A DNA stretch of 64,000 bases, from the NCBI RefSeq assembly GCF_015644585.1, contig NZ_JADOBI010000005.1:372001-436000 (forward strand), in the 5' to 3' direction. How positions within the stretch are numbered: the first letter of the stretch is position 1; the number at the start of each line of letters is the position of its first letter. The position numbers were made by a program, and so were the translations under genes. Positions 1 through 64,000 of the stretch are shown piece after piece. The DNA comes from Rahnella laticis. GTDB taxonomy: Bacteria; Pseudomonadota; Gammaproteobacteria; Enterobacterales; Enterobacteriaceae. Below the pieces are notes generated by a model that worked only from the letters and a program-made list of their open reading frames with translations, did no database searches and had not been told where the DNA came from.

Positions 1-14
1 GCTATACGCATCAT
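1..14 (-). CDS. htpX: HtpX membrane protease, first codons only
   Basis: Only the first codons, reading MMRI, are in the window; the rest lies beyond the left edge. The start fits HtpX, a membrane zinc metalloprotease of the envelope stress response, whose N-terminus begins MMRIALFLL in enterobacteria. A strong ribosome site (GAGGAAG on the minus strand, positions 24-30) precedes it. htpX directly follows prc in E. coli on the same strand, which supports the call. The 14 bases alone would not prove it. Confidence 0.7.
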
Positions 15-246
15 AAAATTTTACTTCCTCATTGTTACTTCGTTGTTATTGATTGAGTCACACCACCGGCACATAGCCTGCACGGCTGTACTGATCCTAT
101 GGGCTTCTTGCCCAGATTCAAGAGTCCCTGCCCGCTAAAGGCCTAAAATCACAATACTTTACATTTTGAAGCGTTTTATTTCACAACCGTCGCTGAAATC
201 TATGGAGTTTCCGCGTCCCGGCAAGCTTTCCTGCCCGGTTTAGCGC

Positions 247-275
247 ATAAAAAAAGCGCACCGGAGTGCGCTTTT
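247..275 (-). terminator. Rho-independent terminator after prc
   Basis: A 7-bp stem AGCGCAC/GTGCGCT (255-261 with 266-272) and a 4-base loop are followed on the minus strand by a run of T (A-run 248-254 on the plus strand). It lies about 25 bp past the prc stop codon and separates prc from htpX. Confidence 0.85.
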
Positions 276-297
276 CATCTGACTACCGGGTGAAGAA

Positions 298-2370
298 TTA
301 CTTCGCCGCGGTCTGGTTGCCCTGAGCTTTTTCCAGATTGCCCAAGTCAACGGCAATGTGGTCAGCTTCATCGAGATAAGGATCCGGCGCCACGTAATCT
401 TTCGGCAAATCGTCGAGAGATTTCAGCGGTTTCTTACCTTCACGTTTGAAGCGTTCGTTCAGACGGCTCAGACGTAATGCATCGTCCTCTTTGTCCTCTT
501 TATCACGCTGTGCGTAATTAAGGGAGGCGGTATCACGTTTGTCCTTCAGCGCTTTATAACGGGTGATATCCTGCTGGATGTACTGGAACTCAGGATCCTT
601 CGCAATACGTGCTTCATGATCTTTCAGCAAATCAGGCAGGAACGGTTTCATGTCGCCCAATTTGGTGTAAGTCGCCGCGTTGATGCTATCCCACGGAAGC
701 GCGTTATCTTCGAACTTCTCACCCGTTTCAATCGATTCAATACCGGTTGGCATCAGAATATCCGGGGTAACCCCTTTACGCTGAGTACTGCCGCCGTTGA
801 TACGATAGAATTTCTGGATTGTGTACTGCACAGAGCCCAGCGCAGGCCATTCCGGACGCAGCATCTGATCATAGATGCGGTTTAGTGAACGGTACTGCTG
901 CACGGTCCCTTTACCGAAGGTCGGCTCACCGACAATCAGCGCACGGCCATAATCCTGCATTGCGGCGGCAAAGATTTCTGAAGCTGACGCACTGAAGCGG
1001 TCAACCAGAACCACCAGCGGGCCTTTGTAGTAGACGACGCCATCGGTATCGCTGTCCTGACGGATACGACCGTTGTTATCGCGAACCTGCACAACAGGGC
1101 CACTTGGGATAAACAAACCTGACAAAGAAACCGCTTCAGTCAGGGCACCGCCGCCGTTGGTACGGAGATCGATAACCAGGCTGTTGACGTTTTGCTTCGC
1201 CATTTTCTGTAGCTGGACTTTAACATCGTCCGTCAGCCCCACGTAGAAGCCCGGAATGTCCATCACGGCCACTTTTTGGTCGCCGACGTTTTTGATGGTC
1301 ATTTTGACTGCGCGATCTTCCAGACGGATTTTTTCGCGTGTCAGGGTAATAACATGGTTTTTAGCATTTTTGCCCGCAGGCAGGATCTGCAGGCGTACTT
1401 TGCTACCTTTAGGTCCTTTGATGAGCGCGACGACATCATCAAGACGCCAGCCGATCACATCAACAATTGGGGTTTGCTTGCCGGCCTGAACCTGGCCCAC
1501 ACCCACAATACGGTCGCCAACCGCAATGGATTTGCTCTTGGCCGCCGGGCCTCCAGCTACCATTGAATTGATGACGGTATAATCATCGTCACCCTGCAAG
1601 ACGGCGCCGATACCTTCCAGAGACAGGCTCATCTCGGTATTGAACTGCTCGGTGCTGCGGGGAGAGAGATAATTGGTGTGCGGGTCGATTTCATGCGCAA
1701 AGGCATTCATCACCAGCTGGAAAACATCTTCGCTGTTGCTCTGCGTCAGACGTTTCATCGCAAAATGATAACGTTTGGAGAGCACATCGCGGATTTCCTG
1801 ATCGTTTTTGCCGGTCAGTTTGAGGTTCAGCTCGTCATATTTGACTTTCGCATCCCACAACTTATCCAGCTCAGCGCGGTCTTTCGGCCACGGTGCTTTA
1901 CTGCGATCAAGCTCAATGGTGTCGTTGCCAGTGAAATCCATCGGACGCTCAAGCACTTTCAACGCGTAGTCATAGCGTTCAAAGCGACGTTTTTGCGCCA
2001 GATTGAATAAGGCATAAGGCGTGGTTAACTGACCGGATTTCAGTTCCTCACCCAAAGTGGCACGTTTATCAGTAAACTGCGCCACGTCGGAAGCCATGAG
2101 TACGTTATGGCCATAATCGAGCATGTTGAGGTAACGGTCGAAGATTTTCGCTGAGAAATCTGCATTAAGGTCGAACTGACGATAATGTGAACGGGTAAAG
2201 CGTGCGGTCACACGCTCGCTTACCGTTGCATCCTGCGGATCTTGCGTCAAATTAGGGAGTTGAGCGAGAGTCACCGGTGCACTCTCGTTCGCTGCAAAGC
2301 TGGTATTCACCAGCCCTGCCCCTGCCATTAACAGACCCGCGATAACGCTTAATCTGACAAATTTGTTCAT
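298..2370 (-). CDS. prc: Tail-specific periplasmic protease Prc (Tsp)
   Basis: Prc is a periplasmic serine protease that degrades proteins by their C-terminal tails. With its adaptor NlpI it controls peptidoglycan hydrolases such as MepS in E. coli. The start chosen is the ATG at 2370 (MNKFVRLSV), which gives 690 residues, close to the E. coli length. A signal peptide ends around TSFAANE, and a GGAGG ribosome site lies upstream. A longer reading from 2418 would overlap proQ and is unlikely. A PDZ domain (SLEGIGAVLQ, GGPAAKSKSIAVGD) precedes the S41 peptidase domain, with the Ser in FSASASE and the Lys in FGKGTVQ forming the catalytic dyad. It sits 19 bp after proQ, probably in one operon. Confidence 0.97.
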   Translation of the reverse strand: MNKFVRLSVIAGLLMAGAGLVNTSFAANESAPVTLAQLPNLTQDPQDATVSERVTARFTRSHYRQFDLNADFSAKIFDRYLNMLDYGHNVLMASDVAQFTDKRATLGEELKSGQLTTPYALFNLAQKRRFERYDYALKVLERPMDFTGNDTIELDRSKAPWPKDRAELDKLWDAKVKYDELNLKLTGKNDQEIRDVLSKRYHFAMKRLTQSNSEDVFQLVMNAFAHEIDPHTNYLSPRSTEQFNTEMSLSLEGIGAVLQGDDDYTVINSMVAGGPAAKSKSIAVGDRIVGVGQVQAGKQTPIVDVIGWRLDDVVALIKGPKGSKVRLQILPAGKNAKNHVITLTREKIRLEDRAVKMTIKNVGDQKVAVMDIPGFYVGLTDDVKVQLQKMAKQNVNSLVIDLRTNGGGALTEAVSLSGLFIPSGPVVQVRDNNGRIRQDSDTDGVVYYKGPLVVLVDRFSASASEIFAAAMQDYGRALIVGEPTFGKGTVQQYRSLNRIYDQMLRPEWPALGSVQYTIQKFYRINGGSTQRKGVTPDILMPTGIESIETGEKFEDNALPWDSINAATYTKLGDMKPFLPDLLKDHEARIAKDPEFQYIQQDITRYKALKDKRDTASLNYAQRDKEDKEDDALRLSRLNERFKREGKKPLKSLDDLPKDYVAPDPYLDEADHIAVDLGNLEKAQGNQTAAK

Positions 2371-2389
2371 GCCTGAGTTGGCCTCCGTA

Positions 2390-3079
2390 TCAGAACTGCA
2401 AGTGTTCTGCGCGCACAATCATCGCCAGACCCGAAGAGAGCTGAACGCGAACACCGTCTTTGGCAATTTCCAAAACGGTTGCATCCATCGCACTCTTACC
2501 TGCTCTGACTTTGATTTCCTGGCCAATTTGCAGTTTTGAAATGTCTGTTACTGGCACCTGACGCGGTTCACGTTTTTCCTCACGCGGTGGGCGAGGTGTA
2601 CGTGGTTTGCGATTTTCCTGACCAGCCACAGCTGCGGGCGCATTTTCACGACGCGGCGCAGGTTTTTTAGCGGCCGGACGTGGACGACGTGGCTCAGTGG
2701 TTTCACCGGCTTCACGACGTTTAGCCTGTTGTTCTGCACGTTGTGCCTGAACGCGGGCTTTTGCTTCTTCCAACTGTTTACGGGCATGTTCGACGTGCTG
2801 CTCTTCGAGAACGCCACATGAATTACCATCAAGGTCAACGCGTTCTGCGCCAACTTTAACGCCATACAGATAGCGCCAGCTTGAGGTATACAGACGCAGA
2901 GCAGAGCGTAACTGAGTTTTGCTCAGATTCTCTTCACCTTGCACGCGCTCGACCAAATCCGCAAAGATACCGATCTTTAATGGGCGTGCTTCGCCTTCGG
3001 CGGTAAAACAGAGCGGGAACCGCTCAGCCAAAAAGGCGATGACTTCTTTACTACTGTTCAACTTAGGTTGATTTTCCAT
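2390..3079 (-). CDS. proQ: RNA chaperone ProQ
   Basis: ProQ is a global RNA-binding protein of the FinO family that stabilises small RNAs and mRNA 3' ends; its loss lowers ProP transporter activity in E. coli. The 229-residue protein has the conserved N-terminal FinO/ProQ domain (residues 1-120, [23 protein letters not shown]), a positively charged low-complexity linker rich in Lys, Arg and Pro (about 120-175), and a C-terminal Tudor-like domain ([20 protein letters not shown]). The order msrC, proQ, prc, htpX matches E. coli. Confidence 0.98.
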
Positions 3080-3174
3080 GAAATTTCCTGATTACAACGG
3101 GTTTGCCAACCGGCGCAGGCATGAACAGGCGCCATTATAATGACGCCATTATTAAATGCCACGTTATCCGACGA

Positions 3175-3672
3175 TCAACTTACGATCAGATTGACATATT
3201 TTTCAGCATCGCAGTTTTCGAGATGCTGGCAAAGCCCGCTGACCAACTCTGTCAGCCCCTGTTCATCGGCTTCATCGAAGCGCTGATAAACGGTGCTATC
3301 AATGTCTAATACGCCAATAACTGTGCCTTTCACCGTGATGGGAAGGACAATTTCGGCATTACTTGCAGCGTCACAGGCGATGTGGCCCGGGAAGGCATGA
3401 ACATCACCAACACGCTGTACGGCATTTTCTGCAACAGCGGTACCGCAGACGCCTTTTCCTACCGGAATACGCACGCAGGCAATTTTACCCTGGAATGGCC
3501 CCAGCACCAGCGATGTGCCGTCCATCAGATAAAAACCTACCCAATTCACGCCGTCAAGACGCTCAAAAAGTAAGGCACTGGCGTTCGACAGAGTCGCAAT
3601 AAAATTGTTTTCTCCGGCGATCAACGCGCTCAAATCACGTTTTAATTCCGTGTAGAATGCTTCTTTATTCAT
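3175..3672 (-). CDS. msrC: Free methionine-R-sulfoxide reductase
   Basis: MsrC reduces free L-methionine-R-sulfoxide to methionine in the cytoplasm as part of oxidant repair. It is a 165-residue single GAF domain with the three family cysteines at positions 66, 76 and 100 (KIACVRIPVGKGVCGTAV and HIACDAASNAEIV). These form the catalytic and resolving set known from E. coli fRMsr. It lies about 95 bp upstream of proQ on the same strand and may be cotranscribed or have its own promoter. Confidence 0.95.
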   Translation of the reverse strand: MNKEAFYTELKRDLSALIAGENNFIATLSNASALLFERLDGVNWVGFYLMDGTSLVLGPFQGKIACVRIPVGKGVCGTAVAENAVQRVGDVHAFPGHIACDAASNAEIVLPITVKGTVIGVLDIDSTVYQRFDEADEQGLTELVSGLCQHLENCDAEKYVNLIVS

Positions 3673-3929
3673 GTAGTAACCAATAATAACCTAAGGGCAC
3701 TGAGCCGTTCTGGTGTGCTTAACCCCTATAAAATAAGCATTAAATGCCCATATGAACAAGGTTAATCCTGTGTGACATCAAAAAGACTCACCTACAATAA
3801 CTGTTTGCCGACCGCATAATACGTTATTTTGTCAAAAAAACCTGGCTGATATTGGCTCAATGGCCTCGCCTGACCCCTTCGGGGGATGCGTAATTGTAAC
3901 AACAGGTATTCTTTACTATTCCAGGTACT

Positions 3930-5177
3930 ATGAAAATACACACAATTTCAGCCCAACTGCCGCATATTCGCTACCAGCGGTGCAGTGAATGTGACTACCT
4001 TTTTGCGCTTCCCGCTCTGTTGCGGACGCAAACGGCGCACTGTCCGCGCTGTAACGCCAAAGTCGAAAAGGGTCGGGTTTGTTCCCTGCCACGTCTGATC
4101 ACGATTGCCATCAGCATTTTACTGCTGATGCCGTTTGCCTATACCGAGCCCCTTATCAGCATCCGCCTTCTGGGCACGCGTATTGACGCCAGTCTGCTGG
4201 AAGGAATCTGGCAAATGTCGCGTCAGGGCGATCCGGTCACCGCCAGCATGGTCGCGTTTTGCACTATCGGTGCGCCGCTGACGCTGGCGCTCTCCATTCT
4301 TTACCTGCATTTTGGCAGCAAACTGGGCATGAACCTGAAACCCGTGCTGCTGATGCTCGACCGCCTGAAAGACTGGGTGATGCTCGATATCTATCTGATT
4401 GGCATGGCCGTCGCCAGCATTAAGGTCAAAGAGTATGCCGACATTAATGTCGGGATTGCGCTGGCGGCGTACCTGATGATGACCGTCATGGTCACGCTGA
4501 CGATGATTAACCTGAATATCGAACAATTGTGGGAAGAGTTTTATCCGCAGCGCCAGCCTAAAGGCGTGCCCTCTTCGCTGCGCTTGTGTCTGGCCTGTAA
4601 ATTTACCGGACAACCGGATGAACGAGGCCGTTGTCCGCGTTGTCACGTACCGATGCGGCTGCGTTATAAACACAGTTTGCAAAAAACCTGGGCGGCGCTT
4701 ATTGCGGCCATCATCTTCCTGATCCCTGCGAACCTGCTGCCGATTTCGATTATTTATGCCAACGGACAACAGCTGAAAGACACCATTTTCTCCGGCGTCG
4801 TGTCGCTCGCCACGTCAGGCAACGTGCCGATTGCCGCCATCGTGTTTATCGCCAGCGTTCTGGTGCCTTTCACAAAAGTTATCGTGATGCTGACGTTACT
4901 GATCAGCATCCATTTCAAAGCGATTCAGGGATTGAAAACGCGTATTCGCCTCTTACGGCTGGTGACCTGGATCGGACGCTGGTCGATGCTCGATTTGTTT
5001 GTTATTTCATTGATGATGTCGCTGGTAAATCGTGACCAGCTTTTGTCATTTACAATGGGACCGGCTGCCTTTTACTTTGGCTCTGCCGTGATCCTCACCA
5101 TTCTTGCCGTTGAATGGCTTGATAGCCGCTTGATTTGGGATGCACATGCAACAGGAAACGCCGAATACACCGACTGA
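3930..5177 (+). CDS. letA: PqiA-like inner-membrane protein LetA
   Basis: LetA (YebS) is the inner-membrane partner of the MCE-domain tunnel protein LetB and is thought to feed lipids between the inner and outer membranes. The 415-residue protein has two PqiA-type modules. Each starts with a zinc-ribbon-like pair of CxxC motifs (CSECDY/CPRC near residue 19 and CLACKF/CPRC near residue 220) followed by about four membrane segments. Its 3' end overlaps letB by 32 bp, which implies translational coupling. The divergent neighbour is msrC, across a 257-bp spacer. Confidence 0.95.
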
Positions 5178-7776
5178 AGCACGGATAAAACACAGGCGCC
5201 GGATTTCACCCTTCTGGCTTCTGCCGTTTATTGCTTTACTGATTGCCGGATGGCTGATTTACAGCAACTACGAGGAGCGCGGGACGACTGTTACTATCGA
5301 TTTCCAGTCAGCGGCGGGCATCGTTGCTGGCCGTACGCCTGTGCGTTATCAGGGCGTTGAAGTCGGATCGGTCGAATCCATCAGCCTGAGCAAAGATCTG
5401 CGCACCATTCAGGTAAAAGTCAGCATTAAAAGCGATCTGTCTGACGCGTTGCGCGAAGGCACTCAGTTCTGGCTGGTGACGCCGAAAGCATCGCTGGCGG
5501 GCGTTTCCGGCCTTGATGCACTGGTGGGCGGTAACTACATCGGCATGATGCCAGGCCCCGGTAACGAGAAAGATCACTTTGTCGCCCTCGATACACAGCC
5601 GAAATTCCGCCTGAATACCGGCGAACTGATGGTTCATCTGCACTCAAAAGATCTGGGCTCGCTGAGCACCGGTTCGCTGGTGTATTACCGTAAAATCCCG
5701 ATCGGAAAAGTTTACGATTACGACATCGAAAGCGGCAACAACGGTGTGACGATTGATTTACTGATCGACACGCGCTTTGCCAATCTGGTCAAAGACAATA
5801 CGCGGTTCTGGAATGTTTCCGGCTTTAAAGGCGATTTCAGCCTGAGCGGTGCAAAAGTTCAGATGGAAAGCCTGGCTGCGCTGGTCAACGGCGCGATCTC
5901 GATGGATTCTCCGAATGACGGGCAACCCGCCAAAGCCGACCAGTCTTACGTTCTTTACCCCGATCTGGCGCAAAGCCAGCGCGGCGTGGAAATCGACCTG
6001 GATTTGCCGAATGGCAATGGCCTGTCCGAAGGCCAGACACCGCTGATGTACCAAGGTTTGCAGGTCGGTACGCTGACAAAAATCACCTTGCAGCCGGATA
6101 ACAAAGTCACCGGGAAACTGACCGTCGACCCTTCCGTGCTGGATATGATGCGCACCGGAACGCGCATCGAAATGAACAGCCCGAAACTCAGCCTGAATAA
6201 TGCCAATATCAGCCAGTTGCTGACCGGCAACACGCTGGAACTGATTCCGGGCGACGGCGATGCGCAGAAGCATTTCACCGTCCTCGACAGCAACCAGCGT
6301 TTGCTTCAGGATCCGGCCACCAGCAGGATTCAGCTGGTTGCGCCGCAAAGTTATGGTATTGATGCGGGCCAGCCAATCAAACTGTATGGCATTACCGTTG
6401 GTCAGATCATCGATCGCACACTGACAGATGAAGGTATTTTGTTTAATGCCGCTATCAAGCCGGAATACAAAAACTTACTGCATAAAGACAGCAAGTTTGT
6501 TGTCAACAGCCGCGTTGATGTGAAGCTGGGTATCGACGGGATGGAAGTACTGGGCGCCAGCGCGCAGGAATGGGTGGATGGCGGCATTCGCATTATTCCG
6601 GGCGGAAAAGGCGAACCCGCGCAGAAATATCCGCTGTACAGTAATGCGGAAAAAGCCGCTGAAGGCATTCAGGGCGATCAACCCGGCGCTACGCTGACGC
6701 TGACCGCGAAAAGCCTGCCAGACATTCAGGCCGGTTCCGTGGTGCTTTACCGTAAATTCCAGGTGGGCCAGATTGTGAACGTGCGCCCGAAAGCCAGTGA
6801 ATTTGACGTGGATGTCTACATCCTGCCGCAATACCGCAACCTGCTGACCGAAAAGAGTATTTTCTGGGCAGAAGGCGGAGCCAAAGTTCAGCTTAACGGC
6901 AGCGGCCTGACCGTTCAGGCATCGCCGCTGGATCGCGCACTGAAAGGGGCGATCAGCTTCGATAACTTTGAAGGCGTGCTGACCAGCAAAGGCACCAAGC
7001 GCATTCTTTATGATTCCGAAACCTCCGCACGCGCCGTGGGCAGCCAGATCACACTCAATACCTACGATGCCAGCAAACTTTCCGCGGGCATGCCAATCCG
7101 TTATCTGGGGATCACTATCGGCCAGGTGGAATCCCTGAAACTGGATCCTCAGCTTAATCAGGTTTCCGCCAAAGCCGTGCTGTACCCGGAATACGTCGAC
7201 AACTTCGCCCGCCGTGGCACACGCTTCTCGATCGTTTCACCGGAGATTTCGGCCGGAGGTGTCAGCAATCTTGATACCTTGCTTCAGCCGTACATCAACG
7301 TTGAAGCCGGAAAAGGCGTCCCTGCGCGTAACTTTGATTTGCAGGAATCCACCATTACCGATTCGCGTTACACCGACGGACTGGGCATTGTGGTTGATGC
7401 AGCAGAAGTTGGCTCACTGCAAATCGGTACGCCGGTGCTGTTCCGCGGCATCGAAGTAGGTACGGTTTCAGGCTTCTATCTGGGCGCGATGGCTGACCGA
7501 GTAAACGTGACATTGCGCGTCAGTAAAAAGTACCAGTATCTGGTACGCGAAAACTCCGTGTTCTGGCTGGCCTCCGGCTATGACCTACAGTTCGGTCTGA
7601 CCGGTGGCGTATTCAAAAGCGGAACATTCCAGCAGTTCATCCGCGGCGGGATTGCCTTTGCAACGCCACCGACCACCCCGCTGGCACCGAAAGCCGCCAA
7701 CGGCAACCACTTCCTGCTCAATCCGGAAGCGCCGAAAGACTGGCAAAAATGGGGAACGGCGATCCCAAGGAATTAA
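5146..7776 (+). CDS. letB: Seven-MCE-domain lipid tunnel protein LetB
   Basis: LetB (YebT) forms a stacked hexameric tunnel that spans the periplasm and carries lipids. The protein has a short cytoplasmic N-terminus, one membrane segment ([16 protein letters not shown]) and seven MCE repeats. I count seven copies of the pattern G.PV.Y.G..VG.V, including [47 protein letters not shown] and [16 protein letters not shown] chose the ATG at 5146 (876 residues) over 5140 because the GGGA ribosome site is correctly spaced for it and it aligns with the E. coli start. Confidence 0.96.
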
Positions 7777-7794
7777 CCGATCCCGCGCTTTCAG

Positions 7795-7817
7795 AGGCCA
7801 CCTGCGGGTGGCCTTTT
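7795..7817 (+). terminator. Terminator after letB
   Basis: An 8-bp perfect stem AGGCCACC/GGTGGCCT (7795-7802 with 7807-7814) with a TGCG loop and a T tail starts 18 bp after the letB stop. Confidence 0.85.
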
Positions 7818-7848
7818 CATTTCATTCGGCCAACACCCGCGCCTTCAT

Positions 7849-9378
7849 ATGCCGGCAAATATGCTAAACTCCGCGGCAGAAAACACCTTCAGTTCTGGAA
7901 ACCAACTCTTGTCAAAGCTCACCACTGCCAGCGATTTCGCTGATAAATTACCTGCCGCCTTTCTGGATGCGACGCGCGCAATCATGCCAGCCAGACTGAC
8001 CATGGAAGATTTTATTGCGATATGCCAGCGCCCTCTGCGCCCCAGCCTGCGGGTCAATACCCTGAAAATCAGCGTGACGGATTTTCTCGAAATGGCGTCA
8101 GGATTTCAGTGGGATTTAGAGCCAGTGCCCTGGTGTGCCGAAGGTTTTTGGATCAACCGCCACGCCCTGGATGATTCCCGATTAGGTAACGCGCTGGCTC
8201 ATCTCGCCGGGCTTTTTTACATTCAGGAAGCCAGCTCCATGCTCCCCGTCACGGCCCTGTTTGCTCACGACACACAGCCTGCGCTGGTGATGGACGTTGC
8301 CGCGGCTCCGGGCTCAAAAACGACGCAGATTGCCGCACAGATGGAAAACCGCGGGGGCATCGTTGCCAATGAGTATTCCGCCAGCCGCGTGAAAGTGCTG
8401 CATGCCAACATCAGCCGCTGCGGCGTGAGCAATACCGCGCTGACCCATTTCGACGGGCGCGTGTTCGGTGCCGCGCTACCCGAAACGTTTGATGCGATCC
8501 TGCTGGATGCGCCCTGCTCCGGCGAAGGCGTGATTCGAAAAGATCCTGATGCCATGAGCAACTGGTCAGAAGCCAGCGTGGCTGAAATTGCTACCACGCA
8601 ACGCGAGCTTATCGACAGCGCGTTTCACGCCTTAAAGCCAGGCGGCGTTCTGGTGTATTCCACCTGCACGCTCAATGCGCAGGAAAATCAGCAGGTTTGC
8701 CAGTGGCTGCTGGATACCTACGCCGGTGCGGTGGAAACAGAATCTCTGGAAGATCTATTCGATGGCGCGCAAAAAGCGGTGACACAGGAAGGTTATCTCC
8801 ACGTATTCCCGCAGATTTATGACAGCGAAGGTTTCTTCGTTGCCCGTTTTCGTAAAACAGACTCTGTACCGCGTTTGCCGGTTCCCGGATATAAAGTCGG
8901 CCGCTTCCCGTTCTCGCCACTTTCACGTCAGGACAGCGCGGAAATAATCAAAGCCGCCGCCAGCTCCGGGCTTTCATGGCCTGAAAAACAATACACATTG
9001 TGGCAGCGCGACAAAGAAATCTGGATCTTCCCGGCCGTGCTGGAACCCTTATTCGGCAAGGTCAGATTTTCGCGTATTGGCGTCCGTCTGGCTGAACGCT
9101 TTCCGAAAGGTTTCCGCTGGCAGCATGAAGCCGTTGTTGCTTTCAGCGTCAATGACGCCAGCAACCGGTTTGAAATTGATGATGAACTGGCACAGAACTG
9201 GTTGCGCGGCGTCGATATTTATCCTGAAAACACCCCGGCGACGGATGAATGTCTGGTGACGTGGGCAAATCAGCCGCTGGGGCTGGCAAAAAAAATCGGC
9301 AGCCGGATTAAAAATAGCCTGCCCCGCGAACTGGTCAGGGATGGAGCAACGCGGCACCAGACATTTTCGAACGATTAA
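7849..9378 (+). CDS. rsmF: 16S rRNA m5C1407 methyltransferase RsmF
   Basis: RsmF (YebU) methylates C1407 of 16S rRNA in the 30S subunit using S-adenosylmethionine. The Rossmann-type methyltransferase core shows the SAM motif [13 protein letters not shown], the motif DAPCSGEGV with one catalytic Cys, and [11 protein letters not shown] with the second Cys. A C-terminal PUA-like region follows. The 5' end is uncertain. The ATG at 7849 gives 509 residues, the ATG at 7861 is possible, and a TTG at 7909 gives 489 residues, nearer the E. coli length of about 480. The first residues before LPAAFLD are not conserved. Confidence 0.93.
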
Positions 9379-9748
9379 TTAATTTAACTCTTTCAGTAAT
9401 TTTCTGTGCCACAGGATCCTCCTGCTGGCGCAGAAAATTCTAATAATCTTTTCTTAAATTCGATAAAAATAAGTCTGCTATGCTTTTAACCTGATTCTGC
9501 GCCGGTACATTTTTAGGTGAAATCAGGGTGACAAACTGCATGGAACAAATGACTGTGAAAAATTTTGTGCTACATATATTGGATATCCTTTTATTTTATC
9601 CATATAGGTTAATGGAATTATAAGTAGGAATAATCCTAGCCTGACATGTATTATTGCCCTCAAGATAACATTGCCGGTGATATATCATTTTTAGATATAA
9701 ATCATAGTGCCTGATGTTGAGTAAAGACCTGCCAGTCGGAGAAGTATC
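9379..9748. other. Intergenic region with a 42-bp imperfect palindrome
   Basis: This is an AT-rich spacer between rsmF and the diguanylate cyclase gene. Positions 9398-9411 (AATTTTCTGTGCCA) pair with 9426-9439 (TGGCGCAGAAAATT), and the loop itself holds CAGGA/TCCTG, so the whole 42 bp can fold. It could end rsmF transcription but has no strong T tail. A 27-codon ORF at about 9540 has no clear ribosome site and is not called. Confidence 0.5.
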
Positions 9749-11470
9749 ATGTCGGATGAAATGAAACTCGAATCAGCAGATGGCCTGCTTTTACAGCAAA
9801 TGGCCAGTCTGCGGGATATTATCGATAACAATTCTGACTGGATCTGGGAAGTCGATGCACAAGGACGTTACGTCTTTTCCTCAAATAAATGCATCGAGTT
9901 TCTTGGCATTCCGCCCGAACAAGTTTTAGGCAAAACGCCTTTTGACTTCATGCCGCCTGACGAAGCCAAACGCGTGGGTGAGCAGTTCGCTGCGATTGTT
10001 GAACGCCGCGCCCCTTTTGGCGGATTACTGAACCGTAATATCCGGCCGGATGGCAGCGAAGTGATTCTCGAAACCAGCGGTGTTCCGCTGTTTGATAACG
10101 ACGGCAATTTCCGCGGCTATCGTGGCATCGACCGTAATCTGACCAGTCTGGATCAGGCTCCCGGACAACGTCTTTTCCAGCTCGAAACCATTTATTCCAA
10201 CGCCCCTGTTGGCCTGTGCTTTATCGATCTGCAAATGCGTTATGTCACCGTGAATGATGCGATGGCCAACATCATTGGTCTGCAACCGTATGAAGCAATT
10301 GGCCGCAAAATCGGGGTTTTCCTGCCCGGCCTTTCACCTTTGCTCAATAACGCACTGGAGATGGCGCAGCGTAACGAAACGACGCCAGACCGTGAATTTT
10401 CCGTTCCCGGTAAAAATCAGGTTTTCTTCGTGCGTATCAAAGCGGCTTACGACGCACAAAATCAGCTGAACGGGCTTTCTGTGGCGATGACAGATATCAC
10501 CAGCCTCAAGCGTATGGAGCGGGCACTGCGCGAAAGCCAGGAGCATTACCGCAACATGGTGGAACTGAACCCGCAAATCCCATGGACCGCCGACCCGCGC
10601 GGCATGCTCAATGACGTCAGCTCGCGTTTTCAACGCATCACCGGCATGACACGTCAGGATATTCTGGCGGATAAATGGATCCAAAGTATGCATGTTGAAG
10701 ACCGCCGTGCCGCGGTTCAGACCTGGGAGCAATGCCTTAAAACCGGCGCGCCTCTGGATATAGAAGTCCGGTTCTGCCACGTTGACCGCGGCTGGAACTG
10801 GATGCGCATCCGCGCGGCGGCCAGTTATGCAACGGACGGCTCAATTCAGCGCTGGTACGGCACCGCAGAAGACGTTCACGAACGCAAATTGCTGGAACTT
10901 AAGCTGGTTAAAGCCAACCGTCGTCTGGAAATTCAGGCACGTACCGATTCACTGACCAAACTGCCGAACCGTCGCGAATTTAAAAAAGTGCTCAGTCACG
11001 AATATATGCGCGCCAAACGCAACCGTACGCCGCTGACCGTGGTGATGATCGACATCGATTATTTCAAACATTTCAATGACCACTATGGCCATCTCTCGGG
11101 CGATGCCTGTCTGCGTCTGGTGGCAAGAACGTTGCGGAAATCACTGAAACGCAGCACAGATGTGGTCACCCGTTTTGGCGGTGAGGAATTTGCCGCTATT
11201 TTGCCGGATACTGATTTGAAAGGGGCATGGATTGTCGCCCAGCACATTATGGAATCAATCGAAACGTTGGGCATCAAACACAGCTTCAGCGAGTTTAACC
11301 GCGTGACCATCAGTCAGGGCATTGCAACATACCGGCCAGATCAGGACCCGGATATCGAAGATCAGTCAGATATTGTCAGCGCGGCAGATGAAGCGTTGTA
11401 TCTTTCCAAAAATAATGGCCGTAATCAGATCAACGCAATGCCGGTTTCAATCAGATTTAACCCGCTCTGA
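9749..11470 (+). CDS. Diguanylate cyclase with three PAS domains
   Basis: The predicted enzyme makes cyclic di-GMP from two GTP. The 573-residue protein has no membrane segment or signal peptide. It has three PAS-type sensor domains in a row (about residues 15-140, 150-255 and 265-385, each with a PAS/PAC-like ending such as GYRGIDRNLT and WYGTAEDVHE), a short coiled linker, and a GGDEF domain. The active-site motif is GGEEF at residues 477-481. An RSTD inhibitory-site motif at 468-471, five residues upstream, suggests product feedback. The ligand is unknown. It is inserted between rsmF and yebV, which are neighbours in E. coli. Confidence 0.92.
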   Translation: MSDEMKLESADGLLLQQMASLRDIIDNNSDWIWEVDAQGRYVFSSNKCIEFLGIPPEQVLGKTPFDFMPPDEAKRVGEQFAAIVERRAPFGGLLNRNIRPDGSEVILETSGVPLFDNDGNFRGYRGIDRNLTSLDQAPGQRLFQLETIYSNAPVGLCFIDLQMRYVTVNDAMANIIGLQPYEAIGRKIGVFLPGLSPLLNNALEMAQRNETTPDREFSVPGKNQVFFVRIKAAYDAQNQLNGLSVAMTDITSLKRMERALRESQEHYRNMVELNPQIPWTADPRGMLNDVSSRFQRITGMTRQDILADKWIQSMHVEDRRAAVQTWEQCLKTGAPLDIEVRFCHVDRGWNWMRIRAAASYATDGSIQRWYGTAEDVHERKLLELKLVKANRRLEIQARTDSLTKLPNRREFKKVLSHEYMRAKRNRTPLTVVMIDIDYFKHFNDHYGHLSGDACLRLVARTLRKSLKRSTDVVTRFGGEEFAAILPDTDLKGAWIVAQHIMESIETLGIKHSFSEFNRVTISQGIATYRPDQDPDIEDQSDIVSAADEALYLSKNNGRNQINAMPVSIRFNPL

Positions 11471-11684
11471 AAACAAATTAAAGGGGCCAGTTCGTTTATC
11501 AAACACTGGCTCCTTATTCCCTTCCTTCCGCACTTTGGTTTCCCCTCTGAAAATTCGTTTCTTCACTGCCATAAAAAATCCAGTGGCACTTTTTGTGCTG
11601 TCGACTATTCTGAGATCAGGGCGCCCAACTGGTCGTACCTGATGTTACTGAAATCACTGACGTCATCCTGGCAAGGAGTACCTG

Positions 11685-11927
11685 ATGGGAAAATCGAGTA
11701 TCAGAATTGGCAGTTATGAAATTGACGATGCACATCTCTCAACGCCTGAAGCAAAAGGCGGCGATAAAGTGCATATTCCGTGCAAGTCAGACCCTGATTT
11801 GTGCATGCAACTTGATGCGTGGGATGATCACACCAGCGTCCCGGCGGTTGTCGATGGCCGTCATTCTGTGTTGTATAAAGAGAAGTACGATAAGCAGAAA
11901 GATGAGTGGATCATGCGACTGGAGTAA
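11685..11927 (+). CDS. yebV: YebV family small protein
   Basis: This 80-residue protein of unknown function resembles E. coli YebV throughout (SxRIGxxEIDD, IPCKSDPDLCMQLDAWD, HSVLY, WIMRL). It has no signal peptide or membrane segment. In E. coli yebV follows rsmF directly; here the diguanylate cyclase separates them. The 214 bp before it hold no gene that I can see. A ribosome site (AAGGAG) precedes the ATG. Confidence 0.9.
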   Translation: MGKSSIRIGSYEIDDAHLSTPEAKGGDKVHIPCKSDPDLCMQLDAWDDHTSVPAVVDGRHSVLYKEKYDKQKDEWIMRLE

Positions 11928-11970
11928 CACAGCATGGCGAACGGAATTGTGTTCGCCATGCCGCTTGCGG

Positions 11971-12621
11971 TCAGTCAGTGTCAGACACCAGAGCTATTCC
12001 GCGCCCGGCAAAAAAGCGGGCAAAAGTTTCAACCGGCAGGGTGACATCCTGCTGCGAGGAAATATCGTGACCCGACGGGTTATGGAAGGTTACAGATCCG
12101 GCATCAGCCCGCGTGACCAGAACCAGATGTCCGCCCTTACCCGGCGGAAAAGATTCAGGGATACGAATCGACGGATGCACCGAAGCAATGAAAAACCGGT
12201 GAACATCGAGCTGTGAAGCAATATCTTGCGCAGAAATATTCACTTTGACCAGTGCGGTCAGCCCTAACTCCTGCCGGACATACTCCACAAACGGCGCGTA
12301 AATAAGCCCTTTAATGTTATTCCCTTCACGGACATAAGCGCCGTACGCCTGGCTGCGCCGGGTCAGTTCGAGAACGGGCACGACGTTTCCGGAAACTGCC
12401 GCAAGCACCATTTTCAGGCAACACATTCCGCAGACATGGTTGGCCCATTCGATAAATTCTTCCTGAGAAGCCGCGCCAGACTGGCGCCAGAGGCGGATAT
12501 CGCTGAGCGCAATATCACCAGCGATAATCCCCGCAGCGCAGGACGGATCTTCCCACTGGCTGAAATACGGTACTCCGCAAAGGGGTGAAAACGTATGAGG
12601 GTTTGCTGTATTGGCGGACAT
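11971..12621 (-). CDS. C39-like cysteine peptidase family protein
   Basis: The 216-residue protein looks like a papain-fold C39-like peptidase. It has Cys64 in NHVCGMCCLKM at the start of a helix, a later GGHLVLVTRAD with the likely catalytic His, and FHNPSGH with a likely Asn/Asp. It has no clear signal peptide, so a cytosolic location is possible. It is not next to a bacteriocin exporter, so a role in leader cleavage is unsupported and its substrate is unknown. It is convergent with yebV. Confidence 0.75.
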   Translation of the reverse strand: MSANTANPHTFSPLCGVPYFSQWEDPSCAAGIIAGDIALSDIRLWRQSGAASQEEFIEWANHVCGMCCLKMVLAAVSGNVVPVLELTRRSQAYGAYVREGNNIKGLIYAPFVEYVRQELGLTALVKVNISAQDIASQLDVHRFFIASVHPSIRIPESFPPGKGGHLVLVTRADAGSVTFHNPSGHDISSQQDVTLPVETFARFFAGRGIALVSDTD

Positions 12622-12715
12622 GACTCATTCCTGAACGACAGATCGACAACATCAGGTAGATCTTATGCCTTGGGGTTTTTTGGCCTGATTTTCCTTATCA
12701 GGCCACATGATGAAG

Positions 12716-13108
12716 TTAGAACTTTTCGATCATCCGGAATTTCATGAGCAACAGAGGCATGGTCGGTTCAAACATTTCATATTCTTCGAAGAAACGCTGA
12801 TGCTCTTTACGCCAGTAAGCCAGCGTGCGGTCACCTTCACCTTCTTCCCAGGCATGCTGCTCTGTTACCTGATCAAACGGAACTTGTTTCACTTCGGTCA
12901 GTTGTACGGCACAAACCGGATTGTTGCGGCCATCGACTACAACAAACACTTCGCCCGGCTCAGGTTCCGGATCATCATCGAGATTTGAGCAGGTCGCTGT
13001 TTTGGTACCGGCCATGACACGTTTGGCCAGTTCATCTGCTGACGATTCAGTATCACCAAAAGACCAGCGTTCTGCGTCCCTGTATTTAAGCGGGATCTGC
13101 GGGATCAT
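12716..13108 (-). CDS. ASCH domain protein
   Basis: The 130-residue protein matches the ASCH fold, a PUA-like RNA- or nucleotide-binding domain. Signs are WSFGDTESSADELAKRVMAGTKTATCSN near the N-terminus, then GEVFVVVDGRNNPVCAVQLTEVKQVPFDQVT, and the ending WRKEHQRFFEE. Some relatives hydrolyse N4-acetylcytidine, but nothing here proves that activity. It appears monocistronic. Confidence 0.85.
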   Translation of the reverse strand: MIPQIPLKYRDAERWSFGDTESSADELAKRVMAGTKTATCSNLDDDPEPEPGEVFVVVDGRNNPVCAVQLTEVKQVPFDQVTEQHAWEEGEGDRTLAYWRKEHQRFFEEYEMFEPTMPLLLMKFRMIEKF

Positions 13109-13162
13109 AATTTATCCTTTCAATTGAGATAGTTCACTGCCATTACAGTTAAACATTAGCAC

Positions 13163-13187
13163 AAAAAAACCCGCCGCAGCGGGTTTT
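13163..13187 (-). terminator. Terminator of the WG-repeat operon
   Basis: Stem AAACCCGC/GCGGGTTT (13167-13174 with 13179-13186) with loop CGCA is followed on the minus strand by a T run. It lies about 20 bp past the stop of the second WG-repeat gene. Confidence 0.85.
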
Positions 13188-13204
13188 GAACGCCAGCATC
13201 AGAC

Positions 13205-16045
13205 TCAGGGTTTGCAATTATCCGGCATTTTCTGTGGCCACTGGCGAGAGCTGCCCGCGCCGTATAAAACAGAAATGCCGCACTCTTTATCTAAGCGTGC
13301 GAGTGGCTTGCCAGTCTTGTCGATCATCATCGACATTGCCGGTGTCGATACAATCGCCACCCCACCGTCAAACGGTGAAACTGCGCTGTAAACAGGCGCG
13401 ATCACGTAGTTACCCTGCGCATCCACAAAGCCGTAGGTAGTATCCGCTTTAGCGAACGCCAGGCCGTCATGAGGCAAACCGAGATCGGCGTAAGAGACAG
13501 CGTCAGCGGCTTTCCCCTGCCCGTCAATCCAGGTTTTTGTGCCATCAGCACGCGTGAGAACAGCATGTCCGTCAACCATACGGCTGGCGAAACCTGCCAC
13601 AGTCAGAACCAGTTTGCCGGTATTATCGACATAGCGTGTTGTGGCCTCACTGTTTTGCGGATCATAAGAAACAGGCCACGTGCTGCCCAAAGGCAGGCTC
13701 CATTTCCCTTCAGGCATCGCGGCGACACGCGCACCTTTGTCGTCAATCAGCTCAGATCCGGCAGCTGTTGTACGCAATGCGCGCCCCTGTGCAAAGGCGG
13801 AGCCCCGGGTATCGATAGCAGGTTGGATCTGCCAGTCACCTTGCGCAGATAAATAACCTTCCTGCGGCTGTCGGGATAGTTTCACCCAGTCACCCAGTGC
13901 GCTGATTCGGGTTTGCTGCTCATGAAGCTGGATATTGCCTTTGGCGTCCAGAAGCCAGGATTGCCCGGCGGCAGACGTTGCCAGAATGCGACCATCACTG
14001 AACTGATTTACCGCCAGACCGGCCGTCGGCGCAATCCGTGTTTTCGTATCATTGCCAATGATTTCTGCGATCACACCGGACTCTGGCTGATCGTCCGTTG
14101 CCGGTTGTGTCAGCAGCCACAAAGCAGAATTGATGCGCTTAACTTTGGCGTATTTAGCTTCCACCATGGTTTTACCCTGACCGTCAAGGATCCCCCAAAG
14201 GCCATTTGGCGTCTGAACAGCAACCTGATTGTTGGCATAATCACCCACATCCTGATAGGAAGGCTGAATGACGATTTTCTGGTTAATGACATCGTAAATT
14301 CCCCACAATGCCCCTTCAGCTGCCGTTTCGTGATAACGGAACCAGCCGTTACCGACCGACTCCAGATCAAACACATCCGGCAAATTGTAATGCTTACCGG
14401 CATGGTCGAGCGCCGTCAGCTTGCCGTCCAGATAATCCAGCGCGTAGCCCTGTACAAACGGAGATATGTTGTCTTCTGTCAGAGGAATAACCACTTTCCC
14501 TTGCGCATCAATCACGCCGGTGCCATCGGCCGTTCTGACAATAAATTGCCCGATATCTTCGCTGCTGTCCGCTGATTCAATATCCTGCCATTTGTTATCA
14601 ATTTGCAGAGAGCCGTCCGGTTTCAGGAAACCAGCTCCTGTTTTGCTGGTCCCTGCCTCAGGGCGGATCAGAGCCAATGGCGACTGCGGGGTAACGTGAT
14701 CACCGCCACCGTTGAGCGGTTCAATCCGGCTATTTTCAAGCGCGCTGATCGTCTTCTGATTCAGCAACGCCTTTCCGGTCGCATCAACAACATTCACGAC
14801 GTCGCCCTGATCATTGCGCAGCCACAGACGGTGATTGATCACTTCCGCACTGGAAATTTGCGCCAGCCAGCCGACATTCTGTGCACCACCAATCATTCCA
14901 CCTGAAGGCGCAACAATCGCGTTCACTTTTTTCTGCTCACCGCGGGTGGTCACCAGAAACTCACCGGTAGTCTGCCCCCACGGCTCGCTGGCGGCAGGCA
15001 ACGTCAGAGGTTGTTTACGGCCGGGAACAAATACGATGAGATTTTCTTTCGGTGTCGGGTTAAGGACATAGTCCCCCGAAACCCGCAGAGAGGCGGCATC
15101 AGAATCGCTAAACGTTGCTATCACAACGGCGGAGTTATCCAGTAACTTCACACCATCAGCCGTTTTCGCCAGCCAGAAAGCGCCGGTTTCTTCACTTACT
15201 GATAAATACTTTTGCTCATCCTGGATGCCGTCTGCACGAATTAGCGTAATTCCGTCGGAATTTTTCGCGAGTGCCACTGCCGGATTACGCGGGTCGAGAG
15301 TAATTGCGGCGTACTGTGGTGCAACGCGCCAGCTCAGATTTTCATCCACGATGCCATAACCTTTGCTGGCATCGAAGGCGATGAATAATCCCTGAGTACC
15401 AAAAGGTTCAGCAACTTCCATTTTGTCTGTTGCTACATGGCGAACACCATTGGGGGAAAGCAGCACGCTGTTAAAAGACAATTGTAAACGTGCCGGAAGA
15501 CCATTACTCAGAATGGCCTCGTCCACTAAATCATCCAGCGCTTTTCCAACCTGCGCGCCTTTACGATCGATAATCTGCGATTTCCCGGCTACCGTTACAA
15601 CGGCTAAACCGGATTCAGTGAAAGGTTGTACCGCATCGAAACCCGGCTGAATCAGCCAGTTCCCGGTGGTATCAATAAACCCCCACTTTCCCTGTTGTTT
15701 AGCGGCTGCGACGCCGTAGTGATAATCACCGACATCTTCAAAGACAGGTTTTATAACCAGTTGCCCCTGATTATCCAGAAAGCCCCAGCGCTCACTGGCT
15801 GCGTCAGCAGCCGGTAAAAGCACAGCCGCGCGCCCTTCACGAACATCACGGATACACAGGTTTTGAACAACCGGCAACGCGTTACGCCGTTGTACATCGT
15901 TTTGCGAAGCAGGCAACGGAGCAAAACAACCGGAAGGTTCAGCCGCATTTGCAGAAGCTGTCAGCGTCAATAAGGCCAGTGCGCTGCTGGTATTCAATGC
16001 GCAAAGAAGTGCTATCCGTAGCCTTGAAGGTTTGCTGACAATCAT
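13205..16045 (-). CDS. Exported WG-repeat protein, 946 residues
   Basis: This is a large protein of unknown function with an N-terminal signal peptide (ALLTLTASANAAEPSG), so it should be periplasmic or exported. Many degenerate WG repeats run along its length, with the pattern WGFLDNQGQLVIKPVFEDV, WGFIDTTGNWLIQPGFDAV, WGIYDVINQKIVIQPSYQDV and YGFVDAQGNYVIAPVYSAV. These are likely to build beta-propeller or solenoid-like surfaces. It ends in a Cys-rich tail (DKECG, PDNCKP). It starts one base inside the stop of the upstream paralogue (TAATG), so the two are translationally coupled. Confidence 0.88.
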   Translation of the reverse strand: MIVSKPSRLRIALLCALNTSSALALLTLTASANAAEPSGCFAPLPASQNDVQRRNALPVVQNLCIRDVREGRAAVLLPAADAASERWGFLDNQGQLVIKPVFEDVGDYHYGVAAAKQQGKWGFIDTTGNWLIQPGFDAVQPFTESGLAVVTVAGKSQIIDRKGAQVGKALDDLVDEAILSNGLPARLQLSFNSVLLSPNGVRHVATDKMEVAEPFGTQGLFIAFDASKGYGIVDENLSWRVAPQYAAITLDPRNPAVALAKNSDGITLIRADGIQDEQKYLSVSEETGAFWLAKTADGVKLLDNSAVVIATFSDSDAASLRVSGDYVLNPTPKENLIVFVPGRKQPLTLPAASEPWGQTTGEFLVTTRGEQKKVNAIVAPSGGMIGGAQNVGWLAQISSAEVINHRLWLRNDQGDVVNVVDATGKALLNQKTISALENSRIEPLNGGGDHVTPQSPLALIRPEAGTSKTGAGFLKPDGSLQIDNKWQDIESADSSEDIGQFIVRTADGTGVIDAQGKVVIPLTEDNISPFVQGYALDYLDGKLTALDHAGKHYNLPDVFDLESVGNGWFRYHETAAEGALWGIYDVINQKIVIQPSYQDVGDYANNQVAVQTPNGLWGILDGQGKTMVEAKYAKVKRINSALWLLTQPATDDQPESGVIAEIIGNDTKTRIAPTAGLAVNQFSDGRILATSAAGQSWLLDAKGNIQLHEQQTRISALGDWVKLSRQPQEGYLSAQGDWQIQPAIDTRGSAFAQGRALRTTAAGSELIDDKGARVAAMPEGKWSLPLGSTWPVSYDPQNSEATTRYVDNTGKLVLTVAGFASRMVDGHAVLTRADGTKTWIDGQGKAADAVSYADLGLPHDGLAFAKADTTYGFVDAQGNYVIAPVYSAVSPFDGGVAIVSTPAMSMMIDKTGKPLARLDKECGISVLYGAGSSRQWPQKMPDNCKP

Positions 16046-18807
16046 TAATTACTCCCGGTACCGCATGAAGGCGCTTTTGCAGGCCAGAGATAAGCGCCTT
16101 TTGCGTCCACGATTACGCGCTGATTACAACGCACCTGAATTTTCGCCTGAACGGCACCTTCCGCGTTCAGTAAGCTGACGACACCTTTGCCGCCTGCCCA
16201 TGCGTGTTTCTCGCTGAAATTATCGGCCCAGTCGAATTTAGGCAAGATAGCGAAACGGCCGGTCGTGCTGATATAACCAAAGAGATTGCCGTAAGTCGAT
16301 TTCTTCATGGCTGTGGCAAAGTTATTATTCATAGCGCCAACCTGATCAAAATAAGAACCGATCAGTTTCTTACCTTGTTGATCAACGAAACCATAAAGCC
16401 CTTTGCTGTCGCGTAACGGGATAACACCGGCACTGGCTTTATCTGCCTGCAAGCTGTCGAGCCCGGCGAAACGCTGGATCTCATTACCGTCATTGTCATA
16501 CAGCACCGTTTCGCCAGTCACGTCATCATTCATAGTCAGACGCACCAGCGAATTCAACGGTTGAGCCTGCTCGAAACCGTCCAGCGGAACAGCACCGTGA
16601 TCGTTAATCAGCGTGGTATGCCCGTCGCTGACGGCACGGCTCCAGTTCAGTGGCGAAATGAAATTGAATTCTGTCGTATAAAAAGGCTGAATCTGCCAGT
16701 CACCCTGCGGGTTAATGGCACCCAAGTGAGGAGAGAAACTGAGCATTACCCAGTCGCCCTGCACTGAGCTTGATGAAGCTGCAATGGCTTTGCTGACAGG
16801 ATAACGACCCGCGCTGTCTAACAGCGCTACGCCCCCTTCGGAAGGCTGGACCAGCCAATGCCCCTGCCCGACGGATTGTGGTCTTGCCAGCAGATCCCCG
16901 GCGATTGCCTGACCGCTGTTTGCGCTGTACAGGCTGTAATGACTCGAAAGACCACTGCGTTCGCCTGGCTGATCGTTATCTGACAGGGTGAAAACGCCTT
17001 GTCCGATATATTGGAACTTCCCGCTGCGGCTTGAATCCGGCGCAATTGCCCATACGCCGTTGGTGCCGATAACACCCCATCCGGCATCGGCTTTCGCCAG
17101 AGCGAACCCCTCATTGAAGGATTCGATTTGAGTAAACTGAGGGGCTGCTTTAATACTCTTGCTCGCAATATCCCATAAGCCCCAGCGACGGGCATCATTA
17201 GCACCTTCGGTGTAATACAACAGACCGCCGGAAAGACGCTGGGCGTTTTGCAAGATATCTGCTGGCACATCCGTTGCGCTGCCATTGCGGTCAATTAGGC
17301 GTTTGGTATCGGTATTATTAGTGTTTTCGACAGCCCAGGTGTAGTCACCGGAAAACGCGCTGATCTGCTGGTAAACCGGCTGAATAACCCATTTACCCGC
17401 GCCGTCTACCGCCCCCACTTTTTGGGTTTGGGTATGGACTATCAGCGGAGCCTGAGACGCATCGCCATCGATAGCAGCCCACTGAGGATCCGAAAGAACG
17501 TTCCCCTGCGAGGTCAAAATTGCCGGTGGTTTTGTGGTATCGGCAGGCGTCAGAACCGCCCATGGTAGCGTGTGCGCTACATCCGCAGTGACTTCCGGCA
17601 ATGTGGCGATATCATCGGTCAGCACCGAGGTACCCAGTGGCTTCACCTGATAATCTTTCAGCGCCGCGAGCGTGGCATCATTGAGTAATGCAACGCCATT
17701 GTTGTCATAAACCTGAACAACCTGCGGAGTTTTACCTTCAGTCTGCATAACCCAGAGGCGGTTGCCCTGTTGCAGGAACTGAGGTTTATTCATTTTCAGG
17801 GAAACAACCTGGTTATCGGCCCCAACAATGACAATACCTTTGCTGCCCGTTCCCAGCGTTGCCTTGCCCCAGACGATAATATTTTCGGACTGATCGGCAG
17901 GAATATCCTGCACTTTTTCCAGTTTGCTGCTGAGCAACTGCCTGGAATTATCGTTGCCGGTAACCAGCCAGCTACCAGAGGAGAGAGGACGTACAGATTT
18001 ATACTGTTCTTTATTTAATGAAACGCCCTGACGATCAACGAAACTCCATACGTTTTTGATTTTGACAGCAACCACGTCGCCGCTGAGCTGAGGCTCATCG
18101 CGCGCTTTCAGGATCATCGGATCAATTGCCCAGTCACCGTTTTCGTCCAGATATCCCCAGTAACCGTCATTTGCGGAATCACGCTTTTTAGCAGGGATGA
18201 GACCGGACTGCGGCAGATCGAGCGCCATAACATCGTCAGGCAGGGAAAGGGAACGATCGGTTGCAGCATTCCACAGCGTCGGGGATACCTGAGTTTGGAC
18301 GCTTGCCAGCGCCTGTCCGCCCGCAAAACCATGGGTGTCGAGAGAAACAGCAAACGGCAGCGTTTTCACAACGGCACCTTTGCGGTCAATGATTGCCAGA
18401 CGATTATCCGTGACGACCAGCGCCGTACCCTGTGCATTGAAATCGGTTGCGCGGGTAAAACGCGGTTCAATGACCCAGTGGCCTTTCTTATCGATGTAGC
18501 CGTATTGATCGCCTTTTTTAACAACGGCGAGATCATTAACAAATCCGCGCGCGTCGCTGAAATCAGGTTTGATTGCCATGTGCCCGGTGGTATCAAGATA
18601 GCCCCATAGTGGCTCACGTGATAACCCTACCTGAACAGCCGAAAGCCCCTGTTGAAAAGGTAGCTGGCAGTCTTTGGCCGTTTTTGCATTGCCACATGCC
18701 CGTAACTGCGAGTCATCCGCGTGTACCGGCAGGCTAAAAGTCGCATTCAGAACCAGGGCCAATGCGCTTAAATTTCTGAAATGTTTGAATTTTTCGGAGC
18801 AAATCAT
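16045..18807 (-). CDS. Exported WG-repeat protein, 920 residues
   Basis: This is the first gene of the pair and a paralogue of the 946-residue protein downstream. It has a signal peptide (LALVLNATFSLPVHADD) and WG repeats throughout (LWGYLDTTGHMAIKPDFSDA, YGYIDKKGHWVIEPRFTRA, WGVIGTNGVWAIAP, YGFVDQQGKKLIGSYFDQV). The C-terminus, with WPAKAPSC, resembles the WPQKMPDNC tail of its neighbour, which supports gene duplication. The function is unknown. A possible stationary-phase type -10 (CTACACT, minus strand, 18839-18845) lies about 30 bp before the start. Confidence 0.88.
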   Translation of the reverse strand: MICSEKFKHFRNLSALALVLNATFSLPVHADDSQLRACGNAKTAKDCQLPFQQGLSAVQVGLSREPLWGYLDTTGHMAIKPDFSDARGFVNDLAVVKKGDQYGYIDKKGHWVIEPRFTRATDFNAQGTALVVTDNRLAIIDRKGAVVKTLPFAVSLDTHGFAGGQALASVQTQVSPTLWNAATDRSLSLPDDVMALDLPQSGLIPAKKRDSANDGYWGYLDENGDWAIDPMILKARDEPQLSGDVVAVKIKNVWSFVDRQGVSLNKEQYKSVRPLSSGSWLVTGNDNSRQLLSSKLEKVQDIPADQSENIIVWGKATLGTGSKGIVIVGADNQVVSLKMNKPQFLQQGNRLWVMQTEGKTPQVVQVYDNNGVALLNDATLAALKDYQVKPLGTSVLTDDIATLPEVTADVAHTLPWAVLTPADTTKPPAILTSQGNVLSDPQWAAIDGDASQAPLIVHTQTQKVGAVDGAGKWVIQPVYQQISAFSGDYTWAVENTNNTDTKRLIDRNGSATDVPADILQNAQRLSGGLLYYTEGANDARRWGLWDIASKSIKAAPQFTQIESFNEGFALAKADAGWGVIGTNGVWAIAPDSSRSGKFQYIGQGVFTLSDNDQPGERSGLSSHYSLYSANSGQAIAGDLLARPQSVGQGHWLVQPSEGGVALLDSAGRYPVSKAIAASSSSVQGDWVMLSFSPHLGAINPQGDWQIQPFYTTEFNFISPLNWSRAVSDGHTTLINDHGAVPLDGFEQAQPLNSLVRLTMNDDVTGETVLYDNDGNEIQRFAGLDSLQADKASAGVIPLRDSKGLYGFVDQQGKKLIGSYFDQVGAMNNNFATAMKKSTYGNLFGYISTTGRFAILPKFDWADNFSEKHAWAGGKGVVSLLNAEGAVQAKIQVRCNQRVIVDAKGAYLWPAKAPSCGTGSN

Positions 18808-19323
18808 CCGATGCCCTTATAACTGGAGAAAATAAGAAAGTGTAGCGCACGTTTTTTTCATCACCCGCATTGTGCGCGTGTGAGACGGTAAAAAATCCGA
18901 TAATAATCAATTTCAAGCGCACGCACATGCTATACACCTATAGGGTGTCAGCTTGCGAAAGAAAAAGCAGCTAATTTATTACCCTGTAACGAATGAATAC
19001 ACTTCATCACTGCATAGAAAGATAATCTTCGGATGTTACCATTCAATTTAATTTCTCACCGGTCATTAACCGCGCAACTACATTCACGCTGCATTGGTAA
19101 AAGTATGGTCATTTTCATTTACAGCTGCATGACTGACGAATAATTAATCTTCAGAAGAGTTTTACAAGTTTTGATTAATGTCATTATTCCCCCTGCTTTA
19201 CTCTGGTTTTATAGGTTAAAGAGCGTTATGTGACCAAAATCACTCCTGGTCTGGGTGACGTAAAACCTGGCAGTGTTCGGTTACAGCGTATTTCAGGTGC
19301 TTTATCTTCATTGGGGGAAAGTC
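18808..19323. other. Intergenic region upstream of WG-repeat and DUF1883-like genes
   Basis: This is a 516-bp AT-rich divergent spacer. It holds the promoter region of the WG operon on its left side and a short palindrome ACACC-TATAG-GGTGT at about 18945-18959. I see no convincing gene in it. Confidence 0.5.
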
Positions 19324-19581
19324 ATGCCTATCGTTCGAGCCAGATTGAGTCTGTTTGGTGGCGACACTGTCGTCATTCGTTGTTCAGAAAAATGCCACAT
19401 CCATCTGATGTGTGAAAATGATATTGAGCGAAATGGACGCCACTCAGGTTTCGGCGATATTTTGACGGTTAACGATCAAAATACGGCCTACGTTGGCATC
19501 CCTTATAAAGGGATCTGGAATGTGCTTATCGATTCCCAATGCGATTCTCTGGAGCATTCCATTAGCTACATGCCCGCTTAA
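19324..19581 (+). CDS. DUF1883-like small protein
   Basis: The 85-residue protein starts at MPIVRARL, preceded by a GGGGGAAA ribosome site; a longer reading from 19273 lacks such a site. The pattern GDTVVIRCSEKCHIHLMC, then a Gly- and His-containing turn, then YVGIPYKGIWNVLID matches my memory of DUF1883 proteins, small beta-rich proteins of unknown role. It has no signal peptide or membrane segment. Confidence 0.7.
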   Translation: MPIVRARLSLFGGDTVVIRCSEKCHIHLMCENDIERNGRHSGFGDILTVNDQNTAYVGIPYKGIWNVLIDSQCDSLEHSISYMPA

Positions 19582-19942
19582 TCCTCTTTATCTCCTCTCC
19601 GACATCTTCATTATCTTGAGACGTCATATCAGGCGGATGCACAGCATTTGCCTGATATTTATAAAAATCTGCCTATGCCGGTACAAGCAATACAACGGTA
19701 TAGACATGCGACCAGAGCGTCCAGAGTCAAAATCATTAATTACGCAGCATCGCGTAAAAACTTTAGCTCGTTACATCAATTACATACCGTGATTGAATTG
19801 AACATTCCATAATTTCAAAAACCCGGTTTTCTCACTGATTAATTGATTGCCAGCCGGGTTTTCGCATTGCATTCTGTTCCCTGTAATGACGTGGCACCGG
19901 TCCTGAGGCCGGATATCTTCCAGGCAAAAACAGATCCTCATA
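19582..19942. other. Intergenic region with possible terminator
   Basis: There is no gene here. AAAACCCGG (about 19818) and CCGGGTTTT (about 19853) are complementary arms around a 27-base loop, followed by CGC rather than a T run. They could form a weak terminator for the DUF1883-like gene or a leader hairpin of the M20 gene. Confidence 0.4.
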
Positions 19943-21124
19943 ATGAATAATAAATCATTTTGCACCATCGCTGACGTGGCCGACCTTATTCCGGGGCTGC
20001 GTGAAGTGCGCCAACACCTGCATCAGAATCCTGAGCTTTCTAATGAAGAATCCGACACTGCCGCTTTAGTCGCTGAGAAGCTGCAGTCTCTGGGCTTTAA
20101 AGTCACGTCCAGCGTCGGTGGTCACGGGGTTATCGGTTCGATGACTCTGGGGACAGGTAAACGCAGTATCGGCATTCGCGCAGATATGGATGCCCTGCCC
20201 ATCACTGAACTGACAGGTGTCAGTTATGCGAGTCAGTCACCGGGGAAAATGCACGCCTGCGGCCACGATGGCCATACCGCCATGCTGCTGGGAGCCGCCG
20301 AGCAACTGGCGCGCAGCAAAAATTTCTCAGGCACAGTGAACCTGATTTTCCAACCCGCTGAAGAAATTGGTTTCAACAGTGGCGCAGAACGTATGCTGGC
20401 CGAACAATTGTTCGAGCGTTTTCCCTGTGACGCGGTATACGGCCTGCACAATCACCCCGGTTATCCGGTTGGAAAAATGATGTTCCGCTCAGGCCCGTTC
20501 ATGGCGGCCTGCGATACGGTAAATATCACGATCCACGGCAAAGGCGGTCATGCTGCGCGCCCCCATATGACCGTTGATCCGATTCTGGTCGCCAGCAGTC
20601 TGGTTGTGGCGCTGCAATCCATTATTTCCCGGAACATCGATCCCAATGAAACCGCCGTTGTCACCATCGGCTCATTACATTCAGGGCATGCGGCCAATGT
20701 GATCCCGGAAACAGCTTGCCTTGAAATGAGCGTCCGTTCATTTGATTCAGGTGTGCGAAAAATATTGGAAGATCGTATCCGTACGCTGGTATCAAATCAT
20801 GCCGCAGGCTATGGCGCACGTGCTGAGATTGAATATGTACCGGGATATCCGGTGCTGGTTAATCATGATAAAGAGACGGCGTTCGCACTGGAGGTTGCAA
20901 AAGAGCTGGTCGGCGAAGAGAACGTGGTCGAAAATCTGGCCCCTATTTCCGGCAGTGAAGATTTTGCTTATTTCCTTCAACAAAAACCCGGCTGCTTCCT
21001 GCGCCTCGGTAACGGTGACAGCGCTGTTCTCCATAACCCTGCCTACAACTTTAATGATGAAAGCCTGAGTTTCGGTGCGGCTTACTGGGCACGTCTCGCC
21101 GAGCGTTATTTAGCCGATGAATAA
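19943..21124 (+). CDS. M20 family amidohydrolase
   Basis: The 393-residue protein belongs to the M20D amidohydrolases (hippurate hydrolase, N-acyl amino acid or indole-3-acetyl-amino-acid hydrolase type). Metal-binding motifs are visible: ADMDALPI, HACGHDGHTAMLLG, FQPAEEIGFNSGAERM with the catalytic Glu, HNHPGYPVG, and GSEDFAYF near the C-terminus. The lid-domain GKGGHAARPHMTVDPI is also present. It is cytoplasmic with no signal peptide. The substrate cannot be read from the sequence. It stands alone, with no transporter nearby. Confidence 0.9.
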   Translation: MNNKSFCTIADVADLIPGLREVRQHLHQNPELSNEESDTAALVAEKLQSLGFKVTSSVGGHGVIGSMTLGTGKRSIGIRADMDALPITELTGVSYASQSPGKMHACGHDGHTAMLLGAAEQLARSKNFSGTVNLIFQPAEEIGFNSGAERMLAEQLFERFPCDAVYGLHNHPGYPVGKMMFRSGPFMAACDTVNITIHGKGGHAARPHMTVDPILVASSLVVALQSIISRNIDPNETAVVTIGSLHSGHAANVIPETACLEMSVRSFDSGVRKILEDRIRTLVSNHAAGYGARAEIEYVPGYPVLVNHDKETAFALEVAKELVGEENVVENLAPISGSEDFAYFLQQKPGCFLRLGNGDSAVLHNPAYNFNDESLSFGAAYWARLAERYLADE

Positions 21125-21232
21125 CTAGCGGCAAAAACCAAACAAGCACAGGCCAAAGTAAAGTTTGATTTTAACGTTTAATGTAAAGCGGTATCGGCGG
21201 GAGTTACATGTTGCAGAGTAAACTTACTCAGG

Positions 21233-21375
21233 TTTGACATAAATCGACATTAGGTTTGTTACCTTTATTCCCGAGGAAAACATTCCTTCTCCTGTGTCCA
21301 CTATGAACTGTCCTTCATAGTGTGTAAGACCCTCGCAATACCCCTTTCAGCCCGCCCCGAGCGGGCTTTTTTTTA
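21233..21375 (+). ncRNA. Candidate small RNA with own promoter and terminator
   Basis: A -35 TTGACA at about 21235 is followed after 17 bp by TGTTAC. The transcript would start near 21266 and end at a strong terminator. The terminator stem is AGCCCGC/GCGGGCT (21349-21355 with 21361-21367), followed by eight T. In between are a 5-bp AGGAA/TTCCT hairpin and a perfect 9-bp CACTATGAA/TTCATAGTG hairpin, and there is no ORF with a ribosome site. The size would be about 110 nt. I do not recognise it as a named sRNA. It could instead be the long 3' UTR of the M20 gene. Confidence 0.45.
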
Positions 21376-21461
21376 TCTGCAGAATCACTGGCATCATCAC
21401 GATGATATGCCATGAGTGACGCCGAAATATTTCCAGCGGCGCCACCCACATGATGGGAATT

Positions 21462-22475
21462 TTATTTATGCGTAAAATCGATCACCATTCTGCCCTTAAT
21501 TTTGCCTTGTTCCATTTCGCGGAAAATAGCATTGATATCGCCCAATGGACGTTTAGTGACTTTTGGTACGACTTTACCTTCTGCGGCAAACTGGAATGCT
21601 TCCGCCAGATCTTCACGCGTACCAACCAGCGACCCTACAACCTGAATACCGTCCAGAACCAGACGCGGAATGTTCAGACTCATGGATTCAGGGGGCAGCC
21701 CCACTGCGACGATACGGCCACCGGCACGCATGGCGTCAACGGCAGAGTTAAATGCCGATTTCGCCGTTGCAGTCACAACCGCAGCATGAGCACCACCCAC
21801 TTTTTCCTGAATGATTTTTGCAGCATCGTCTTTCAGCATATTGATGGTCAGATCTGCGCCCATCTCGGCAGCAAACTCTAATTGCAGATCGTTCACATCG
21901 ATTGCGATAACTTTTGCATTAAACACATTCTTGGCATACTGCAACGCCAGATTGCCCAGGCCACCTAATCCATAAATGGCAATCCATTTACCCGGCTGGA
22001 TACCTGAAACTTTCACAGCTTTATACGTTGTTACACCTGCGCAAGTCACACTGCTGGCTGCAGCAGACTCCAGACCGTCCGGCACTTTCACTGCATAATC
22101 AGCTGAAACGATACATTCTTCAGCCATACCACCGTCCGCGGTATAACCCGCATTCACAACCTGACGGCAAAGTGTTTCATTGCCGGTGGTACAGTACTCG
22201 CAGTGTCCGCAGCCTTTGAAGAACCAGGCGACGCTCGCGCGATCACCCACTTTCAGCGCAGTTACACCCGGACCAATTTTCTTAACGATACCAATGCCTT
22301 CATGGCCAAGGATCACGCCAGTCTTGTCACCAAAATCCCCATTTTTTACATGTAAATCCGTATGACAAACACCACAGCACTCCATCTGTAAAAGTGCTTC
22401 ACCATGCTCCAATGCACGCAGAGTTTTCTCAACGACATTAACAGAATGGTCTTTATTGACAACAGCAGCTTTCAT
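21462..22475 (-). CDS. adhP: Zinc-dependent alcohol dehydrogenase AdhP
   Basis: AdhP oxidises ethanol and other short alcohols with NAD. The 337-residue protein has the medium-chain dehydrogenase layout. Catalytic-zinc residues are in CCGVCHTD (Cys37) and GHEGIG. The structural-zinc lobe is CGHCEYC...LC, and the Rossmann motif is [14 protein letters not shown]. Its sequence is very close to enterobacterial AdhP. It is monocistronic, and a divergent spacer of about 220-260 bp separates it from the PAP2 gene. Confidence 0.95.
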
Positions 22476-22739
22476 TTTCCTTTCCTCTCATTGTGGCGGA
22501 ATATCAAAGTTAAAACTGTCACTCTGTAACTGCAATACAAATAATAATTATTTCATGTAATACAATAAATTAGGACTGTATTCCCAGGTTTACAAAGCGT
22601 GTAATCCTGCCAAAAAATCGGGTTGTAGTCTGAAAATGGAGTGAGAAAAGCTAATCCCTTTTAGTTAAAAACCCTCTGCTGATACACTTTCCGATTGATT
22701 CTTCTGAAGAATTTATTATTTATCGTCGAGGGCTACGTC

Positions 22740-23348
22740 TTGCTTTGGAATATCCTGACCTATTTTGGTGACAGTATGCTCATTTTACCCACCGGAATAA
22801 CCCTCGCTTTATTTATGTTATGGAGGGCTGACAGCCCGGCAACAACATTAATATGGCTGATTACTCTGGGTATTTCGGGTCTTGCAGTGAGCATCTCAAA
22901 ACTACTGTTTCTCGCCTGGGGTATTGGCAGCAGTACATTTAATTTTACAGGCTTCAGCGGACATACCACGATGTCTGCCACTTTATGGCCGGTGATGCTC
23001 TGGCTGATAAGCCAACGTTTTCAGCCTGACAGACGCAGGCTGATGATTGCTGTTGGGTATTTCATTGCCATTATGGTAGGTATCAGCCGGCTCGCACTGC
23101 ATGCTCATTCCGTCAGCGAAGTGCTCTCAGGGTTAATCCTCGGCAGTCTTTGCAGCGGAATCTTTTTATATACACAGCGCAGCCGTGACATGCGCTATTT
23201 CACATTCACTCCATTAGTTATTCTTCTTATTCTTCCTCTGTCCCTTATGAGCATTGGCAAGAAAGCACCCACGCAGCAGTTCATCGAACATCTCGCCACG
23301 CAAATCACAGGCAAACAACCCTGGACGCGAGCAAAACTGCTTGAATGA
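22740..23348 (+). CDS. PAP2 family membrane phosphatase
   Basis: This is a likely lipid phosphatase of the inner membrane acting on an isoprenyl or phosphatidyl phosphate. The PAP2 motifs FSGHTTMSA and GISRLALHAHSVSEVLSG are present, with Ser-Gly-His and Arg-His active residues, although the usual Asp after the last His is Glu. There are about six membrane segments. The start is uncertain. I chose the TTG at 22740 because GAGG is well spaced before it, and relatives start shortly before LTYFGDSML. An upstream TTG (22695) and the ATG at 22776 are alternatives. It is the last host gene before attL. Confidence 0.8.
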   Translation: MLWNILTYFGDSMLILPTGITLALFMLWRADSPATTLIWLITLGISGLAVSISKLLFLAWGIGSSTFNFTGFSGHTTMSATLWPVMLWLISQRFQPDRRRLMIAVGYFIAIMVGISRLALHAHSVSEVLSGLILGSLCSGIFLYTQRSRDMRYFTFTPLVILLILPLSLMSIGKKAPTQQFIEHLATQITGKQPWTRAKLLE

Positions 23349-23425
23349 CTGGCGAAATTTACTGGGAAAAGGCTAAGGCTAAGAGAGCTGAGATGCAGTT
23401 ATGGAATAAGCAGGAAGAGATGTAA
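23345..23425 (+). CDS. Possible 26-residue ORF overlapping PAP2 stop
   Basis: This ORF starts with an ATG that overlaps the PAP2 stop codon (ATGA) and ends 13 bp before the attL core. The product would be highly charged (runs of Lys, Glu, Arg, with YWEKAKAKRAEMQ), so translational coupling is possible. No homologue is known to me; it may be chance. Confidence 0.3.
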   Translation: MTGEIYWEKAKAKRAEMQLWNKQEEM

Positions 23426-23437
23426 CTTACTGATTTA

Positions 23438-23465
23438 AAAAACAGGCAAAAAAAAGACCGAATAC
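23438..23465. repeat. attL core repeat (28 bp)
   Basis: The 28 bases from AAAAACAGGC to GACCGAATAC are identical to 57737-57764. This copy lacks the rest of sdsR, so it is the phage-host junction distal to the intact small RNA gene. Confidence 0.92.
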
Positions 23466-23880
23466 TTATTAATGTTATTTAGATCAATAATTTAAATTCA
23501 TAATTGGCGATGGAGTGGCGGCGAGCTTTTTAACGCTGATTAGTAAACACTAATCTCAATCATAATTTCAGGGGGTTGCCTTAATCTGCACTCTCAATCA
23601 CATGCCATTTTCTACCATACAAAGCTGCAGGTGTTGTAACACAGCTGCAATGGTTGGTGGAAATGATTTTGTTTTTTAATCATAGAGAAACTGGTTACTC
23701 TGACAGGCGCAAGGTGGTGTATCCGTGGCACTTATTGTAGTTGCATGAAAACAACCACAGATAACTGGCGTGTCGGAGATATAGCTCTCGCTTAAGTTAA
23801 AATATCTTGAGTAAATGATAATAAAATGTATTTTAGAACTGCATAGCAAAACGTAACAACTCATAAGGATAATGATTATA
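23466..23880. other. Left prophage edge, non-coding
   Basis: About 400 bp between attL and the ParA-like gene. It contains an inverted repeat GATTAG-N6-CTAATC (23538-23543 with 23550-23555) that might be an arm-type or regulator site. I see no gene in it. Confidence 0.5.
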
Positions 23881-24807
23881 ATGCAAATTGTTTCTATTAT
23901 AAACTATAAAGGTGGAGTTGGTAAAACAACTGTTACTTCTAATTTGGCTGCTGAATTAGCATTCAGAGGCAAGAATGTTTTAGTTTTGGATATGGATGCT
24001 CAAGCAAGTCTCACGTTTTCTTTCTTAACTCCGGACTACTGGGATGAGCATCTGAAAAATGATAGGACTATTAAGAATTGGTTTGATTGTATAAGTCAAG
24101 GTGAACAAACTATGCCGCTTTCAACTCTTCGGATAAGACCCGATGAGGTAAATAGCAGCCTTGGAAGAAAAGGGGGTTGTCTGGATTTGATATCCTCTCA
24201 CCTTGGACTAATAAATGTTGATCTTGAGCTTGCAACTTTACTTGGGGGTGCAAGCCCAAGTCAGACTCAAAAAAAATATCTTAAAGTCCATGGAAAACTT
24301 AGAGAAGAGCTTCAGATTTTAGCTAAAGAAATGAGTTACGACATCGTTCTTATTGATTGCCCTCCTAATTTCAATATAGTCACTAAGAATGCGCTAATTG
24401 CTTCGGACAAAATTCTAATACCAGCTAAACCTGATTACCTATCAACACTAGGCATAGACTATTTGAAGAGAAGTGTTGATTCTTTGGTAACTGATTATAA
24501 TTTTTATGCTGATAAAGATGAAGATTATGGAAGAGTTTCTCCTGAAATACTTGGCGTAGTTTTTACTATGATCCAAATCCATTCAGAACAACCTATTGCT
24601 GCACAAAGGCAATATATTGCACAAACTAAACGCCTGCGCGTTCCCGTATTTAATTCTATTTTCAGAGAAAATAAAAGCATTTTTGCTGATGCTCCTAGAG
24701 ATGGGATTCCAGTTGTATTAAATGTTTATTCAAACTCAACACACTCATCAATTGTTGGGGAGATAGAAGAGTTTGTAGATGAATTCCTTCTGAAGATTGG
24801 AGAATGA
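23881..24807 (+). CDS. ParA-like partition ATPase
   Basis: The 308-residue protein is a Walker-type ATPase of the ParA/MinD family. It has the deviant Walker A KGGVGKTT (residues 10-17), A' motif VLDMDAQAS and Walker B DIVLIDCPP. There is no N-terminal DNA-binding domain. I chose ATG 23881 because the AAGGA site is 11 bp away; the ATG at 23872 would be only 2 bp from it. Such ATPases move plasmids or other cargo on the nucleoid. Here it is in a prophage, next to attL, with no obvious ParB. AT-rich composition marks it as cargo. Confidence 0.88.
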   Translation: MQIVSIINYKGGVGKTTVTSNLAAELAFRGKNVLVLDMDAQASLTFSFLTPDYWDEHLKNDRTIKNWFDCISQGEQTMPLSTLRIRPDEVNSSLGRKGGCLDLISSHLGLINVDLELATLLGGASPSQTQKKYLKVHGKLREELQILAKEMSYDIVLIDCPPNFNIVTKNALIASDKILIPAKPDYLSTLGIDYLKRSVDSLVTDYNFYADKDEDYGRVSPEILGVVFTMIQIHSEQPIAAQRQYIAQTKRLRVPVFNSIFRENKSIFADAPRDGIPVVLNVYSNSTHSSIVGEIEEFVDEFLLKIGE

Positions 24808-25205
24808 AAGTGAGTAAAGCTAAAACATTAACTTCACTTTTTCGTGAGCTGCAAGATGCCGTTCTTGAGCTTAGTGATGGAGAATTAGAAAAAGTTATCT
24901 CCGGTGAGTTTCAGTTTTCATTAAAGATTGTTAAAAAGAAAAATATTAATAACTCAAAGGCAAGTTTGATTGACAATTTCAGTTATGATAAATTGCTTGA
25001 TTTACTCAACAAATGTGATTCCAGAGAACAAGGTAATGAGTTATTATCCAGGGAGTTAAACACGAAGTCTGAATATGAGAAGTTCGCTCGTCACGTTGAA
25101 GTTGCTGTGATGAAAAGCGATAAAGTCGATAAAATAAGAGATAATATTATTGAGTCAACTGTCGGAGCAAAACTTCGCTCTGATGCTATTCAGAATAAAA
25201 ATTAA
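24804..25205 (+). CDS. Small partner of the ParA-like protein, unknown function
   Basis: The 133-residue protein starts within the ParA stop codon (ATGA), so the two are coupled and probably work together. It is charged and predicted helical (ELQDAVLELSDGELEKVISGEFQFSLKIVKKK), with no CxxC, HTH or membrane signature that I recognise. By position it could be the adaptor that links ParA to its cargo or a centromere-binding protein. That is inference. Confidence 0.65.
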   Translation: MKVSKAKTLTSLFRELQDAVLELSDGELEKVISGEFQFSLKIVKKKNINNSKASLIDNFSYDKLLDLLNKCDSREQGNELLSRELNTKSEYEKFARHVEVAVMKSDKVDKIRDNIIESTVGAKLRSDAIQNKN

Positions 25206-25211
25206 ATAAAT

Positions 25212-25236
25212 GCCGCCCCAAAAGGCGGCCATTTTT
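25212..25236 (+). terminator. Terminator after the ParA operon
   Basis: GCCGCC (25212-25217) pairs with GGCGGC (25224-25229) around a CCAAAA loop, followed by CATTTTT. Confidence 0.8.
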
Positions 25237-25480
25237 ACCCTCCTGAGGAAGTCATATTATTTACTTTCACTTGATGCTACATCACTATGTTTTTATGTTC
25301 GACCTATCCTTTAGTTGAGATGACTTTCGTCACAGTATAGTGAGTTAACCCATAAAGATTACAGCCTTTCATACAACCTCGTAAAAACCAATCAATAAAA
25401 ATGTGAATTTTATTGAAAAAAAAAGAAATTACAAAATTAGAATTTACCGCACAATAAAAACACAAGGACAATGAATTAAT

Positions 25481-26593
25481 ATGTTAGAAAAAATAAAAGT
25501 GTTTTTTTCAAGGAGCGAACCTTCAAATCTGCACAGCGCAATTTCCGAGAAAATAACAAAGGAAATAGACCCTGAGCCTTTACTCTCCTCCCAAGCTAAA
25601 GTAAATACCCAGCATAATGTTATTCATCAAAACGAGAGCTTTTTAATATATTTAACTTCCACTAATGATTTAGGATGGAAGTTAAATAACATACCGGATA
25701 AAACTCTACTTGCATTGAGGGAATTCATTTTTATTAATGGTCTAATTGGATTGCACATGAATAGATTAAATAAAAAAAGCGCCTCTATTTTTTTAGCTAA
25801 TAGATTATATTATTGCCTTACCACAAAAGAACAATATGATGCAGTGCTGATATTTAAGGAAGTCAAGGACTATGTCAACAGTTTCGTAGGTTCCATCAAG
25901 AAAAGAGTAATAGAGACCCCTCGATTCTCTGTATATTTAAGCCGTAATAATAATATTGATTGGTGGTATTACCAAGACATACCTGAGTACATGGTCGATG
26001 CATTAGAAGAATTTGAGGTGTTGAAAGAATTATCAACAACTACCTTGCCGCAATCCTATAAATATATTGTCATGAATAAGCTAGCTTCCGCCTTAGCAAA
26101 CGCATTCAACAAAGATACAAATGAAAAAGCAAAAGATTGCTTTAGAGATGTTAGAAAATTTTTGATATCTAAGTCAGAGTCATTCTTGAAATTAAAGCTT
26201 TTCTTAATTAGCATATCATTCTCTCTTCTTTCACTAATCACTGTCATCTTTTTATGCATCTATTTGCCTAGCGCTAAAATATATGCGATGGGGATAGGGG
26301 CCGGAGTTATCGGAGCAATGGTTTCCAGCCTTCAAAGAAATAGCTTTATTTCACTTGATAGTTACGCTGGTGAATATAGCTTATACTGCGAGAGCTTTTC
26401 AAGGATAATTATAGGAGCAGTTTTTGGATGTTTCTTAGTGTTTGGAATTAAATCTGAAATATTTTTAGCTCCTTTCAAATCTAATTTGCACGCGATCATA
26501 TGCTTTTGCTTTATTTCTGGATTCGTTGAAAGATTCGTTCCTGAGCTTATTAATAGTGTAGTGAAAAAAAATGAACAAGGTAGTCAATCATGA
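25481..26593 (+). CDS. Predicted membrane protein, prophage cargo
   Basis: The 370-residue protein is not recognised as a named family. It has a soluble N-terminal half of about 230 residues, with two similar segments (FLIYLTSTNDLGWKLNNIPD and FSVYLSRNNNIDWWYYQDIPE) suggesting an internal repeat, followed by about four membrane helices. Between the helices is the glycine-rich stretch GAGVIGAMVSSLQR. It is AT-rich, with an AAGGACA ribosome site and its own spacer of about 275 bp. The location beside attL and CI fits a lysogenic-conversion gene (superinfection exclusion or defence effector), unproven. Confidence 0.7.
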   Translation: MLEKIKVFFSRSEPSNLHSAISEKITKEIDPEPLLSSQAKVNTQHNVIHQNESFLIYLTSTNDLGWKLNNIPDKTLLALREFIFINGLIGLHMNRLNKKSASIFLANRLYYCLTTKEQYDAVLIFKEVKDYVNSFVGSIKKRVIETPRFSVYLSRNNNIDWWYYQDIPEYMVDALEEFEVLKELSTTTLPQSYKYIVMNKLASALANAFNKDTNEKAKDCFRDVRKFLISKSESFLKLKLFLISISFSLLSLITVIFLCIYLPSAKIYAMGIGAGVIGAMVSSLQRNSFISLDSYAGEYSLYCESFSRIIIGAVFGCFLVFGIKSEIFLAPFKSNLHAIICFCFISGFVERFVPELINSVVKKNEQGSQS

Positions 26594-26643
26594 TAACAAC
26601 AAACTAGCTATCAAAAACATCTCTATAAATAGAGTGATTAATT

Positions 26644-26666
26644 GAACGTTTATTATGTAAACGTTC
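26644..26666. terminator. Hairpin between membrane protein gene and cI
   Basis: A perfect 9-bp inverted repeat GAACGTTTA-TTATG-TAAACGTTC lies between two convergent genes. It has no T run, so it may be a weak bidirectional terminator or a protein-binding palindrome. Confidence 0.45.
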
Positions 26667-26720
26667 CAACTAGATGCATCCCTGTTTCGCCCTCATTAAA
26701 AAAATCATTATAGGATTGGC

Positions 26721-27587
26721 CTATAAGGCATTTTTCAAAATAAGAACTACCAATCCTTTTACTATCACTTCATTTGTTAAACATTCAAACTCTCCATCAC
26801 TTCCTACAATTCTAAGTTTATTACCAGGACGTTTAGATACTGCGTAAACATCCAAAGCACCATCGATATCTAACAGCCATGACCCATTTGATAGTTGGTT
26901 AACACCCATCTCAATCACCCATGCTGATTTTCCACTACGTACGTAGTTGAGGCTGTTGAAATTGGCCCCCTGAGGAACAAATGACTCATCGATATAGCAA
27001 AAACCGTCATCATCAAGTTTGCCAGCAAGAAGTATTTTTTTTGGGATTGATGGTGTTCCTGAGATTGCTGATTCTTCCTGAGACTCGGTATTCATCTCAC
27101 CAGTAGCGAGCCATTCCAGTGAGGCGCCAGTATCTAATGCGCAGGTAATCACTACATCGCCAGGAAAATATTCCCTACGAAACCATGTACTAATCGTTCC
27201 TGTAGAAATCTCTAAATATTCACCTAATTCTTTCTGAGTCGTAAAACCGTAAGCATCCATAATTCGCTTAAGAACTGCCTTTCCACCCGTAGATAACATT
27301 TTTTTTAATAATGATTTTCCACGATCAGTTCTCAAACCTCTTGAAACATAAGTTTTTTTAAAATTTGCATTTGCAAACACACCATTAACTAACCAGCTGA
27401 GATCTGCACCGGTATCTAATGCGCATTTAATGATGGCGTTTCCTGGAACGCTACCTCTCTGCATCCAGGCGCTCACATTTCCCGCAGGTATCTCAAGGCA
27501 CACAGCTAGTTCTTTCTGTGTTGTCACTCCATAAGAGGAAGACAAACGTTCAAGTACTTCAGATGCGTTAGGTTTAGATTCAGACAT
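26721..27587 (-). CDS. cI: CI-type repressor with duplicated HTH domain
   Basis: This lysogeny repressor of the 186 CI family (Bac_CI_repr) has 288 residues instead of about 190-200. Two copies of the N-terminal helix-turn-helix domain are present: residues 11-69 (VLERLSSSYGVTTQKELAVCLEIP...CALDTGADLSWLVNG) and 105-163 (VLKRIMDAYGFTTQKELGEYLEIS...CALDTGASLEWLATG). A 186-like C-terminal oligomerisation domain follows (GSWLLDIDGALDVYAVSKRPGNKLRIVGSDGEFEC). It lacks the Ser-Lys of LexA-type autocleavage as far as I can see, so induction probably needs an antirepressor. It is divergent from the Cox-like gene. Confidence 0.92.
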   Translation of the reverse strand: MSESKPNASEVLERLSSSYGVTTQKELAVCLEIPAGNVSAWMQRGSVPGNAIIKCALDTGADLSWLVNGVFANANFKKTYVSRGLRTDRGKSLLKKMLSTGGKAVLKRIMDAYGFTTQKELGEYLEISTGTISTWFRREYFPGDVVITCALDTGASLEWLATGEMNTESQEESAISGTPSIPKKILLAGKLDDDGFCYIDESFVPQGANFNSLNYVRSGKSAWVIEMGVNQLSNGSWLLDIDGALDVYAVSKRPGNKLRIVGSDGEFECLTNEVIVKGLVVLILKNAL

Positions 27588-27701
27588 TGCTCACCTTAAA
27601 AACACAAAAGCATTTTACAAATCTACGTTTGTATTCTAAAGTGTCAACACACCACATGTTACACAGTAGAACTCAAACTGCTTAAAAGGAGATTTTGCTT
27701 T
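27588..27701. promoter_or_regulatory. cI/cox divergent control region
   Basis: On the minus strand TTGACA (27642-27647) and TAGATT (27620-27625), spaced by 16 bp, form a good sigma-70 promoter for cI. Overlapping its -10 is a perfect palindrome TACAAA-N6-TTTGTA (27616-27633), a strong candidate operator. The rightward promoter is not clear by eye. An AAGGAG ribosome site precedes the gene at 27702. Confidence 0.7.
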
Positions 27702-28118
27702 ATGTCTGATCAGAATGCAATTCAAGTGCCTGTTGATAAGACAGTCGTTTCTAAGGAACTGTTAAACTCAGTAGTTTCGCAGCTCCTTCCAGCATTAGAG
27801 TCAGCCCTGTCTGCAACTATCGTGAACTCAATAAGTTTGCAACTGACCACCCTCGCTAACTCCCCAACAATTTCTAAGAAAGATTTTGCTGCAATCAACG
27901 GCATCAGCTCCGCAGTGCTAGAAAAGTGGATCGCCAACGGCGTAGTCCTGCTTGCACCAACTCCTACAACTACGATCACGCAACAACGTAAAAATCGCAA
28001 AACAGGTCAAATGCAAACTTTTGTGATGGAACGTCATGGCAATGCGCTGATCAACCTCGAAGCTTGGCGTCAGAAGAATCGTCAGCAAGCCATCAAGTGC
28101 CGATACATAAAGCCTTGA
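27702..28118 (+). CDS. Cox/Apl-like phage regulator
   Basis: The 138-residue protein is in the cox position of P2 (apl of 186). Cox/Apl proteins repress the lysogenic promoter and act as excisionase. A helix-turn-helix of the excisionase type is visible at about residues 55-80 (TISKKDFAAINGISSAVLEKWIANG), followed by NALINLEAWRQKNRQQAI, which resembles Cox endings. The N-terminal 50 residues (repeated Ser/Leu, ALESALSATIV) are an extension not usual in P2 Cox. Confidence 0.75.
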   Translation: MSDQNAIQVPVDKTVVSKELLNSVVSQLLPALESALSATIVNSISLQLTTLANSPTISKKDFAAINGISSAVLEKWIANGVVLLAPTPTTTITQQRKNRKTGQMQTFVMERHGNALINLEAWRQKNRQQAIKCRYIKP

Positions 28119-28149
28119 GTCAGAATATTCAAACAAGTAGGGACTAACA

Positions 28150-28656
28150 ATGTTTGATTATCGTGTTTCCAAACACTATCACTTTGACGATGCATGCAAG
28201 GCTTTTGTGAATCGTCATAATCTCACCGAACTTGCAGCTCAGATGGGCACTAAGCCACAAATCCTGCGCAATAAATTTAATCCGGCACAACCTCACAAAC
28301 TCACTTGCGAGGAACTTTTGTTGATAACCGATCTCACCGAAGACGCTGCATTGCTCGACGGTATGCTGGCACAAATTAACTGCTTGCCCTCTGTACCCGT
28401 CAATGAAATCGCAACATCTAATCTTTCGACTTACGCGCTACAAGCAACCGCTGCCGTAGGTTCAATCGCTGCAGATGCGGTAAAGGGCGGAACAGTCAGC
28501 TCACAAAGAAAAATGTCACTTCTGGCAGGCGTGAACGCCGGTATCCGACATTTATCGCTGATCGGTCTGGTTGTACAAGGCCGAGTACATGCATCACCGG
28601 CTCTGGCGTCTGCAGTGGGCGCTATCGCGAACGTGACGACTAACGGACTGCTGTAA
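28150..28656 (+). CDS. cII: Phage regulatory protein CII
   Basis: The 168-residue protein matches the 186-type CII (Phage_CP76) family, which activates establishment of lysogeny from the leftward promoter. Visible are FVNRHNLTELAAQMGTKPQILRNKFNPAQPHKLTCEELLLITDLTED (HTH region) and a C-terminal Ala- and Gly-rich helical region that in relatives oligomerises. It is the second gene of the early rightward operon. Confidence 0.88.
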   Translation: MFDYRVSKHYHFDDACKAFVNRHNLTELAAQMGTKPQILRNKFNPAQPHKLTCEELLLITDLTEDAALLDGMLAQINCLPSVPVNEIATSNLSTYALQATAAVGSIAADAVKGGTVSSQRKMSLLAGVNAGIRHLSLIGLVVQGRVHASPALASAVGAIANVTTNGLL

Positions 28657-28658
28657 TC

Positions 28659-28829
28659 ATGCCTATTTCAATCGCACCTCTTCTGAAGCAACAGAGTCCA
28701 TCCCGTCATTTTGGTCATGGCTGGCTGGAAATGCCTGATGGAAATATATGGAACCCAGTAATCAAAAAGCGTCCCATTTGCCAGGCTCAGAAGAAAAGAA
28801 ACTCTGTCTTAAAACGTATATTTAGTTGA
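28659..28829 (+). CDS. fil: Fil-like phage filamentation protein
   Basis: This 56-residue ORF begins with the ATG just after the cII stop. LLKQQSPSRHFGHGWLEMPDGNIWNP matches the Fil family of 186-type phages, small early proteins that make the host filament when expressed. The basic C-terminus (KKRNSVLKRIF) also fits. Confidence 0.8.
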   Translation: MPISIAPLLKQQSPSRHFGHGWLEMPDGNIWNPVIKKRPICQAQKKRNSVLKRIFS

Positions 28830-28836
28830 GGTGATT

Positions 28837-29139
28837 ATGTTTTTAGTTAATGAAGAACATATTCAAATTGGCAAGAAACATCTGTCAAAAATTAAACAGA
28901 TGCTGGAACACAAAAAGAATGTAGCGCAGGAGACATTTGATACTCAGCCACTGCATATGCGCAAAACAATCTGCTTTCATGCTGGTTTAAAACAGCGACA
29001 TGTTGACATGAAGTATGCAGAGTTAACGCCAACAGAAAGGCATCAAGTGGTTGCAGCATTGAATTCTTTACTGGGATTAACTGAATCACTGCCTAAATTT
29101 ATCAGCGAAGACGACTGCAAAATAAATATTAAACACTAA
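28837..29139 (+). CDS. Early phage protein of unknown function
   Basis: The 100-residue protein starts at ATG 28837, with GAGGTG just upstream overlapping the end of fil. It is helical and charged (HLSKIKQMLEHKKNVAQETF, ELTPTERHQVVAALNSLLG). Homologous small ORFs are common between fil and gpA in P2-like phages, but I do not know a function. Confidence 0.7.
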   Translation: MFLVNEEHIQIGKKHLSKIKQMLEHKKNVAQETFDTQPLHMRKTICFHAGLKQRHVDMKYAELTPTERHQVVAALNSLLGLTESLPKFISEDDCKINIKH

Positions 29140-29205
29140 CCCACAACAAAATTAATAGGCGTCTACTCGCCGGGCATTCTTTTGCCTAAAAAACAGGAAA
29201 ACACT

Positions 29206-29487
29206 ATGAACAACATCATCAATAAATCTCGTCACGGCTTTGCTGGTTTACCGGTTACCGGTTTCGATATGGCGTCAGCAGCTGAAGGTGATTACACCCC
29301 TAAACTCACACTGATGCTGGACTCCGCGCGTAACGAAGAGCGCGCCAATCGTGCTGCAGTATTTGCTTCCCGTCTTGAGGCTATTGCCAGTTTCATCACA
29401 AAAAAGGAAATGACCGGCATCGAAGCCGCTGAAGCTTTGCGTGATGAAGCTACGCGCATTCAAAATGAAGCCGGAGATTTTCACTGA
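29206..29487 (+). CDS. DUF2732-like early phage protein
   Basis: The 93-residue protein starts at ATG 29206 after CAGGAA. The central segment LTLMLDSARNEERANRAAVFASRLEAIASFI matches the DUF2732 pattern of P2-like early genes. The function is unknown. It overlaps the next start codon (TGATGG), showing a tightly packed operon. Confidence 0.75.
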   Translation: MNNIINKSRHGFAGLPVTGFDMASAAEGDYTPKLTLMLDSARNEERANRAAVFASRLEAIASFITKKEMTGIEAAEALRDEATRIQNEAGDFH

Positions 29488-29711
29488 TGGTCGATGTAAT
29501 CGACGCAGCTCAAGAACGTGCTGACCTGATTCTCGCGTCTCAAATTCAAGCTGCCCGCGCATCTGTTGCAGGCGTTTCAGCGATGTTCTGCATTGAGTGT
29601 GATCGTCCCATTCCCGAAGAGCGTCGCGCAACTCTGCCAGGCGTTGAGCTTTGCGTGTACTGCAAAGAAATTGCTGAGATGACAGCCAAACATTATCGAG
29701 GGGACAAATGA
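29487..29711 (+). CDS. TraR/DksA-type zinc-finger protein
   Basis: The 74-residue protein has a four-Cys zinc finger CIECDRPIPEERRATLPGVELCVYC. This is the pattern of TraR/DksA C4 proteins, which bind the secondary channel of RNA polymerase; P2-like phages carry such a protein (Orf82 position). The N-terminal helix (AAQERADLILASQIQAARA) is the short TraR-like type. It may tune host transcription during early phage growth. Confidence 0.88.
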   Translation: MVDVIDAAQERADLILASQIQAARASVAGVSAMFCIECDRPIPEERRATLPGVELCVYCKEIAEMTAKHYRGDK

Positions 29712-29791
29712 TAATTCTCTCGATAGCGTTGTTCATTCTGGCCGGCATTAATGCTGGCTATCTGATCACTGATATCAAAGATGGTCTGTAA
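29708..29791 (+). CDS. 27-residue predicted membrane peptide
   Basis: This very short ORF overlaps the previous stop (ATGA) and the start of the replication gene (TAATG). The product is a single hydrophobic helix (MIILSIALFILAGINAGYLI) with a short polar tail. The perfect overlap at both ends argues that it is translated. Confidence 0.55.
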   Translation: MIILSIALFILAGINAGYLITDIKDGL

Positions 29792-32046
29792 TGCTGACCA
29801 GCCGTTTTAATCCTCACACTGGAACGCCCGACGTATGGGCGTTCCCCTGGAATAAACCCCTCACCCCGATCGTGCCTCAAGAAAGACCGAGACCGTTTAC
29901 CCGTGATGAATACCATCAGGGGCAAGCCGTTTTAATCAGAGTAAAAAGTCTCTCGAAGGATCTGCGTGAAATCTTCACTGGCCGTTACGCACACCTGCTT
30001 AATACCCAGGGGATTATCGCTGCCTACAAATACCTGATTTACACTCTGGGGCGCAGCATCCTGCCGCGTGTTGATGCAGTTAATTCAGCTCACACAATGA
30101 ATGCTGATGCCTCCATGAGATTCATGTCAGAGGCAGATACCTATCACGGGCTGCCGAGCATGACTGATAAGCCACTGCGCAGGTTTGCTCAGGACATCGC
30201 GCGACAACTCAGAGACATCTATGAAGAACGTTGCGAACAGTTGCTAACTCAATACCACGGTGATAACGCGATTCTTTTTGATCGTGATACGCAGTGTGAA
30301 CTTTATGGCGAAATCGCGGGTATGGCTCAGGCCTTCAATGTCAGGCCGATGCACTGGACAAGGTACCTCAAGGACAAGCTTGATACTGTCTCCGCCATAG
30401 CTGGCCTGTCTCGCTTGGTTAATCCTGAATGGTGGCTAAGTCAGCTCAAAGGTCAGCGAACCCGCTGGCGTGAATCTTTGCTGATCGCAATAGGCAAGGT
30501 AAACCGCGACGCCTCTCCCTATGCCAGTAAGCAGGCGATACGTGAAGTGCGTGCACGCCGCCTGTCGAATCTCGACTACCTGAAAAGCTGCGACCTTGAA
30601 AACGTCGAAACCGGCGAGCGCATTAGTCTAATCGATAAGGTAATGGCGAGCATCTCCAATCCTGAGATCCGCCGTATGGAACTGATGAGCACCATAGCCG
30701 GTACCGAAAAATATGCTGCGGCAAATGGCGATGTCGGCATGTTTTTGACGATCACTACCCCGTCCAAATATCACCCGACGCGCATTGTTGGCAAAGACGA
30801 TAAAAAGCGCGTTCAGCGCAATCATGCGTGGGCCAAAGAAGCCTATACACCGAAAGATGCGCAGCGATACCTTTGCGGGATCTGGAGCAAAATGCGCACC
30901 GCTTTCAAAGATAGCGGTCTGTCCGTTTACGGGATGCGCGTTGTCGAACCTCACCACGACGCGACGCCGCACTGGCACATGATGCTATTCACCAAACCCG
31001 CCATGCGTCAGCCGGTGATCGATATCATGCGCAAATATGCCATGAAAGAAGACGGCGACGAACGCGGTGCAGCAAAGAACCGTTTTGACTGTAAGCACCT
31101 GAACCGTGGCGGCGCTGCTGGCTACATCGCTAAATATATTGCGAAGAATATCGATGGCTACGCACTGGAAGGCGAGCGTGATCACGAAACCGGCGAGTTG
31201 CTGACAGACTCCGCTGCCGCTGTTACTGCCTGGGCTTCTACCTGGCGTATCCCGCAGTTTCACCCTATCGGTCTGCCAACGATGGGTTCATATCGCGAGT
31301 GTCGCCGTATCCGTTCCATCAGCCTGACCGAAACCTTCGACGAAGAAGTCGAAGCCGTACGCGCAGCTGCTGATGCCGGTGATTTTATGGCGTACATGGA
31401 GGCTCAAGGCGGCGCGAATGTTCCGCGTGAAGATCAGACCGTTCGTGTAGCTCGTCGGGTTGCTGCTGAACTGAACGCCTACGACGAAGAAGTGAAAAAG
31501 GTTGTCGGCATTTTTGCCTCGCACCTGGGCAACTCTCGTGTTTATGAAACCCGCACAACCCAATGGCGCATCGTTTCTTCCGCCGTTGACCTTGAGGTTT
31601 TGACCTCAAAAAGCGCCCACGGCGCGCCTCGGAGTCCTGTCAATAACTGTGGGTTAGGTGGAAAGAAAAAGGCTACAAATTGGCGTGATAGCCAGGCTGG
31701 GAACGCGCCTACAGCGTCTAATTCTCTCAGCCTGCGAGTTATTGACTGGACAGACACAGCCGCCGTGAGGGCGATTGTGGCGCGTATAAGGGAGGAAACA
31801 CCGAGAGTCAGCAAGGCGCAGCGAAGTTTTGACCCAACAAAGGGGCGCGATGTTGCCCCATCAGCAAGATTGACCGCTGAAGAACGGGCGCGATTGCCTC
31901 GGATTGAACAGGAATTGCTTAAAAAAGATATCAAAGCACAAAGATGGGAGCTGGAAGCATTAACCCGGGGAGCCAAAATCAGTTTTGGTGACGTTGTGAT
32001 CCATCATCCTCCTCTTATGGACTGGCAGGAATTTTATGAAGACTAA
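29791..32046 (+). CDS. A: Replication initiator endonuclease gpA
   Basis: gpA nicks the phage origin and starts rolling-circle replication. The 751-residue protein matches the Phage_GPA family. The HUH-like segment PHHDATPHWHMMLFTKP and the two active tyrosines in GYIAKYIAKNIDG (Y445 and Y449, spaced YxxxY) are present. In P2 the origin lies inside this gene, and the same is expected here. It is the last long gene before cos. Confidence 0.95.
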   Translation: MLTSRFNPHTGTPDVWAFPWNKPLTPIVPQERPRPFTRDEYHQGQAVLIRVKSLSKDLREIFTGRYAHLLNTQGIIAAYKYLIYTLGRSILPRVDAVNSAHTMNADASMRFMSEADTYHGLPSMTDKPLRRFAQDIARQLRDIYEERCEQLLTQYHGDNAILFDRDTQCELYGEIAGMAQAFNVRPMHWTRYLKDKLDTVSAIAGLSRLVNPEWWLSQLKGQRTRWRESLLIAIGKVNRDASPYASKQAIREVRARRLSNLDYLKSCDLENVETGERISLIDKVMASISNPEIRRMELMSTIAGTEKYAAANGDVGMFLTITTPSKYHPTRIVGKDDKKRVQRNHAWAKEAYTPKDAQRYLCGIWSKMRTAFKDSGLSVYGMRVVEPHHDATPHWHMMLFTKPAMRQPVIDIMRKYAMKEDGDERGAAKNRFDCKHLNRGGAAGYIAKYIAKNIDGYALEGERDHETGELLTDSAAAVTAWASTWRIPQFHPIGLPTMGSYRECRRIRSISLTETFDEEVEAVRAAADAGDFMAYMEAQGGANVPREDQTVRVARRVAAELNAYDEEVKKVVGIFASHLGNSRVYETRTTQWRIVSSAVDLEVLTSKSAHGAPRSPVNNCGLGGKKKATNWRDSQAGNAPTASNSLSLRVIDWTDTAAVRAIVARIREETPRVSKAQRSFDPTKGRDVAPSARLTAEERARLPRIEQELLKKDIKAQRWELEALTRGAKISFGDVVIHHPPLMDWQEFYED

Positions 32047-32163
32047 GACTGGCGAAACATTCATCGAAGCTATTGGTTAAACAATAACATTCAGTTTTTA
32101 TTGGAATTTGTTAAGAAATGGTAATATTATACTGTATAAATAACCAGTGCACTGAAGTGAGTA

Positions 32164-32355
32164 ATGGACCCCTCTCATGAGCTTAAGATGGCTTTGATAA
32201 AAATCCGGCTTATGGCTGACATCGCACAGTCAGCCCAGTGCAGAAATGACGAGTACGCACTGGTGATGGAAATGATCTCTGACATGGCCGATAGCGTTTT
32301 GGATGAAGCTGACACGCCGTCAGTGCCGTTCTCTGTTTACGACGATGAAGAATAG
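32164..32355 (+). CDS. Small acidic early protein, unknown
   Basis: The 63-residue ORF after gpA is acidic at the C-terminus (VLDEADTPSVPFSVYDDEE) and is preceded by GAAGTGAG. No family is recognised. The position downstream of A near cos is often occupied by small ORFs in P2 relatives. Confidence 0.5.
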   Translation: MDPSHELKMALIKIRLMADIAQSAQCRNDEYALVMEMISDMADSVLDEADTPSVPFSVYDDEE

Positions 32356-32400
32356 CCAGGAACGCGGGAGATCTCACTTTGTCAGCTCTGCATGCAGTGA

Positions 32401-32598
32401 GTGCATGATTTTGCATTGAGATCGCCCTGCTCTTATGTCCCCGCGACACCAGTGCTGGCGTGGATCAAAGTGGATCACGCAACTGCATTAAAAGCGACCT
32501 ATAAAGCGGGCAGGCGTGGCGGGGATAGCATTGCGCGCATCTTGTCAAAACAGGATGCGTGGCAAGTGCTAAATCAGAATCTAAGCATGAAAAACTAA
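32401..32598 (+). CDS. Doubtful 65-residue ORF spanning cos
   Basis: The ORF crosses the cos site, so the stretch AGRRGGDSIARI is simply the translation of cos. It has no clear ribosome site. It may be real, since P2-like genomes often show an ORF here, but conservation would be explained by cos itself. Confidence 0.3.
   Translation: MHDFALRSPCSYVPATPVLAWIKVDHATALKATYKAGRRGGDSIARILSKQDAWQVLNQNLSMKN
32513..32531 (+). other. cos site
   Basis: GGCGTGGCGGGGATAGCAT matches the 19-nt cohesive end of phage 186 as I remember it (GGCGTGGCGGGGAAAGCAT) with one difference, and that of P2 closely. It marks the ends of the packaged genome. gpA lies at one end; the ATPase/DUF4435 pair and portal gene lie at the other. 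Confidence 0.85.
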
Positions 32599-33459
32599 AG
32601 CTTGTTCGATACAATTATAGAGCCCTGTTGTCCTAAATATATCTCTGTGATAGCCAATTCTCATATGTGTTTCGACTCTTTCTTTATTCATATTTCTATC
32701 AGTTGACAACTCCCCTTGAAATACCATTGAAAGAATATACATAAAATCGTGACCATTACAGACATTTAAATAATTTGCGTTTTGCAAAGTTACATTTTGA
32801 TTTAAGAGTGCTTGATACTCATTTTTTATTCTTTCAAAATCATATCCATCGGCTAACCTACCACTTCGGCTAATAACATGTTGTATATATCCATCCAAAT
32901 TAAACTCAACCAATTCATTATTCACAGTTACAAAATCTGCGTATCGCATAGATTTGAATCTTAAGAGTAGGTGGTTATTATAGTTTAACCACTTCAAAAT
33001 ACCGATTGAATAACAAACTTCAAGGATGGATTTTTTAATCCTATCTTTAAACTCTGACCTATTTAAGGAAATGATATAGCTATGCTTAGTGAACATATCA
33101 ATAAATCTGTCAACGACGCCGCCGGCAATTAACATCATTTCCAGATCATGAAAATCCGTTAAATATATATTCTCATATTGGATGCCAGATAAATTATCAA
33201 AATCTGCGTCACATATGCCATAACATTTTTCGTTCCCTTCATTTCTGATCTCATTTACTGCCTTAATAACTTCAAGCTTCCCACAACATGGGGAATCAAA
33301 ATGTATTCTTTCATCATATGCATTTGTATTAAAGAATGAAATATCTGTTTCGCCTTCTAATACTAAGAGAATTTTATTGGCATATAACGCACTTTTGAAA
33401 AGCAAAATCATCGAATCAGCCCAATCCGTCAACGTAACGGCTTCCCTTAACGAACTCAT
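32581..33459 (-). CDS. DUF4435 (AriB-like) putative defence effector
   Basis: The 292-residue protein has TOPRIM-like acidic motifs expected of DUF4435: LLVLEGETDISFF (Glu35, Glu37) and YGICDADFDNL (Asp84, Asp86, Asp88). In the PARIS anti-phage system, the DUF4435 protein AriB is a toxic nuclease released by its ATPase partner when a phage counter-defence protein is sensed. The start overlaps the ATPase stop by 4 bp (ATGA), so the two genes form a unit. It is AT-rich against the GC-rich phage backbone. The assignment rests on gene pairing and motifs. Confidence 0.75.
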   Translation of the reverse strand: MSSLREAVTLTDWADSMILLFKSALYANKILLVLEGETDISFFNTNAYDERIHFDSPCCGKLEVIKAVNEIRNEGNEKCYGICDADFDNLSGIQYENIYLTDFHDLEMMLIAGGVVDRFIDMFTKHSYIISLNRSEFKDRIKKSILEVCYSIGILKWLNYNNHLLLRFKSMRYADFVTVNNELVEFNLDGYIQHVISRSGRLADGYDFERIKNEYQALLNQNVTLQNANYLNVCNGHDFMYILSMVFQGELSTDRNMNKERVETHMRIGYHRDIFRTTGLYNCIEQALVFHA

Positions 33460-34703
33460 TTCAAATTACCTTTTGTAGCTTCAAACAAATCGTACGTTAA
33501 TTCCCATTTATTATCAATGATTTGTGGTGAGTGGGTGGCAATAATATATTTAGATGATTTGTTTATTTTTTGAATTTTCTTTAATGAATTAAGGAATTCC
33601 TTTTGCCATGCAACATGTAATGAAATTTCAGGCTCATCAATTAATATAACATTTTTATCTTTACTATTGAATATTAAATCAAATAATATTACGACTTGAT
33701 TCTGCTCTCCAGATGAAAGCATATTTCGATCAATTACATCTCCTATATCACTTACAAAAATAAAACCTTCCTGCCTATCAAATTTAACTTTTTTAAATGA
33801 AAGTATTTTTTCCTTCAGTAAGGTGGAGAAGAGATCAATCCTACTAAATAATGATTCAAATGGAGCGAGTTTCTCAAGCCCGTCATCTATATATAATTTT
33901 AGTACATTAAGGTATTCATTATTTTTAATTACATGAGTTGTATTTGAAGGAAGCAGGTCGATCTCAGAATCAATGAGCCCATAACCCATGTATAACTTTC
34001 TCTTATCCTGTATGCCAATTAGTCGATCGCTTATATTACCATACGCGGCTAATTGAGAATCCGCTATCATATCAAAGAGTCTTGAGGGAAATGTTGTATC
34101 AAGCCGTTGACTTATTTTTGCTGACTCACTAGTAGCCAGTTCCATTAACTGTATTAGTTTTAAAGCATAATCATCAATAACTGTATTTTTGCTCTCTTTG
34201 GTTTCAAGTCGCTGTGCTTTTATAAAAGTGACCCCTTCGCTTGAAAAAAATTTATCCAAAACATTGGAAGTATATTTTGATTTTGAATCAGTGTGTTCAT
34301 CTTTAACTACACTACCATCTTTAGCCCAAAATTTTATGTAAAAGTTTTGTTTTAATAAGTCTTCGTTATTGCAATCTAGCTTTTCAGGAGCGTCTTTGTA
34401 ATAAATTTTCTCCTCATACCTAGAAGAACCTTCAGTAACAATTAAAGTGATTGATTTTTTTTTGGTCTTTATTGTTTTGGAAATTTCAATTTCAGCAACA
34501 TCTGTACTTAAAATAATATTTTCGAACTTCAATTTCTCGAAAATAGTTAAATCATTTATTAATATATCCTTTATTATCCTTAATAAAATTGTTTTACCAT
34601 AGCCATTTGGACCCGTGAGAATAGTAAACTCATGATTATCCAAAGGAATGTTATAATCCAACATTCCAAACAATCCGTTGACCTTTAGTCTAATTAAATT
34701 CAT
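33456..34703 (-). CDS. ABC-type ATPase (AriA-like) of a PARIS-type pair
   Basis: The 415-residue protein is an AAA_15/SMC-like ATPase: Walker A TGPNGYGKT (about residues 31-38), signature LSSGEQNQ, Walker B KNVILIDEPEISLH and H-loop ATHSPQII. Between them is a long insert in place of a coiled coil. ATG 34703 is chosen, with GAGG just upstream. Paired with DUF4435 it resembles AriA, which sequesters the effector. An OLD-like or Gabija-like system is less likely because the partner is DUF4435 and there is no TOPRIM fused to the ATPase. Confidence 0.78.
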   Translation of the reverse strand: MNLIRLKVNGLFGMLDYNIPLDNHEFTILTGPNGYGKTILLRIIKDILINDLTIFEKLKFENIILSTDVAEIEISKTIKTKKKSITLIVTEGSSRYEEKIYYKDAPEKLDCNNEDLLKQNFYIKFWAKDGSVVKDEHTDSKSKYTSNVLDKFFSSEGVTFIKAQRLETKESKNTVIDDYALKLIQLMELATSESAKISQRLDTTFPSRLFDMIADSQLAAYGNISDRLIGIQDKRKLYMGYGLIDSEIDLLPSNTTHVIKNNEYLNVLKLYIDDGLEKLAPFESLFSRIDLFSTLLKEKILSFKKVKFDRQEGFIFVSDIGDVIDRNMLSSGEQNQVVILFDLIFNSKDKNVILIDEPEISLHVAWQKEFLNSLKKIQKINKSSKYIIATHSPQIIDNKWELTYDLFEATKGNLK

Positions 34704-34829
34704 CAAAACCTCGTCTGATCCTTAGTAAGTCTCTCATTATTGTGTTATTCACCAATAAATTGCAATTCAAACCAATCAAAAAAGACATTAAATTAAGGTA
34801 GTAACTTGGTTAGAAAATAACACGTCTAC

Positions 34830-35852
34830 TCAATGGGGTGATAATGCGTATGCTTTGAAGGCTACAATTTTATAATGAGTGTATCCATTAACCTCTTTCA
34901 TTCTCTCCTGCAACGGCGTCAGCTCGTTCCTTACAAACACTTGCGCCGCCTTCTCCACATCCCCAAACCCTCCCGCATTATCAGGTATGATCCCCATCAT
35001 CTGAGGCGGAACGCGGTGCGCGCTTAGCATGTCGTCCCGGCTGGATTTTTTGATATTAAAGAAGTCGTCCTTGGTGGCAACTTCACTCAGCGGCAGAATC
35101 TGAATGCCATCCTTTTTGCCGTTCGGCGCGTACATGAACAGGTTGCGGAAGTTACCCAGGCCTTTGGTATCCCGCATCGCTTTTCGCATCGAATCAATAT
35201 CACTGCTGCTCTGCGCAGCATCGGTCATATACAGGATGTAACCTGCGTGTGCACCGTTCTGATAATACTTCCGGCGGAACAACGTCGCGGCTTCGTTTAG
35301 CCAGGCAGAATTCAACGCACTCAGGTATTCCGGCAGGCCGTAAATCTCCTGGTTAATGTCCGGTTCAATCAGATGAAAGATGCTGCCAGTTGCGAACTGA
35401 TGCGGCTCTTTCCAGCCCTGCACAAACCAGTACGTCCCCTCTTCCACTCCGCGACGCACATATTTAGCCGGTACGGCCTCAAATCGTAACGGTTCGCCGA
35501 GCTGGTTGCGGATCAGTTCCAGGTACGCGTTCCCGAAGACCAGATAATCCAGCGCGAATTTGCTGAACTCCTGCTGGCTCAGGAGCGGATGCGGGATAAA
35601 TGTCGAAGCGAGGATATTGCGCTTCACGTAAATCGGAGAGCTGTGATGAACGGCGGCGCGCAGACTGCGGGCAAGTCCGTCAAAGCTGACCGGCGGCTCA
35701 TACCAGCGACCGTTACCGGTGCATTCGATGTAATCCAGAATCTCACGGCGGTCTAAAACCGGCGTCGGATCACCGAAGCTGAATACCTCCGCGCCCTGCT
35801 GGCTTTCAGTGGTCGTGGTCTGTGTGGTTTTGCGGTATTTGCGCTTGCTCAT
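34830..35852 (-). CDS. Q: Portal protein gpQ
   Basis: The 340-residue portal vertex protein of P2-type phages forms the ring through which DNA enters the head. Recognisable parts are ILDYIECTGNGRWYEPPVSF, NILASTFIPHPLLS, DYLVFGNAYLELIRNQLG and SAHRVPPQMMGIIPDNAGGFGDVEKA. The last residues (KIVAFKAYALSPH) are slightly unusual but the length fits P2 Q (344). It abuts P on the same strand, as in P2. Confidence 0.95.
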   Translation of the reverse strand: MSKRKYRKTTQTTTTESQQGAEVFSFGDPTPVLDRREILDYIECTGNGRWYEPPVSFDGLARSLRAAVHHSSPIYVKRNILASTFIPHPLLSQQEFSKFALDYLVFGNAYLELIRNQLGEPLRFEAVPAKYVRRGVEEGTYWFVQGWKEPHQFATGSIFHLIEPDINQEIYGLPEYLSALNSAWLNEAATLFRRKYYQNGAHAGYILYMTDAAQSSSDIDSMRKAMRDTKGLGNFRNLFMYAPNGKKDGIQILPLSEVATKDDFFNIKKSSRDDMLSAHRVPPQMMGIIPDNAGGFGDVEKAAQVFVRNELTPLQERMKEVNGYTHYKIVAFKAYALSPH

Positions 35853-37616
35853 TTAGTAGAACTCCAGAATGTTCGGGCTTTGTCCGCCATTGGCTGCGGT
35901 CAGCGGTTCATTTAACAGGGCGTGCATGATTGCCCACGCCACGTCGGCGTGGCTGGCCTCTTCACTGCGGCTGGCTTCGTAGGTTGAACGGTTGCCGCTG
36001 GCGGTCATGGTTTTGCGGATCGCCATAAACGACGCAGTGATGTCGGTATGGCCGGTGTCGTACTCCAGACGGCCGGAGCTGATGGTGTCTTTTGCTTTGA
36101 GTACCAGTGCGGTTTTCACCTCGGGGCTGTAACGGATCTCACGTGCCGCTGGAAAGAATTGCTGCACAAGCTGGAACACACCCTGCCCGATGCCAGTCGC
36201 ATCGATACCGATGTACTCAACTGCATAACGATTGGTGAGTTCTTCGATACTTTTGGCCTGCGCGGCAAAGTCCATGCCCTTCCACTGGTGACGCTCTAGC
36301 ACGCGGAACTTGCCGCCAGACACCACCGGCGGAGCGATCACCGCACAGCCTGCGCTGTCGCCGGTGTGCGACGGGTCGTAACCAATCCACACGGGACGAT
36401 ATGCAAATGGCCGCTTAAGATACGGGTCGAAGTCTTCCCACTCGTCCAGACTGTCCACCATGCAGCCCTGCAGCTCGGCGAACGGGAACACCGACGCCTG
36501 ATCGTCCACAAACTCACACATCAGCAGGTTTTCATATTCGGCGGGGCTGTATTCCAGTTGCAGCTGTTCCAGGTCGAACAAGTTACAGCCGCCTGACAGC
36601 GCGTCTTCCACCGTTACAATCTGCCGCCATTGGCCGTCATCGCATAGCACGCCTTTCGACAGGTGCGCGTGCGTGAGATCCAGGTCAATCCTGTCGGCTT
36701 TGTTGCGACGGCCTTTGTTGAACAATTCGCCCGACCAGAACGGATAGGCGCTGTGTGCCAGGCTAGACGGCGTTGAGAAGTACGTGCTTCGCCATTTCTT
36801 ATGCAGGGACATACCGGAGGCGACTTTACGCAGCTCCTGAAACTTAGGGATCCAGAAGTATTCGTCCAGGTAGAGATTGCCGGTATAACTCTGTGCGGTA
36901 CGGACGTTGGTACCGAGGAAAATCAGCCGTGCGCCATTCGGCAACACAATCGGGTCACCTTTTAAATCGACGTCCACCTGTCGGGCAAAGTCGATAATGT
37001 AGTTTTTAAAAACGTGCGCCTGCGCCTTACTGGCCGACAGGAAAATCTGATTACGGCCGGTGGTCAGCGCATCAATCAAAGCTTCCCGGGCAAAGTAGAA
37101 GGTTGCGCCAATCTGGCGGGACTTGAGGATGTTACGAATGCGGTGCTGTAATCCGGCCTGATGCCATCCGCGCTGATACTCAAACGATGTTTCAATGAAG
37201 ATGTCGCCGAGTTTCTCAATGGCTTCATCACTGAACACATTCTTATCGGGTGCCTTTCGTTCGCCCTTATTACGGTTGACAACGTTCGGATTTAAATCAG
37301 CCTCGCTGCCGGTATGGTTGTAGCGGTTTACCCGTGCCAGGCGTTCAATCTGTCGGCCTAACAGGTCGATCTCTTTGTAGTCCTTCCCCTCCTTCACATC
37401 TTTCATGACGAGCTGGATTAGCCGCGCTTCCATGCTGGTTTCCACGCGAGAGATGGGCGCAATGGCCTCCCACTGATCGCGCGTTTTCCAACTCTGCACG
37501 GTCGGCGTTTTTTGGCTCAGCATCTCCCCGATTTGCCGGACAGAAAAGCCCTGCCAGTAAAGCAGTGCCGCCTGTCGGCGCGGGTCGCTGATGATGGTGG
37601 AGTTTGAAATATTCAT
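35853..37616 (-). CDS. P: Terminase large subunit gpP
   Basis: The 587-residue packaging ATPase and nuclease has an N-terminal HTH-like start (RRQAALLYWQGFSVRQIGEML), an ATPase region with KSRQIGATFYFAREAL and NLYLDEYFWI, and nuclease-domain acidic residues in YDPSHTGDSAG and IGIDATGIGQGV. The length equals that of P2 P (590). It is transcribed leftward from the shared P/O control region. Confidence 0.95.
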   Translation of the reverse strand: MNISNSTIISDPRRQAALLYWQGFSVRQIGEMLSQKTPTVQSWKTRDQWEAIAPISRVETSMEARLIQLVMKDVKEGKDYKEIDLLGRQIERLARVNRYNHTGSEADLNPNVVNRNKGERKAPDKNVFSDEAIEKLGDIFIETSFEYQRGWHQAGLQHRIRNILKSRQIGATFYFAREALIDALTTGRNQIFLSASKAQAHVFKNYIIDFARQVDVDLKGDPIVLPNGARLIFLGTNVRTAQSYTGNLYLDEYFWIPKFQELRKVASGMSLHKKWRSTYFSTPSSLAHSAYPFWSGELFNKGRRNKADRIDLDLTHAHLSKGVLCDDGQWRQIVTVEDALSGGCNLFDLEQLQLEYSPAEYENLLMCEFVDDQASVFPFAELQGCMVDSLDEWEDFDPYLKRPFAYRPVWIGYDPSHTGDSAGCAVIAPPVVSGGKFRVLERHQWKGMDFAAQAKSIEELTNRYAVEYIGIDATGIGQGVFQLVQQFFPAAREIRYSPEVKTALVLKAKDTISSGRLEYDTGHTDITASFMAIRKTMTASGNRSTYEASRSEEASHADVAWAIMHALLNEPLTAANGGQSPNILEFY

Positions 37617-37660
37617 GCCGCCACGTTACCGGCCAGCCAGCCGTTTTTCGCGCTGCCCAA

Positions 37661-37681
37661 GTTGTGCCATCGGGCAACAAC
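37661..37681. promoter_or_regulatory. Late activator (Ogr) site between P and O
   Basis: GTTGTGCCAT-N6-ACAAC, an imperfect palindrome, lies in the divergent P/O spacer. The same motif precedes V (44950) and FI (49054). P2 late promoters carry a TGT-N-ACA element bound by Ogr/Delta near -55, and these are exactly the P2 late-operon positions. One site may serve both directions here. Confidence 0.7.
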
Positions 37682-37758
37682 CCGCATCGGCTGGCGGCCT
37701 GCGGCGACTCTCTGGAAACTAACTCCCGTTCTCAACACTCATTACCGGAGTCAATTAC

Positions 37759-38607
37759 ATGGCAAAGAAAGTATCGAAATGGTTCCGCATCGGGGTCGAA
37801 GGTGACACCTGCGATGGCCGCGAAATTGATGCTAACGACATCAAACAAATGGCGGAGACATACAGCGCGAAAGCCTACGGTGCCCGCGTCAATCTGGAAC
37901 ACATCAAAGGCGTTTTACCGACCAGCGATTTCCGCCGCTATGGCGACGTGATCCAGCTTAAAGCCGAACAAATTGATGACGCGGCTGAACCGCTGCTGCA
38001 TGACAAATGGGCTCTGTACGCAATGATCAGCCCGACCGCGGATTTAACGCAGATGGTTGGCGACGGACAGAAGGTTTACACCTCGATGGAGATCAAACGT
38101 AACTTCGCCAACTCCAATAAATCCTACCTGGTCGGTCTGGCCGTCACCGATGACCCCGCAAGCCTCGGCACTGAAATGCTCGAGTTCAGCCGTAAAGCCA
38201 GACAGAACCCGCTCGCCGGTCGTAAAACCGATCCGGACAGCCTCTTCACTGTCGCCACCGAAGCACTGATTGAGTTTGAAGATGCGCCGGAAACTGCCCC
38301 TTCTCTTTTCGCCCTGGTGAAACAAAAGCTTTCACGTAAACAGGCGTCAGACGATGCCCGCCTGGCTGATGTTCATGAAGCTGTCAGCGAAGTTGCTCAA
38401 TACGCTCAGACTGAACTGGATAAGCATGAAACCAGCCTGACCGACCTGTTGAGCCGCGTCGATACCTTGGAAAAATCCACCGCTGCCGAACATGACGCCC
38501 TCACTGAACTGAAAGGCAAGCTTGCGCAGACACCGGCGCAGAACTTTAACCAGCGCCCGCACGCCACCGGCGGCACAGGCGCTGAAGAGACAGTGACCGA
38601 CTGTTGA
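37759..38607 (+). CDS. O: Capsid scaffolding protein/protease gpO
   Basis: The 282-residue protein is the internal scaffold with N-terminal serine protease. It starts AKKVSKWFRIGVEGDTCDGREI and has ARVNLEHIKGVLP, with the protease His in NLEHIKG and a Ser region DPASLGTEMLEFS. The C-terminal half is helical scaffold. It matches P2 O (284) in length and position. Confidence 0.94.
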   Translation: MAKKVSKWFRIGVEGDTCDGREIDANDIKQMAETYSAKAYGARVNLEHIKGVLPTSDFRRYGDVIQLKAEQIDDAAEPLLHDKWALYAMISPTADLTQMVGDGQKVYTSMEIKRNFANSNKSYLVGLAVTDDPASLGTEMLEFSRKARQNPLAGRKTDPDSLFTVATEALIEFEDAPETAPSLFALVKQKLSRKQASDDARLADVHEAVSEVAQYAQTELDKHETSLTDLLSRVDTLEKSTAAEHDALTELKGKLAQTPAQNFNQRPHATGGTGAEETVTDC

Positions 38608-38642
38608 TCCGACACCTTTAATTCACCCTCAGGAAATAAGTC

Positions 38643-39782
38643 ATGAAAAAAGAAACGCGCTTTAAATTTAATGCGTTCCTGTCTCAGCTCGCCAAACTCA
38701 ACAACGTTGACGTCGGCACGCTGGACAAGAAATTTAACGTCGAGCCGTCCGTCACGCAGACGCTGATGACCCGATTACAGGAATCCTCAGAGTTTCTGAC
38801 CCGTATCAACATCATTCCGGTGGACGAAATGATGGGCGCGAAAGTTGGCGTCGGCGTCACCGGCACGATTGCCAGTACCACCAACACTGACGCGGGTGAC
38901 GAGCGTGAAACCGCTGATTTCACCAAGCTCGATCAGGAAGGCTATCACTGCACCAAAACCAACTACGACTTCCACTGGATGTACAACAAGCTGGATTTGT
39001 GGGCGCGCTATAACGATTTTCAGACCCGACTGCGTGACGCCATTATCAAGCGTCAGGCGCTGGATCGCATCCTGGTCGGCTTTAACGGTGTTTCCCGCGC
39101 ACCAACTTCTAACCGTGTACAGAATCCTTTGTTGCAGGATGTCGGCGTGGGCTGGCTGCAAAAATACCGTCTGAATGCCCCGACCAAAGTGATGGGCATG
39201 ATTGTCGCCGAAGACGGCACCGTGACCAATGAGGCGGTGAAAGTCGGTGGCGAAGGTGAATACAAAAACCTCGACGCGCTGGTCTTTGATGCGGTGAATG
39301 AACTGATCGACCCTATCTATCAGGACGACACCGAACTGGTGGTTATCTGCGGCCGCAAGCTGCTCGCGGATAAGTATTTCCCGCTGATCAACAAAAAGCA
39401 GCCAAACACGGAGGCGATGGCCGCCGACCTGATTGTCAGCCAGAAACGCATCGGCAATTTGCCCGCCGTGCGTGTCCCCGGCTTCCCTGCTAACGCCATG
39501 TTGATCACTCGTCTGGATAACCTGTCCATTTACTGGCAGGACGGCACGCACCGCCGCCACGTTGAAGAAGTACCAAAGCGTGACCGTATCGAAAACTACG
39601 AATCCATTAACGAGGATTATGTGGTGGAAGATTACGGCTGCGGCTGTCTGATCGAGAACATCGAAGTGACCGTAGAAGAAGACGACGCCGCTGATAAGGC
39701 CGAACTCAGCAAATTCACCTCAGCGATCGTTGATGCCATCAAAACTGCATCCTCTACCACTGCACCGGCAGCTCAGGAGTAA
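38643..39782 (+). CDS. N: Major capsid protein gpN
   Basis: This is the major head protein, 379 residues. Conserved parts include TRFKFNAFLSQLAKLN, KFNVEPSVTQTLMTRLQESSEFL, DFHWMYNKLDLWA and EDYVVEDYGCGCLIENIE. The C-terminus is extended by about 20 residues rich in Ala, Thr and acidic residues compared with P2 N (357). The N-terminal 30 or so residues are probably removed by gpO, as in P2. Confidence 0.95.
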   Translation: MKKETRFKFNAFLSQLAKLNNVDVGTLDKKFNVEPSVTQTLMTRLQESSEFLTRINIIPVDEMMGAKVGVGVTGTIASTTNTDAGDERETADFTKLDQEGYHCTKTNYDFHWMYNKLDLWARYNDFQTRLRDAIIKRQALDRILVGFNGVSRAPTSNRVQNPLLQDVGVGWLQKYRLNAPTKVMGMIVAEDGTVTNEAVKVGGEGEYKNLDALVFDAVNELIDPIYQDDTELVVICGRKLLADKYFPLINKKQPNTEAMAADLIVSQKRIGNLPAVRVPGFPANAMLITRLDNLSIYWQDGTHRRHVEEVPKRDRIENYESINEDYVVEDYGCGCLIENIEVTVEEDDAADKAELSKFTSAIVDAIKTASSTTAPAAQE

Positions 39783-39785
39783 GTC

Positions 39786-40442
39786 ATGACCAGCCCTGCC
39801 CGACGTCATTTGTTGCGGCAGTCAGCTATCGAAGCCGCGCAGCAGGATACCAGCCTGCTGCGTCATGCCACCGGCTATGAACTGCTGCTGCAAAAGCTTA
39901 ATGCTGACCAGAAAGCCCTGAAGAAAGCCTATTCCGCAGAAAAAAAGGCAGAACTCAAACGCAAGATGCTGCCCGAATATGCGCCGTGGGTGGCGGGCGT
40001 CCTCGCCGAAGGTAAAGGCGCGCAGGACGCCATCCTGATGACGATCATGATCTGGCGAATTGACGCAGGTGATTATGCCGGTGCGCTGGAAATCGCCCGC
40101 TATGCGCTGCATTACAAGCTGGCGATGCCGTTCGGCAAACGCCCTGCCGGTTATGCGCTGGCGGAGGAAATCGCCGACATGAGCACCCGCGCTCATGCTG
40201 CTGGTGAGCCAGTCGGTCTCGATGTACTCATGACCACAATGGAACTGACGGAAAGCCAGGACATGCCGGATCAGGTACGCGCCAAGCTGCACAAAATCAC
40301 CGGCTACCTGTATCGCGACGCAGAAAAACTGCCGCTCGCCCTGCAACACCTAAAACGCGCCTTCCAGTTGAACAGCAACTGCGGCGTTAAAAAGGATATT
40401 GAGCGGTTGGAGTCAGCCATCAAAAAGGCGGCCAACAGCTAA
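39786..40442 (+). CDS. M: Terminase small subunit gpM
   Basis: The 218-residue small terminase recognises cos. Family features are TSPARRHLLRQSA at the N-terminus and a C-terminal region with tetratricopeptide-like helices (LHKITGYLYRDAEKLPLALQHLKRAFQL). It starts 4 bp after N and is part of the O-N-M-L operon. Confidence 0.93.
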   Translation: MTSPARRHLLRQSAIEAAQQDTSLLRHATGYELLLQKLNADQKALKKAYSAEKKAELKRKMLPEYAPWVAGVLAEGKGAQDAILMTIMIWRIDAGDYAGALEIARYALHYKLAMPFGKRPAGYALAEEIADMSTRAHAAGEPVGLDVLMTTMELTESQDMPDQVRAKLHKITGYLYRDAEKLPLALQHLKRAFQLNSNCGVKKDIERLESAIKKAANS

Positions 40443-40538
40443 ACAGAACGCGCCCCGCGCCGGACGGCACGCCAGCCGCGACAGGTCAGTGACCGCGTTC
40501 AACGCTGGCGTCCACCGTCCACCTATTCAGAGGTCACT

Positions 40539-41009
40539 ATGTCTCTTGTTGTACCTGCACCAAAGCCGGACGCCGCGACGGAACCCGCGATCAAAAACAC
40601 GCACTTCTGGCCGGATATCAGTCCGTTGGAGTTGCGCGACACGCTGCGCCTGGAAGGAACGGTGACCGCCAAACGTCTGCGAGCCGTCATTAAGTACGCG
40701 CTGACCGAAGTTAACGCCGAGCTTTACAGCTACCGCGTCGCACAGCTGGCTCAGGGATACAAAACTCTCGCTGATGTCCCAGCTGACCAGATTGATGATG
40801 AAAGTATCAAAGTCTGTGCCTATCTGCGGGCGGTTTCCTCCATTACGGCTGCCATTCTGGCGGAACGATATCCGAACAGTGATACGACCGATGCTGGCAG
40901 TAAAAAGGCGGAGATTGTCGAAAGTACGGTTGATGAACTGTGGCGTGACGGCCGCAACGCGATCAGCGACGTCGCCGGTGTGTCTCACTGCATCATCGGG
41001 CTGCTCTGA
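40539..41009 (+). CDS. L: Head completion protein gpL
   Basis: The 156-residue head-completion protein attaches to filled heads before tail joining. Typical parts are WPDISPLELRDTLRLEGTVTAKRLRAVIKYALTEVN and RDGRNAISDVAGVSHCIIGLL. A 96-bp spacer with no gene separates it from M. It overlaps the start of X (TGATG). Confidence 0.93.
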   Translation: MSLVVPAPKPDAATEPAIKNTHFWPDISPLELRDTLRLEGTVTAKRLRAVIKYALTEVNAELYSYRVAQLAQGYKTLADVPADQIDDESIKVCAYLRAVSSITAAILAERYPNSDTTDAGSKKAEIVESTVDELWRDGRNAISDVAGVSHCIIGLL

Positions 41010-41212
41010 TGAAAGTCTATGCCGAACAGGGTGACACCGTGGATTCACTCTGCTGGCGGTACTACGGGCGCACCGTATCGGTGGTTGAACAAATTTACGC
41101 GGCTAACGTGGGGTTAGCCGCTGCTGGGGCAATCCTGCCCCATGGCTACGCGGTGGAGCTGCCGGACATTACTCAGGCCGCAGTCAGTGAAACCGTCTCA
41201 CTTTGGGACTGA
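41009..41212 (+). CDS. X: Tail protein gpX
   Basis: The 67-residue tail protein has a LysM-like fold: MKVYAEQGDTVDSLCWRYYGRTVSVVEQIYAAN. In P2 it is needed for tail assembly. It is packed between L and the holin with overlaps at both ends. Confidence 0.93.
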   Translation: MKVYAEQGDTVDSLCWRYYGRTVSVVEQIYAANVGLAAAGAILPHGYAVELPDITQAAVSETVSLWD

Positions 41213-41427
41213 TGACCATGGAGCGCATCACCTCGTTTATCTGTTACTGCGTCGCGGCCTTTCTTGCCTGGCTCGGCGCAATGTCACCGCAGGATATCGC
41301 CTTTCTGGTCGGTGCCGCCGTCGGCGTCGCGACCTTCCTGGTGAACTGGTATTACCGTCGCAAAACCTACCGCCTGCTCAAACAAATGGGCGTCAGTGGA
41401 GAAATCAATGCAGCCATCAATCGTTAG
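41212..41427 (+). CDS. Phage holin
   Basis: This small membrane protein of 71 residues starts at ATG 41212 (MTMERITSF), within the X stop. Two hydrophobic helices (ICYCVAAFLAWLGAM, DIAFLVGAAVGVATFLVNWYY) with a short turn and a basic tail (RRKTYRLLKQ) suit a class II holin. It times lysis by opening the inner membrane for the endolysin. Confidence 0.85.
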   Translation: MTMERITSFICYCVAAFLAWLGAMSPQDIAFLVGAAVGVATFLVNWYYRRKTYRLLKQMGVSGEINAAINR

Positions 41428-41917
41428 ACGCTGCGCCGTCGCCGCAGTACTTGCGATTGCCGCGCTGCTGCCGCAAATGCCGACGCTGCAAACATCCGCC
41501 GCCGGTCTGGCACTGATTGCCGATTTTGAAGGCTGCCGCCTGTCGGCGTATCAGTGCAGCGCGGGCGTCTGGACAAACGGCATCGGGCACACCGCAGGCG
41601 TGAAGCCGCAAACGCAAGTCAGCGAACGGCAGGCCGCCGTTAACCTGGTGGAAGACGTGATGCGGGTGGAGAAAGGCATTGCGCGCTGTATGCCGATCAC
41701 CATGCCGCCGTCGGTGTATGACGCCGTGGTGTCCTTTGCGTTTAACGTCGGCGTGACGGCGGCCTGCAAATCAACGTTAGCGTTTTTCATCAATAAAGGT
41801 CGATGGCGTGACGCCTGCGAGCAGTTGCCGCGCTGGGTGTTTGTTAAGGGCGAGCGCGTCACCGGCCTGGAGCGCCGCCGCGCGAATGAGCTGGCCTACT
41901 GCCTGCGGGGTGTCTGA
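41408..41917 (+). CDS. GH24 lysozyme, signal-anchor type
   Basis: The 169-residue endolysin starts at ATG 41408, preceded by GGAG, inside the holin 3' end. The N-terminal helix (CAVAAVLAIAALLPQM) is a likely signal-anchor-release segment. The active site FEGCRLSAYQCSAGVWTNGIGHT shows Glu, Cys and Thr in place of the T4 Glu-Asp-Thr, as in the Cys-regulated SAR endolysins. It cleaves murein glycan strands. Confidence 0.93.
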   Translation: MQPSIVRRCAVAAVLAIAALLPQMPTLQTSAAGLALIADFEGCRLSAYQCSAGVWTNGIGHTAGVKPQTQVSERQAAVNLVEDVMRVEKGIARCMPITMPPSVYDAVVSFAFNVGVTAACKSTLAFFINKGRWRDACEQLPRWVFVKGERVTGLERRRANELAYCLRGV

Positions 41918-42342
41918 TGCGAATTTTAATTTTGGTACTGCTGGCGGCGATAGCGCTGGCGGGGCTGCAAACCTGGCGTATCGGCGGCCTGACTGAAAAA
42001 GCCGACCAGGCGCAGCGCATTATCGGCACGCTGTCCGCTGGTATTGAAAGCCGCGACAACGCCATTAACCGCCTGAGCGATGAGGCCGTGACGCGCGAAC
42101 GCCAGGAACAAAGCCTACGCGCACAGCTCTCACAGGCGGGGCAGTTAGCGCGGAATCGTGAAATTCACCTTCAAAGGTTACTCAATGAAAATCAGGAAAT
42201 GCGCGACTGGTATAGCGCTCGCCTGCCTGACGGTATTGGCCGGATGCACCAACGCCCCGCCTTTGCCAGCACCGCAGATTATTTACGTTGGCTGTCCGGC
42301 GGTAACGAGTTGCCCGATACCGGCAAGCTCACCGGCCACTAA
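41917..42342 (+). CDS. lysB: Spanin inner-membrane subunit (LysB/Rz-like)
   Basis: The 141-residue protein has one N-terminal membrane helix (ILILVLLAAIALAGLQTWRIGGL) and a long coiled coil (KADQAQRIIGTLSAGIESRDNAINRLSDEAVTRERQEQSLRAQL). It is the Rz component of the spanin complex, which breaks the outer membrane in the last step of lysis. The Rz1 partner is encoded within it in another frame. Confidence 0.88.
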   Translation: MRILILVLLAAIALAGLQTWRIGGLTEKADQAQRIIGTLSAGIESRDNAINRLSDEAVTRERQEQSLRAQLSQAGQLARNREIHLQRLLNENQEMRDWYSARLPDGIGRMHQRPAFASTADYLRWLSGGNELPDTGKLTGH

Positions 42343-42475
42343 CGGCGACTTGAGCGCCGACGTCAGAAACCTGGAGGCGGCACTCACAGCCTGCGGCCTC
42401 CAGGTGGAAGCGGTCAAACAATGCCAGGAGGAACACCGTGTTAAAACCCGCACAGCTGCGAAAAGCCTTAACTGA
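42185..42475 (+). CDS. lysC: Spanin outer-membrane lipoprotein (LysC/Rz1-like)
   Basis: The 96-residue lipoprotein starts at ATG 42185, out of frame inside the Rz gene, and runs past its end. It has a signal sequence with lipobox LAGC (ALACLTVLAGCTNAPP) and a Pro-rich mature start, as in Rz1. The nested arrangement is typical of P2-type spanins. Confidence 0.85.
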   Translation: MKIRKCATGIALACLTVLAGCTNAPPLPAPQIIYVGCPAVTSCPIPASSPATNGDLSADVRNLEAALTACGLQVEAVKQCQEEHRVKTRTAAKSLN

Positions 42476-42905
42476 CGCCGTGCCGGTGCTGCAAACCAGC
42501 CCCGACACCCTGCGGATGTTTGTGGATAACGGGCGCATCGTTTCCATGTTAGCCAGCTCGCTGTCGTTTGAATATCAGTATCAGACCGAGCTGCTGATCA
42601 CCAACTTTGCCCAGGACTGCGATCTGATCATTGTCCCAATCCTGGCCTGGCTGCGTGAGAACCAGCCGGACATTATGGCGACACCGGAAAAGCAGCAGAC
42701 CGGTTTTAAATTCAAGGCCGATATGCTGGATGATGGCTCCTACGATATCGCGATTGATGTGCAGCTCACCGAGCGCGTGATCGTCAAACAGATTGATTCC
42801 GGTCTGCACGTTGAACACTTTCCGGAACCGCCGCTGCCTGAGCCGGTGGAAAGGCCGCGTGAGCTGTATCTGCACGGCGTGTTAGTGAGTCAGTGGCATG
42901 AGTGA
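42438..42905 (+). CDS. R: Tail completion protein gpR
   Basis: The 155-residue P2 R-type protein is needed for completing the tail. It starts MLKPAQLRKALTDAVPVLQTSPDTLRMFVDNGRI, with later LSFEYQYQTELLITNFAQDCDLIIVPILAWLRENQPDI. It overlaps Rz1 and S. Confidence 0.93.
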   Translation: MLKPAQLRKALTDAVPVLQTSPDTLRMFVDNGRIVSMLASSLSFEYQYQTELLITNFAQDCDLIIVPILAWLRENQPDIMATPEKQQTGFKFKADMLDDGSYDIAIDVQLTERVIVKQIDSGLHVEHFPEPPLPEPVERPRELYLHGVLVSQWHE

Positions 42906-43347
42906 ACTGACCGCATTTGATACCCGCCTGGCCGGATTGGTTGCGGCGCTGTCACCGCAAAGCCGTAAGGCGATGGCGGCAACCATTGCAAAGCGTCTGC
43001 GCAAACATCAGCAGCAGCGTATTAAGCAGCAGGTTACACCTGACGGTCAGCCGTTCACGCCACGCCGTCCGCAGCCGTTGCGGGCAAAGAAAGGTCGCAT
43101 TAAGCGGGAGATGTTCGCCAAACTGCGCACGGCAAAATACATGAAGGCCAAAGGCAACGCAGACGACGCCGTGGTGGAATTCACCGGACAGGTTCAGCGC
43201 ATGGCAAAAGTGCATCAGTACGGACTGCGGGATCGTCCTTCTGTCCGCGCAAAAGAAATGCAGTACCCGGCGCGGCCGTTGTTAGGGCTGGACGCCGAAG
43301 ATATGAAAATATTAGAAGATGAATTAATGAAATTACTAATAATTTAA
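42898..43347 (+). CDS. S: Tail completion protein gpS
   Basis: The 149-residue P2 S-type protein (phage virion morphogenesis family) shows LSPQSRKAMAATIAKRLRKHQQQRIKQQVTPDGQPFTPR and the ending PARPLLGLDAEDMKILEDELMKLL. It is the last gene of this block, before the leftward cargo gene. Confidence 0.93.
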   Translation: MSELTAFDTRLAGLVAALSPQSRKAMAATIAKRLRKHQQQRIKQQVTPDGQPFTPRRPQPLRAKKGRIKREMFAKLRTAKYMKAKGNADDAVVEFTGQVQRMAKVHQYGLRDRPSVRAKEMQYPARPLLGLDAEDMKILEDELMKLLII

Positions 43348-43394
43348 AGAGTGCCTTATCCAACTTGATACATGTTGAAAATACTTTTACCCAT

Positions 43395-43423
43395 AATAAC
43401 TTGGCTTTGCTAGTTATTCTTTT
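43395..43423 (+). terminator. Possible terminator after S
   Basis: AATAACT (43395-43401) pairs with AGTTATT (43412-43418) around a 10-base loop, followed by CTTTT. It would stop late transcription before it runs antisense into the cargo gene, whose stop codon lies in the hairpin. Confidence 0.45.
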
Positions 43424-44712
43424 AATCGTTGAATTAAAATAGATTCTTTGAAGGATATCCATTTTTCTTTTTCTGCAACAACATCCAATTCATAATAATC
43501 ACCTTCGATATTTTCTATATGTTTTACCCAGTTTAAATATTCTTTGCAATCTTTTTCAAAATCAATACCAGATGAAAGATAAGCACTTCTTTCATCATTA
43601 CTCAACTTGCAATAATACGTCGGGTAATCATCCATGCTTTCGTTTTTTTTGCAGCGTTCAACTGCCGCAATAATATATACGTGATTTACTTTCGGATAAT
43701 TATCGAGTTCTTCTTGGGTTATGTTGCTATTTCTTATTATTTCAATAACCTGTTCAACACTAGGGTTAAAGTAATGTCTCCCAATGTAATTGGAAAATCG
43801 ATAGTCGATGCTTATTTGTTTTTCATTATTATCTAAATAATCCTCCTTAACCTTTAAGTAAACTTCACCGACCCCACTTGAAAAGTTTTCAACACAGGCT
43901 TTCGAAGCCTCGTAAAGGGGATTATCAAAAATACTCGCAATTACAATTGGCAATGGGAAAATAACTTTATTTGGAGAGCAAGTTAAATTTTTATCTTGTC
44001 GTAAAAGGTAATTAAATTGACTTATTAAAGCAGCTAATGCAGTTGAGTAATAAGTTTTAATTCTTGCCTCTCCTTCAATTTCATTTCCTTTAGACGCATC
44101 GTAAAAAAGGGCATGTTCAAAAAAATCAAACTTATTCAGAAGACGTTGGTATTCTGCATACTGATTTTCTTTATTGTCTTGTATAACATAACTAGCATTC
44201 ACGGCTATCAGGAAAAGAACATCATTGCGTATTAAAGAACGAACAAGTGATGAAAATACTTTCTTTTCAATTACAGATGAATCATCGATGTAAAAGTTAT
44301 GCTCGATAAATTTTAGCAAATGATACAAAATTCGCATGTATGGGCTTAGATGACTATGCCCTCTTAATTTATTAAAAGCTGTAAAATGATCAATGGAGCC
44401 ACTTAACTCCTTTACCAAAGCTAAACCTTCTGGTTTATCAAGGTACAACTGTACTATTTCAAGCTGAGCATTATGCTGCTCAAGCAACAAGCTAAAATGC
44501 CGGGTGAATTCATCACGTCTTGTATTATTTTGGGCATATTCCAAAGATCTACGTGCGACTTCTGTGCTATCTTTCGCAGCGTAAGCCGCCTTAGCCGCAT
44601 AAATCATAGCCCCTGCTGTTACCAATGCGCCAAATAGAGTAAAGAGACCCACTATCGGATCTGTTTTATCTAGGTAAAATTTCCAGACATCAGTAAGTAA
44701 GGTAAAGTCCAT
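43414..44712 (-). CDS. AbiC-like membrane-anchored protein, prophage cargo
   Basis: The 432-residue protein has an N-terminal hydrophobic segment (PIVGLFTLFGALVTAGAMIYAAKAAYAA), then a helix with RRDEFTRHFSLLLEQHNAQL and a long helical domain. This layout resembles the putative abortive-infection family putAbiC, but I judge it from pattern only. It is AT-rich and opposite to the tail genes, in the place where P2 has orf30 between S and V. A role in excluding other phages is likely but unproven. Confidence 0.65.
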   Translation of the reverse strand: MDFTLLTDVWKFYLDKTDPIVGLFTLFGALVTAGAMIYAAKAAYAAKDSTEVARRSLEYAQNNTRRDEFTRHFSLLLEQHNAQLEIVQLYLDKPEGLALVKELSGSIDHFTAFNKLRGHSHLSPYMRILYHLLKFIEHNFYIDDSSVIEKKVFSSLVRSLIRNDVLFLIAVNASYVIQDNKENQYAEYQRLLNKFDFFEHALFYDASKGNEIEGEARIKTYYSTALAALISQFNYLLRQDKNLTCSPNKVIFPLPIVIASIFDNPLYEASKACVENFSSGVGEVYLKVKEDYLDNNEKQISIDYRFSNYIGRHYFNPSVEQVIEIIRNSNITQEELDNYPKVNHVYIIAAVERCKKNESMDDYPTYYCKLSNDERSAYLSSGIDFEKDCKEYLNWVKHIENIEGDYYELDVVAEKEKWISFKESILIQRLKE

Positions 44713-45016
44713 ACATTCCCCTGCAAGTGCATTGTATAAATTTAATACAATTATATGTTTGAGTATGTGTTTGAATCTATTTCAAAGAAGTTCCAACATC
44801 AAGTCAAAATAACGCAATGCATTGACAACAATCAAGAAACACACATTTCATTTTCTACAAAATATTACATAGATGCTACCTCTTAAAGAGAATTATGTTC
44901 TCTTAGGAAGGTCTTTCACTCAGCATTTAAATTTTCAGAAAACCGCTACGTTGTGCCATAGATACACAACCTGCCTCAAATTGTATGCTGCCTGACAGGA
45001 CGGCATTCTTTTATGC
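44713..45016. promoter_or_regulatory. Spacer with V-operon late activator site
   Basis: About 300 bp hold the leftward promoter region of the AbiC-like gene and, at 44950-44970, GTTGTGCCAT-N6-ACAAC, the same motif as in the P/O spacer. It would drive V-W-J-I-H when bound by Ogr. Confidence 0.7.
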
Positions 45017-45658
45017 ATGAATACATCAATCCCCAACAACGACATTCCGCGCCTGCTGCGCAATCTGATCCGCATTGGCACCGTTGCCGAGGTGGATTTA
45101 AATGCGGGCACCTGTCGCGTCAATACCGGCGGCAACGTTACCGACTGGCTGCACTGGCTGACTTCCCGCGCAGGGCGCGCCCGTTCCTGGTGGGCACCGT
45201 CTGCCGGTGAACAGGTTGTGCTCTTCTGCCTGGGCGGCGAGCTGGATACCGCCTTTGTGATGCCCGGCATTTTCTCTGATGAATTTCCGGCACCGTCGGC
45301 GTCAGCCGATGCCGTACATGTCACTTTTCCTGACGGCGCGGTGATCGAATATGAACCCGAAACCGGCGCGCTGCTGGCAACCGGTATCAAATCCGCCATG
45401 GTAAACGCCTCGGAAAAAGTCGCGGTGACTGCACCGGATATCACCTGCACTGCATCGACACGCATCACGCTCGACACGCCGGAAGTGGTCTGCACTAACA
45501 AACTCACCACCGCCACCATCGAGATTAAAAAGGGCGGCACCCTAACCGGCAACCTCACCCATTCAGGCGGGAGCCTCACGTCAAACGGCATCGTTGTTCA
45601 TACCCATAAACACAGCGGCGTCCAGACGGGCGGCGGTCAGACGCAGGTGCCTTCATGA
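45017..45658 (+). CDS. V: Baseplate spike protein gpV
   Basis: The 213-residue tail spike tip pierces the outer membrane. An N-terminal OB fold (NLIRIGTVAEVDLNAGTCRVNTGGNVTDWL) and Gly-rich beta repeats lead to the C-terminal VHTHKHSGVQTGGGQT, the metal-binding HxH apex found in P2 V. Confidence 0.95.
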   Translation: MNTSIPNNDIPRLLRNLIRIGTVAEVDLNAGTCRVNTGGNVTDWLHWLTSRAGRARSWWAPSAGEQVVLFCLGGELDTAFVMPGIFSDEFPAPSASADAVHVTFPDGAVIEYEPETGALLATGIKSAMVNASEKVAVTAPDITCTASTRITLDTPEVVCTNKLTTATIEIKKGGTLTGNLTHSGGSLTSNGIVVHTHKHSGVQTGGGQTQVPS

Positions 45659-46005
45659 CCAATGCAAAATACATCGGCCTGGCTCGCGACTCTGGGCGCA
45701 GCGTCGAAGACCTGGCGCATATTCAGCAGTCGGTCAGCGACATTCTGCGCACACCCGTCGGTTCCCGCGTCATGCGCCGTGACTATGGCTCACTGCTGTC
45801 TGAACTGACTGACCGCCCGCAGAACGCGGCGCTACGACTGCAAATCATGGCAGCCTGCTACAGCGCGATCCTCAAGTGGGAGCCACGCGTCAGCCTGACC
45901 GGCATCACCTTTGAAACGACGTTTGACGGAAAAGCGGTGGTGGAACTCACCGGCACCCGCAAAGACACGTCCGCCGCCATTTCCTTAACCTTACCCGTGA
46001 GTTAA
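45655..46005 (+). CDS. W: Baseplate protein gpW
   Basis: The 116-residue gp25-like baseplate wedge protein has DLAHIQQSVSDILRTPVGSRVMRRDYGSLL near the N-terminus, typical of the family. It overlaps V by 4 bp. Confidence 0.95.
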   Translation: MTNAKYIGLARDSGRSVEDLAHIQQSVSDILRTPVGSRVMRRDYGSLLSELTDRPQNAALRLQIMAACYSAILKWEPRVSLTGITFETTFDGKAVVELTGTRKDTSAAISLTLPVS

Positions 46006-46007
46006 TT

Positions 46008-46916
46008 ATGGCAACTATCGACCTGAGCCAGTTACCCGCCCCCGACGTGGTGGAGGTGCTGGATTATGAAATTCTGCTGGCGGAGCGCAAAGCCACGCTG
46101 GTATCTCTGTACCCCGAAGACCAGCAGGCCGCCATTGCCCGCACGCTGACCCTGGAATCTGAGCCGATTGTGAAGCTGCTGGAGGAGAACGCCTACCGTG
46201 AGGTTATTTTGCGGCAGCGGATTAATGAAGCCGCCGAAGCCGTGATGGTGGCTTATGCCACCGGCGCAGATCTGGATCAGCTCGGGGCAAACGGCAACGT
46301 CACCCGCCTGACCGTCACCGCCGCCGATAATACTACCGTGCCCCCGACGGCGGCGGTGATGGAAGCCGACGGCGATTATCGCGGGCGCATTCCGCAGGCG
46401 TTTGAAGGGCTGAGCGTTGCGGGTCCGACGGGCGCCTATGAGTATCACGCCCGCAGCGCCGACGGACGCGTGGCGGACGCCTCGGCCATCAGCCCGTCAC
46501 CGGCCAATGTCACCATCACCGTGTTGTCACGCGAAAGTAACGGCGAAGCCAGCGCGGAGCTGCTGGCGATAGTTGACGCGGCGCTTAACGATGAAAACGT
46601 GCGCCCCGTGGCCGATCGCGTGCGGGTTCAGTCGGCGGCGGTGGTGAATTATACCGTTGACGCCACGCTGTATCTCTACCCGGGTCCGGAGGCCGAACCC
46701 ATCCGCGCCGCAGCGCAAACGAAGCTGCAAACCTACATCAGCGCACAGTCACGACTGGGGCGCGATATCCGCAAGTCAGCCCTTTACGCCGCCCTGCACG
46801 TCGAGGGCGTGCAGCGGGTCGAGCTGGCCGCCCCTGCGGCGGATGTTGTCCTGGATAAAACCCAGGCTGCCTACTGCACCGGCTATCAGTTAACACTCGG
46901 CGGCACCGATGAGTAG
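46008..46916 (+). CDS. J: Baseplate protein gpJ
   Basis: The 302-residue baseplate J-like wedge protein has LPAPDVVEVLDYEILLAERKATLVSLYP at the start and later YEYHARSADGRVADASAISPSPANVTITVLSRE. Length and place match P2 J. Confidence 0.95.
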   Translation: MATIDLSQLPAPDVVEVLDYEILLAERKATLVSLYPEDQQAAIARTLTLESEPIVKLLEENAYREVILRQRINEAAEAVMVAYATGADLDQLGANGNVTRLTVTAADNTTVPPTAAVMEADGDYRGRIPQAFEGLSVAGPTGAYEYHARSADGRVADASAISPSPANVTITVLSRESNGEASAELLAIVDAALNDENVRPVADRVRVQSAAVVNYTVDATLYLYPGPEAEPIRAAAQTKLQTYISAQSRLGRDIRKSALYAALHVEGVQRVELAAPAADVVLDKTQAAYCTGYQLTLGGTDE

Positions 46917-47517
46917 CCGCCTGCTGCCGGTGGGATCGTCCGCGCTGGAGGTGGCCGCCGCGCAGGCGTGCGCCGCTATTGACGCGCTGCCTGTTCCGCT
47001 GCGTCAGCTCTGGAACCCCGACAACTGCCCGCTGCCGCTGCTGCCTTACCTGGCGTGGGCGTGGTCGGTTGACCGGTGGGATGAAACCTGGCCGGAGTCC
47101 ACCAAGCGCGGCGTAGTACGGGCGGCGTATTTTGTTCACCGGCATAAGGGCACCGTGGGCGCGCTGCGCCGCGTGGTGGAGCCGCTCGGCTATCTGATCC
47201 GCGTGAGCGAATGGTGGAAAACCAACGATACGCCCGGCACGTTCCGCCTGGACGTCGGCGTACTGGAAACCGGCATCACCGATGACATGTATCAGGAGCT
47301 GGAGCGCCTGATTGACGACGCTAAACCGTGCAGCCGCCATCTGATTGGCCTGTCTATCAACCTTGACGTCAGCGGTACGCTTCCCGTTGCAGCAGCAAGC
47401 TACAGCGGCGACTTGCTGACCGTTTACCCCTACACCCCTGAAAGTATCACCGTCTCCGGCAGCGGCTACGCCGGTGCGGCGGTTCACCTTATCGACACTG
47501 TGAGAGTTAACCCATGA
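46909..47517 (+). CDS. I: Tail protein gpI
   Basis: The 202-residue gpI-type baseplate protein links the wedge to the tail fibre. Conserved parts are LPVPLRQLWNPDNCPLPLLPYLAWAWSVDRWDETWPE and KGTVGALRRVVEPLGY. It overlaps J and H. Confidence 0.94.
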   Translation: MSSRLLPVGSSALEVAAAQACAAIDALPVPLRQLWNPDNCPLPLLPYLAWAWSVDRWDETWPESTKRGVVRAAYFVHRHKGTVGALRRVVEPLGYLIRVSEWWKTNDTPGTFRLDVGVLETGITDDMYQELERLIDDAKPCSRHLIGLSINLDVSGTLPVAAASYSGDLLTVYPYTPESITVSGSGYAGAAVHLIDTVRVNP

Positions 47518-48797
47518 CAACCAAATACTTTGCCCTGCTGACGAACCAGGGGGCGGCAAAGCTGGCGAACGCCGCCGCGCTTGGCACGAAGGTACAAATC
47601 ACCCAGATGGGTGTCGGTGACGGCGGCGGCGCGCTGCCCACGCCTACCGGCACGCAGACGGTGCTTATCGGCGAAAAGCGCCGCGCCGTGCTTAATGCCC
47701 TGAGCGTGGACGCCGCCAACAGCAGCCAGATTATCGCGGAGCAAATCATCCCCGAAAATGAGGGCGGGTTCTGGATCCGTGAAATCGGGCTGTACGACAG
47801 TGAGAACACGCTGATTGCCGTGGCGAACTGCCCCGAAACCTATAAGCCGCTGCTGGCTGAGGGCAGCGGGCGAACGCAGACCGTGCGCATGATTCTAATC
47901 ATCAACAGCACGGACGCGGTGACGCTGAAAATCGATCCGTCCGTGGTGCTGGCAACCCGCCAGTATGTGGACACCAAAGTGATTGAGGTGAAGGCTTATG
48001 CTGATGAATTAATGGCGCAACATCTGGCAGAAGTCGCCGCCCGCTTGGCCTATGTCCCTGGCGTGGTGGGCGCGTCACGCAAGGCAAAGATGAATGTGAT
48101 TGCCGCGTCAAAAACAGCAACTTTCATCGCAGATGAATTGATCGTGGAAAGCAGTGCGGGTGAACAATACCGGCTCAGCGCTTTCAGCAAAACCGTGAAT
48201 CTTGCGGCAGCAGGTGCAGGTGGAATGGACACGGGCGCGGTGCCCTCAGCGGGATTCGTAGGGTTATACGCTATCTTTAATCCCACCACAAAAACCGCTG
48301 ATGTGCTGGCGGTCAATGCCAGTTCGTCACAACTTGATGAGCGCTATACCGGTGCCAACATGCCCGCAGGATATACCGCCTCAGCGTTAATAAGCGTCTG
48401 GCCTGTGTCCGGTGCAATGTTTGCTATCGGCTGTCAGGAAGGTCGGTTTATTGCCCCTCTCTCGACGGGGATGCTGTCCGCAGCCAGCACGGCAACGGCA
48501 GCAGCAGTCACCACGTTTGCAACGCTGTCATTTCCTAAGAACGCCAAAACCATTTCGGGCTACGGCACGGTCACGGTGGGCGCGGCGCAAAGTGCCGATT
48601 TGTGGTTATGTGCCTTACCGGTGGTGAATTCCGGACGTCGTTTTGCGATTAATGCCCTGAGCAATAACGGGCTCGGGATGACTTTCCCGTTTGACCGGCA
48701 TCCTGTGTATACCGCGCAGACCCTGTATTACTCGGCATTTTCATCTAACGGGGCATCTTTTGTATTTGGCATTAACATGACGGGGTACACATTCTGA
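47514..48797 (+). CDS. H: Short tail fibre protein gpH
   Basis: The N-terminal 160 residues are the conserved P2-type baseplate-attachment domain (TTKYFALLTNQGAAKLANAAALGTKVQITQMGVGDGGG, IIPENEGGFWIREIGLYDSENTLIAVANCPETYKP). The rest is unlike P2 H and much shorter (427 against about 670 residues), ending in a beta-rich domain (LYAIFNPTTKTADVLAVNASS, SADLWLCALPVVNSGRRF) that is probably the receptor-binding tip. Domain swapping has likely changed host range. Confidence 0.88.
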   Translation: MTTKYFALLTNQGAAKLANAAALGTKVQITQMGVGDGGGALPTPTGTQTVLIGEKRRAVLNALSVDAANSSQIIAEQIIPENEGGFWIREIGLYDSENTLIAVANCPETYKPLLAEGSGRTQTVRMILIINSTDAVTLKIDPSVVLATRQYVDTKVIEVKAYADELMAQHLAEVAARLAYVPGVVGASRKAKMNVIAASKTATFIADELIVESSAGEQYRLSAFSKTVNLAAAGAGGMDTGAVPSAGFVGLYAIFNPTTKTADVLAVNASSSQLDERYTGANMPAGYTASALISVWPVSGAMFAIGCQEGRFIAPLSTGMLSAASTATAAAVTTFATLSFPKNAKTISGYGTVTVGAAQSADLWLCALPVVNSGRRFAINALSNNGLGMTFPFDRHPVYTAQTLYYSAFSSNGASFVFGINMTGYTF

Positions 48798-48988
48798 TGA
48801 ACACAATTATCTATGCATTGCCGTCAGATGACGGTCAGAACATCGTGGCGTATTTTGGTACTTCCCCGCAGGATCCTGCTCTCTGGCCTGGCGTTATCGC
48901 GCTCGATGCGTCGGATGTAATTTACAAGGCATATTATCAGCAGATGAGCACGCTCGGCATGCACTGCGGCATGATAGAACCGGACTAA
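48797..48988 (+). CDS. Small protein in the tail-fibre assembly (G) position
   Basis: The 63-residue ORF starts in the H stop codon (TGATG) and begins MNTIIYALPSDDGQNIVAYFG. It takes the place of P2 gene G, a 175-residue tail-fibre chaperone, but does not look like it. It may be a dedicated chaperone or cap for the short fibre. No family is recognised. Confidence 0.6.
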   Translation: MNTIIYALPSDDGQNIVAYFGTSPQDPALWPGVIALDASDVIYKAYYQQMSTLGMHCGMIEPD

Positions 48989-49021
48989 CGCACGTATTGC
49001 CTCCCCTTTGATTTTGTATCG

Positions 49022-49045
49022 AGCACAGTCAGATCTGACTGTGCT
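49022..49045. terminator. 24-bp perfect palindrome after the fibre operon
   Basis: AGCACAGTCAGA is followed directly by its complement TCTGACTGTGCT, with no T run. It lies between the fibre genes and the FI late promoter, so it could be a terminator or an operator. Confidence 0.5.
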
Positions 49046-49053
49046 GCAGCCGC

Positions 49054-49072
49054 GTTGTGCCATTTCCCACAC
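49054..49072 (+). promoter_or_regulatory. Late activator site before FI
   Basis: GTTGTGCCAT at 49054-49063, then ACAC, about 80 bp before FI. It is the third copy of the late motif, with a slightly different right arm from the V and P/O copies. Confidence 0.65.
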
Positions 49073-49143
49073 TTCCCTCCTGCCGTGCCTGCGCGCAAAC
49101 AACACGCGATGATTGACCTCACCCCAATCACAGGAAAAACACC

Positions 49144-50313
49144 ATGGCTGATTATCATCACGGTGTGCGCGTTGTTGAAATCAATGACGGCACCCGCGTT
49201 ATCTCCACCGTTTCCACCTCCATCATCGGGATGGTTTGCACGGCATCCGATGCCGACGCCGACGCGTTCCCGCTCGATACGCCGGTGCTCATTACCAACG
49301 TACTGACCGCCGCCGGAAAGGCAGGCACCCAGGGCACGCTGTATCAGTCGCTGATGGCAATCGCTAACCAGGCTAAACCGGTTGTCGTCGTCGTGCGCGT
49401 TGCCGAAGGCGAAACTGAGGCGGAAACCACCTCCAACATTATCGGTAAAACTGACGCGACCGGCATGTATACCGGCATGAAAGCCCTGCTGTCCGCGCAA
49501 ACGGAACTCGGCGTTAAGCCGCGTATTCTCGGCGTGCCTGGGCTGGATAATCAGGAAGTTGCCACGGCGCTCGCCGCTGTCTGTCAGCAGCTCCGCGCCT
49601 TTGGCTACGTCAGCGCCTGGGGATGTAAAACCGTGTCCGATGCCATCAAGTACCGCGACAATTTCAGCCAGCGTGAGCTGATGGTTATCTGGCCGGATTT
49701 CGTGGCCTGGAACACCACCACCAACGCCAGCGACATCGCCCCCGCGACGGCTTACGCGCTCGGCCTGCGTGCCAAAATTGACGCCGAAACCGGCTGGCAT
49801 AAAACGCTTTCAAACGTGGGTATCAACGGCGTCACCGGCCTGTCTGCCAGCGTGTACTGGGATTTGCAAAACACCGGCACCGATGCCGACCTGCTCAACG
49901 GGGCGGACGTCACCACGCTTATCCGCAAGGACGGGTTTAAATTCTGGGGACAGCGCACCTGCTCCGAAGACCCGCTGTTTTTGTTTGAGAATTACACCCG
50001 CACCGCGCAGGTGCTGGCGGACACCATGGCGGAAGCGCACCTGTGGGCGATGGACAGGCCAATGACGCCGACGCTGATTAAGGACATGATTTCCGGCATT
50101 AACGCCAAACTGCGCGAAATGAAAACCGCCGGTTACATCATTGACGGCAATGCCTGGTATGACGCGGAAGCAAATACCGTGGACACGCTGAAAGCGGGCA
50201 AGCTCACCATTGATTACGACTATACGCCGGTGCCGCCGCTGGAAGATTTAACCCTGCGTCAGCGCATCACTGATACCTACCTGGCATCGTTTGCCACGGC
50301 CATCAACAGCTAA
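49144..50313 (+). CDS. FI: Tail sheath protein gpFI
   Basis: The 389-residue contractile sheath protein has DYHHGVRVVEINDGTRVISTVSTSIIGMVCTA at the start and LWAMDRPMTPTLIKDMISGINAKLREMKTAGYIIDG near the C-terminus. P2 FI has 396 residues. An 11-bp gap with a GGCGC spacer leads to FII. Confidence 0.96.
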   Translation: MADYHHGVRVVEINDGTRVISTVSTSIIGMVCTASDADADAFPLDTPVLITNVLTAAGKAGTQGTLYQSLMAIANQAKPVVVVVRVAEGETEAETTSNIIGKTDATGMYTGMKALLSAQTELGVKPRILGVPGLDNQEVATALAAVCQQLRAFGYVSAWGCKTVSDAIKYRDNFSQRELMVIWPDFVAWNTTTNASDIAPATAYALGLRAKIDAETGWHKTLSNVGINGVTGLSASVYWDLQNTGTDADLLNGADVTTLIRKDGFKFWGQRTCSEDPLFLFENYTRTAQVLADTMAEAHLWAMDRPMTPTLIKDMISGINAKLREMKTAGYIIDGNAWYDAEANTVDTLKAGKLTIDYDYTPVPPLEDLTLRQRITDTYLASFATAINS

Positions 50314-50326
50314 GAGGCGCTAAACC

Positions 50327-50836
50327 ATGGCACTCCCGAAGAAACTCAAATACCTGAACCTGTTTAACGACGGCAGCAGCTATCTCGGCATTGTCAGCGC
50401 GCTGACGCTGCCCAAACTCACCCGCAAGCTGGAGAACTATCGCGGCGGCGGCATGACCGGTTCCGCCGCCATTGATTTCGGCCTGGACGACGACGCGCTG
50501 AGCTTTGAGTGGACGGTGGGCGGGCTGGATGAGCTGGTGTTGCAACAGTGGGGCGCGGTGGACGCCGTGCCGCTGCGCTTTGCCGGTTCCTTCCAGCGCG
50601 ACGACACCGGCGAAACCTCCGCCGTGGAAGTCACGATGCGCGGACGCCACAAGGAAATGGATTTTGGCGAGTACAAACAGGGCGAAGACACCGAAACCAA
50701 AATCACCACCCAATGTACCTATTTCAAACTGGTGATTGACGGCAAAGACGTGATTGAAGTCGATACCGTGAACATGGTGGAAATTGTCGGCGGCGTTGAC
50801 CGCGTGGCGGAACACCGCAAAAACATCGGCCTGTAA
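50327..50836 (+). CDS. FII: Tail tube protein gpFII
   Basis: The 169-residue tube protein starts ALPKKLKYLNLFNDGSSYLGIVSALTLPKLTRKLENYRGGGM and ends GGVDRVAEHRKNIGL. P2 FII has 172 residues. It is cotranscribed with FI. Confidence 0.96.
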   Translation: MALPKKLKYLNLFNDGSSYLGIVSALTLPKLTRKLENYRGGGMTGSAAIDFGLDDDALSFEWTVGGLDELVLQQWGAVDAVPLRFAGSFQRDDTGETSAVEVTMRGRHKEMDFGEYKQGEDTETKITTQCTYFKLVIDGKDVIEVDTVNMVEIVGGVDRVAEHRKNIGL

Positions 50837-50893
50837 CCCGTAACCCGCGCCGGACTCCGGCGCGTCATCCTCCTTTAGAAAAGAGACACCGCT

Positions 50894-51175
50894 ATGTCAG
50901 AACACAATGAAAACATCGTCATCCTGGAAGAACCGATCAAACGCGGCGACACGCTGATTAACCAGGTTGAAGTCATCAAACCGAATGCCGGACATCTGCG
51001 CGGAATTGGTCTGGCGGCGCTGGCAAATGCCGACGTTGACGCGCTGACCGTCATTCTGCCGCGCATTACCGCCCCGAATCTGACCGCCCAGGACTGCAAA
51101 AGCCTGAACCTGCCCGACCTGATTGCCCTGGCGGGTAAGGTGATTGGTTTTTTATCGCCGAAATCGGAACAGTAA
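50894..51175 (+). CDS. E: Tail assembly protein gpE
   Basis: The 93-residue tail assembly chaperone (Phage_TAC family) is the zero-frame product. EPIKRGDTLINQVEVIKPNAGHLRGIGL and LIALAGKVIGFLSPK fit P2 E. A slippery site lies near the 3' end for the longer E+E' form. Confidence 0.93.
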   Translation: MSEHNENIVILEEPIKRGDTLINQVEVIKPNAGHLRGIGLAALANADVDALTVILPRITAPNLTAQDCKSLNLPDLIALAGKVIGFLSPKSEQ

Positions 51176-51327
51176 AACTTCCCCCGACCCTGACGGTCGA
51201 TGACCTGATGGCGGACATCGCGGTGATCTTTCACTGGCCGCCGTCAGAAATGAACCTGATGACGCTGACCGAGCTTTGCGCGTGGCGTCATAAGGCCATG
51301 CAGCGAAGCGGAGCCGACAGTGAGTAA
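50894..51327 (+). CDS. E': gpE+E' frameshift fusion
   Basis: The heptamer T TTT TTA at 51148-51154 is in the canonical frame for a -1 slip. After slipping, the reading IAEIGTVKLPPTLTVDDLMADIAVIFHWPPSEMNLMTLTELCAWRHK continues to the TAA at 51325, and FHWPPSEM is the mark of P2 E' (GpE family). The fusion would have about 144 residues. It acts with gpE and the tape measure in tail-length assembly. The overlap with T is 8 bp. Confidence 0.88.
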
Positions 51328-53794
51328 TTTAAAAGTAGAGGTGCTGTTAAAGGCGGTTGACCAGGCGACCCGCCCGTTTAAATCGGTGGAGAACGCCAGT
51401 AAGGCGCTGTCCGGAGACATTAAAAACTCCCAGACCGCGCTCAAAGACCTGAACGCCCAGGCCGGAAAGATTGACGGCTTCCGCAAATCCCGCGCGCAGC
51501 TTGCCGTCACAGGTCAGAAACTCAAAGACGCCAAAGCGGAAGCGGCGGCGCTGGCTATCCAGTTCAAAAACACCGCCAACCCCACCCGCGCCCATGCGCA
51601 GGCCATGGAAGCCGCAAAGCGCACCGCCGCGCAGTTGCAGACCCAGTTCAATGGGCTTCGGCAGTCGGTGCAGCGTCAGCGCACAGAACTCTCCCAGGCG
51701 GGCATCAGCACGCGCACGCTGTCAGACTCTGAGCGCCGCCTGAAAACCTCCATTAGTGAAACCACCGCGCAGCTCAACCGCCAGCGTGAATCCCTGGCAC
51801 GCGTCAGCGCGCAGCAGGCCAAACTGAACGCGGTCAAAGGCCGGTATCAGGCCGGTAAACAACTGGCCGGCAGCGTCACCGGTGCAGGGGCTGCGGGTGT
51901 CGGAATAGCAACGGCGGGCACGGCGGCGGGTGTCGGGCTGCTGATGCCGGGATTTAATTTTGCGCAGAAGAATTCCGAACTACAGGCAACGCTCGGGTTA
52001 GAAAAAGACTCCGCCGACATGACCGCGCTGCGCACCCAGGCGCGGCAGCTCGGCGATAACACCGCCGCCTCCGCCGATGACGCGGCCGCCGCGCAAATCA
52101 TCGTCGCCAAATCCGGCGCGGACAAGGACGGCATTCTGGCGGCTACGCCGACCATCCTGAATCTGTCCCTGGCAAACAAGCGCACCATGGAGGAGAACGC
52201 CACCCTGCTGATGGGCGTGAAGTCCGCGTTCGGCATGACCAATGACACCGTGGCGCACATCGGCGACGTGCTTTCTACGGCCATGAATAAATCAGCAGCC
52301 ACCTTTGAAGGCCTGTCAGACACCATGACCTATGCCGCACCGGTAGCGAAACAGGCCGGTATCAGCGTCGAAGAAACCGCCGCGATGGCGGCCGCGCTGG
52401 CCGATGCCAAAATTACCGGCTCGATGGCGGGCACCAGTGCCCGCGCCGTTATTACCCGCTTGCAGGCACCGACGGGCACCGCCGCCGCCGCGCTCGGTGA
52501 GCTGAAGGTGAAGACGGCGGACAGCAAAGGCAACATGCGCCCGCTGTTTACCATCCTGAAGGAAATGCAAAAGAGCTTTGAGAAAAACAAGCTCGGTGAT
52601 GCACAGCGGGCGCAGTACATGAAAGCCGTCTTTGGCGAGGAAGCCAGTTCGGCGGCGATGGTGCTGATGGATGGGGCAACGTCGGGCAAGCTCGACAAAC
52701 TTACCCAGGCATTCAAAACCTCGGACGGCAAAACCGAGGCACTGGTGGAGGTGATGCAGAACAACCTCGGCGGCGACTTTAAGGAATTTCAGTCCGCCTA
52801 TGAAGCCGTCGGGACTGACCTGTTTGATCAGCAGGATTCGTCACTGCGCAAACTGGTGCAGACCGCCACCGGCTACGTACTGAAACTGGATAAGTGGATT
52901 GTGAACAATAAAGCCCTGGCGACCACGCTCGGCAAGGTGGCAGGCGGTGCGCTGCTGATTATCGGCGCGCTCGGCGTGTTTGGCCTGGTGGCGGGTCCGG
53001 TGATCAGCGGCATCAATCTGATCGTCGCCGCCGCCGGTGTGCTCTGGACAATCCTCGGCACGGTGGGCGGTGCGATTGCGACGGTGATCGGCGGGCTTAC
53101 GCTGCCGATAGTCGCGGTTGGCGTGGCGATTGTCGCCGGTGCGCTGCTTATCCGTAAATACTGGGAGCCGATCAGCGCCTTCTTTGCGGGGGTGATTGAA
53201 GGACTGGGCATTGCGTTCGCGCCGGTAAAAGAGCTGTTTGCGCCGCTCAAGCCGGTGTTTGACTGGCTGGGCGACAAATTAAAAATGGTCTGGCAGTGGT
53301 TCAAAGACCTGATTGAACCGGTCAAATCCACGCAGGAAACGTTGAATAACTGCAAGGACACCGGCGTGATGTTCGGGCAGGCCATCGCCAACGCGCTGAC
53401 CGCGCCGTTACAGGCGTTTAATAAACTGCGTTCGGGCGTGGACTGGCTGCTGGAAAAGCTAGGCATCATCAAGGATGAATCGGCAGACATTGATAAAACG
53501 GCGGACAAAGCTGACCGGCGTTCGAAGCAATCCGGCGACGGGGATCCGCAAGTACACCCGCTGGACAACCCCGCGCCGGTCACGCCACCGTCTGGTGGTC
53601 TGCTGGGCGGCGGTTATGCGCCGGTGTCCGTCGGCGGCGGGCGCAGCTATATCGACCGCAGCACGCACACCTATCAGATTGCCGCCGGTGCCGGTTTGGG
53701 TGCCCAGGATACCAGCCGCCAGATCCGCGCCGAGCTGGAAGCCCGTGACCGCGCCCGCATCGCACAGCAACGTTCCCGCATGGATAACGATTAA
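51320..53794 (+). CDS. T: Tail tape measure protein gpT
   Basis: The 824-residue protein starts with GTG at 51320 (SNLKVEVLLKAVDQATRPFKSVENASKAL). It has long coiled coil (to about residue 170), the TP901-type central domain (LQATLGLEKDSADMTALRTQARQLG, ALADAKITGSMAGTSARAVITRL), several hydrophobic helices (ALLIIGALGVFGLVAGPVI, WTILGTVGGAIATVIGGL) and a Gly-rich end. It sets tail length and is ejected into the host. Confidence 0.95.
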   Translation: MSNLKVEVLLKAVDQATRPFKSVENASKALSGDIKNSQTALKDLNAQAGKIDGFRKSRAQLAVTGQKLKDAKAEAAALAIQFKNTANPTRAHAQAMEAAKRTAAQLQTQFNGLRQSVQRQRTELSQAGISTRTLSDSERRLKTSISETTAQLNRQRESLARVSAQQAKLNAVKGRYQAGKQLAGSVTGAGAAGVGIATAGTAAGVGLLMPGFNFAQKNSELQATLGLEKDSADMTALRTQARQLGDNTAASADDAAAAQIIVAKSGADKDGILAATPTILNLSLANKRTMEENATLLMGVKSAFGMTNDTVAHIGDVLSTAMNKSAATFEGLSDTMTYAAPVAKQAGISVEETAAMAAALADAKITGSMAGTSARAVITRLQAPTGTAAAALGELKVKTADSKGNMRPLFTILKEMQKSFEKNKLGDAQRAQYMKAVFGEEASSAAMVLMDGATSGKLDKLTQAFKTSDGKTEALVEVMQNNLGGDFKEFQSAYEAVGTDLFDQQDSSLRKLVQTATGYVLKLDKWIVNNKALATTLGKVAGGALLIIGALGVFGLVAGPVISGINLIVAAAGVLWTILGTVGGAIATVIGGLTLPIVAVGVAIVAGALLIRKYWEPISAFFAGVIEGLGIAFAPVKELFAPLKPVFDWLGDKLKMVWQWFKDLIEPVKSTQETLNNCKDTGVMFGQAIANALTAPLQAFNKLRSGVDWLLEKLGIIKDESADIDKTADKADRRSKQSGDGDPQVHPLDNPAPVTPPSGGLLGGGYAPVSVGGGRSYIDRSTHTYQIAAGAGLGAQDTSRQIRAELEARDRARIAQQRSRMDND

Positions 53795-53806
53795 GGAGAA
53801 AGCCGC

Positions 53807-54277
53807 ATGATGTTAACCCTCGGGTTGTTTGTCTTTCAGTTACAGACCGTCCCTTACCAAAGTTTGCAGCGCGATGTCGATTACCGGTGGCCGGTAAACA
53901 ACCGCGTCGGCCTGCGCCCGCTGCCGCAGTTCCTCGGGGTGAATGAGGAGAAAATCACCCTGTCCGGCGTGCTGATGCCGGAAATCACCGGCGGGAAATT
54001 GTCACTGCTGGCACTGAACCTGATGGCTGACGAAGGCAAGGCGTGGCCGCTGCTGGAAGGCAGCGGCACCATTTACGGGATGTTCGTGGTGAACAGCGTC
54101 AGTGAAACCCACACGGAACATTTTTCCAACGGTGCCGCCCGCCGGATTGAATTCACGCTGACGCTGACCCGCGTGGATGAATCCCTGGCGGCGATGTTCG
54201 GCGACATGAAAGCCCAGGCCGACGGGCTGCTGGATCAGGCTGGTGGTTTAACCGGTCAGTTAGGAGGGCTGCTGTGA
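53807..54277 (+). CDS. U: Tail protein gpU
   Basis: The 156-residue P2 U-type tail terminator or hub-linking protein has LGLFVFQLQTVPYQSLQRDVDYRWPVNNRVGLRPLPQFLGVNEEKITLSGVL. It has an AAGGAG ribosome site and overlaps D. Confidence 0.95.
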   Translation: MMLTLGLFVFQLQTVPYQSLQRDVDYRWPVNNRVGLRPLPQFLGVNEEKITLSGVLMPEITGGKLSLLALNLMADEGKAWPLLEGSGTIYGMFVVNSVSETHTEHFSNGAARRIEFTLTLTRVDESLAAMFGDMKAQADGLLDQAGGLTGQLGGLL

Positions 54278-55425
54278 TTACGGATATGACCATCGGCGCC
54301 GGTGCGCAGTTTGCACCGGACTTCACGGTAACCGTCGGCGGCAAAGACATCACGCAGGACGTCAGCAACCGGCTGATTTCGCTCACGCTCACGGATAACC
54401 GCGGCTTTGAAGCTGACCAGCTCGACATCGAGCTAAGCGACACCGACGGCCTGCTGGAGATGCCGCCACGCGGTGCGGTGATTAATATCGCGCTGGGCTG
54501 GAAAGGCCAGGCACTGACGAACAAAGGCGACTTTACCGTGGATGAGGTGGAGCATCGCGGAACGCCGGACACGCTGACTATCCGTGCCCGCAGCGCGGAC
54601 TATCGCGGCAGTCTGAATTCCCGCCGCGACAACTCCTATCACGACACGACGCTGGAGGCGGTAGTGTCGGCCGTGGCGGCGCGCAATAATCTCAAGCCCG
54701 CCGTTGCCGAGCCGTTCAGGGGCGTGAAGGTGTCGCATATCGACCAGACGCAGGAAACCGACGCAAAGTTTATCACCCGCCTGGCGGAGCTGAACGGCGC
54801 GGTTGTCGCCATCAAGGCCGGTAATCTGCTGTTTATCAAACCAGGGGCGGCAAAGACCGCCAGCGGGAAGCCTATCCCACAGATGACGATTGTCCGCAGC
54901 GACGGCGACGGGCACACGTTTAATATTGCTGACCGTGGGGCGTATACCGGCGTGTCGGCAAGCTGGCTGCATACCAAAGACCCGAAACCGAAAAAGGTGA
55001 AGGTTCAACGCAAACCGAAAGTGCAGTACCTGCGCGCCCTGCAACATCCGAAGGCCAGGAAGGTCAGCGCGAAGGTGCAGAAAACATCGGAGGCAAAGGA
55101 AGGCGATTACCTGGCGGGCAGCGAAGACAATGTGTTTACCCTCACCACCATCTACGCTACGCAGAAAACGGCCATGCGGGCAGCGCAGGCAAAGTGGGAC
55201 AAACTCCAGCGCGGTGTCGCGGAGTTCTCGATCTCCCTGGCTCGCGGGCGTGCGGATTTATTCCCTGAGACGCCGCTGGCGGTGTCGGGCTTTAAATCCG
55301 TGATCGACGCGCAGCCCTGGATAATCAGCAAGGTGACGCACAGCCTGGGCAATAGTGGGTTTGTGACGACGCTGAATCTGGAGGTATTGCTGTCGGATGT
55401 GAGTTATGAGGCGACGGAAAGCTGA
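54274..55425 (+). CDS. D: Baseplate hub protein gpD
   Basis: The 383-residue late-control/hub protein has FTVTVGGKDITQDVSNRLISLTLTDNRGFEADQLDIELSD and RRDNSYHDTTLEAVVSAVAARNNL. The GTG start at 54274 fits the GGAGG upstream. P2 D has 387 residues. It is the last gene of the tail operon. Confidence 0.95.
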   Translation: MITDMTIGAGAQFAPDFTVTVGGKDITQDVSNRLISLTLTDNRGFEADQLDIELSDTDGLLEMPPRGAVINIALGWKGQALTNKGDFTVDEVEHRGTPDTLTIRARSADYRGSLNSRRDNSYHDTTLEAVVSAVAARNNLKPAVAEPFRGVKVSHIDQTQETDAKFITRLAELNGAVVAIKAGNLLFIKPGAAKTASGKPIPQMTIVRSDGDGHTFNIADRGAYTGVSASWLHTKDPKPKKVKVQRKPKVQYLRALQHPKARKVSAKVQKTSEAKEGDYLAGSEDNVFTLTTIYATQKTAMRAAQAKWDKLQRGVAEFSISLARGRADLFPETPLAVSGFKSVIDAQPWIISKVTHSLGNSGFVTTLNLEVLLSDVSYEATES

Positions 55426-55644
55426 TCACTCGACCCGTTTGACGTCAGGATGGAGTTCACTGGCAGCCTCATGAAATATATCGCCCAGCCAGCCCGGAAT
55501 TTCAGCCTCGGTCATATCATCGGGAATGATGACGTCATAAAGCCTGGAAAACTTTCTTTCAGCCATGTCAGCACGGAAAACCTGCCAGCCATCTGGTGTT
55601 TTTTTAACGCCAAGAAACCGGCCAAAGACGTTATAAATCAGCAT
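55426..55644 (-). CDS. Small protein of unknown function next to D
   Basis: The 72-residue ORF is opposite to D, starting MLIYNVFGRFLGVKKTPDGWQVFRADMAERKFSRLYDVIIPDD. It ends 1 bp from the D stop. It resembles small prophage-associated proteins found beside gpD/Ogr in enterobacteria; the function is unknown. The pattern VIIPDDMTEAEIPGWLGDIFHEAA is well formed, so I consider it real. Confidence 0.7.
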   Translation of the reverse strand: MLIYNVFGRFLGVKKTPDGWQVFRADMAERKFSRLYDVIIPDDMTEAEIPGWLGDIFHEAASELHPDVKRVE

Positions 55645-55785
55645 AAATAATCCTTCATCATAATCCAGACATACGTAGAGTAAGACGCTGAAAAATATAT
55701 GTAAATCACTGTAATATCAGATGTATGTTTCCGGCCATAACATACAATGATCGCAACTGATTAAAGTGATTACATGGTGATTATT

Positions 55786-56007
55786 ATGATGCACTGCCCG
55801 AAATGCCAGCACGCAGCACACGCCCGTTCCAGCCGTTATCTGAGCATCAATACTAAAGAACGTTACCACCAGTGCCAGAATATCAATTGCAGCTGCACGC
55901 TTAAAACGCATGAGTCGATTGCGGACATCATCGTCGAGCCAGGTACAGTTCACGCTGTGCAGTTGCACCCGGACAAGCATCAGCAACAATCTTTGCAGAT
56001 GCATTAA
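55786..56007 (+). CDS. ogr: Late transcription activator Ogr
   Basis: The 73-residue zinc-finger activator of the Ogr/Delta family has HCPKCQHAAHARSSRY, then a Lys-Glu-Arg-Tyr-His segment, then CQNINCSCTLKTHESI and GTVHAVQLHPD. The C2-C2 zinc motif CxxC...CxxxxC contacts RNA polymerase alpha and the late sites. I chose ATG 55786 because it aligns with the P2 start MFHCP; upstream ATG 55774 is also possible. It turns on P, O, V and FI. Confidence 0.93.
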   Translation: MMHCPKCQHAAHARSSRYLSINTKERYHQCQNINCSCTLKTHESIADIIVEPGTVHAVQLHPDKHQQQSLQMH

Positions 56008-56042
56008 AACAAGAAACCCGCCAATGGCGGGTTTCTTGTTTT
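56006..56042. terminator. Bidirectional terminator after ogr
   Basis: A 17-bp perfect stem AAAACAAGAAACCCGCC/GGCGGGTTTCTTGTTTT with an AAT loop serves ogr on one strand and the cysteine-repeat gene on the other. Confidence 0.9.
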
Positions 56043-56047
56043 AATGA

Positions 56048-56413
56048 TTACCAGCTAAGTTTTTCACCGCTGGCTTTCAGATTTTGTTTGTACATCATAT
56101 CCAGAGTCGCGTAAGTGCACATATCAAACGCACCTTCACAATAATCCCCGATTACCTTATTCAGTATTTCTTTATTTTTGACTTTGGTCAGATTCTTAAA
56201 AGCGGTCAGATTTTGCTTTTCCATCATTCGAAGCGTTGTTGGTTGGCACATATCAACGGCACCATCACAGTAATCCGCCTTTACCTTCGCCTTGATGTAT
56301 TCAATAACTTCTTGTTTCTGCGCTTCGGAACCGTCGAATTCCATCGGGTTAACAAATGCAGCACTCGCGGTAAACGGAAGCACCAAAACAGCAAATCCCA
56401 GAACAAACTTCAT
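56048..56413 (-). CDS. Secreted cysteine-repeat protein, prophage cargo
   Basis: The 121-residue protein has a signal peptide (KFVLGFAVLVLPFTASA) and two similar units: DYCDGAVDMCQPTTLRMMEKQNL and DYCEGAFDMCTYATLDMMYKQNL, each with a Cys-x7-Cys pair suited to a disulfide. It is likely periplasmic. ATG 56413 or 56416 is the start, with AAGGA upstream. It sits between ogr and int, where lysogenic-conversion genes are common. The function is unknown. Confidence 0.7.
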   Translation of the reverse strand: MKFVLGFAVLVLPFTASAAFVNPMEFDGSEAQKQEVIEYIKAKVKADYCDGAVDMCQPTTLRMMEKQNLTAFKNLTKVKNKEILNKVIGDYCEGAFDMCTYATLDMMYKQNLKASGEKLSW

Positions 56414-56622
56414 CATTAAGTCCTTATAGTGAAAGCAAACTGTTAAGACCAATCTTAACAATCTGGAATCAAAATTTCACGATTTCTGCCGCAACCTTTC
56501 CAAAAGATACTGCTTAGACAAATAGACCGGTTGCTGCCATTGCATGTATAAGACTGACTAAATCAAACATTTACACTGGTTTTATATACAGTAGAATTCA
56601 CATTCTCAAAAAGGAGAATGTG

Positions 56623-57678
56623 ATGAGTGTAAGAAAGCTGTCTACAGGCAAATGGTTATGCGAGTGCTACCCGAACGGGCGCGAAGGTAAGCGGTGCCGC
56701 AGGCAGTTTGATTCCAAGGGTGAGGCCTTAGCCTTTGAGACTTACACCATGGATCAGGCAAAGAACAAACCCTGGCTTGGTGAGAAGGAAGACCGGCGGA
56801 AGCTGAGCGAACTGGTCGAACTCTGGTACAGCCTGCACGGCTGTTCTCTGAATGATAAAAAGGGACGACTGGGCAAACTAAGGATTATCAGCGCGGGTAT
56901 GGGTGACCCGATAGCCAGCATGATCACACCGAAGGACTGGGCGCATTATCGTGATCAGCGCCTGCGCGGTGAAATCGATAACGGCTACAGTACCAGTCTG
57001 GCTACCAGGAAGGTTTCAACCGGTACGGTGAACTGCGAGCACGCTTTCTTACGGGCGGTGTTCAATGAGCTGAAACGCCTGGGGGAATGGTCGTTGCCTA
57101 ACCCGCTGGAGAATATCCGCGAGTTCGACCAGCCGGAACGTGAAATGGCATGGCTGACTCAGGAACAAATTTTGCAGCTCATGGCAGCTTGTGAGCAGCA
57201 TGGAAATGACGAATTAACGCTTATCGTTAAAGTCTGCCTTTCAACCGGCGCACGCTGGAACGAGGCGGCAAAAATCAAAAGCTCGCAGATTTCTCCCTAT
57301 AAACTCACCTTCATCAATACCAAAGGTAAAAAGAACCGTACCGTTCCCCTCACCCGCCCTATCTACGACGAATTGATCGCCCGTAAAGGCACGCCCTTCT
57401 CACCCTGCTATAAGCAGTTTTATCGGGTGATCAGGCTGGCCGGCATCGAGCTGCCTGAAGGTCAGATGACGCACGTTCTGCGGCACACGTTCGCCAGTCA
57501 TTTCATGATGGCGGGTGGCAACATTATCGTGTTGCAGCGCATCCTCGGGCACTCAGATATCCGGGTCACTATGCGATACGCGCACTTTGCTCCGGATCAC
57601 CTGGAAGACGCTATCCACCTGAATCCGTTGGCTCAAATCAGTGGCGATAAAATGGCGATGGAGAATCCAAATGAGTAA
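56623..57678 (+). CDS. int: Tyrosine integrase
   Basis: The 351-residue P2-type integrase has catalytic residues Arg211 (STGARWNEA), His284 and Arg287 (THVLRHTFASH), His310 (LGHSD) and Tyr319 (MRYAHF). The arm-binding N-terminus is MSVRKLSTGKWLCECYPNGREGKRCRR. AAGGAG precedes the ATG. It reads toward attR, 58 bp away. In P2 the integrase is on the CI side of the attachment site, whereas here it is on the ogr side. Confidence 0.95.
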   Translation: MSVRKLSTGKWLCECYPNGREGKRCRRQFDSKGEALAFETYTMDQAKNKPWLGEKEDRRKLSELVELWYSLHGCSLNDKKGRLGKLRIISAGMGDPIASMITPKDWAHYRDQRLRGEIDNGYSTSLATRKVSTGTVNCEHAFLRAVFNELKRLGEWSLPNPLENIREFDQPEREMAWLTQEQILQLMAACEQHGNDELTLIVKVCLSTGARWNEAAKIKSSQISPYKLTFINTKGKKNRTVPLTRPIYDELIARKGTPFSPCYKQFYRVIRLAGIELPEGQMTHVLRHTFASHFMMAGGNIIVLQRILGHSDIRVTMRYAHFAPDHLEDAIHLNPLAQISGDKMAMENPNE

Positions 57679-57736
57679 CATTGAGGGTAAGTAAAAATAG
57701 CCTAAGTGATTGTTTTTACTATAAGTGATTGTTTTG

Positions 57737-57764
57737 AAAAACAGGCAAAAAAAAGACCGAATAC
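57737..57764. repeat. attR core repeat (28 bp)
   Basis: Identical to 23438-23465. It coincides with the T tract and the outer arm of the SdsR terminator stem, so insertion preserves a complete sdsR on the right. Confidence 0.92.
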
Positions 57765-57850
57765 GATTCCTATATTCGGTCTAGGGAAATGGCTCTTGGG
57801 AGAGAGCCGTGCGCTAAAAGTTGGCATTAATGCAGGCGGTTAAGCCGTAC
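57747..57850 (-). ncRNA. sdsR: Small RNA SdsR (RyeB)
   Basis: The minus-strand sequence contains GCCTGCATTAATGCCAAC, TTTTAGCGCACGGCTC and CCAAGAGCCATTTCCCT as in E. coli SdsR, ending in the terminator hairpin ACCGAATA/TATTCGGT plus T8. About 104 nt is expected. SdsR is a sigma-S dependent Hfq-bound RNA that represses porin, mutS and other mRNAs. CTACTCT at 57858-57864, correctly spaced before the start, suits a sigma-S -10. RyeA (SraC), on the other strand in E. coli, would also overlap here. Confidence 0.93.
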
Positions 57851-57992
57851 AACTTAAAGAGTAGCCGAGGCCTGACTATTTTCCACCCAGCTTGAAACAT
57901 AGTGATAATAACAATGATGTATTATTCTCATTGTGTGACAACATACGCAAAACATGGGATTAACATCAGGCGGTTACCGGCTGCACGGCGAT

Positions 57993-58328
57993 TCAGCAAA
58001 GTGTCTCGGCTTTGGCGATAAACGGCGCGAGGCTCATTTTTTGCCCCGGATTAGCCGGGTCGTCTAGCCAGATTTTCTCCAATGGCACGGCCTGAACCTG
58101 GCGGTTTTTAACCTGCTCTTTGGCGACGTCGTTCAGAGGATATTGCGCCAGTGTGCTGTCGTTAATGACATACAGCGCGTTACCGGGACGGCATTGCAGC
58201 ATGACTTCTTCACGCGTAAAAGCCCAGGCTTTGCCATATTGCAGGCGGCTGATCGTTTCGACCTGCGGCGCCGCAAAACTGCTGGCAGATAAGGTTAGCA
58301 ACACACAGGCGAGCAGTGTTTTCCTCAT
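57993..58328 (-). CDS. yebY: YebY family periplasmic protein
   Basis: The 111-residue protein has a signal peptide ([17 protein letters not shown]) and the YebY/DUF2511 pattern [41 protein letters not shown]. It lies downstream of copC-copD, as in E. coli, where the group is linked to copper. The exact function is unknown. Confidence 0.92.
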
Positions 58329-58365
58329 GATTTTTCCTCAGTAAATAGTAAATTCTTCATGCTTT

Positions 58366-59250
58366 TCAGCCCGGCGCAAGGGTTGCAAACCAGCTCACCG
58401 CCAGTAAAACCCATAACGCCAGTCCCCATTCGAGCCACGTCATCATGATGAAACGGCGCTGGGCCAGCTCCGGCTGTTTACCCATTAACGGCACCAGCCG
58501 GTAACGGTTGAAAATGGCGACGCCGCACATGATCCCGACCAGCGCCACTTTGATGACGAGAAGACGCTGATAAAGCGAGGTCATATCGACCGGCCAGCGC
58601 TGCAAAATAATCGCGGTATTCAGAATGCCGGTCAGGATAACCAGCGCGACGGCGGCGTGGCCCCAGACCGAAAACCGGATAAGCGTGGCAATCGCATAAG
58701 GGCGCGTCGCAGGTTGTCGCGTATATAACATGCAGGTCAGCAGCGGGTATAAGCATCCGAACCAGTAAGCCGCGCTGAGCAGATGCACGACATGATTAGT
58801 CCGGTGTAACAGCCCCAGCGCGCCGTCATGCATCGCCGCATGGCCGATCAGCGCCTGACTCATCAGTAAACCGAGGGCGCACAAAAAGATGATCACGTTG
58901 CGTCCCGGCAACCAGTCCATCAGCATGACCAGCAATAATGCTGCCGTCAGTAACAGATGCCAGCGCCAGACGTCACCAAACGACGTCGTGAGCACCAGCA
59001 GCCAGACGTTCAGGTTCAGCCCGTCACCCCAGCCATTCCCCATAAGCGCGGCCTGAATTGCGAGCATTCCCACAGACGTCACCGCCGCCAGAATGCCAGA
59101 CCACATCATCACAGACTGATTTTTACGCAGCAATACGGCAGAAAAGCCCTGGGGTGCCAGTAAGGAGCAAAAGACGCTCAACCCAAAAATTTGCATCAGT
59201 GAAGCAAAGTGGACAAACCGGCACAGGACAAACATGGCAGTCAGGCTCAT
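58366..59250 (-). CDS. copD: Copper homeostasis membrane protein CopD
   Basis: The 294-residue inner-membrane protein has about eight helices (CopD/YebZ family). His residues in RFVHFASLMQIFG, IGHAAMHDG and HVVHLLSAAYWFG are candidate copper ligands. It is thought to take copper from CopC into the cytoplasm. It is 3 bp after copC in one operon with yebY. Confidence 0.93.
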   Translation of the reverse strand: MSLTAMFVLCRFVHFASLMQIFGLSVFCSLLAPQGFSAVLLRKNQSVMMWSGILAAVTSVGMLAIQAALMGNGWGDGLNLNVWLLVLTTSFGDVWRWHLLLTAALLLVMLMDWLPGRNVIIFLCALGLLMSQALIGHAAMHDGALGLLHRTNHVVHLLSAAYWFGCLYPLLTCMLYTRQPATRPYAIATLIRFSVWGHAAVALVILTGILNTAIILQRWPVDMTSLYQRLLVIKVALVGIMCGVAIFNRYRLVPLMGKQPELAQRRFIMMTWLEWGLALWVLLAVSWFATLAPG

Positions 59251-59253
59251 CGT

Positions 59254-59637
59254 TTATTTAACGGTGAAACTGTACTGACCGTGTGTTTTATGACCATCAA
59301 CGGAGACAACGCTCCACGTTACCAGGTATTTACCCGGCTTCAGCGTTTCCGGAAGCGGGAGAACCGCCTGAGTTTTGTCATTCGCGGCAAGCGTCATAGC
59401 GCCAGCTTTAACGGTATTTTTATCTGCGTCGGTTAGCGTAATTTTGCTGAAATTAGGTTCGATGCCTTCGCTAAAGCCCAGTGACAATTCGGACGGGCTG
59501 ACGGTGACAACGGTGTCGGCGGCGGGCGTTTCTGTTTTCAGGTGTGCGTGGGCAGAAGCCTGCTGTGAGATAAATCCGCCCAGCAAAACAGCTGAGACTG
59601 CCAGTGCACGGCAAAGAGAAGTGGTTTTTTTGAACAC
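59254..59637 (-). CDS. copC: Periplasmic copper-binding protein CopC
   Basis: The 127-residue protein (E. coli YobA) starts with GTG at 59637, with AAGGAA upstream. A signal peptide ends at ASAHAHLK, so the mature protein begins with the copper-binding His (HAHLKTETPAADTVV). The C-terminal DGHKTHGQYSF gives the other His ligands. The CopC beta-barrel pattern (SPSELSLGFSEGIEPNFSKITL) is clear. Confidence 0.93.
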   Translation of the reverse strand: MFKKTTSLCRALAVSAVLLGGFISQQASAHAHLKTETPAADTVVTVSPSELSLGFSEGIEPNFSKITLTDADKNTVKAGAMTLAANDKTQAVLPLPETLKPGKYLVTWSVVSVDGHKTHGQYSFTVK

Positions 59638-59725
59638 GATAATTCCTTGGCTTGCTTAACGATGAATTTATAACGCCGTCACTTTATCGCAAACCGCTCC
59701 AAAACGTTTGTCAAAAAAACATAAA

Positions 59726-59757
59726 AAAACGCAGAGGCCTGAGCACTCTGCGTTTTT
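59726..59757 (-). terminator. Terminator after ftnA
   Basis: AAAACGCAGAG/CTCTGCGTTTT (59726-59736 with 59746-59756), with A and T runs at both sides, acts after ftnA on the minus strand. Confidence 0.85.
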
Positions 59758-59779
59758 ATGAACCACATCGACAGGAAAA

Positions 59780-60286
59780 TTAGCCTGCCGGAGCCTGTGC
59801 CACCATGTTCTTCAGGTCTTTATCCACGAAGAACAGGCCGTTACCGGTGTTGCTGACCAGAGCCAGTTTATCGAGAACGGATTTGAACAACGTTTCTTCT
59901 TCATGCTGTTCAGCAACGTACCATTGCAGGAAGTTGAAAGAAGAATAGTCTTTCAGCGTCATGGACAAATCGGCCAGTTCGTTGATTTTCTGGGTGATCA
60001 GTTGCTCATGCTCATAGGTTTGTTTGAACAAATCAGTCAGAGATTCAAACGCCACCGGCGGAGCAGCAATCGCGCCCAGCAGAGGTAATGCGCCGGTATC
60101 GCTGACGTATTTGAACAGGCGATGCATGTGATCCATTTCTTCCATGGAGTGCTGTTTCAGGAACGCCGCTGCGCCTTCGTAGCCTTTATCGCTGCACCAT
60201 GCACTCATCTGCAAATATAAATTGGCAGAGTAAAACTCGAGGTTCAGCTGTTCGTTCAGCTGGTCGATCATTTCTTTTTTAAGCAT
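59780..60286 (-). CDS. ftnA: Ferritin FtnA
   Basis: The 168-residue iron storage ferritin forms 24-mers. Ferroxidase ligands are present: Glu17, Tyr24, Glu50 and His53 ([17 protein letters not shown]), Glu in THEHEQL-like YEHEQLITQ, and the EQHEEE region. The sequence closely follows E. coli FtnA. It has its own promoter region with a Fur box upstream. Confidence 0.96.
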
Positions 60287-60694
60287 AATGCGGCTCCATA
60301 AAATAAATTAAGGCAGATGAATGGGATTATTTACCCGCATTATGCCCGCATCAATACAAAATAAAAACACCCGATTCACATTATTAATCATGCAGGCAAC
60401 AATATAAATTAACTCATTGAATTTAATGAAATTTATTTTCATGAAAATATGTATTAATGATAATCATTAACATAAAGAATGTTATTAAAAAGAATCATTC
60501 TTATTTAAATATCCTGCTTTAATCTTTTAGTTGAATATAATTATCACCTAGATTTCGGGAATAATTCTTATTTACTCATTAACACCAGGGAATCGCGCCA
60601 ACAACACTGGGGGATAATAAAATTCTAAAGACAACATTCACCCTGCGCAGGGTGTCGGGTACAATGCGGCGAAATGGTTTAGCAGGAAACAACA
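60287..60694. promoter_or_regulatory. ftnA/holE divergent spacer with Fur box
   Basis: ATTAATGATAATCATTAAC at 60453-60471 matches the 19-bp Fur consensus at 16 positions, and AAGAATCATTCTT (60489 onwards) is a weaker second site. In E. coli Fur activates ftnA from upstream sites, and the same is likely here. On the holE side, TTCACC-N17-TACAAT (60637-60665) is a promoter overlapped by the perfect palindrome CACCCTGCGCAGGGTG (60639-60654). Confidence 0.75.
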
Positions 60695-60925
60695 ATGAGC
60701 ATTAATCTGGCCGAAATCAGCAAAGACGAGATGGATCGCATTAACGTCGATCTCGCCGCGTCAGCCGTCGCTTTTAAGGAACGTTACAATATGCCCGTTG
60801 TAGCTGAGATGGCGGAACGAGATCAGCCGGCGCATTTGCGCACTTACTTCCGTGAACGGGTCATGTTTTATCGCGGGGAATCACATAAATTCTCCCGTTT
60901 ACCTTACGAACCGAAGCAAAAATAA
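60695..60925 (+). CDS. holE: DNA polymerase III theta subunit HolE
   Basis: The 76-residue protein matches E. coli HolE over its length ([48 protein letters not shown]). Theta binds the epsilon proofreading subunit and stabilises it in the core polymerase. It is monocistronic. Confidence 0.96.
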
Positions 60926-60962
60926 GCGACGGCTTTGCGGGTAAACGGGGGCACAGAAGCCG

Positions 60963-62196
<1,234 letters not shown>

Positions 62197-62298
62197 ATGA
62201 GTAAAGGAATGGATAGCAAAAAAAATGCGAAGAAAAAGCCACTGAAGACCCCTGCTGAGAAGAAGGCTGAGAAAAAAGCCAAGAAAGCAGCTGCCTGA
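62197..62298 (+). CDS. Lysine-rich 33-residue protein
   Basis: This short ORF has a good ribosome site (AAAGAGAGG) and is followed by a terminator. The product is almost only Lys, Ala, Pro and Glu (KKNAKKKPLKTPAEKKAEKK), a very basic, probably unstructured peptide. Similar small basic proteins occur in enterobacteria without known function; nucleic-acid binding is a guess. Confidence 0.65.
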   Translation: MSKGMDSKKNAKKKPLKTPAEKKAEKKAKKAAA

Positions 62299-62317
62299 TA
62301 AAGTTACTTCGTAGAAT

Positions 62318-62345
62318 AAACCCGCTGAATGCGGGTTTTTTTATT
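62318..62345 (+). terminator. Terminator after the lysine-rich ORF
   Basis: AACCCGC and GCGGGTT arms around TGAAT are followed by a T run, about 20 bp after the stop codon. Confidence 0.85.
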
Positions 62346-62470
62346 CCCCCGTCATACTTCAAGCCGCAGATGCGTTAGCTGCGCTCCCTCACCCGAATCA
62401 CTGACCCACGTCAGCTCATCGGGATTCGCTCACTTGCCGCCTTCCTGCGACTTGAATTATTTCGGGGGAA
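62344..62470. repeat. Palindromic intergenic repeat
   Basis: The outer arms TTCCCCCG...TTCAAGCCGCAG and CTGCGACTTGAA...CGGGGGAA are inverted copies. The inner parts around ACCCGAATCACTGAC and GTCAGCTCATCGGGATT are also partly complementary, so about 127 bp can fold. It resembles miniature elements scattered between genes in Serratia and Yersinia relatives. It ends 4 bp before the ptrB stop and may end its transcription. Confidence 0.7.
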
Positions 62471-62474
62471 CCTG

Positions 62475-64000
62475 TTATTTCTTCGCTGCCAGCGACAGAA
62501 CAAAGGCATATTCCAGCGCGATATCTTCGTAAGCCTTGAAGCGGCCAGATTTACCACCGTGGCCGGAATCCATATCCGTGTGCATCAGCAGCTGATTGTC
62601 GTCAGTTTTCACATCACGCAGTTTCGCCACCCACTTCGCCGGTTCCCAGTATTGCACCTGTGAATCATGCAAACCGGTAGTCACCAGCATGTGCGGATAA
62701 GCCTGCGCACGCACCTGATCATAAGGGCTGTATTGCAACATATAGTCGTAATACGCTTTGTCGTTAGGATTACCCCACTCGTCATACTCGCCGGTCGTCA
62801 GCGGAATAGACTCATCGAGCATGGTGGTGACAACGTCGACAAAAGGAACCTGCGCAACGATGCCGTGGAACAAATCGGGAGCCTGATTAATCACCGCGCC
62901 CATCAGCAAACCACCTGCGCTGCCGCCCATCGCGTAAACCTGCCCTGCGTCGCCGTAACCTTCAGCTACCAGTTCTTTTGTCACATCGATGAAATCGTGG
63001 AACGTGTTGAGTTTGTTAAACAGTTTGCCGTCGTCATACCATTGTTGGCCCAGTTCTGCGCCGCCACGGATATGGGCCAGTGCGAAAACAAAGCCTCTGT
63101 CGAGAAGGCTCAGGCGGCTGCCGCTGAACGCCGGATCCATGCTGCTGCCGTATGAGCCGTAGCCGTAAACCAGTAACGGATTGGTGTTTGGCTTGAACAA
63201 TTCACGGCGGTAAACCAGTGAAACCGGGACTTTCACGCCGTCGCGCGCTGTGACCCAGACGCGTTCGCTGCGGTAATTCGCCGCATCAAAATCTTTCACT
63301 TCCTGCTGTTTGAGCAACGTACGGTCATGCGTGTCGAGATCCAGCTCAAAGAGCGAACTTGGCATAGTCATCGACGAGTAGCCGTAACGCAGTAACGACG
63401 TATCCGGTTCCGGGTTGTACGCCAGCCAGGTGGTGTACGTCGGGTCATCAAATGCCAGTGATTTTTCCTCACCGCTGATCCAGTGGATCTGGCGCAGCTG
63501 CGTCAGCCCCTGATGGCGTTCCTCCACCACCAGCCAGTCGCGGAATAAACTAAAACCTTCGAGCATTACTTCAATGCGTGGTGCAATCAGCGTCTGCCAC
63601 TGCGCTTCGGTGCCGTTTTCGCTTTTATACAGACCGAAGTTTTTACCGTCTTTGTTCGAACGGATATAGAAATTGCCCAGATAATGATCGAGCGCGTACT
63701 CATGATCTTTACGGCGCGACAGGAACACTTTCGGCGTCGCCTGCGGATCATCGGCATCCAGTAGCAGGATCTCGGACGTCGTGGTGCTGTCCAGGTGGAT
63801 CAGGATGTATTTTTCTGACGTGGTTTTATCCAGCCCGACGTAAAACGTGTCGTCTTTTTCTTCGTAAACCAGTTTGTCCGTCTTCGGATCCGTGCCAACT
63901 ACGTGGCGATAAACCTGATACGGCAGTAACGTTTTCTTGTGCTTACGGACGTAATACAGCGTCTGAGAATCGTTTGCCCACTCGCTGCTGCCGGAAGTGT
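62475..64000 (-). CDS. ptrB: Oligopeptidase B, 3' part
   Basis: The last 508 residues of an S9 family peptidase; the start is beyond the right edge. Oligopeptidase B cleaves small peptides after Lys and Arg in the cytoplasm. The catalytic Ser is in [12 protein letters not shown], the Asp in [10 protein letters not shown] (GLHD) and the His in [10 protein letters not shown]. The frame continues in beta-propeller sequence to position 64000 ([22 protein letters not shown]), so the reading does not stop at the GTG near 63728. Confidence 0.96.

Follow-up and report, generated by a model that had tools for sequence, protein, structure and literature searches.

The CI repressor encoded by a prophage of Rahnella laticis carries two DNA-binding heads in one chain, which raises the question of what a second head is for. 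The 186 CI binds pR and the flanking sites FL and FR, FR binding represses pE, and five operators are involved (PMC7708051); pR and pL of 186 are convergent (PMC6593788), and the 186-type C-domain is reported to form a 14-mer wheel (PMC8053113). We analyzed a stretch of 64,000 nucleotides, here called the window, together with related loci from phages and bacterial genomes. On the evidence of the sequence comparisons, the window CI is probably a 186-type repressor whose two DNA-binding heads do different jobs.

Architecture of the two-headed CI

The cI gene, identified as an ORF and by Pfam, lies on the reverse strand at 26721..27587 and encodes 288 residues. Its product matches PF07022 with 147.7 bits over two stretches (cut-off 22) and PF16452 with 55.9 bits (cut-off 27). 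All three domains are coded on the reverse strand: head 1 (residues 11-69; 27381..27557; PF07022), which is variable and is the putative reader of the pR operators; head 2 (residues 105-163; 27099..27275; PF07022), which is the most conserved domain; and the C-terminal oligomerisation domain (residues 181-277; 26757..27047; PF16452), which matches 2fkd.

The first-pass annotation of this DNA had read two DNA-binding units in the chain, and this stands: there are two PF07022 domains, identical at 32 of 59 places (54%), and both are folded in the model. Structure prediction, which it had named as a check, places a recognition helix in each head, at residues 35-44 and 129-137. In this AlphaFold2 model (60-row alignment; mean pLDDT 82.9, pTM 0.42), each head has a five-helix fold, residues 72-86 are of low confidence, and a long helix (residues 83-100) precedes head 2. 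The best solved structure match of the window CI is the 186 CI (2fjr), and its predicted C-domain matches 2fkd with a TMt of 0.90. The protein thus has the 186-type traits, a PF07022 head and a PF16452 domain with the 2fkd fold, and departs from the rule of one head per chain in 186 as a two-headed variant. It fits the PSP3 type, which has two PF07022 heads in tandem and a head 1 within the head-1 clade.

The BLOSUM62 local score between the two window heads is 173, compared with a mean of 21 and a maximum of 57 in 2000 shuffles. The DNA coding for them is identical at 104 of 177 positions (59%), and the 14-base string GTATCTAATGCGCA that had been pointed out in both is indeed present, at 27130-27143 and 27412-27425. 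The same codon is used at 14 of the 32 residues common to the heads (0.44), and the two-headed genes compared average 0.40, so the DNA likeness alone is no sign of a recent copy.

Distribution and ancestry of two-headed CIs

A tblastn search found 123 phage records that match the CI, 43 of them covered to at least 80% in one place. Some CI match was present in 133 of 392 family genomes, and a near full-length two-headed gene was present in 41 of the 392 by a hand count of the matches listed; two of these genomes (G184 and G307) hold two such genes each. The closest named genomes are Rahnella. Two heads were counted in PSP3, RCIP0057, Midge, SI22, 613R3 and two Klebsiella phages, so the database search that had been proposed for 186 CI relatives with two helix-turn-helix units did recover PSP3 and others with the same architecture. 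Because other phages and genomes carry it, an assembly collapse artefact behind the double head is very unlikely. Sixteen plasmid records match the CI protein, every one below 60% identity, and no near match to the window cI DNA was found in the E. coli genome collection.

With the addition of 69 viral loci and 6 from genomes, the comparison set came to 142 genes: 115 distinct ones with two heads and 27 with one. Before this set was formed, L001-L005 (repeats or the own genome's weak third locus) and the frameshifted L067 were left out; L037 and L081 (separate origin) and L047, L051, L144 and L149 (broken or partial) were left out of various later counts. A tree of 128 heads, built on few columns and therefore unsure in its finer forks, places 50 head 1s, including that of the window, and the head-1 remnant L077 on one side (support 100), and 50 head 2s, 25 single heads and two Klebsiella head 1s on the other. 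Because head 1s are split from head 2s across the family, the duplication in the window is old, contrary to the earlier statement that it was fairly recent. The cI of L077 is itself broken: it reads head 1 and then remains of the C-domain in another frame, and head 2 was not found. Both heads of the two Klebsiella phages L037 and L081 nest within one single-head group (support 97), which indicates that their architecture, with its longer linker, apparently had a second, separate origin. A clear FL/FR dyad pair was sought in these two loci and not found.

The titles and abstracts of the open-licence papers surveyed contain no description of a two-headed 186-type CI, which is no proof of absence. 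The kind of protein is already known from database entries, and the duplication is not unique to the window but common to PSP3 and others. What appears to be new, and is absent from the same titles and abstracts, is the proposed split of tasks between the heads and the predicted operator within the gene.

The pR operator follows head 1

The lytic promoter pR was assigned by consensus match on the forward strand at 27614..27642, with a -35 element TTTACA (27614-27619), a 17-bp spacer and a -10 element TAAAGT (27637-27642). The operator-like DNA present here, judged from the letters alone, includes the dyad TACAAA-N6-TTTGTA in the pR spacer at 27616..27633, an exact palindrome, which the first-pass annotation had named, and a probable head-1 operator. 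A further half-site, CACAAA (27603..27608), lies 13 bp from the left arm of the dyad and reads TACAAA in L083-L085, in which the arms of the dyad are kept and the loop bases altered. One other place in the window, at 33460, is within one mismatch of the dyad (shuffled mean 0.17). The centre of the dyad is unsure and differs by 4 bp from the centre most often seen in the other head-1 groups, and a single dyad centre common to all head-1 groups is weakly supported.

A strict pattern found pR in 96 of the 115 two-headed loci, with six left out first. In most loci the 17-bp spacer of the lytic-direction promoter is filled with operator-like DNA, often with a second copy after it. Self-likeness of the pR stretch in two-headed loci peaks at 21 bp (z 3.2), with a smaller peak at 23 bp (z 2.1); single-headed loci also show a signal of their own (22 bp, z 2.6), and tandem sites at pR therefore do not distinguish two-headed loci. 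On the cI strand, the last four bases of the pR -35 element are TAAA in 95 of 97 two-headed loci and TCAA in 6 of the 9 single-headed loci that the same pattern recovered.

Loci that share a head-1 helix type have similar operators, even where head 2 and the C-domain differ, and each of the helix types IPANNISGW, VPSNNVSAW and IAKSNVASW has the same operator in Rahnella-type and other loci. In partial Mantel tests on 53/63 aligned proteins, operator distance was associated with head 1 given head 2 and the C-terminal domain (CTD) (r 0.59, P 0.001), and the values were r 0.07 (P 0.08) for head 2 and r -0.01 (P 0.63) for the CTD. With the rest of head 1, head 2 and the CTD controlled for, recognition helix 1 gave r 0.52 (P 0.001), compared with r 0.22 (P 0.001) for the rest of head 1 and r 0.02 (P 0.32) for recognition helix 2. 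The head-1 residues most telling for the operator were 40, 36, 35 and 39, within the recognition helix. Some linkage exists, because the rest of head 1 is associated with both the operator (0.22) and the apl side (0.28). Mere neighbourhood is nevertheless insufficient as the sole cause: the association of helix 1 was 0.47 and 0.38 at the two pR stretches, compared with 0.12 in the 5' UTR, a stretch closer to head 1 than pR is, and -0.04 on the apl side. Locus pairs with a near-identical backbone differ in head 1 and in the operator. On the best reading, head 1 sets immunity, i.e., which phages are silenced. The role in immunity specificity first supposed for the two-headed CI is thus supported, in that pR operator DNA tracks the head-1 recognition helix.

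In many loci, the DNA separating pR from the first lytic gene has conserved stretches of few types with short direct repeats (for example, GTGCAT twice, 10 bp apart). These are perhaps sites of the first lytic protein; Apl of 186 binds direct repeats between pR and pL (PMC7498355). The stretch was considered as a head-2 target and rejected, since by eye it comes in several sequence types while head 2 is alike.

A predicted head-2 operator in the linker codons

Mean pairwise identity is 0.78 for head 2, 0.58 for head 1 and 0.41 for the CTD, and the recognition helix of head 2 is among the best-kept parts of the CI. The predicted operator of head 2 is CTTGCAWWTGCAAG. This is the pR operator of single-headed relatives that share the helix of head 2, and in two-headed phages it is located inside the cI linker codons, upstream of cII and, in the case of five named phages, upstream of the late-activator gene. 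For the distal dyad scans, 105 two-headed and 23 single-headed loci were anchored. The strict dyad CTYG-N6-CRAG was present in the pR spacer of 10 of the 23 single-headed loci, all with a head-2-like helix, and in none of the 105 two-headed loci (L039 has one at +45), in which it was found instead at -497 to -473 (44 loci) and at +238 to +245 (18 loci). The nearer of these places falls within the cI linker codons and the farther one in the gap upstream of cII. Three single-headed loci with the same helix (L053, L055 and L058) have variant pR dyads, unlike CTTG-N6-CAAG.

In the window, the in-gene dyad TTTGCATTTGCAAA lies at 27364..27377, in the linker codons of residues 71-75 (FANAN), and is predicted to be an FL-like operator of head 2. 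Most linkers read like YTTGCA-NN-TGCAAR whatever the amino acids. The linker dyad was absent in five two-headed loci (L021, L023, L026, L029 and L033), and L021, which was not anchored and is outside the 105, has CTTGCTTATGCAAG close to the cI start. The leucine of the linker is coded by CTT in 47 of 51 cases, compared with 22% in the rest of the genes, and Ala72 by GCA in 95 of 98 cases, compared with 26%. Pairing of the linker dyad exceeded synonymous resampling with a z of 12.2 in 68 clusters, a value favoured by the choice of the offset on the observed sequence only. A place-free scan for synonymous constraint, with 264 five-codon frames in 55 clusters, peaked at residues 71-75 (z 7.4); the eight best of the 264 all overlap these residues, which form the one strong peak of the gene.

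The linker protein has changed while the dyad was kept in L040 (LKNL, with CTTAAAAATTTAAG) and L008 (FAFA, with TTTGCATTTGCAAA), and L036 is a further example; in Midge and RCIP0057 the linker dyad is shifted to other codons and has one mismatch. Because the dyad is kept despite the protein change, a constraint on the DNA is favoured. The linker of L083 reads FANANANANV, and its repeated GCAAAT units multiply the in-gene dyad.

Dyads before cII and before the late-activator gene

A dyad of the same kind, TAACTTGATTTTGCAAGTT, occupies the gap upstream of cII, where the first lytic gene has its stop codon. The cII start was obtained for 84 of the 105 two-headed and 11 of the 23 single-headed loci. 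The dyad was found with at most two mismatches in 34 of 50 distinct two-headed stretches (mean 2.34, compared with 6.67 after base shuffling; L034 and L035, read at a wrong cII start in this count, both do carry it) and in 1 of 11 single-headed stretches (mean 4.73, compared with 6.61). Single-headed 186-type loci mostly have a different, TTCG-type dyad before cII. The arms CTTG become CTTA when head-2 residue 134 is not Thr, at the FR site in 4/4 versus 2/33 (P 0.0002) and at the FL site in 3/4 versus 0/45 (P 0.0002), counted on distinct combinations with rows that are few and partly related; the FL row that lacks the CTTA arm is the frameshifted L047.

The dyad before the late-activator gene (ogr) is exact in PSP3, Midge and RCIP0057 and has one mismatch in SI22 and SEN1, which makes 5/5 of the fetched named records holding that stretch; 613R3 has host genes there. 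When a matrix of single-headed pR dyads was applied to the 30,636 bp of PSP3, the pre-cII site scored best, with equal second rank for the in-gene and pre-ogr sites. Head 2, on the best reading of these data, anchors the constant flanking operators.

The window locus and its host genome

The gene order of the window is that of 186: cI, the first gene of the lytic operon (27702..28118, forward strand; 138 aa, in the place of apl, no Pfam match), cII (28150..28656, forward strand; PF06892) and replication gene A (29791-32046; PF05840). An ogr-like late-activator gene lies at 55774..56007 on the forward strand. The gap before cII (28119..28149), where many relatives have the FR-like dyad, holds none in the window, with six mismatches at best, and a good pre-cII dyad was likewise absent from nine distinct Rahnella-type stretches including that of the window (6-7 mismatches). 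A head-2-type dyad was looked for upstream of the gene at 55774 and not found, unlike in the five named phages. The window pR is thus flanked by the in-gene site, and the pre-cII site is absent. Because the window is without the pre-cII and pre-ogr dyads, head 2 may have a single phage site here, perhaps the in-gene dyad only.

The in-gene dyad is exact, and no other place in the window comes within one mismatch of it (shuffled mean 0.23); two late-gene places score higher than it when the single-headed matrix is used, which puts it third. Within the 5.73-Mb genome, YTTGCAWWTGCAAR occurs at two places only, the in-gene site of the window and the pR spacer of a single-headed prophage on contig C10, and both fall in CI switch regions; the reversed control pattern occurs at four places. 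Since these are its only places, each repressor could occupy the control DNA of the other. We tentatively raise a second immunity through head 2, a possibility to which we give somewhat less than an even chance: the pR operator of single-headed relatives would be recognised, one repressor would silence two phage groups, and the single-headed prophage of the same genome would be cross-regulated.

Downstream of cI, at 23872-26593, the window has a gene for a ParA-family ATPase together with two ORFs of 133 and 370 aa that match no Pfam family; orf28 and int occupy this place in PSP3. The ORF at 56620-57678, beside the ogr-like gene, was judged integrase-like by eye.

Other explanations of the two heads

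The constant dyads in cI, before cII and before ogr might be bound by a host factor, CII or the first lytic protein, with head 2 conserved otherwise. The pre-cII dyad does sit where 186 has its pE region, with CII acting there (PMC7708051, PMC6593788). We nevertheless consider this explanation unlikely, as single-headed relatives that share the helix have this dyad in their pR spacer, where a CI operator ordinarily lies, the arms of the dyad vary with residue 134 of head 2, and single-headed 186-type loci carry a different dyad before cII. Head 2 could instead be structural, packing or dimerising and holding DNA without reading it, and the linker codons could be kept for mRNA or translation; its near invariance while the pR operators vary would agree with this. 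Such a role is rather improbable, given that the recognition helix of head 2 is among its best-kept parts, that the linker dyad outlasts amino-acid change (L008, L040 and L036), and that the dyad recurs outside the gene, before cII and ogr.

The model, with two heads of one fold on what appears to be a flexible linker, and the many imperfect pR dyads could also suit a built-in dimer, in which heads 1 and 2 of one chain each take one half-site of a composite pR operator. Neither pR stretch tracks head 2 given head 1 and the CTD (r 0.04, P 0.22; r 0.07, P 0.08), so that one composite operator read by both heads is unsupported by the partial Mantel tests, and we regard the arrangement as very improbable. 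A recent neutral tandem duplication with a redundant second copy, in keeping with the 14-base string in common and the 54% identity of the heads, is hardly credible: the head tree, which separates head 1 from head 2 family-wide, contradicts it unless gene conversion was widespread, head 2 is the most conserved domain, and the heads share codons at about the mean rate of the family. What the data favour is a pair of heads with different targets, head 1 probably on the pR operators and head 2 probably on constant sites at a distance. The first-pass annotation had proposed that two heads per monomer could bridge operators or loop DNA with fewer subunits, and heads with different targets would still allow this.

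Proposed mechanism

If the two heads do have different targets, CI multimers would hold pR through head 1 and the FL-like in-gene site through head 2 at once, and head 2 would also hold two further sites where these are present, the FR-like one upstream of cII and that upstream of the late-activator gene. Simultaneous head-1 and head-2 contacts would bridge or loop the switch region; that is, we infer the multimer state, the binding and the looping of the two-headed CI. The layout of 186 would recur here with a division of labour, head 1 at pR and head 2 at the constant sites. Repression of the late-activator promoter is a further function of the 186 CI.

A stretch of about 250 bp covers both head 1 and its operators, and the two could be exchanged together, which would change immunity; joint exchange is suggested because pairs with a near-identical backbone differ in both. 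Head 2 and its scattered sites would stay fixed while head 1 changes, and a plausible reason for two heads is that sites scattered over the genome need an unchanging reader. If this is true, the repressor can change immunity freely and control of the scattered constant sites is not lost. The protein would then be a natural bispecific DNA-bridging protein, with an operator written into the linker codons of its own gene, and tests of 186-type looping could draw on two DNA specificities that are separable within a single protein.

Comparison with known systems

The CI of Salmonella phage PSP3 (AY135486, 286 aa) and its Eganvirus kin likewise has two heads and a C-domain, in the same gene order. 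It is about 50% identical to the window CI and has another head-1 helix and another pR operator. PSP3 has the in-gene, pre-cII and pre-ogr dyads, whereas the window has the in-gene dyad only; PSP3 also carries tumA/tumB.

The CI of coliphage 186 (2fjr, 2fkd) shares the head and C-domain families with the window CI, and 186 resembles the two-headed phages in having pR and the flanking CI sites FL and FR, with FR acting on pE (PMC7708051). In contrast, the 186 CI has one head per chain (189 residues in 2fjr), which must serve all its operators. The second prophage of the same genome (C10, L063) has a single-headed CI with a head like head 2 of the window, and its pR dyad, CTTGCATTTGCAAG, has the same 12-base core as the in-gene dyad of the window; unlike in the window CI, its lone head must itself read pR.

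The lambda-186 hybrid repressor (7jvt; PMC8053113) also has a 186-type C-domain bearing DNA-binding heads, but it is described as engineered and with one head type. The nearest published idea among the papers surveyed is the two-domain repressor of the cluster A phage TipsytheTRex (PMC9283540), which likewise has two DNA-binding domains in one chain, with the more variable of the two proposed to set immunity. That repressor is described as a monomer with two unlike domains, both on one asymmetric site (PMC9283540), and the cluster A combination of a helix-turn-helix with an unlike stoperator domain differs from the window CI, in which both heads are PF07022.
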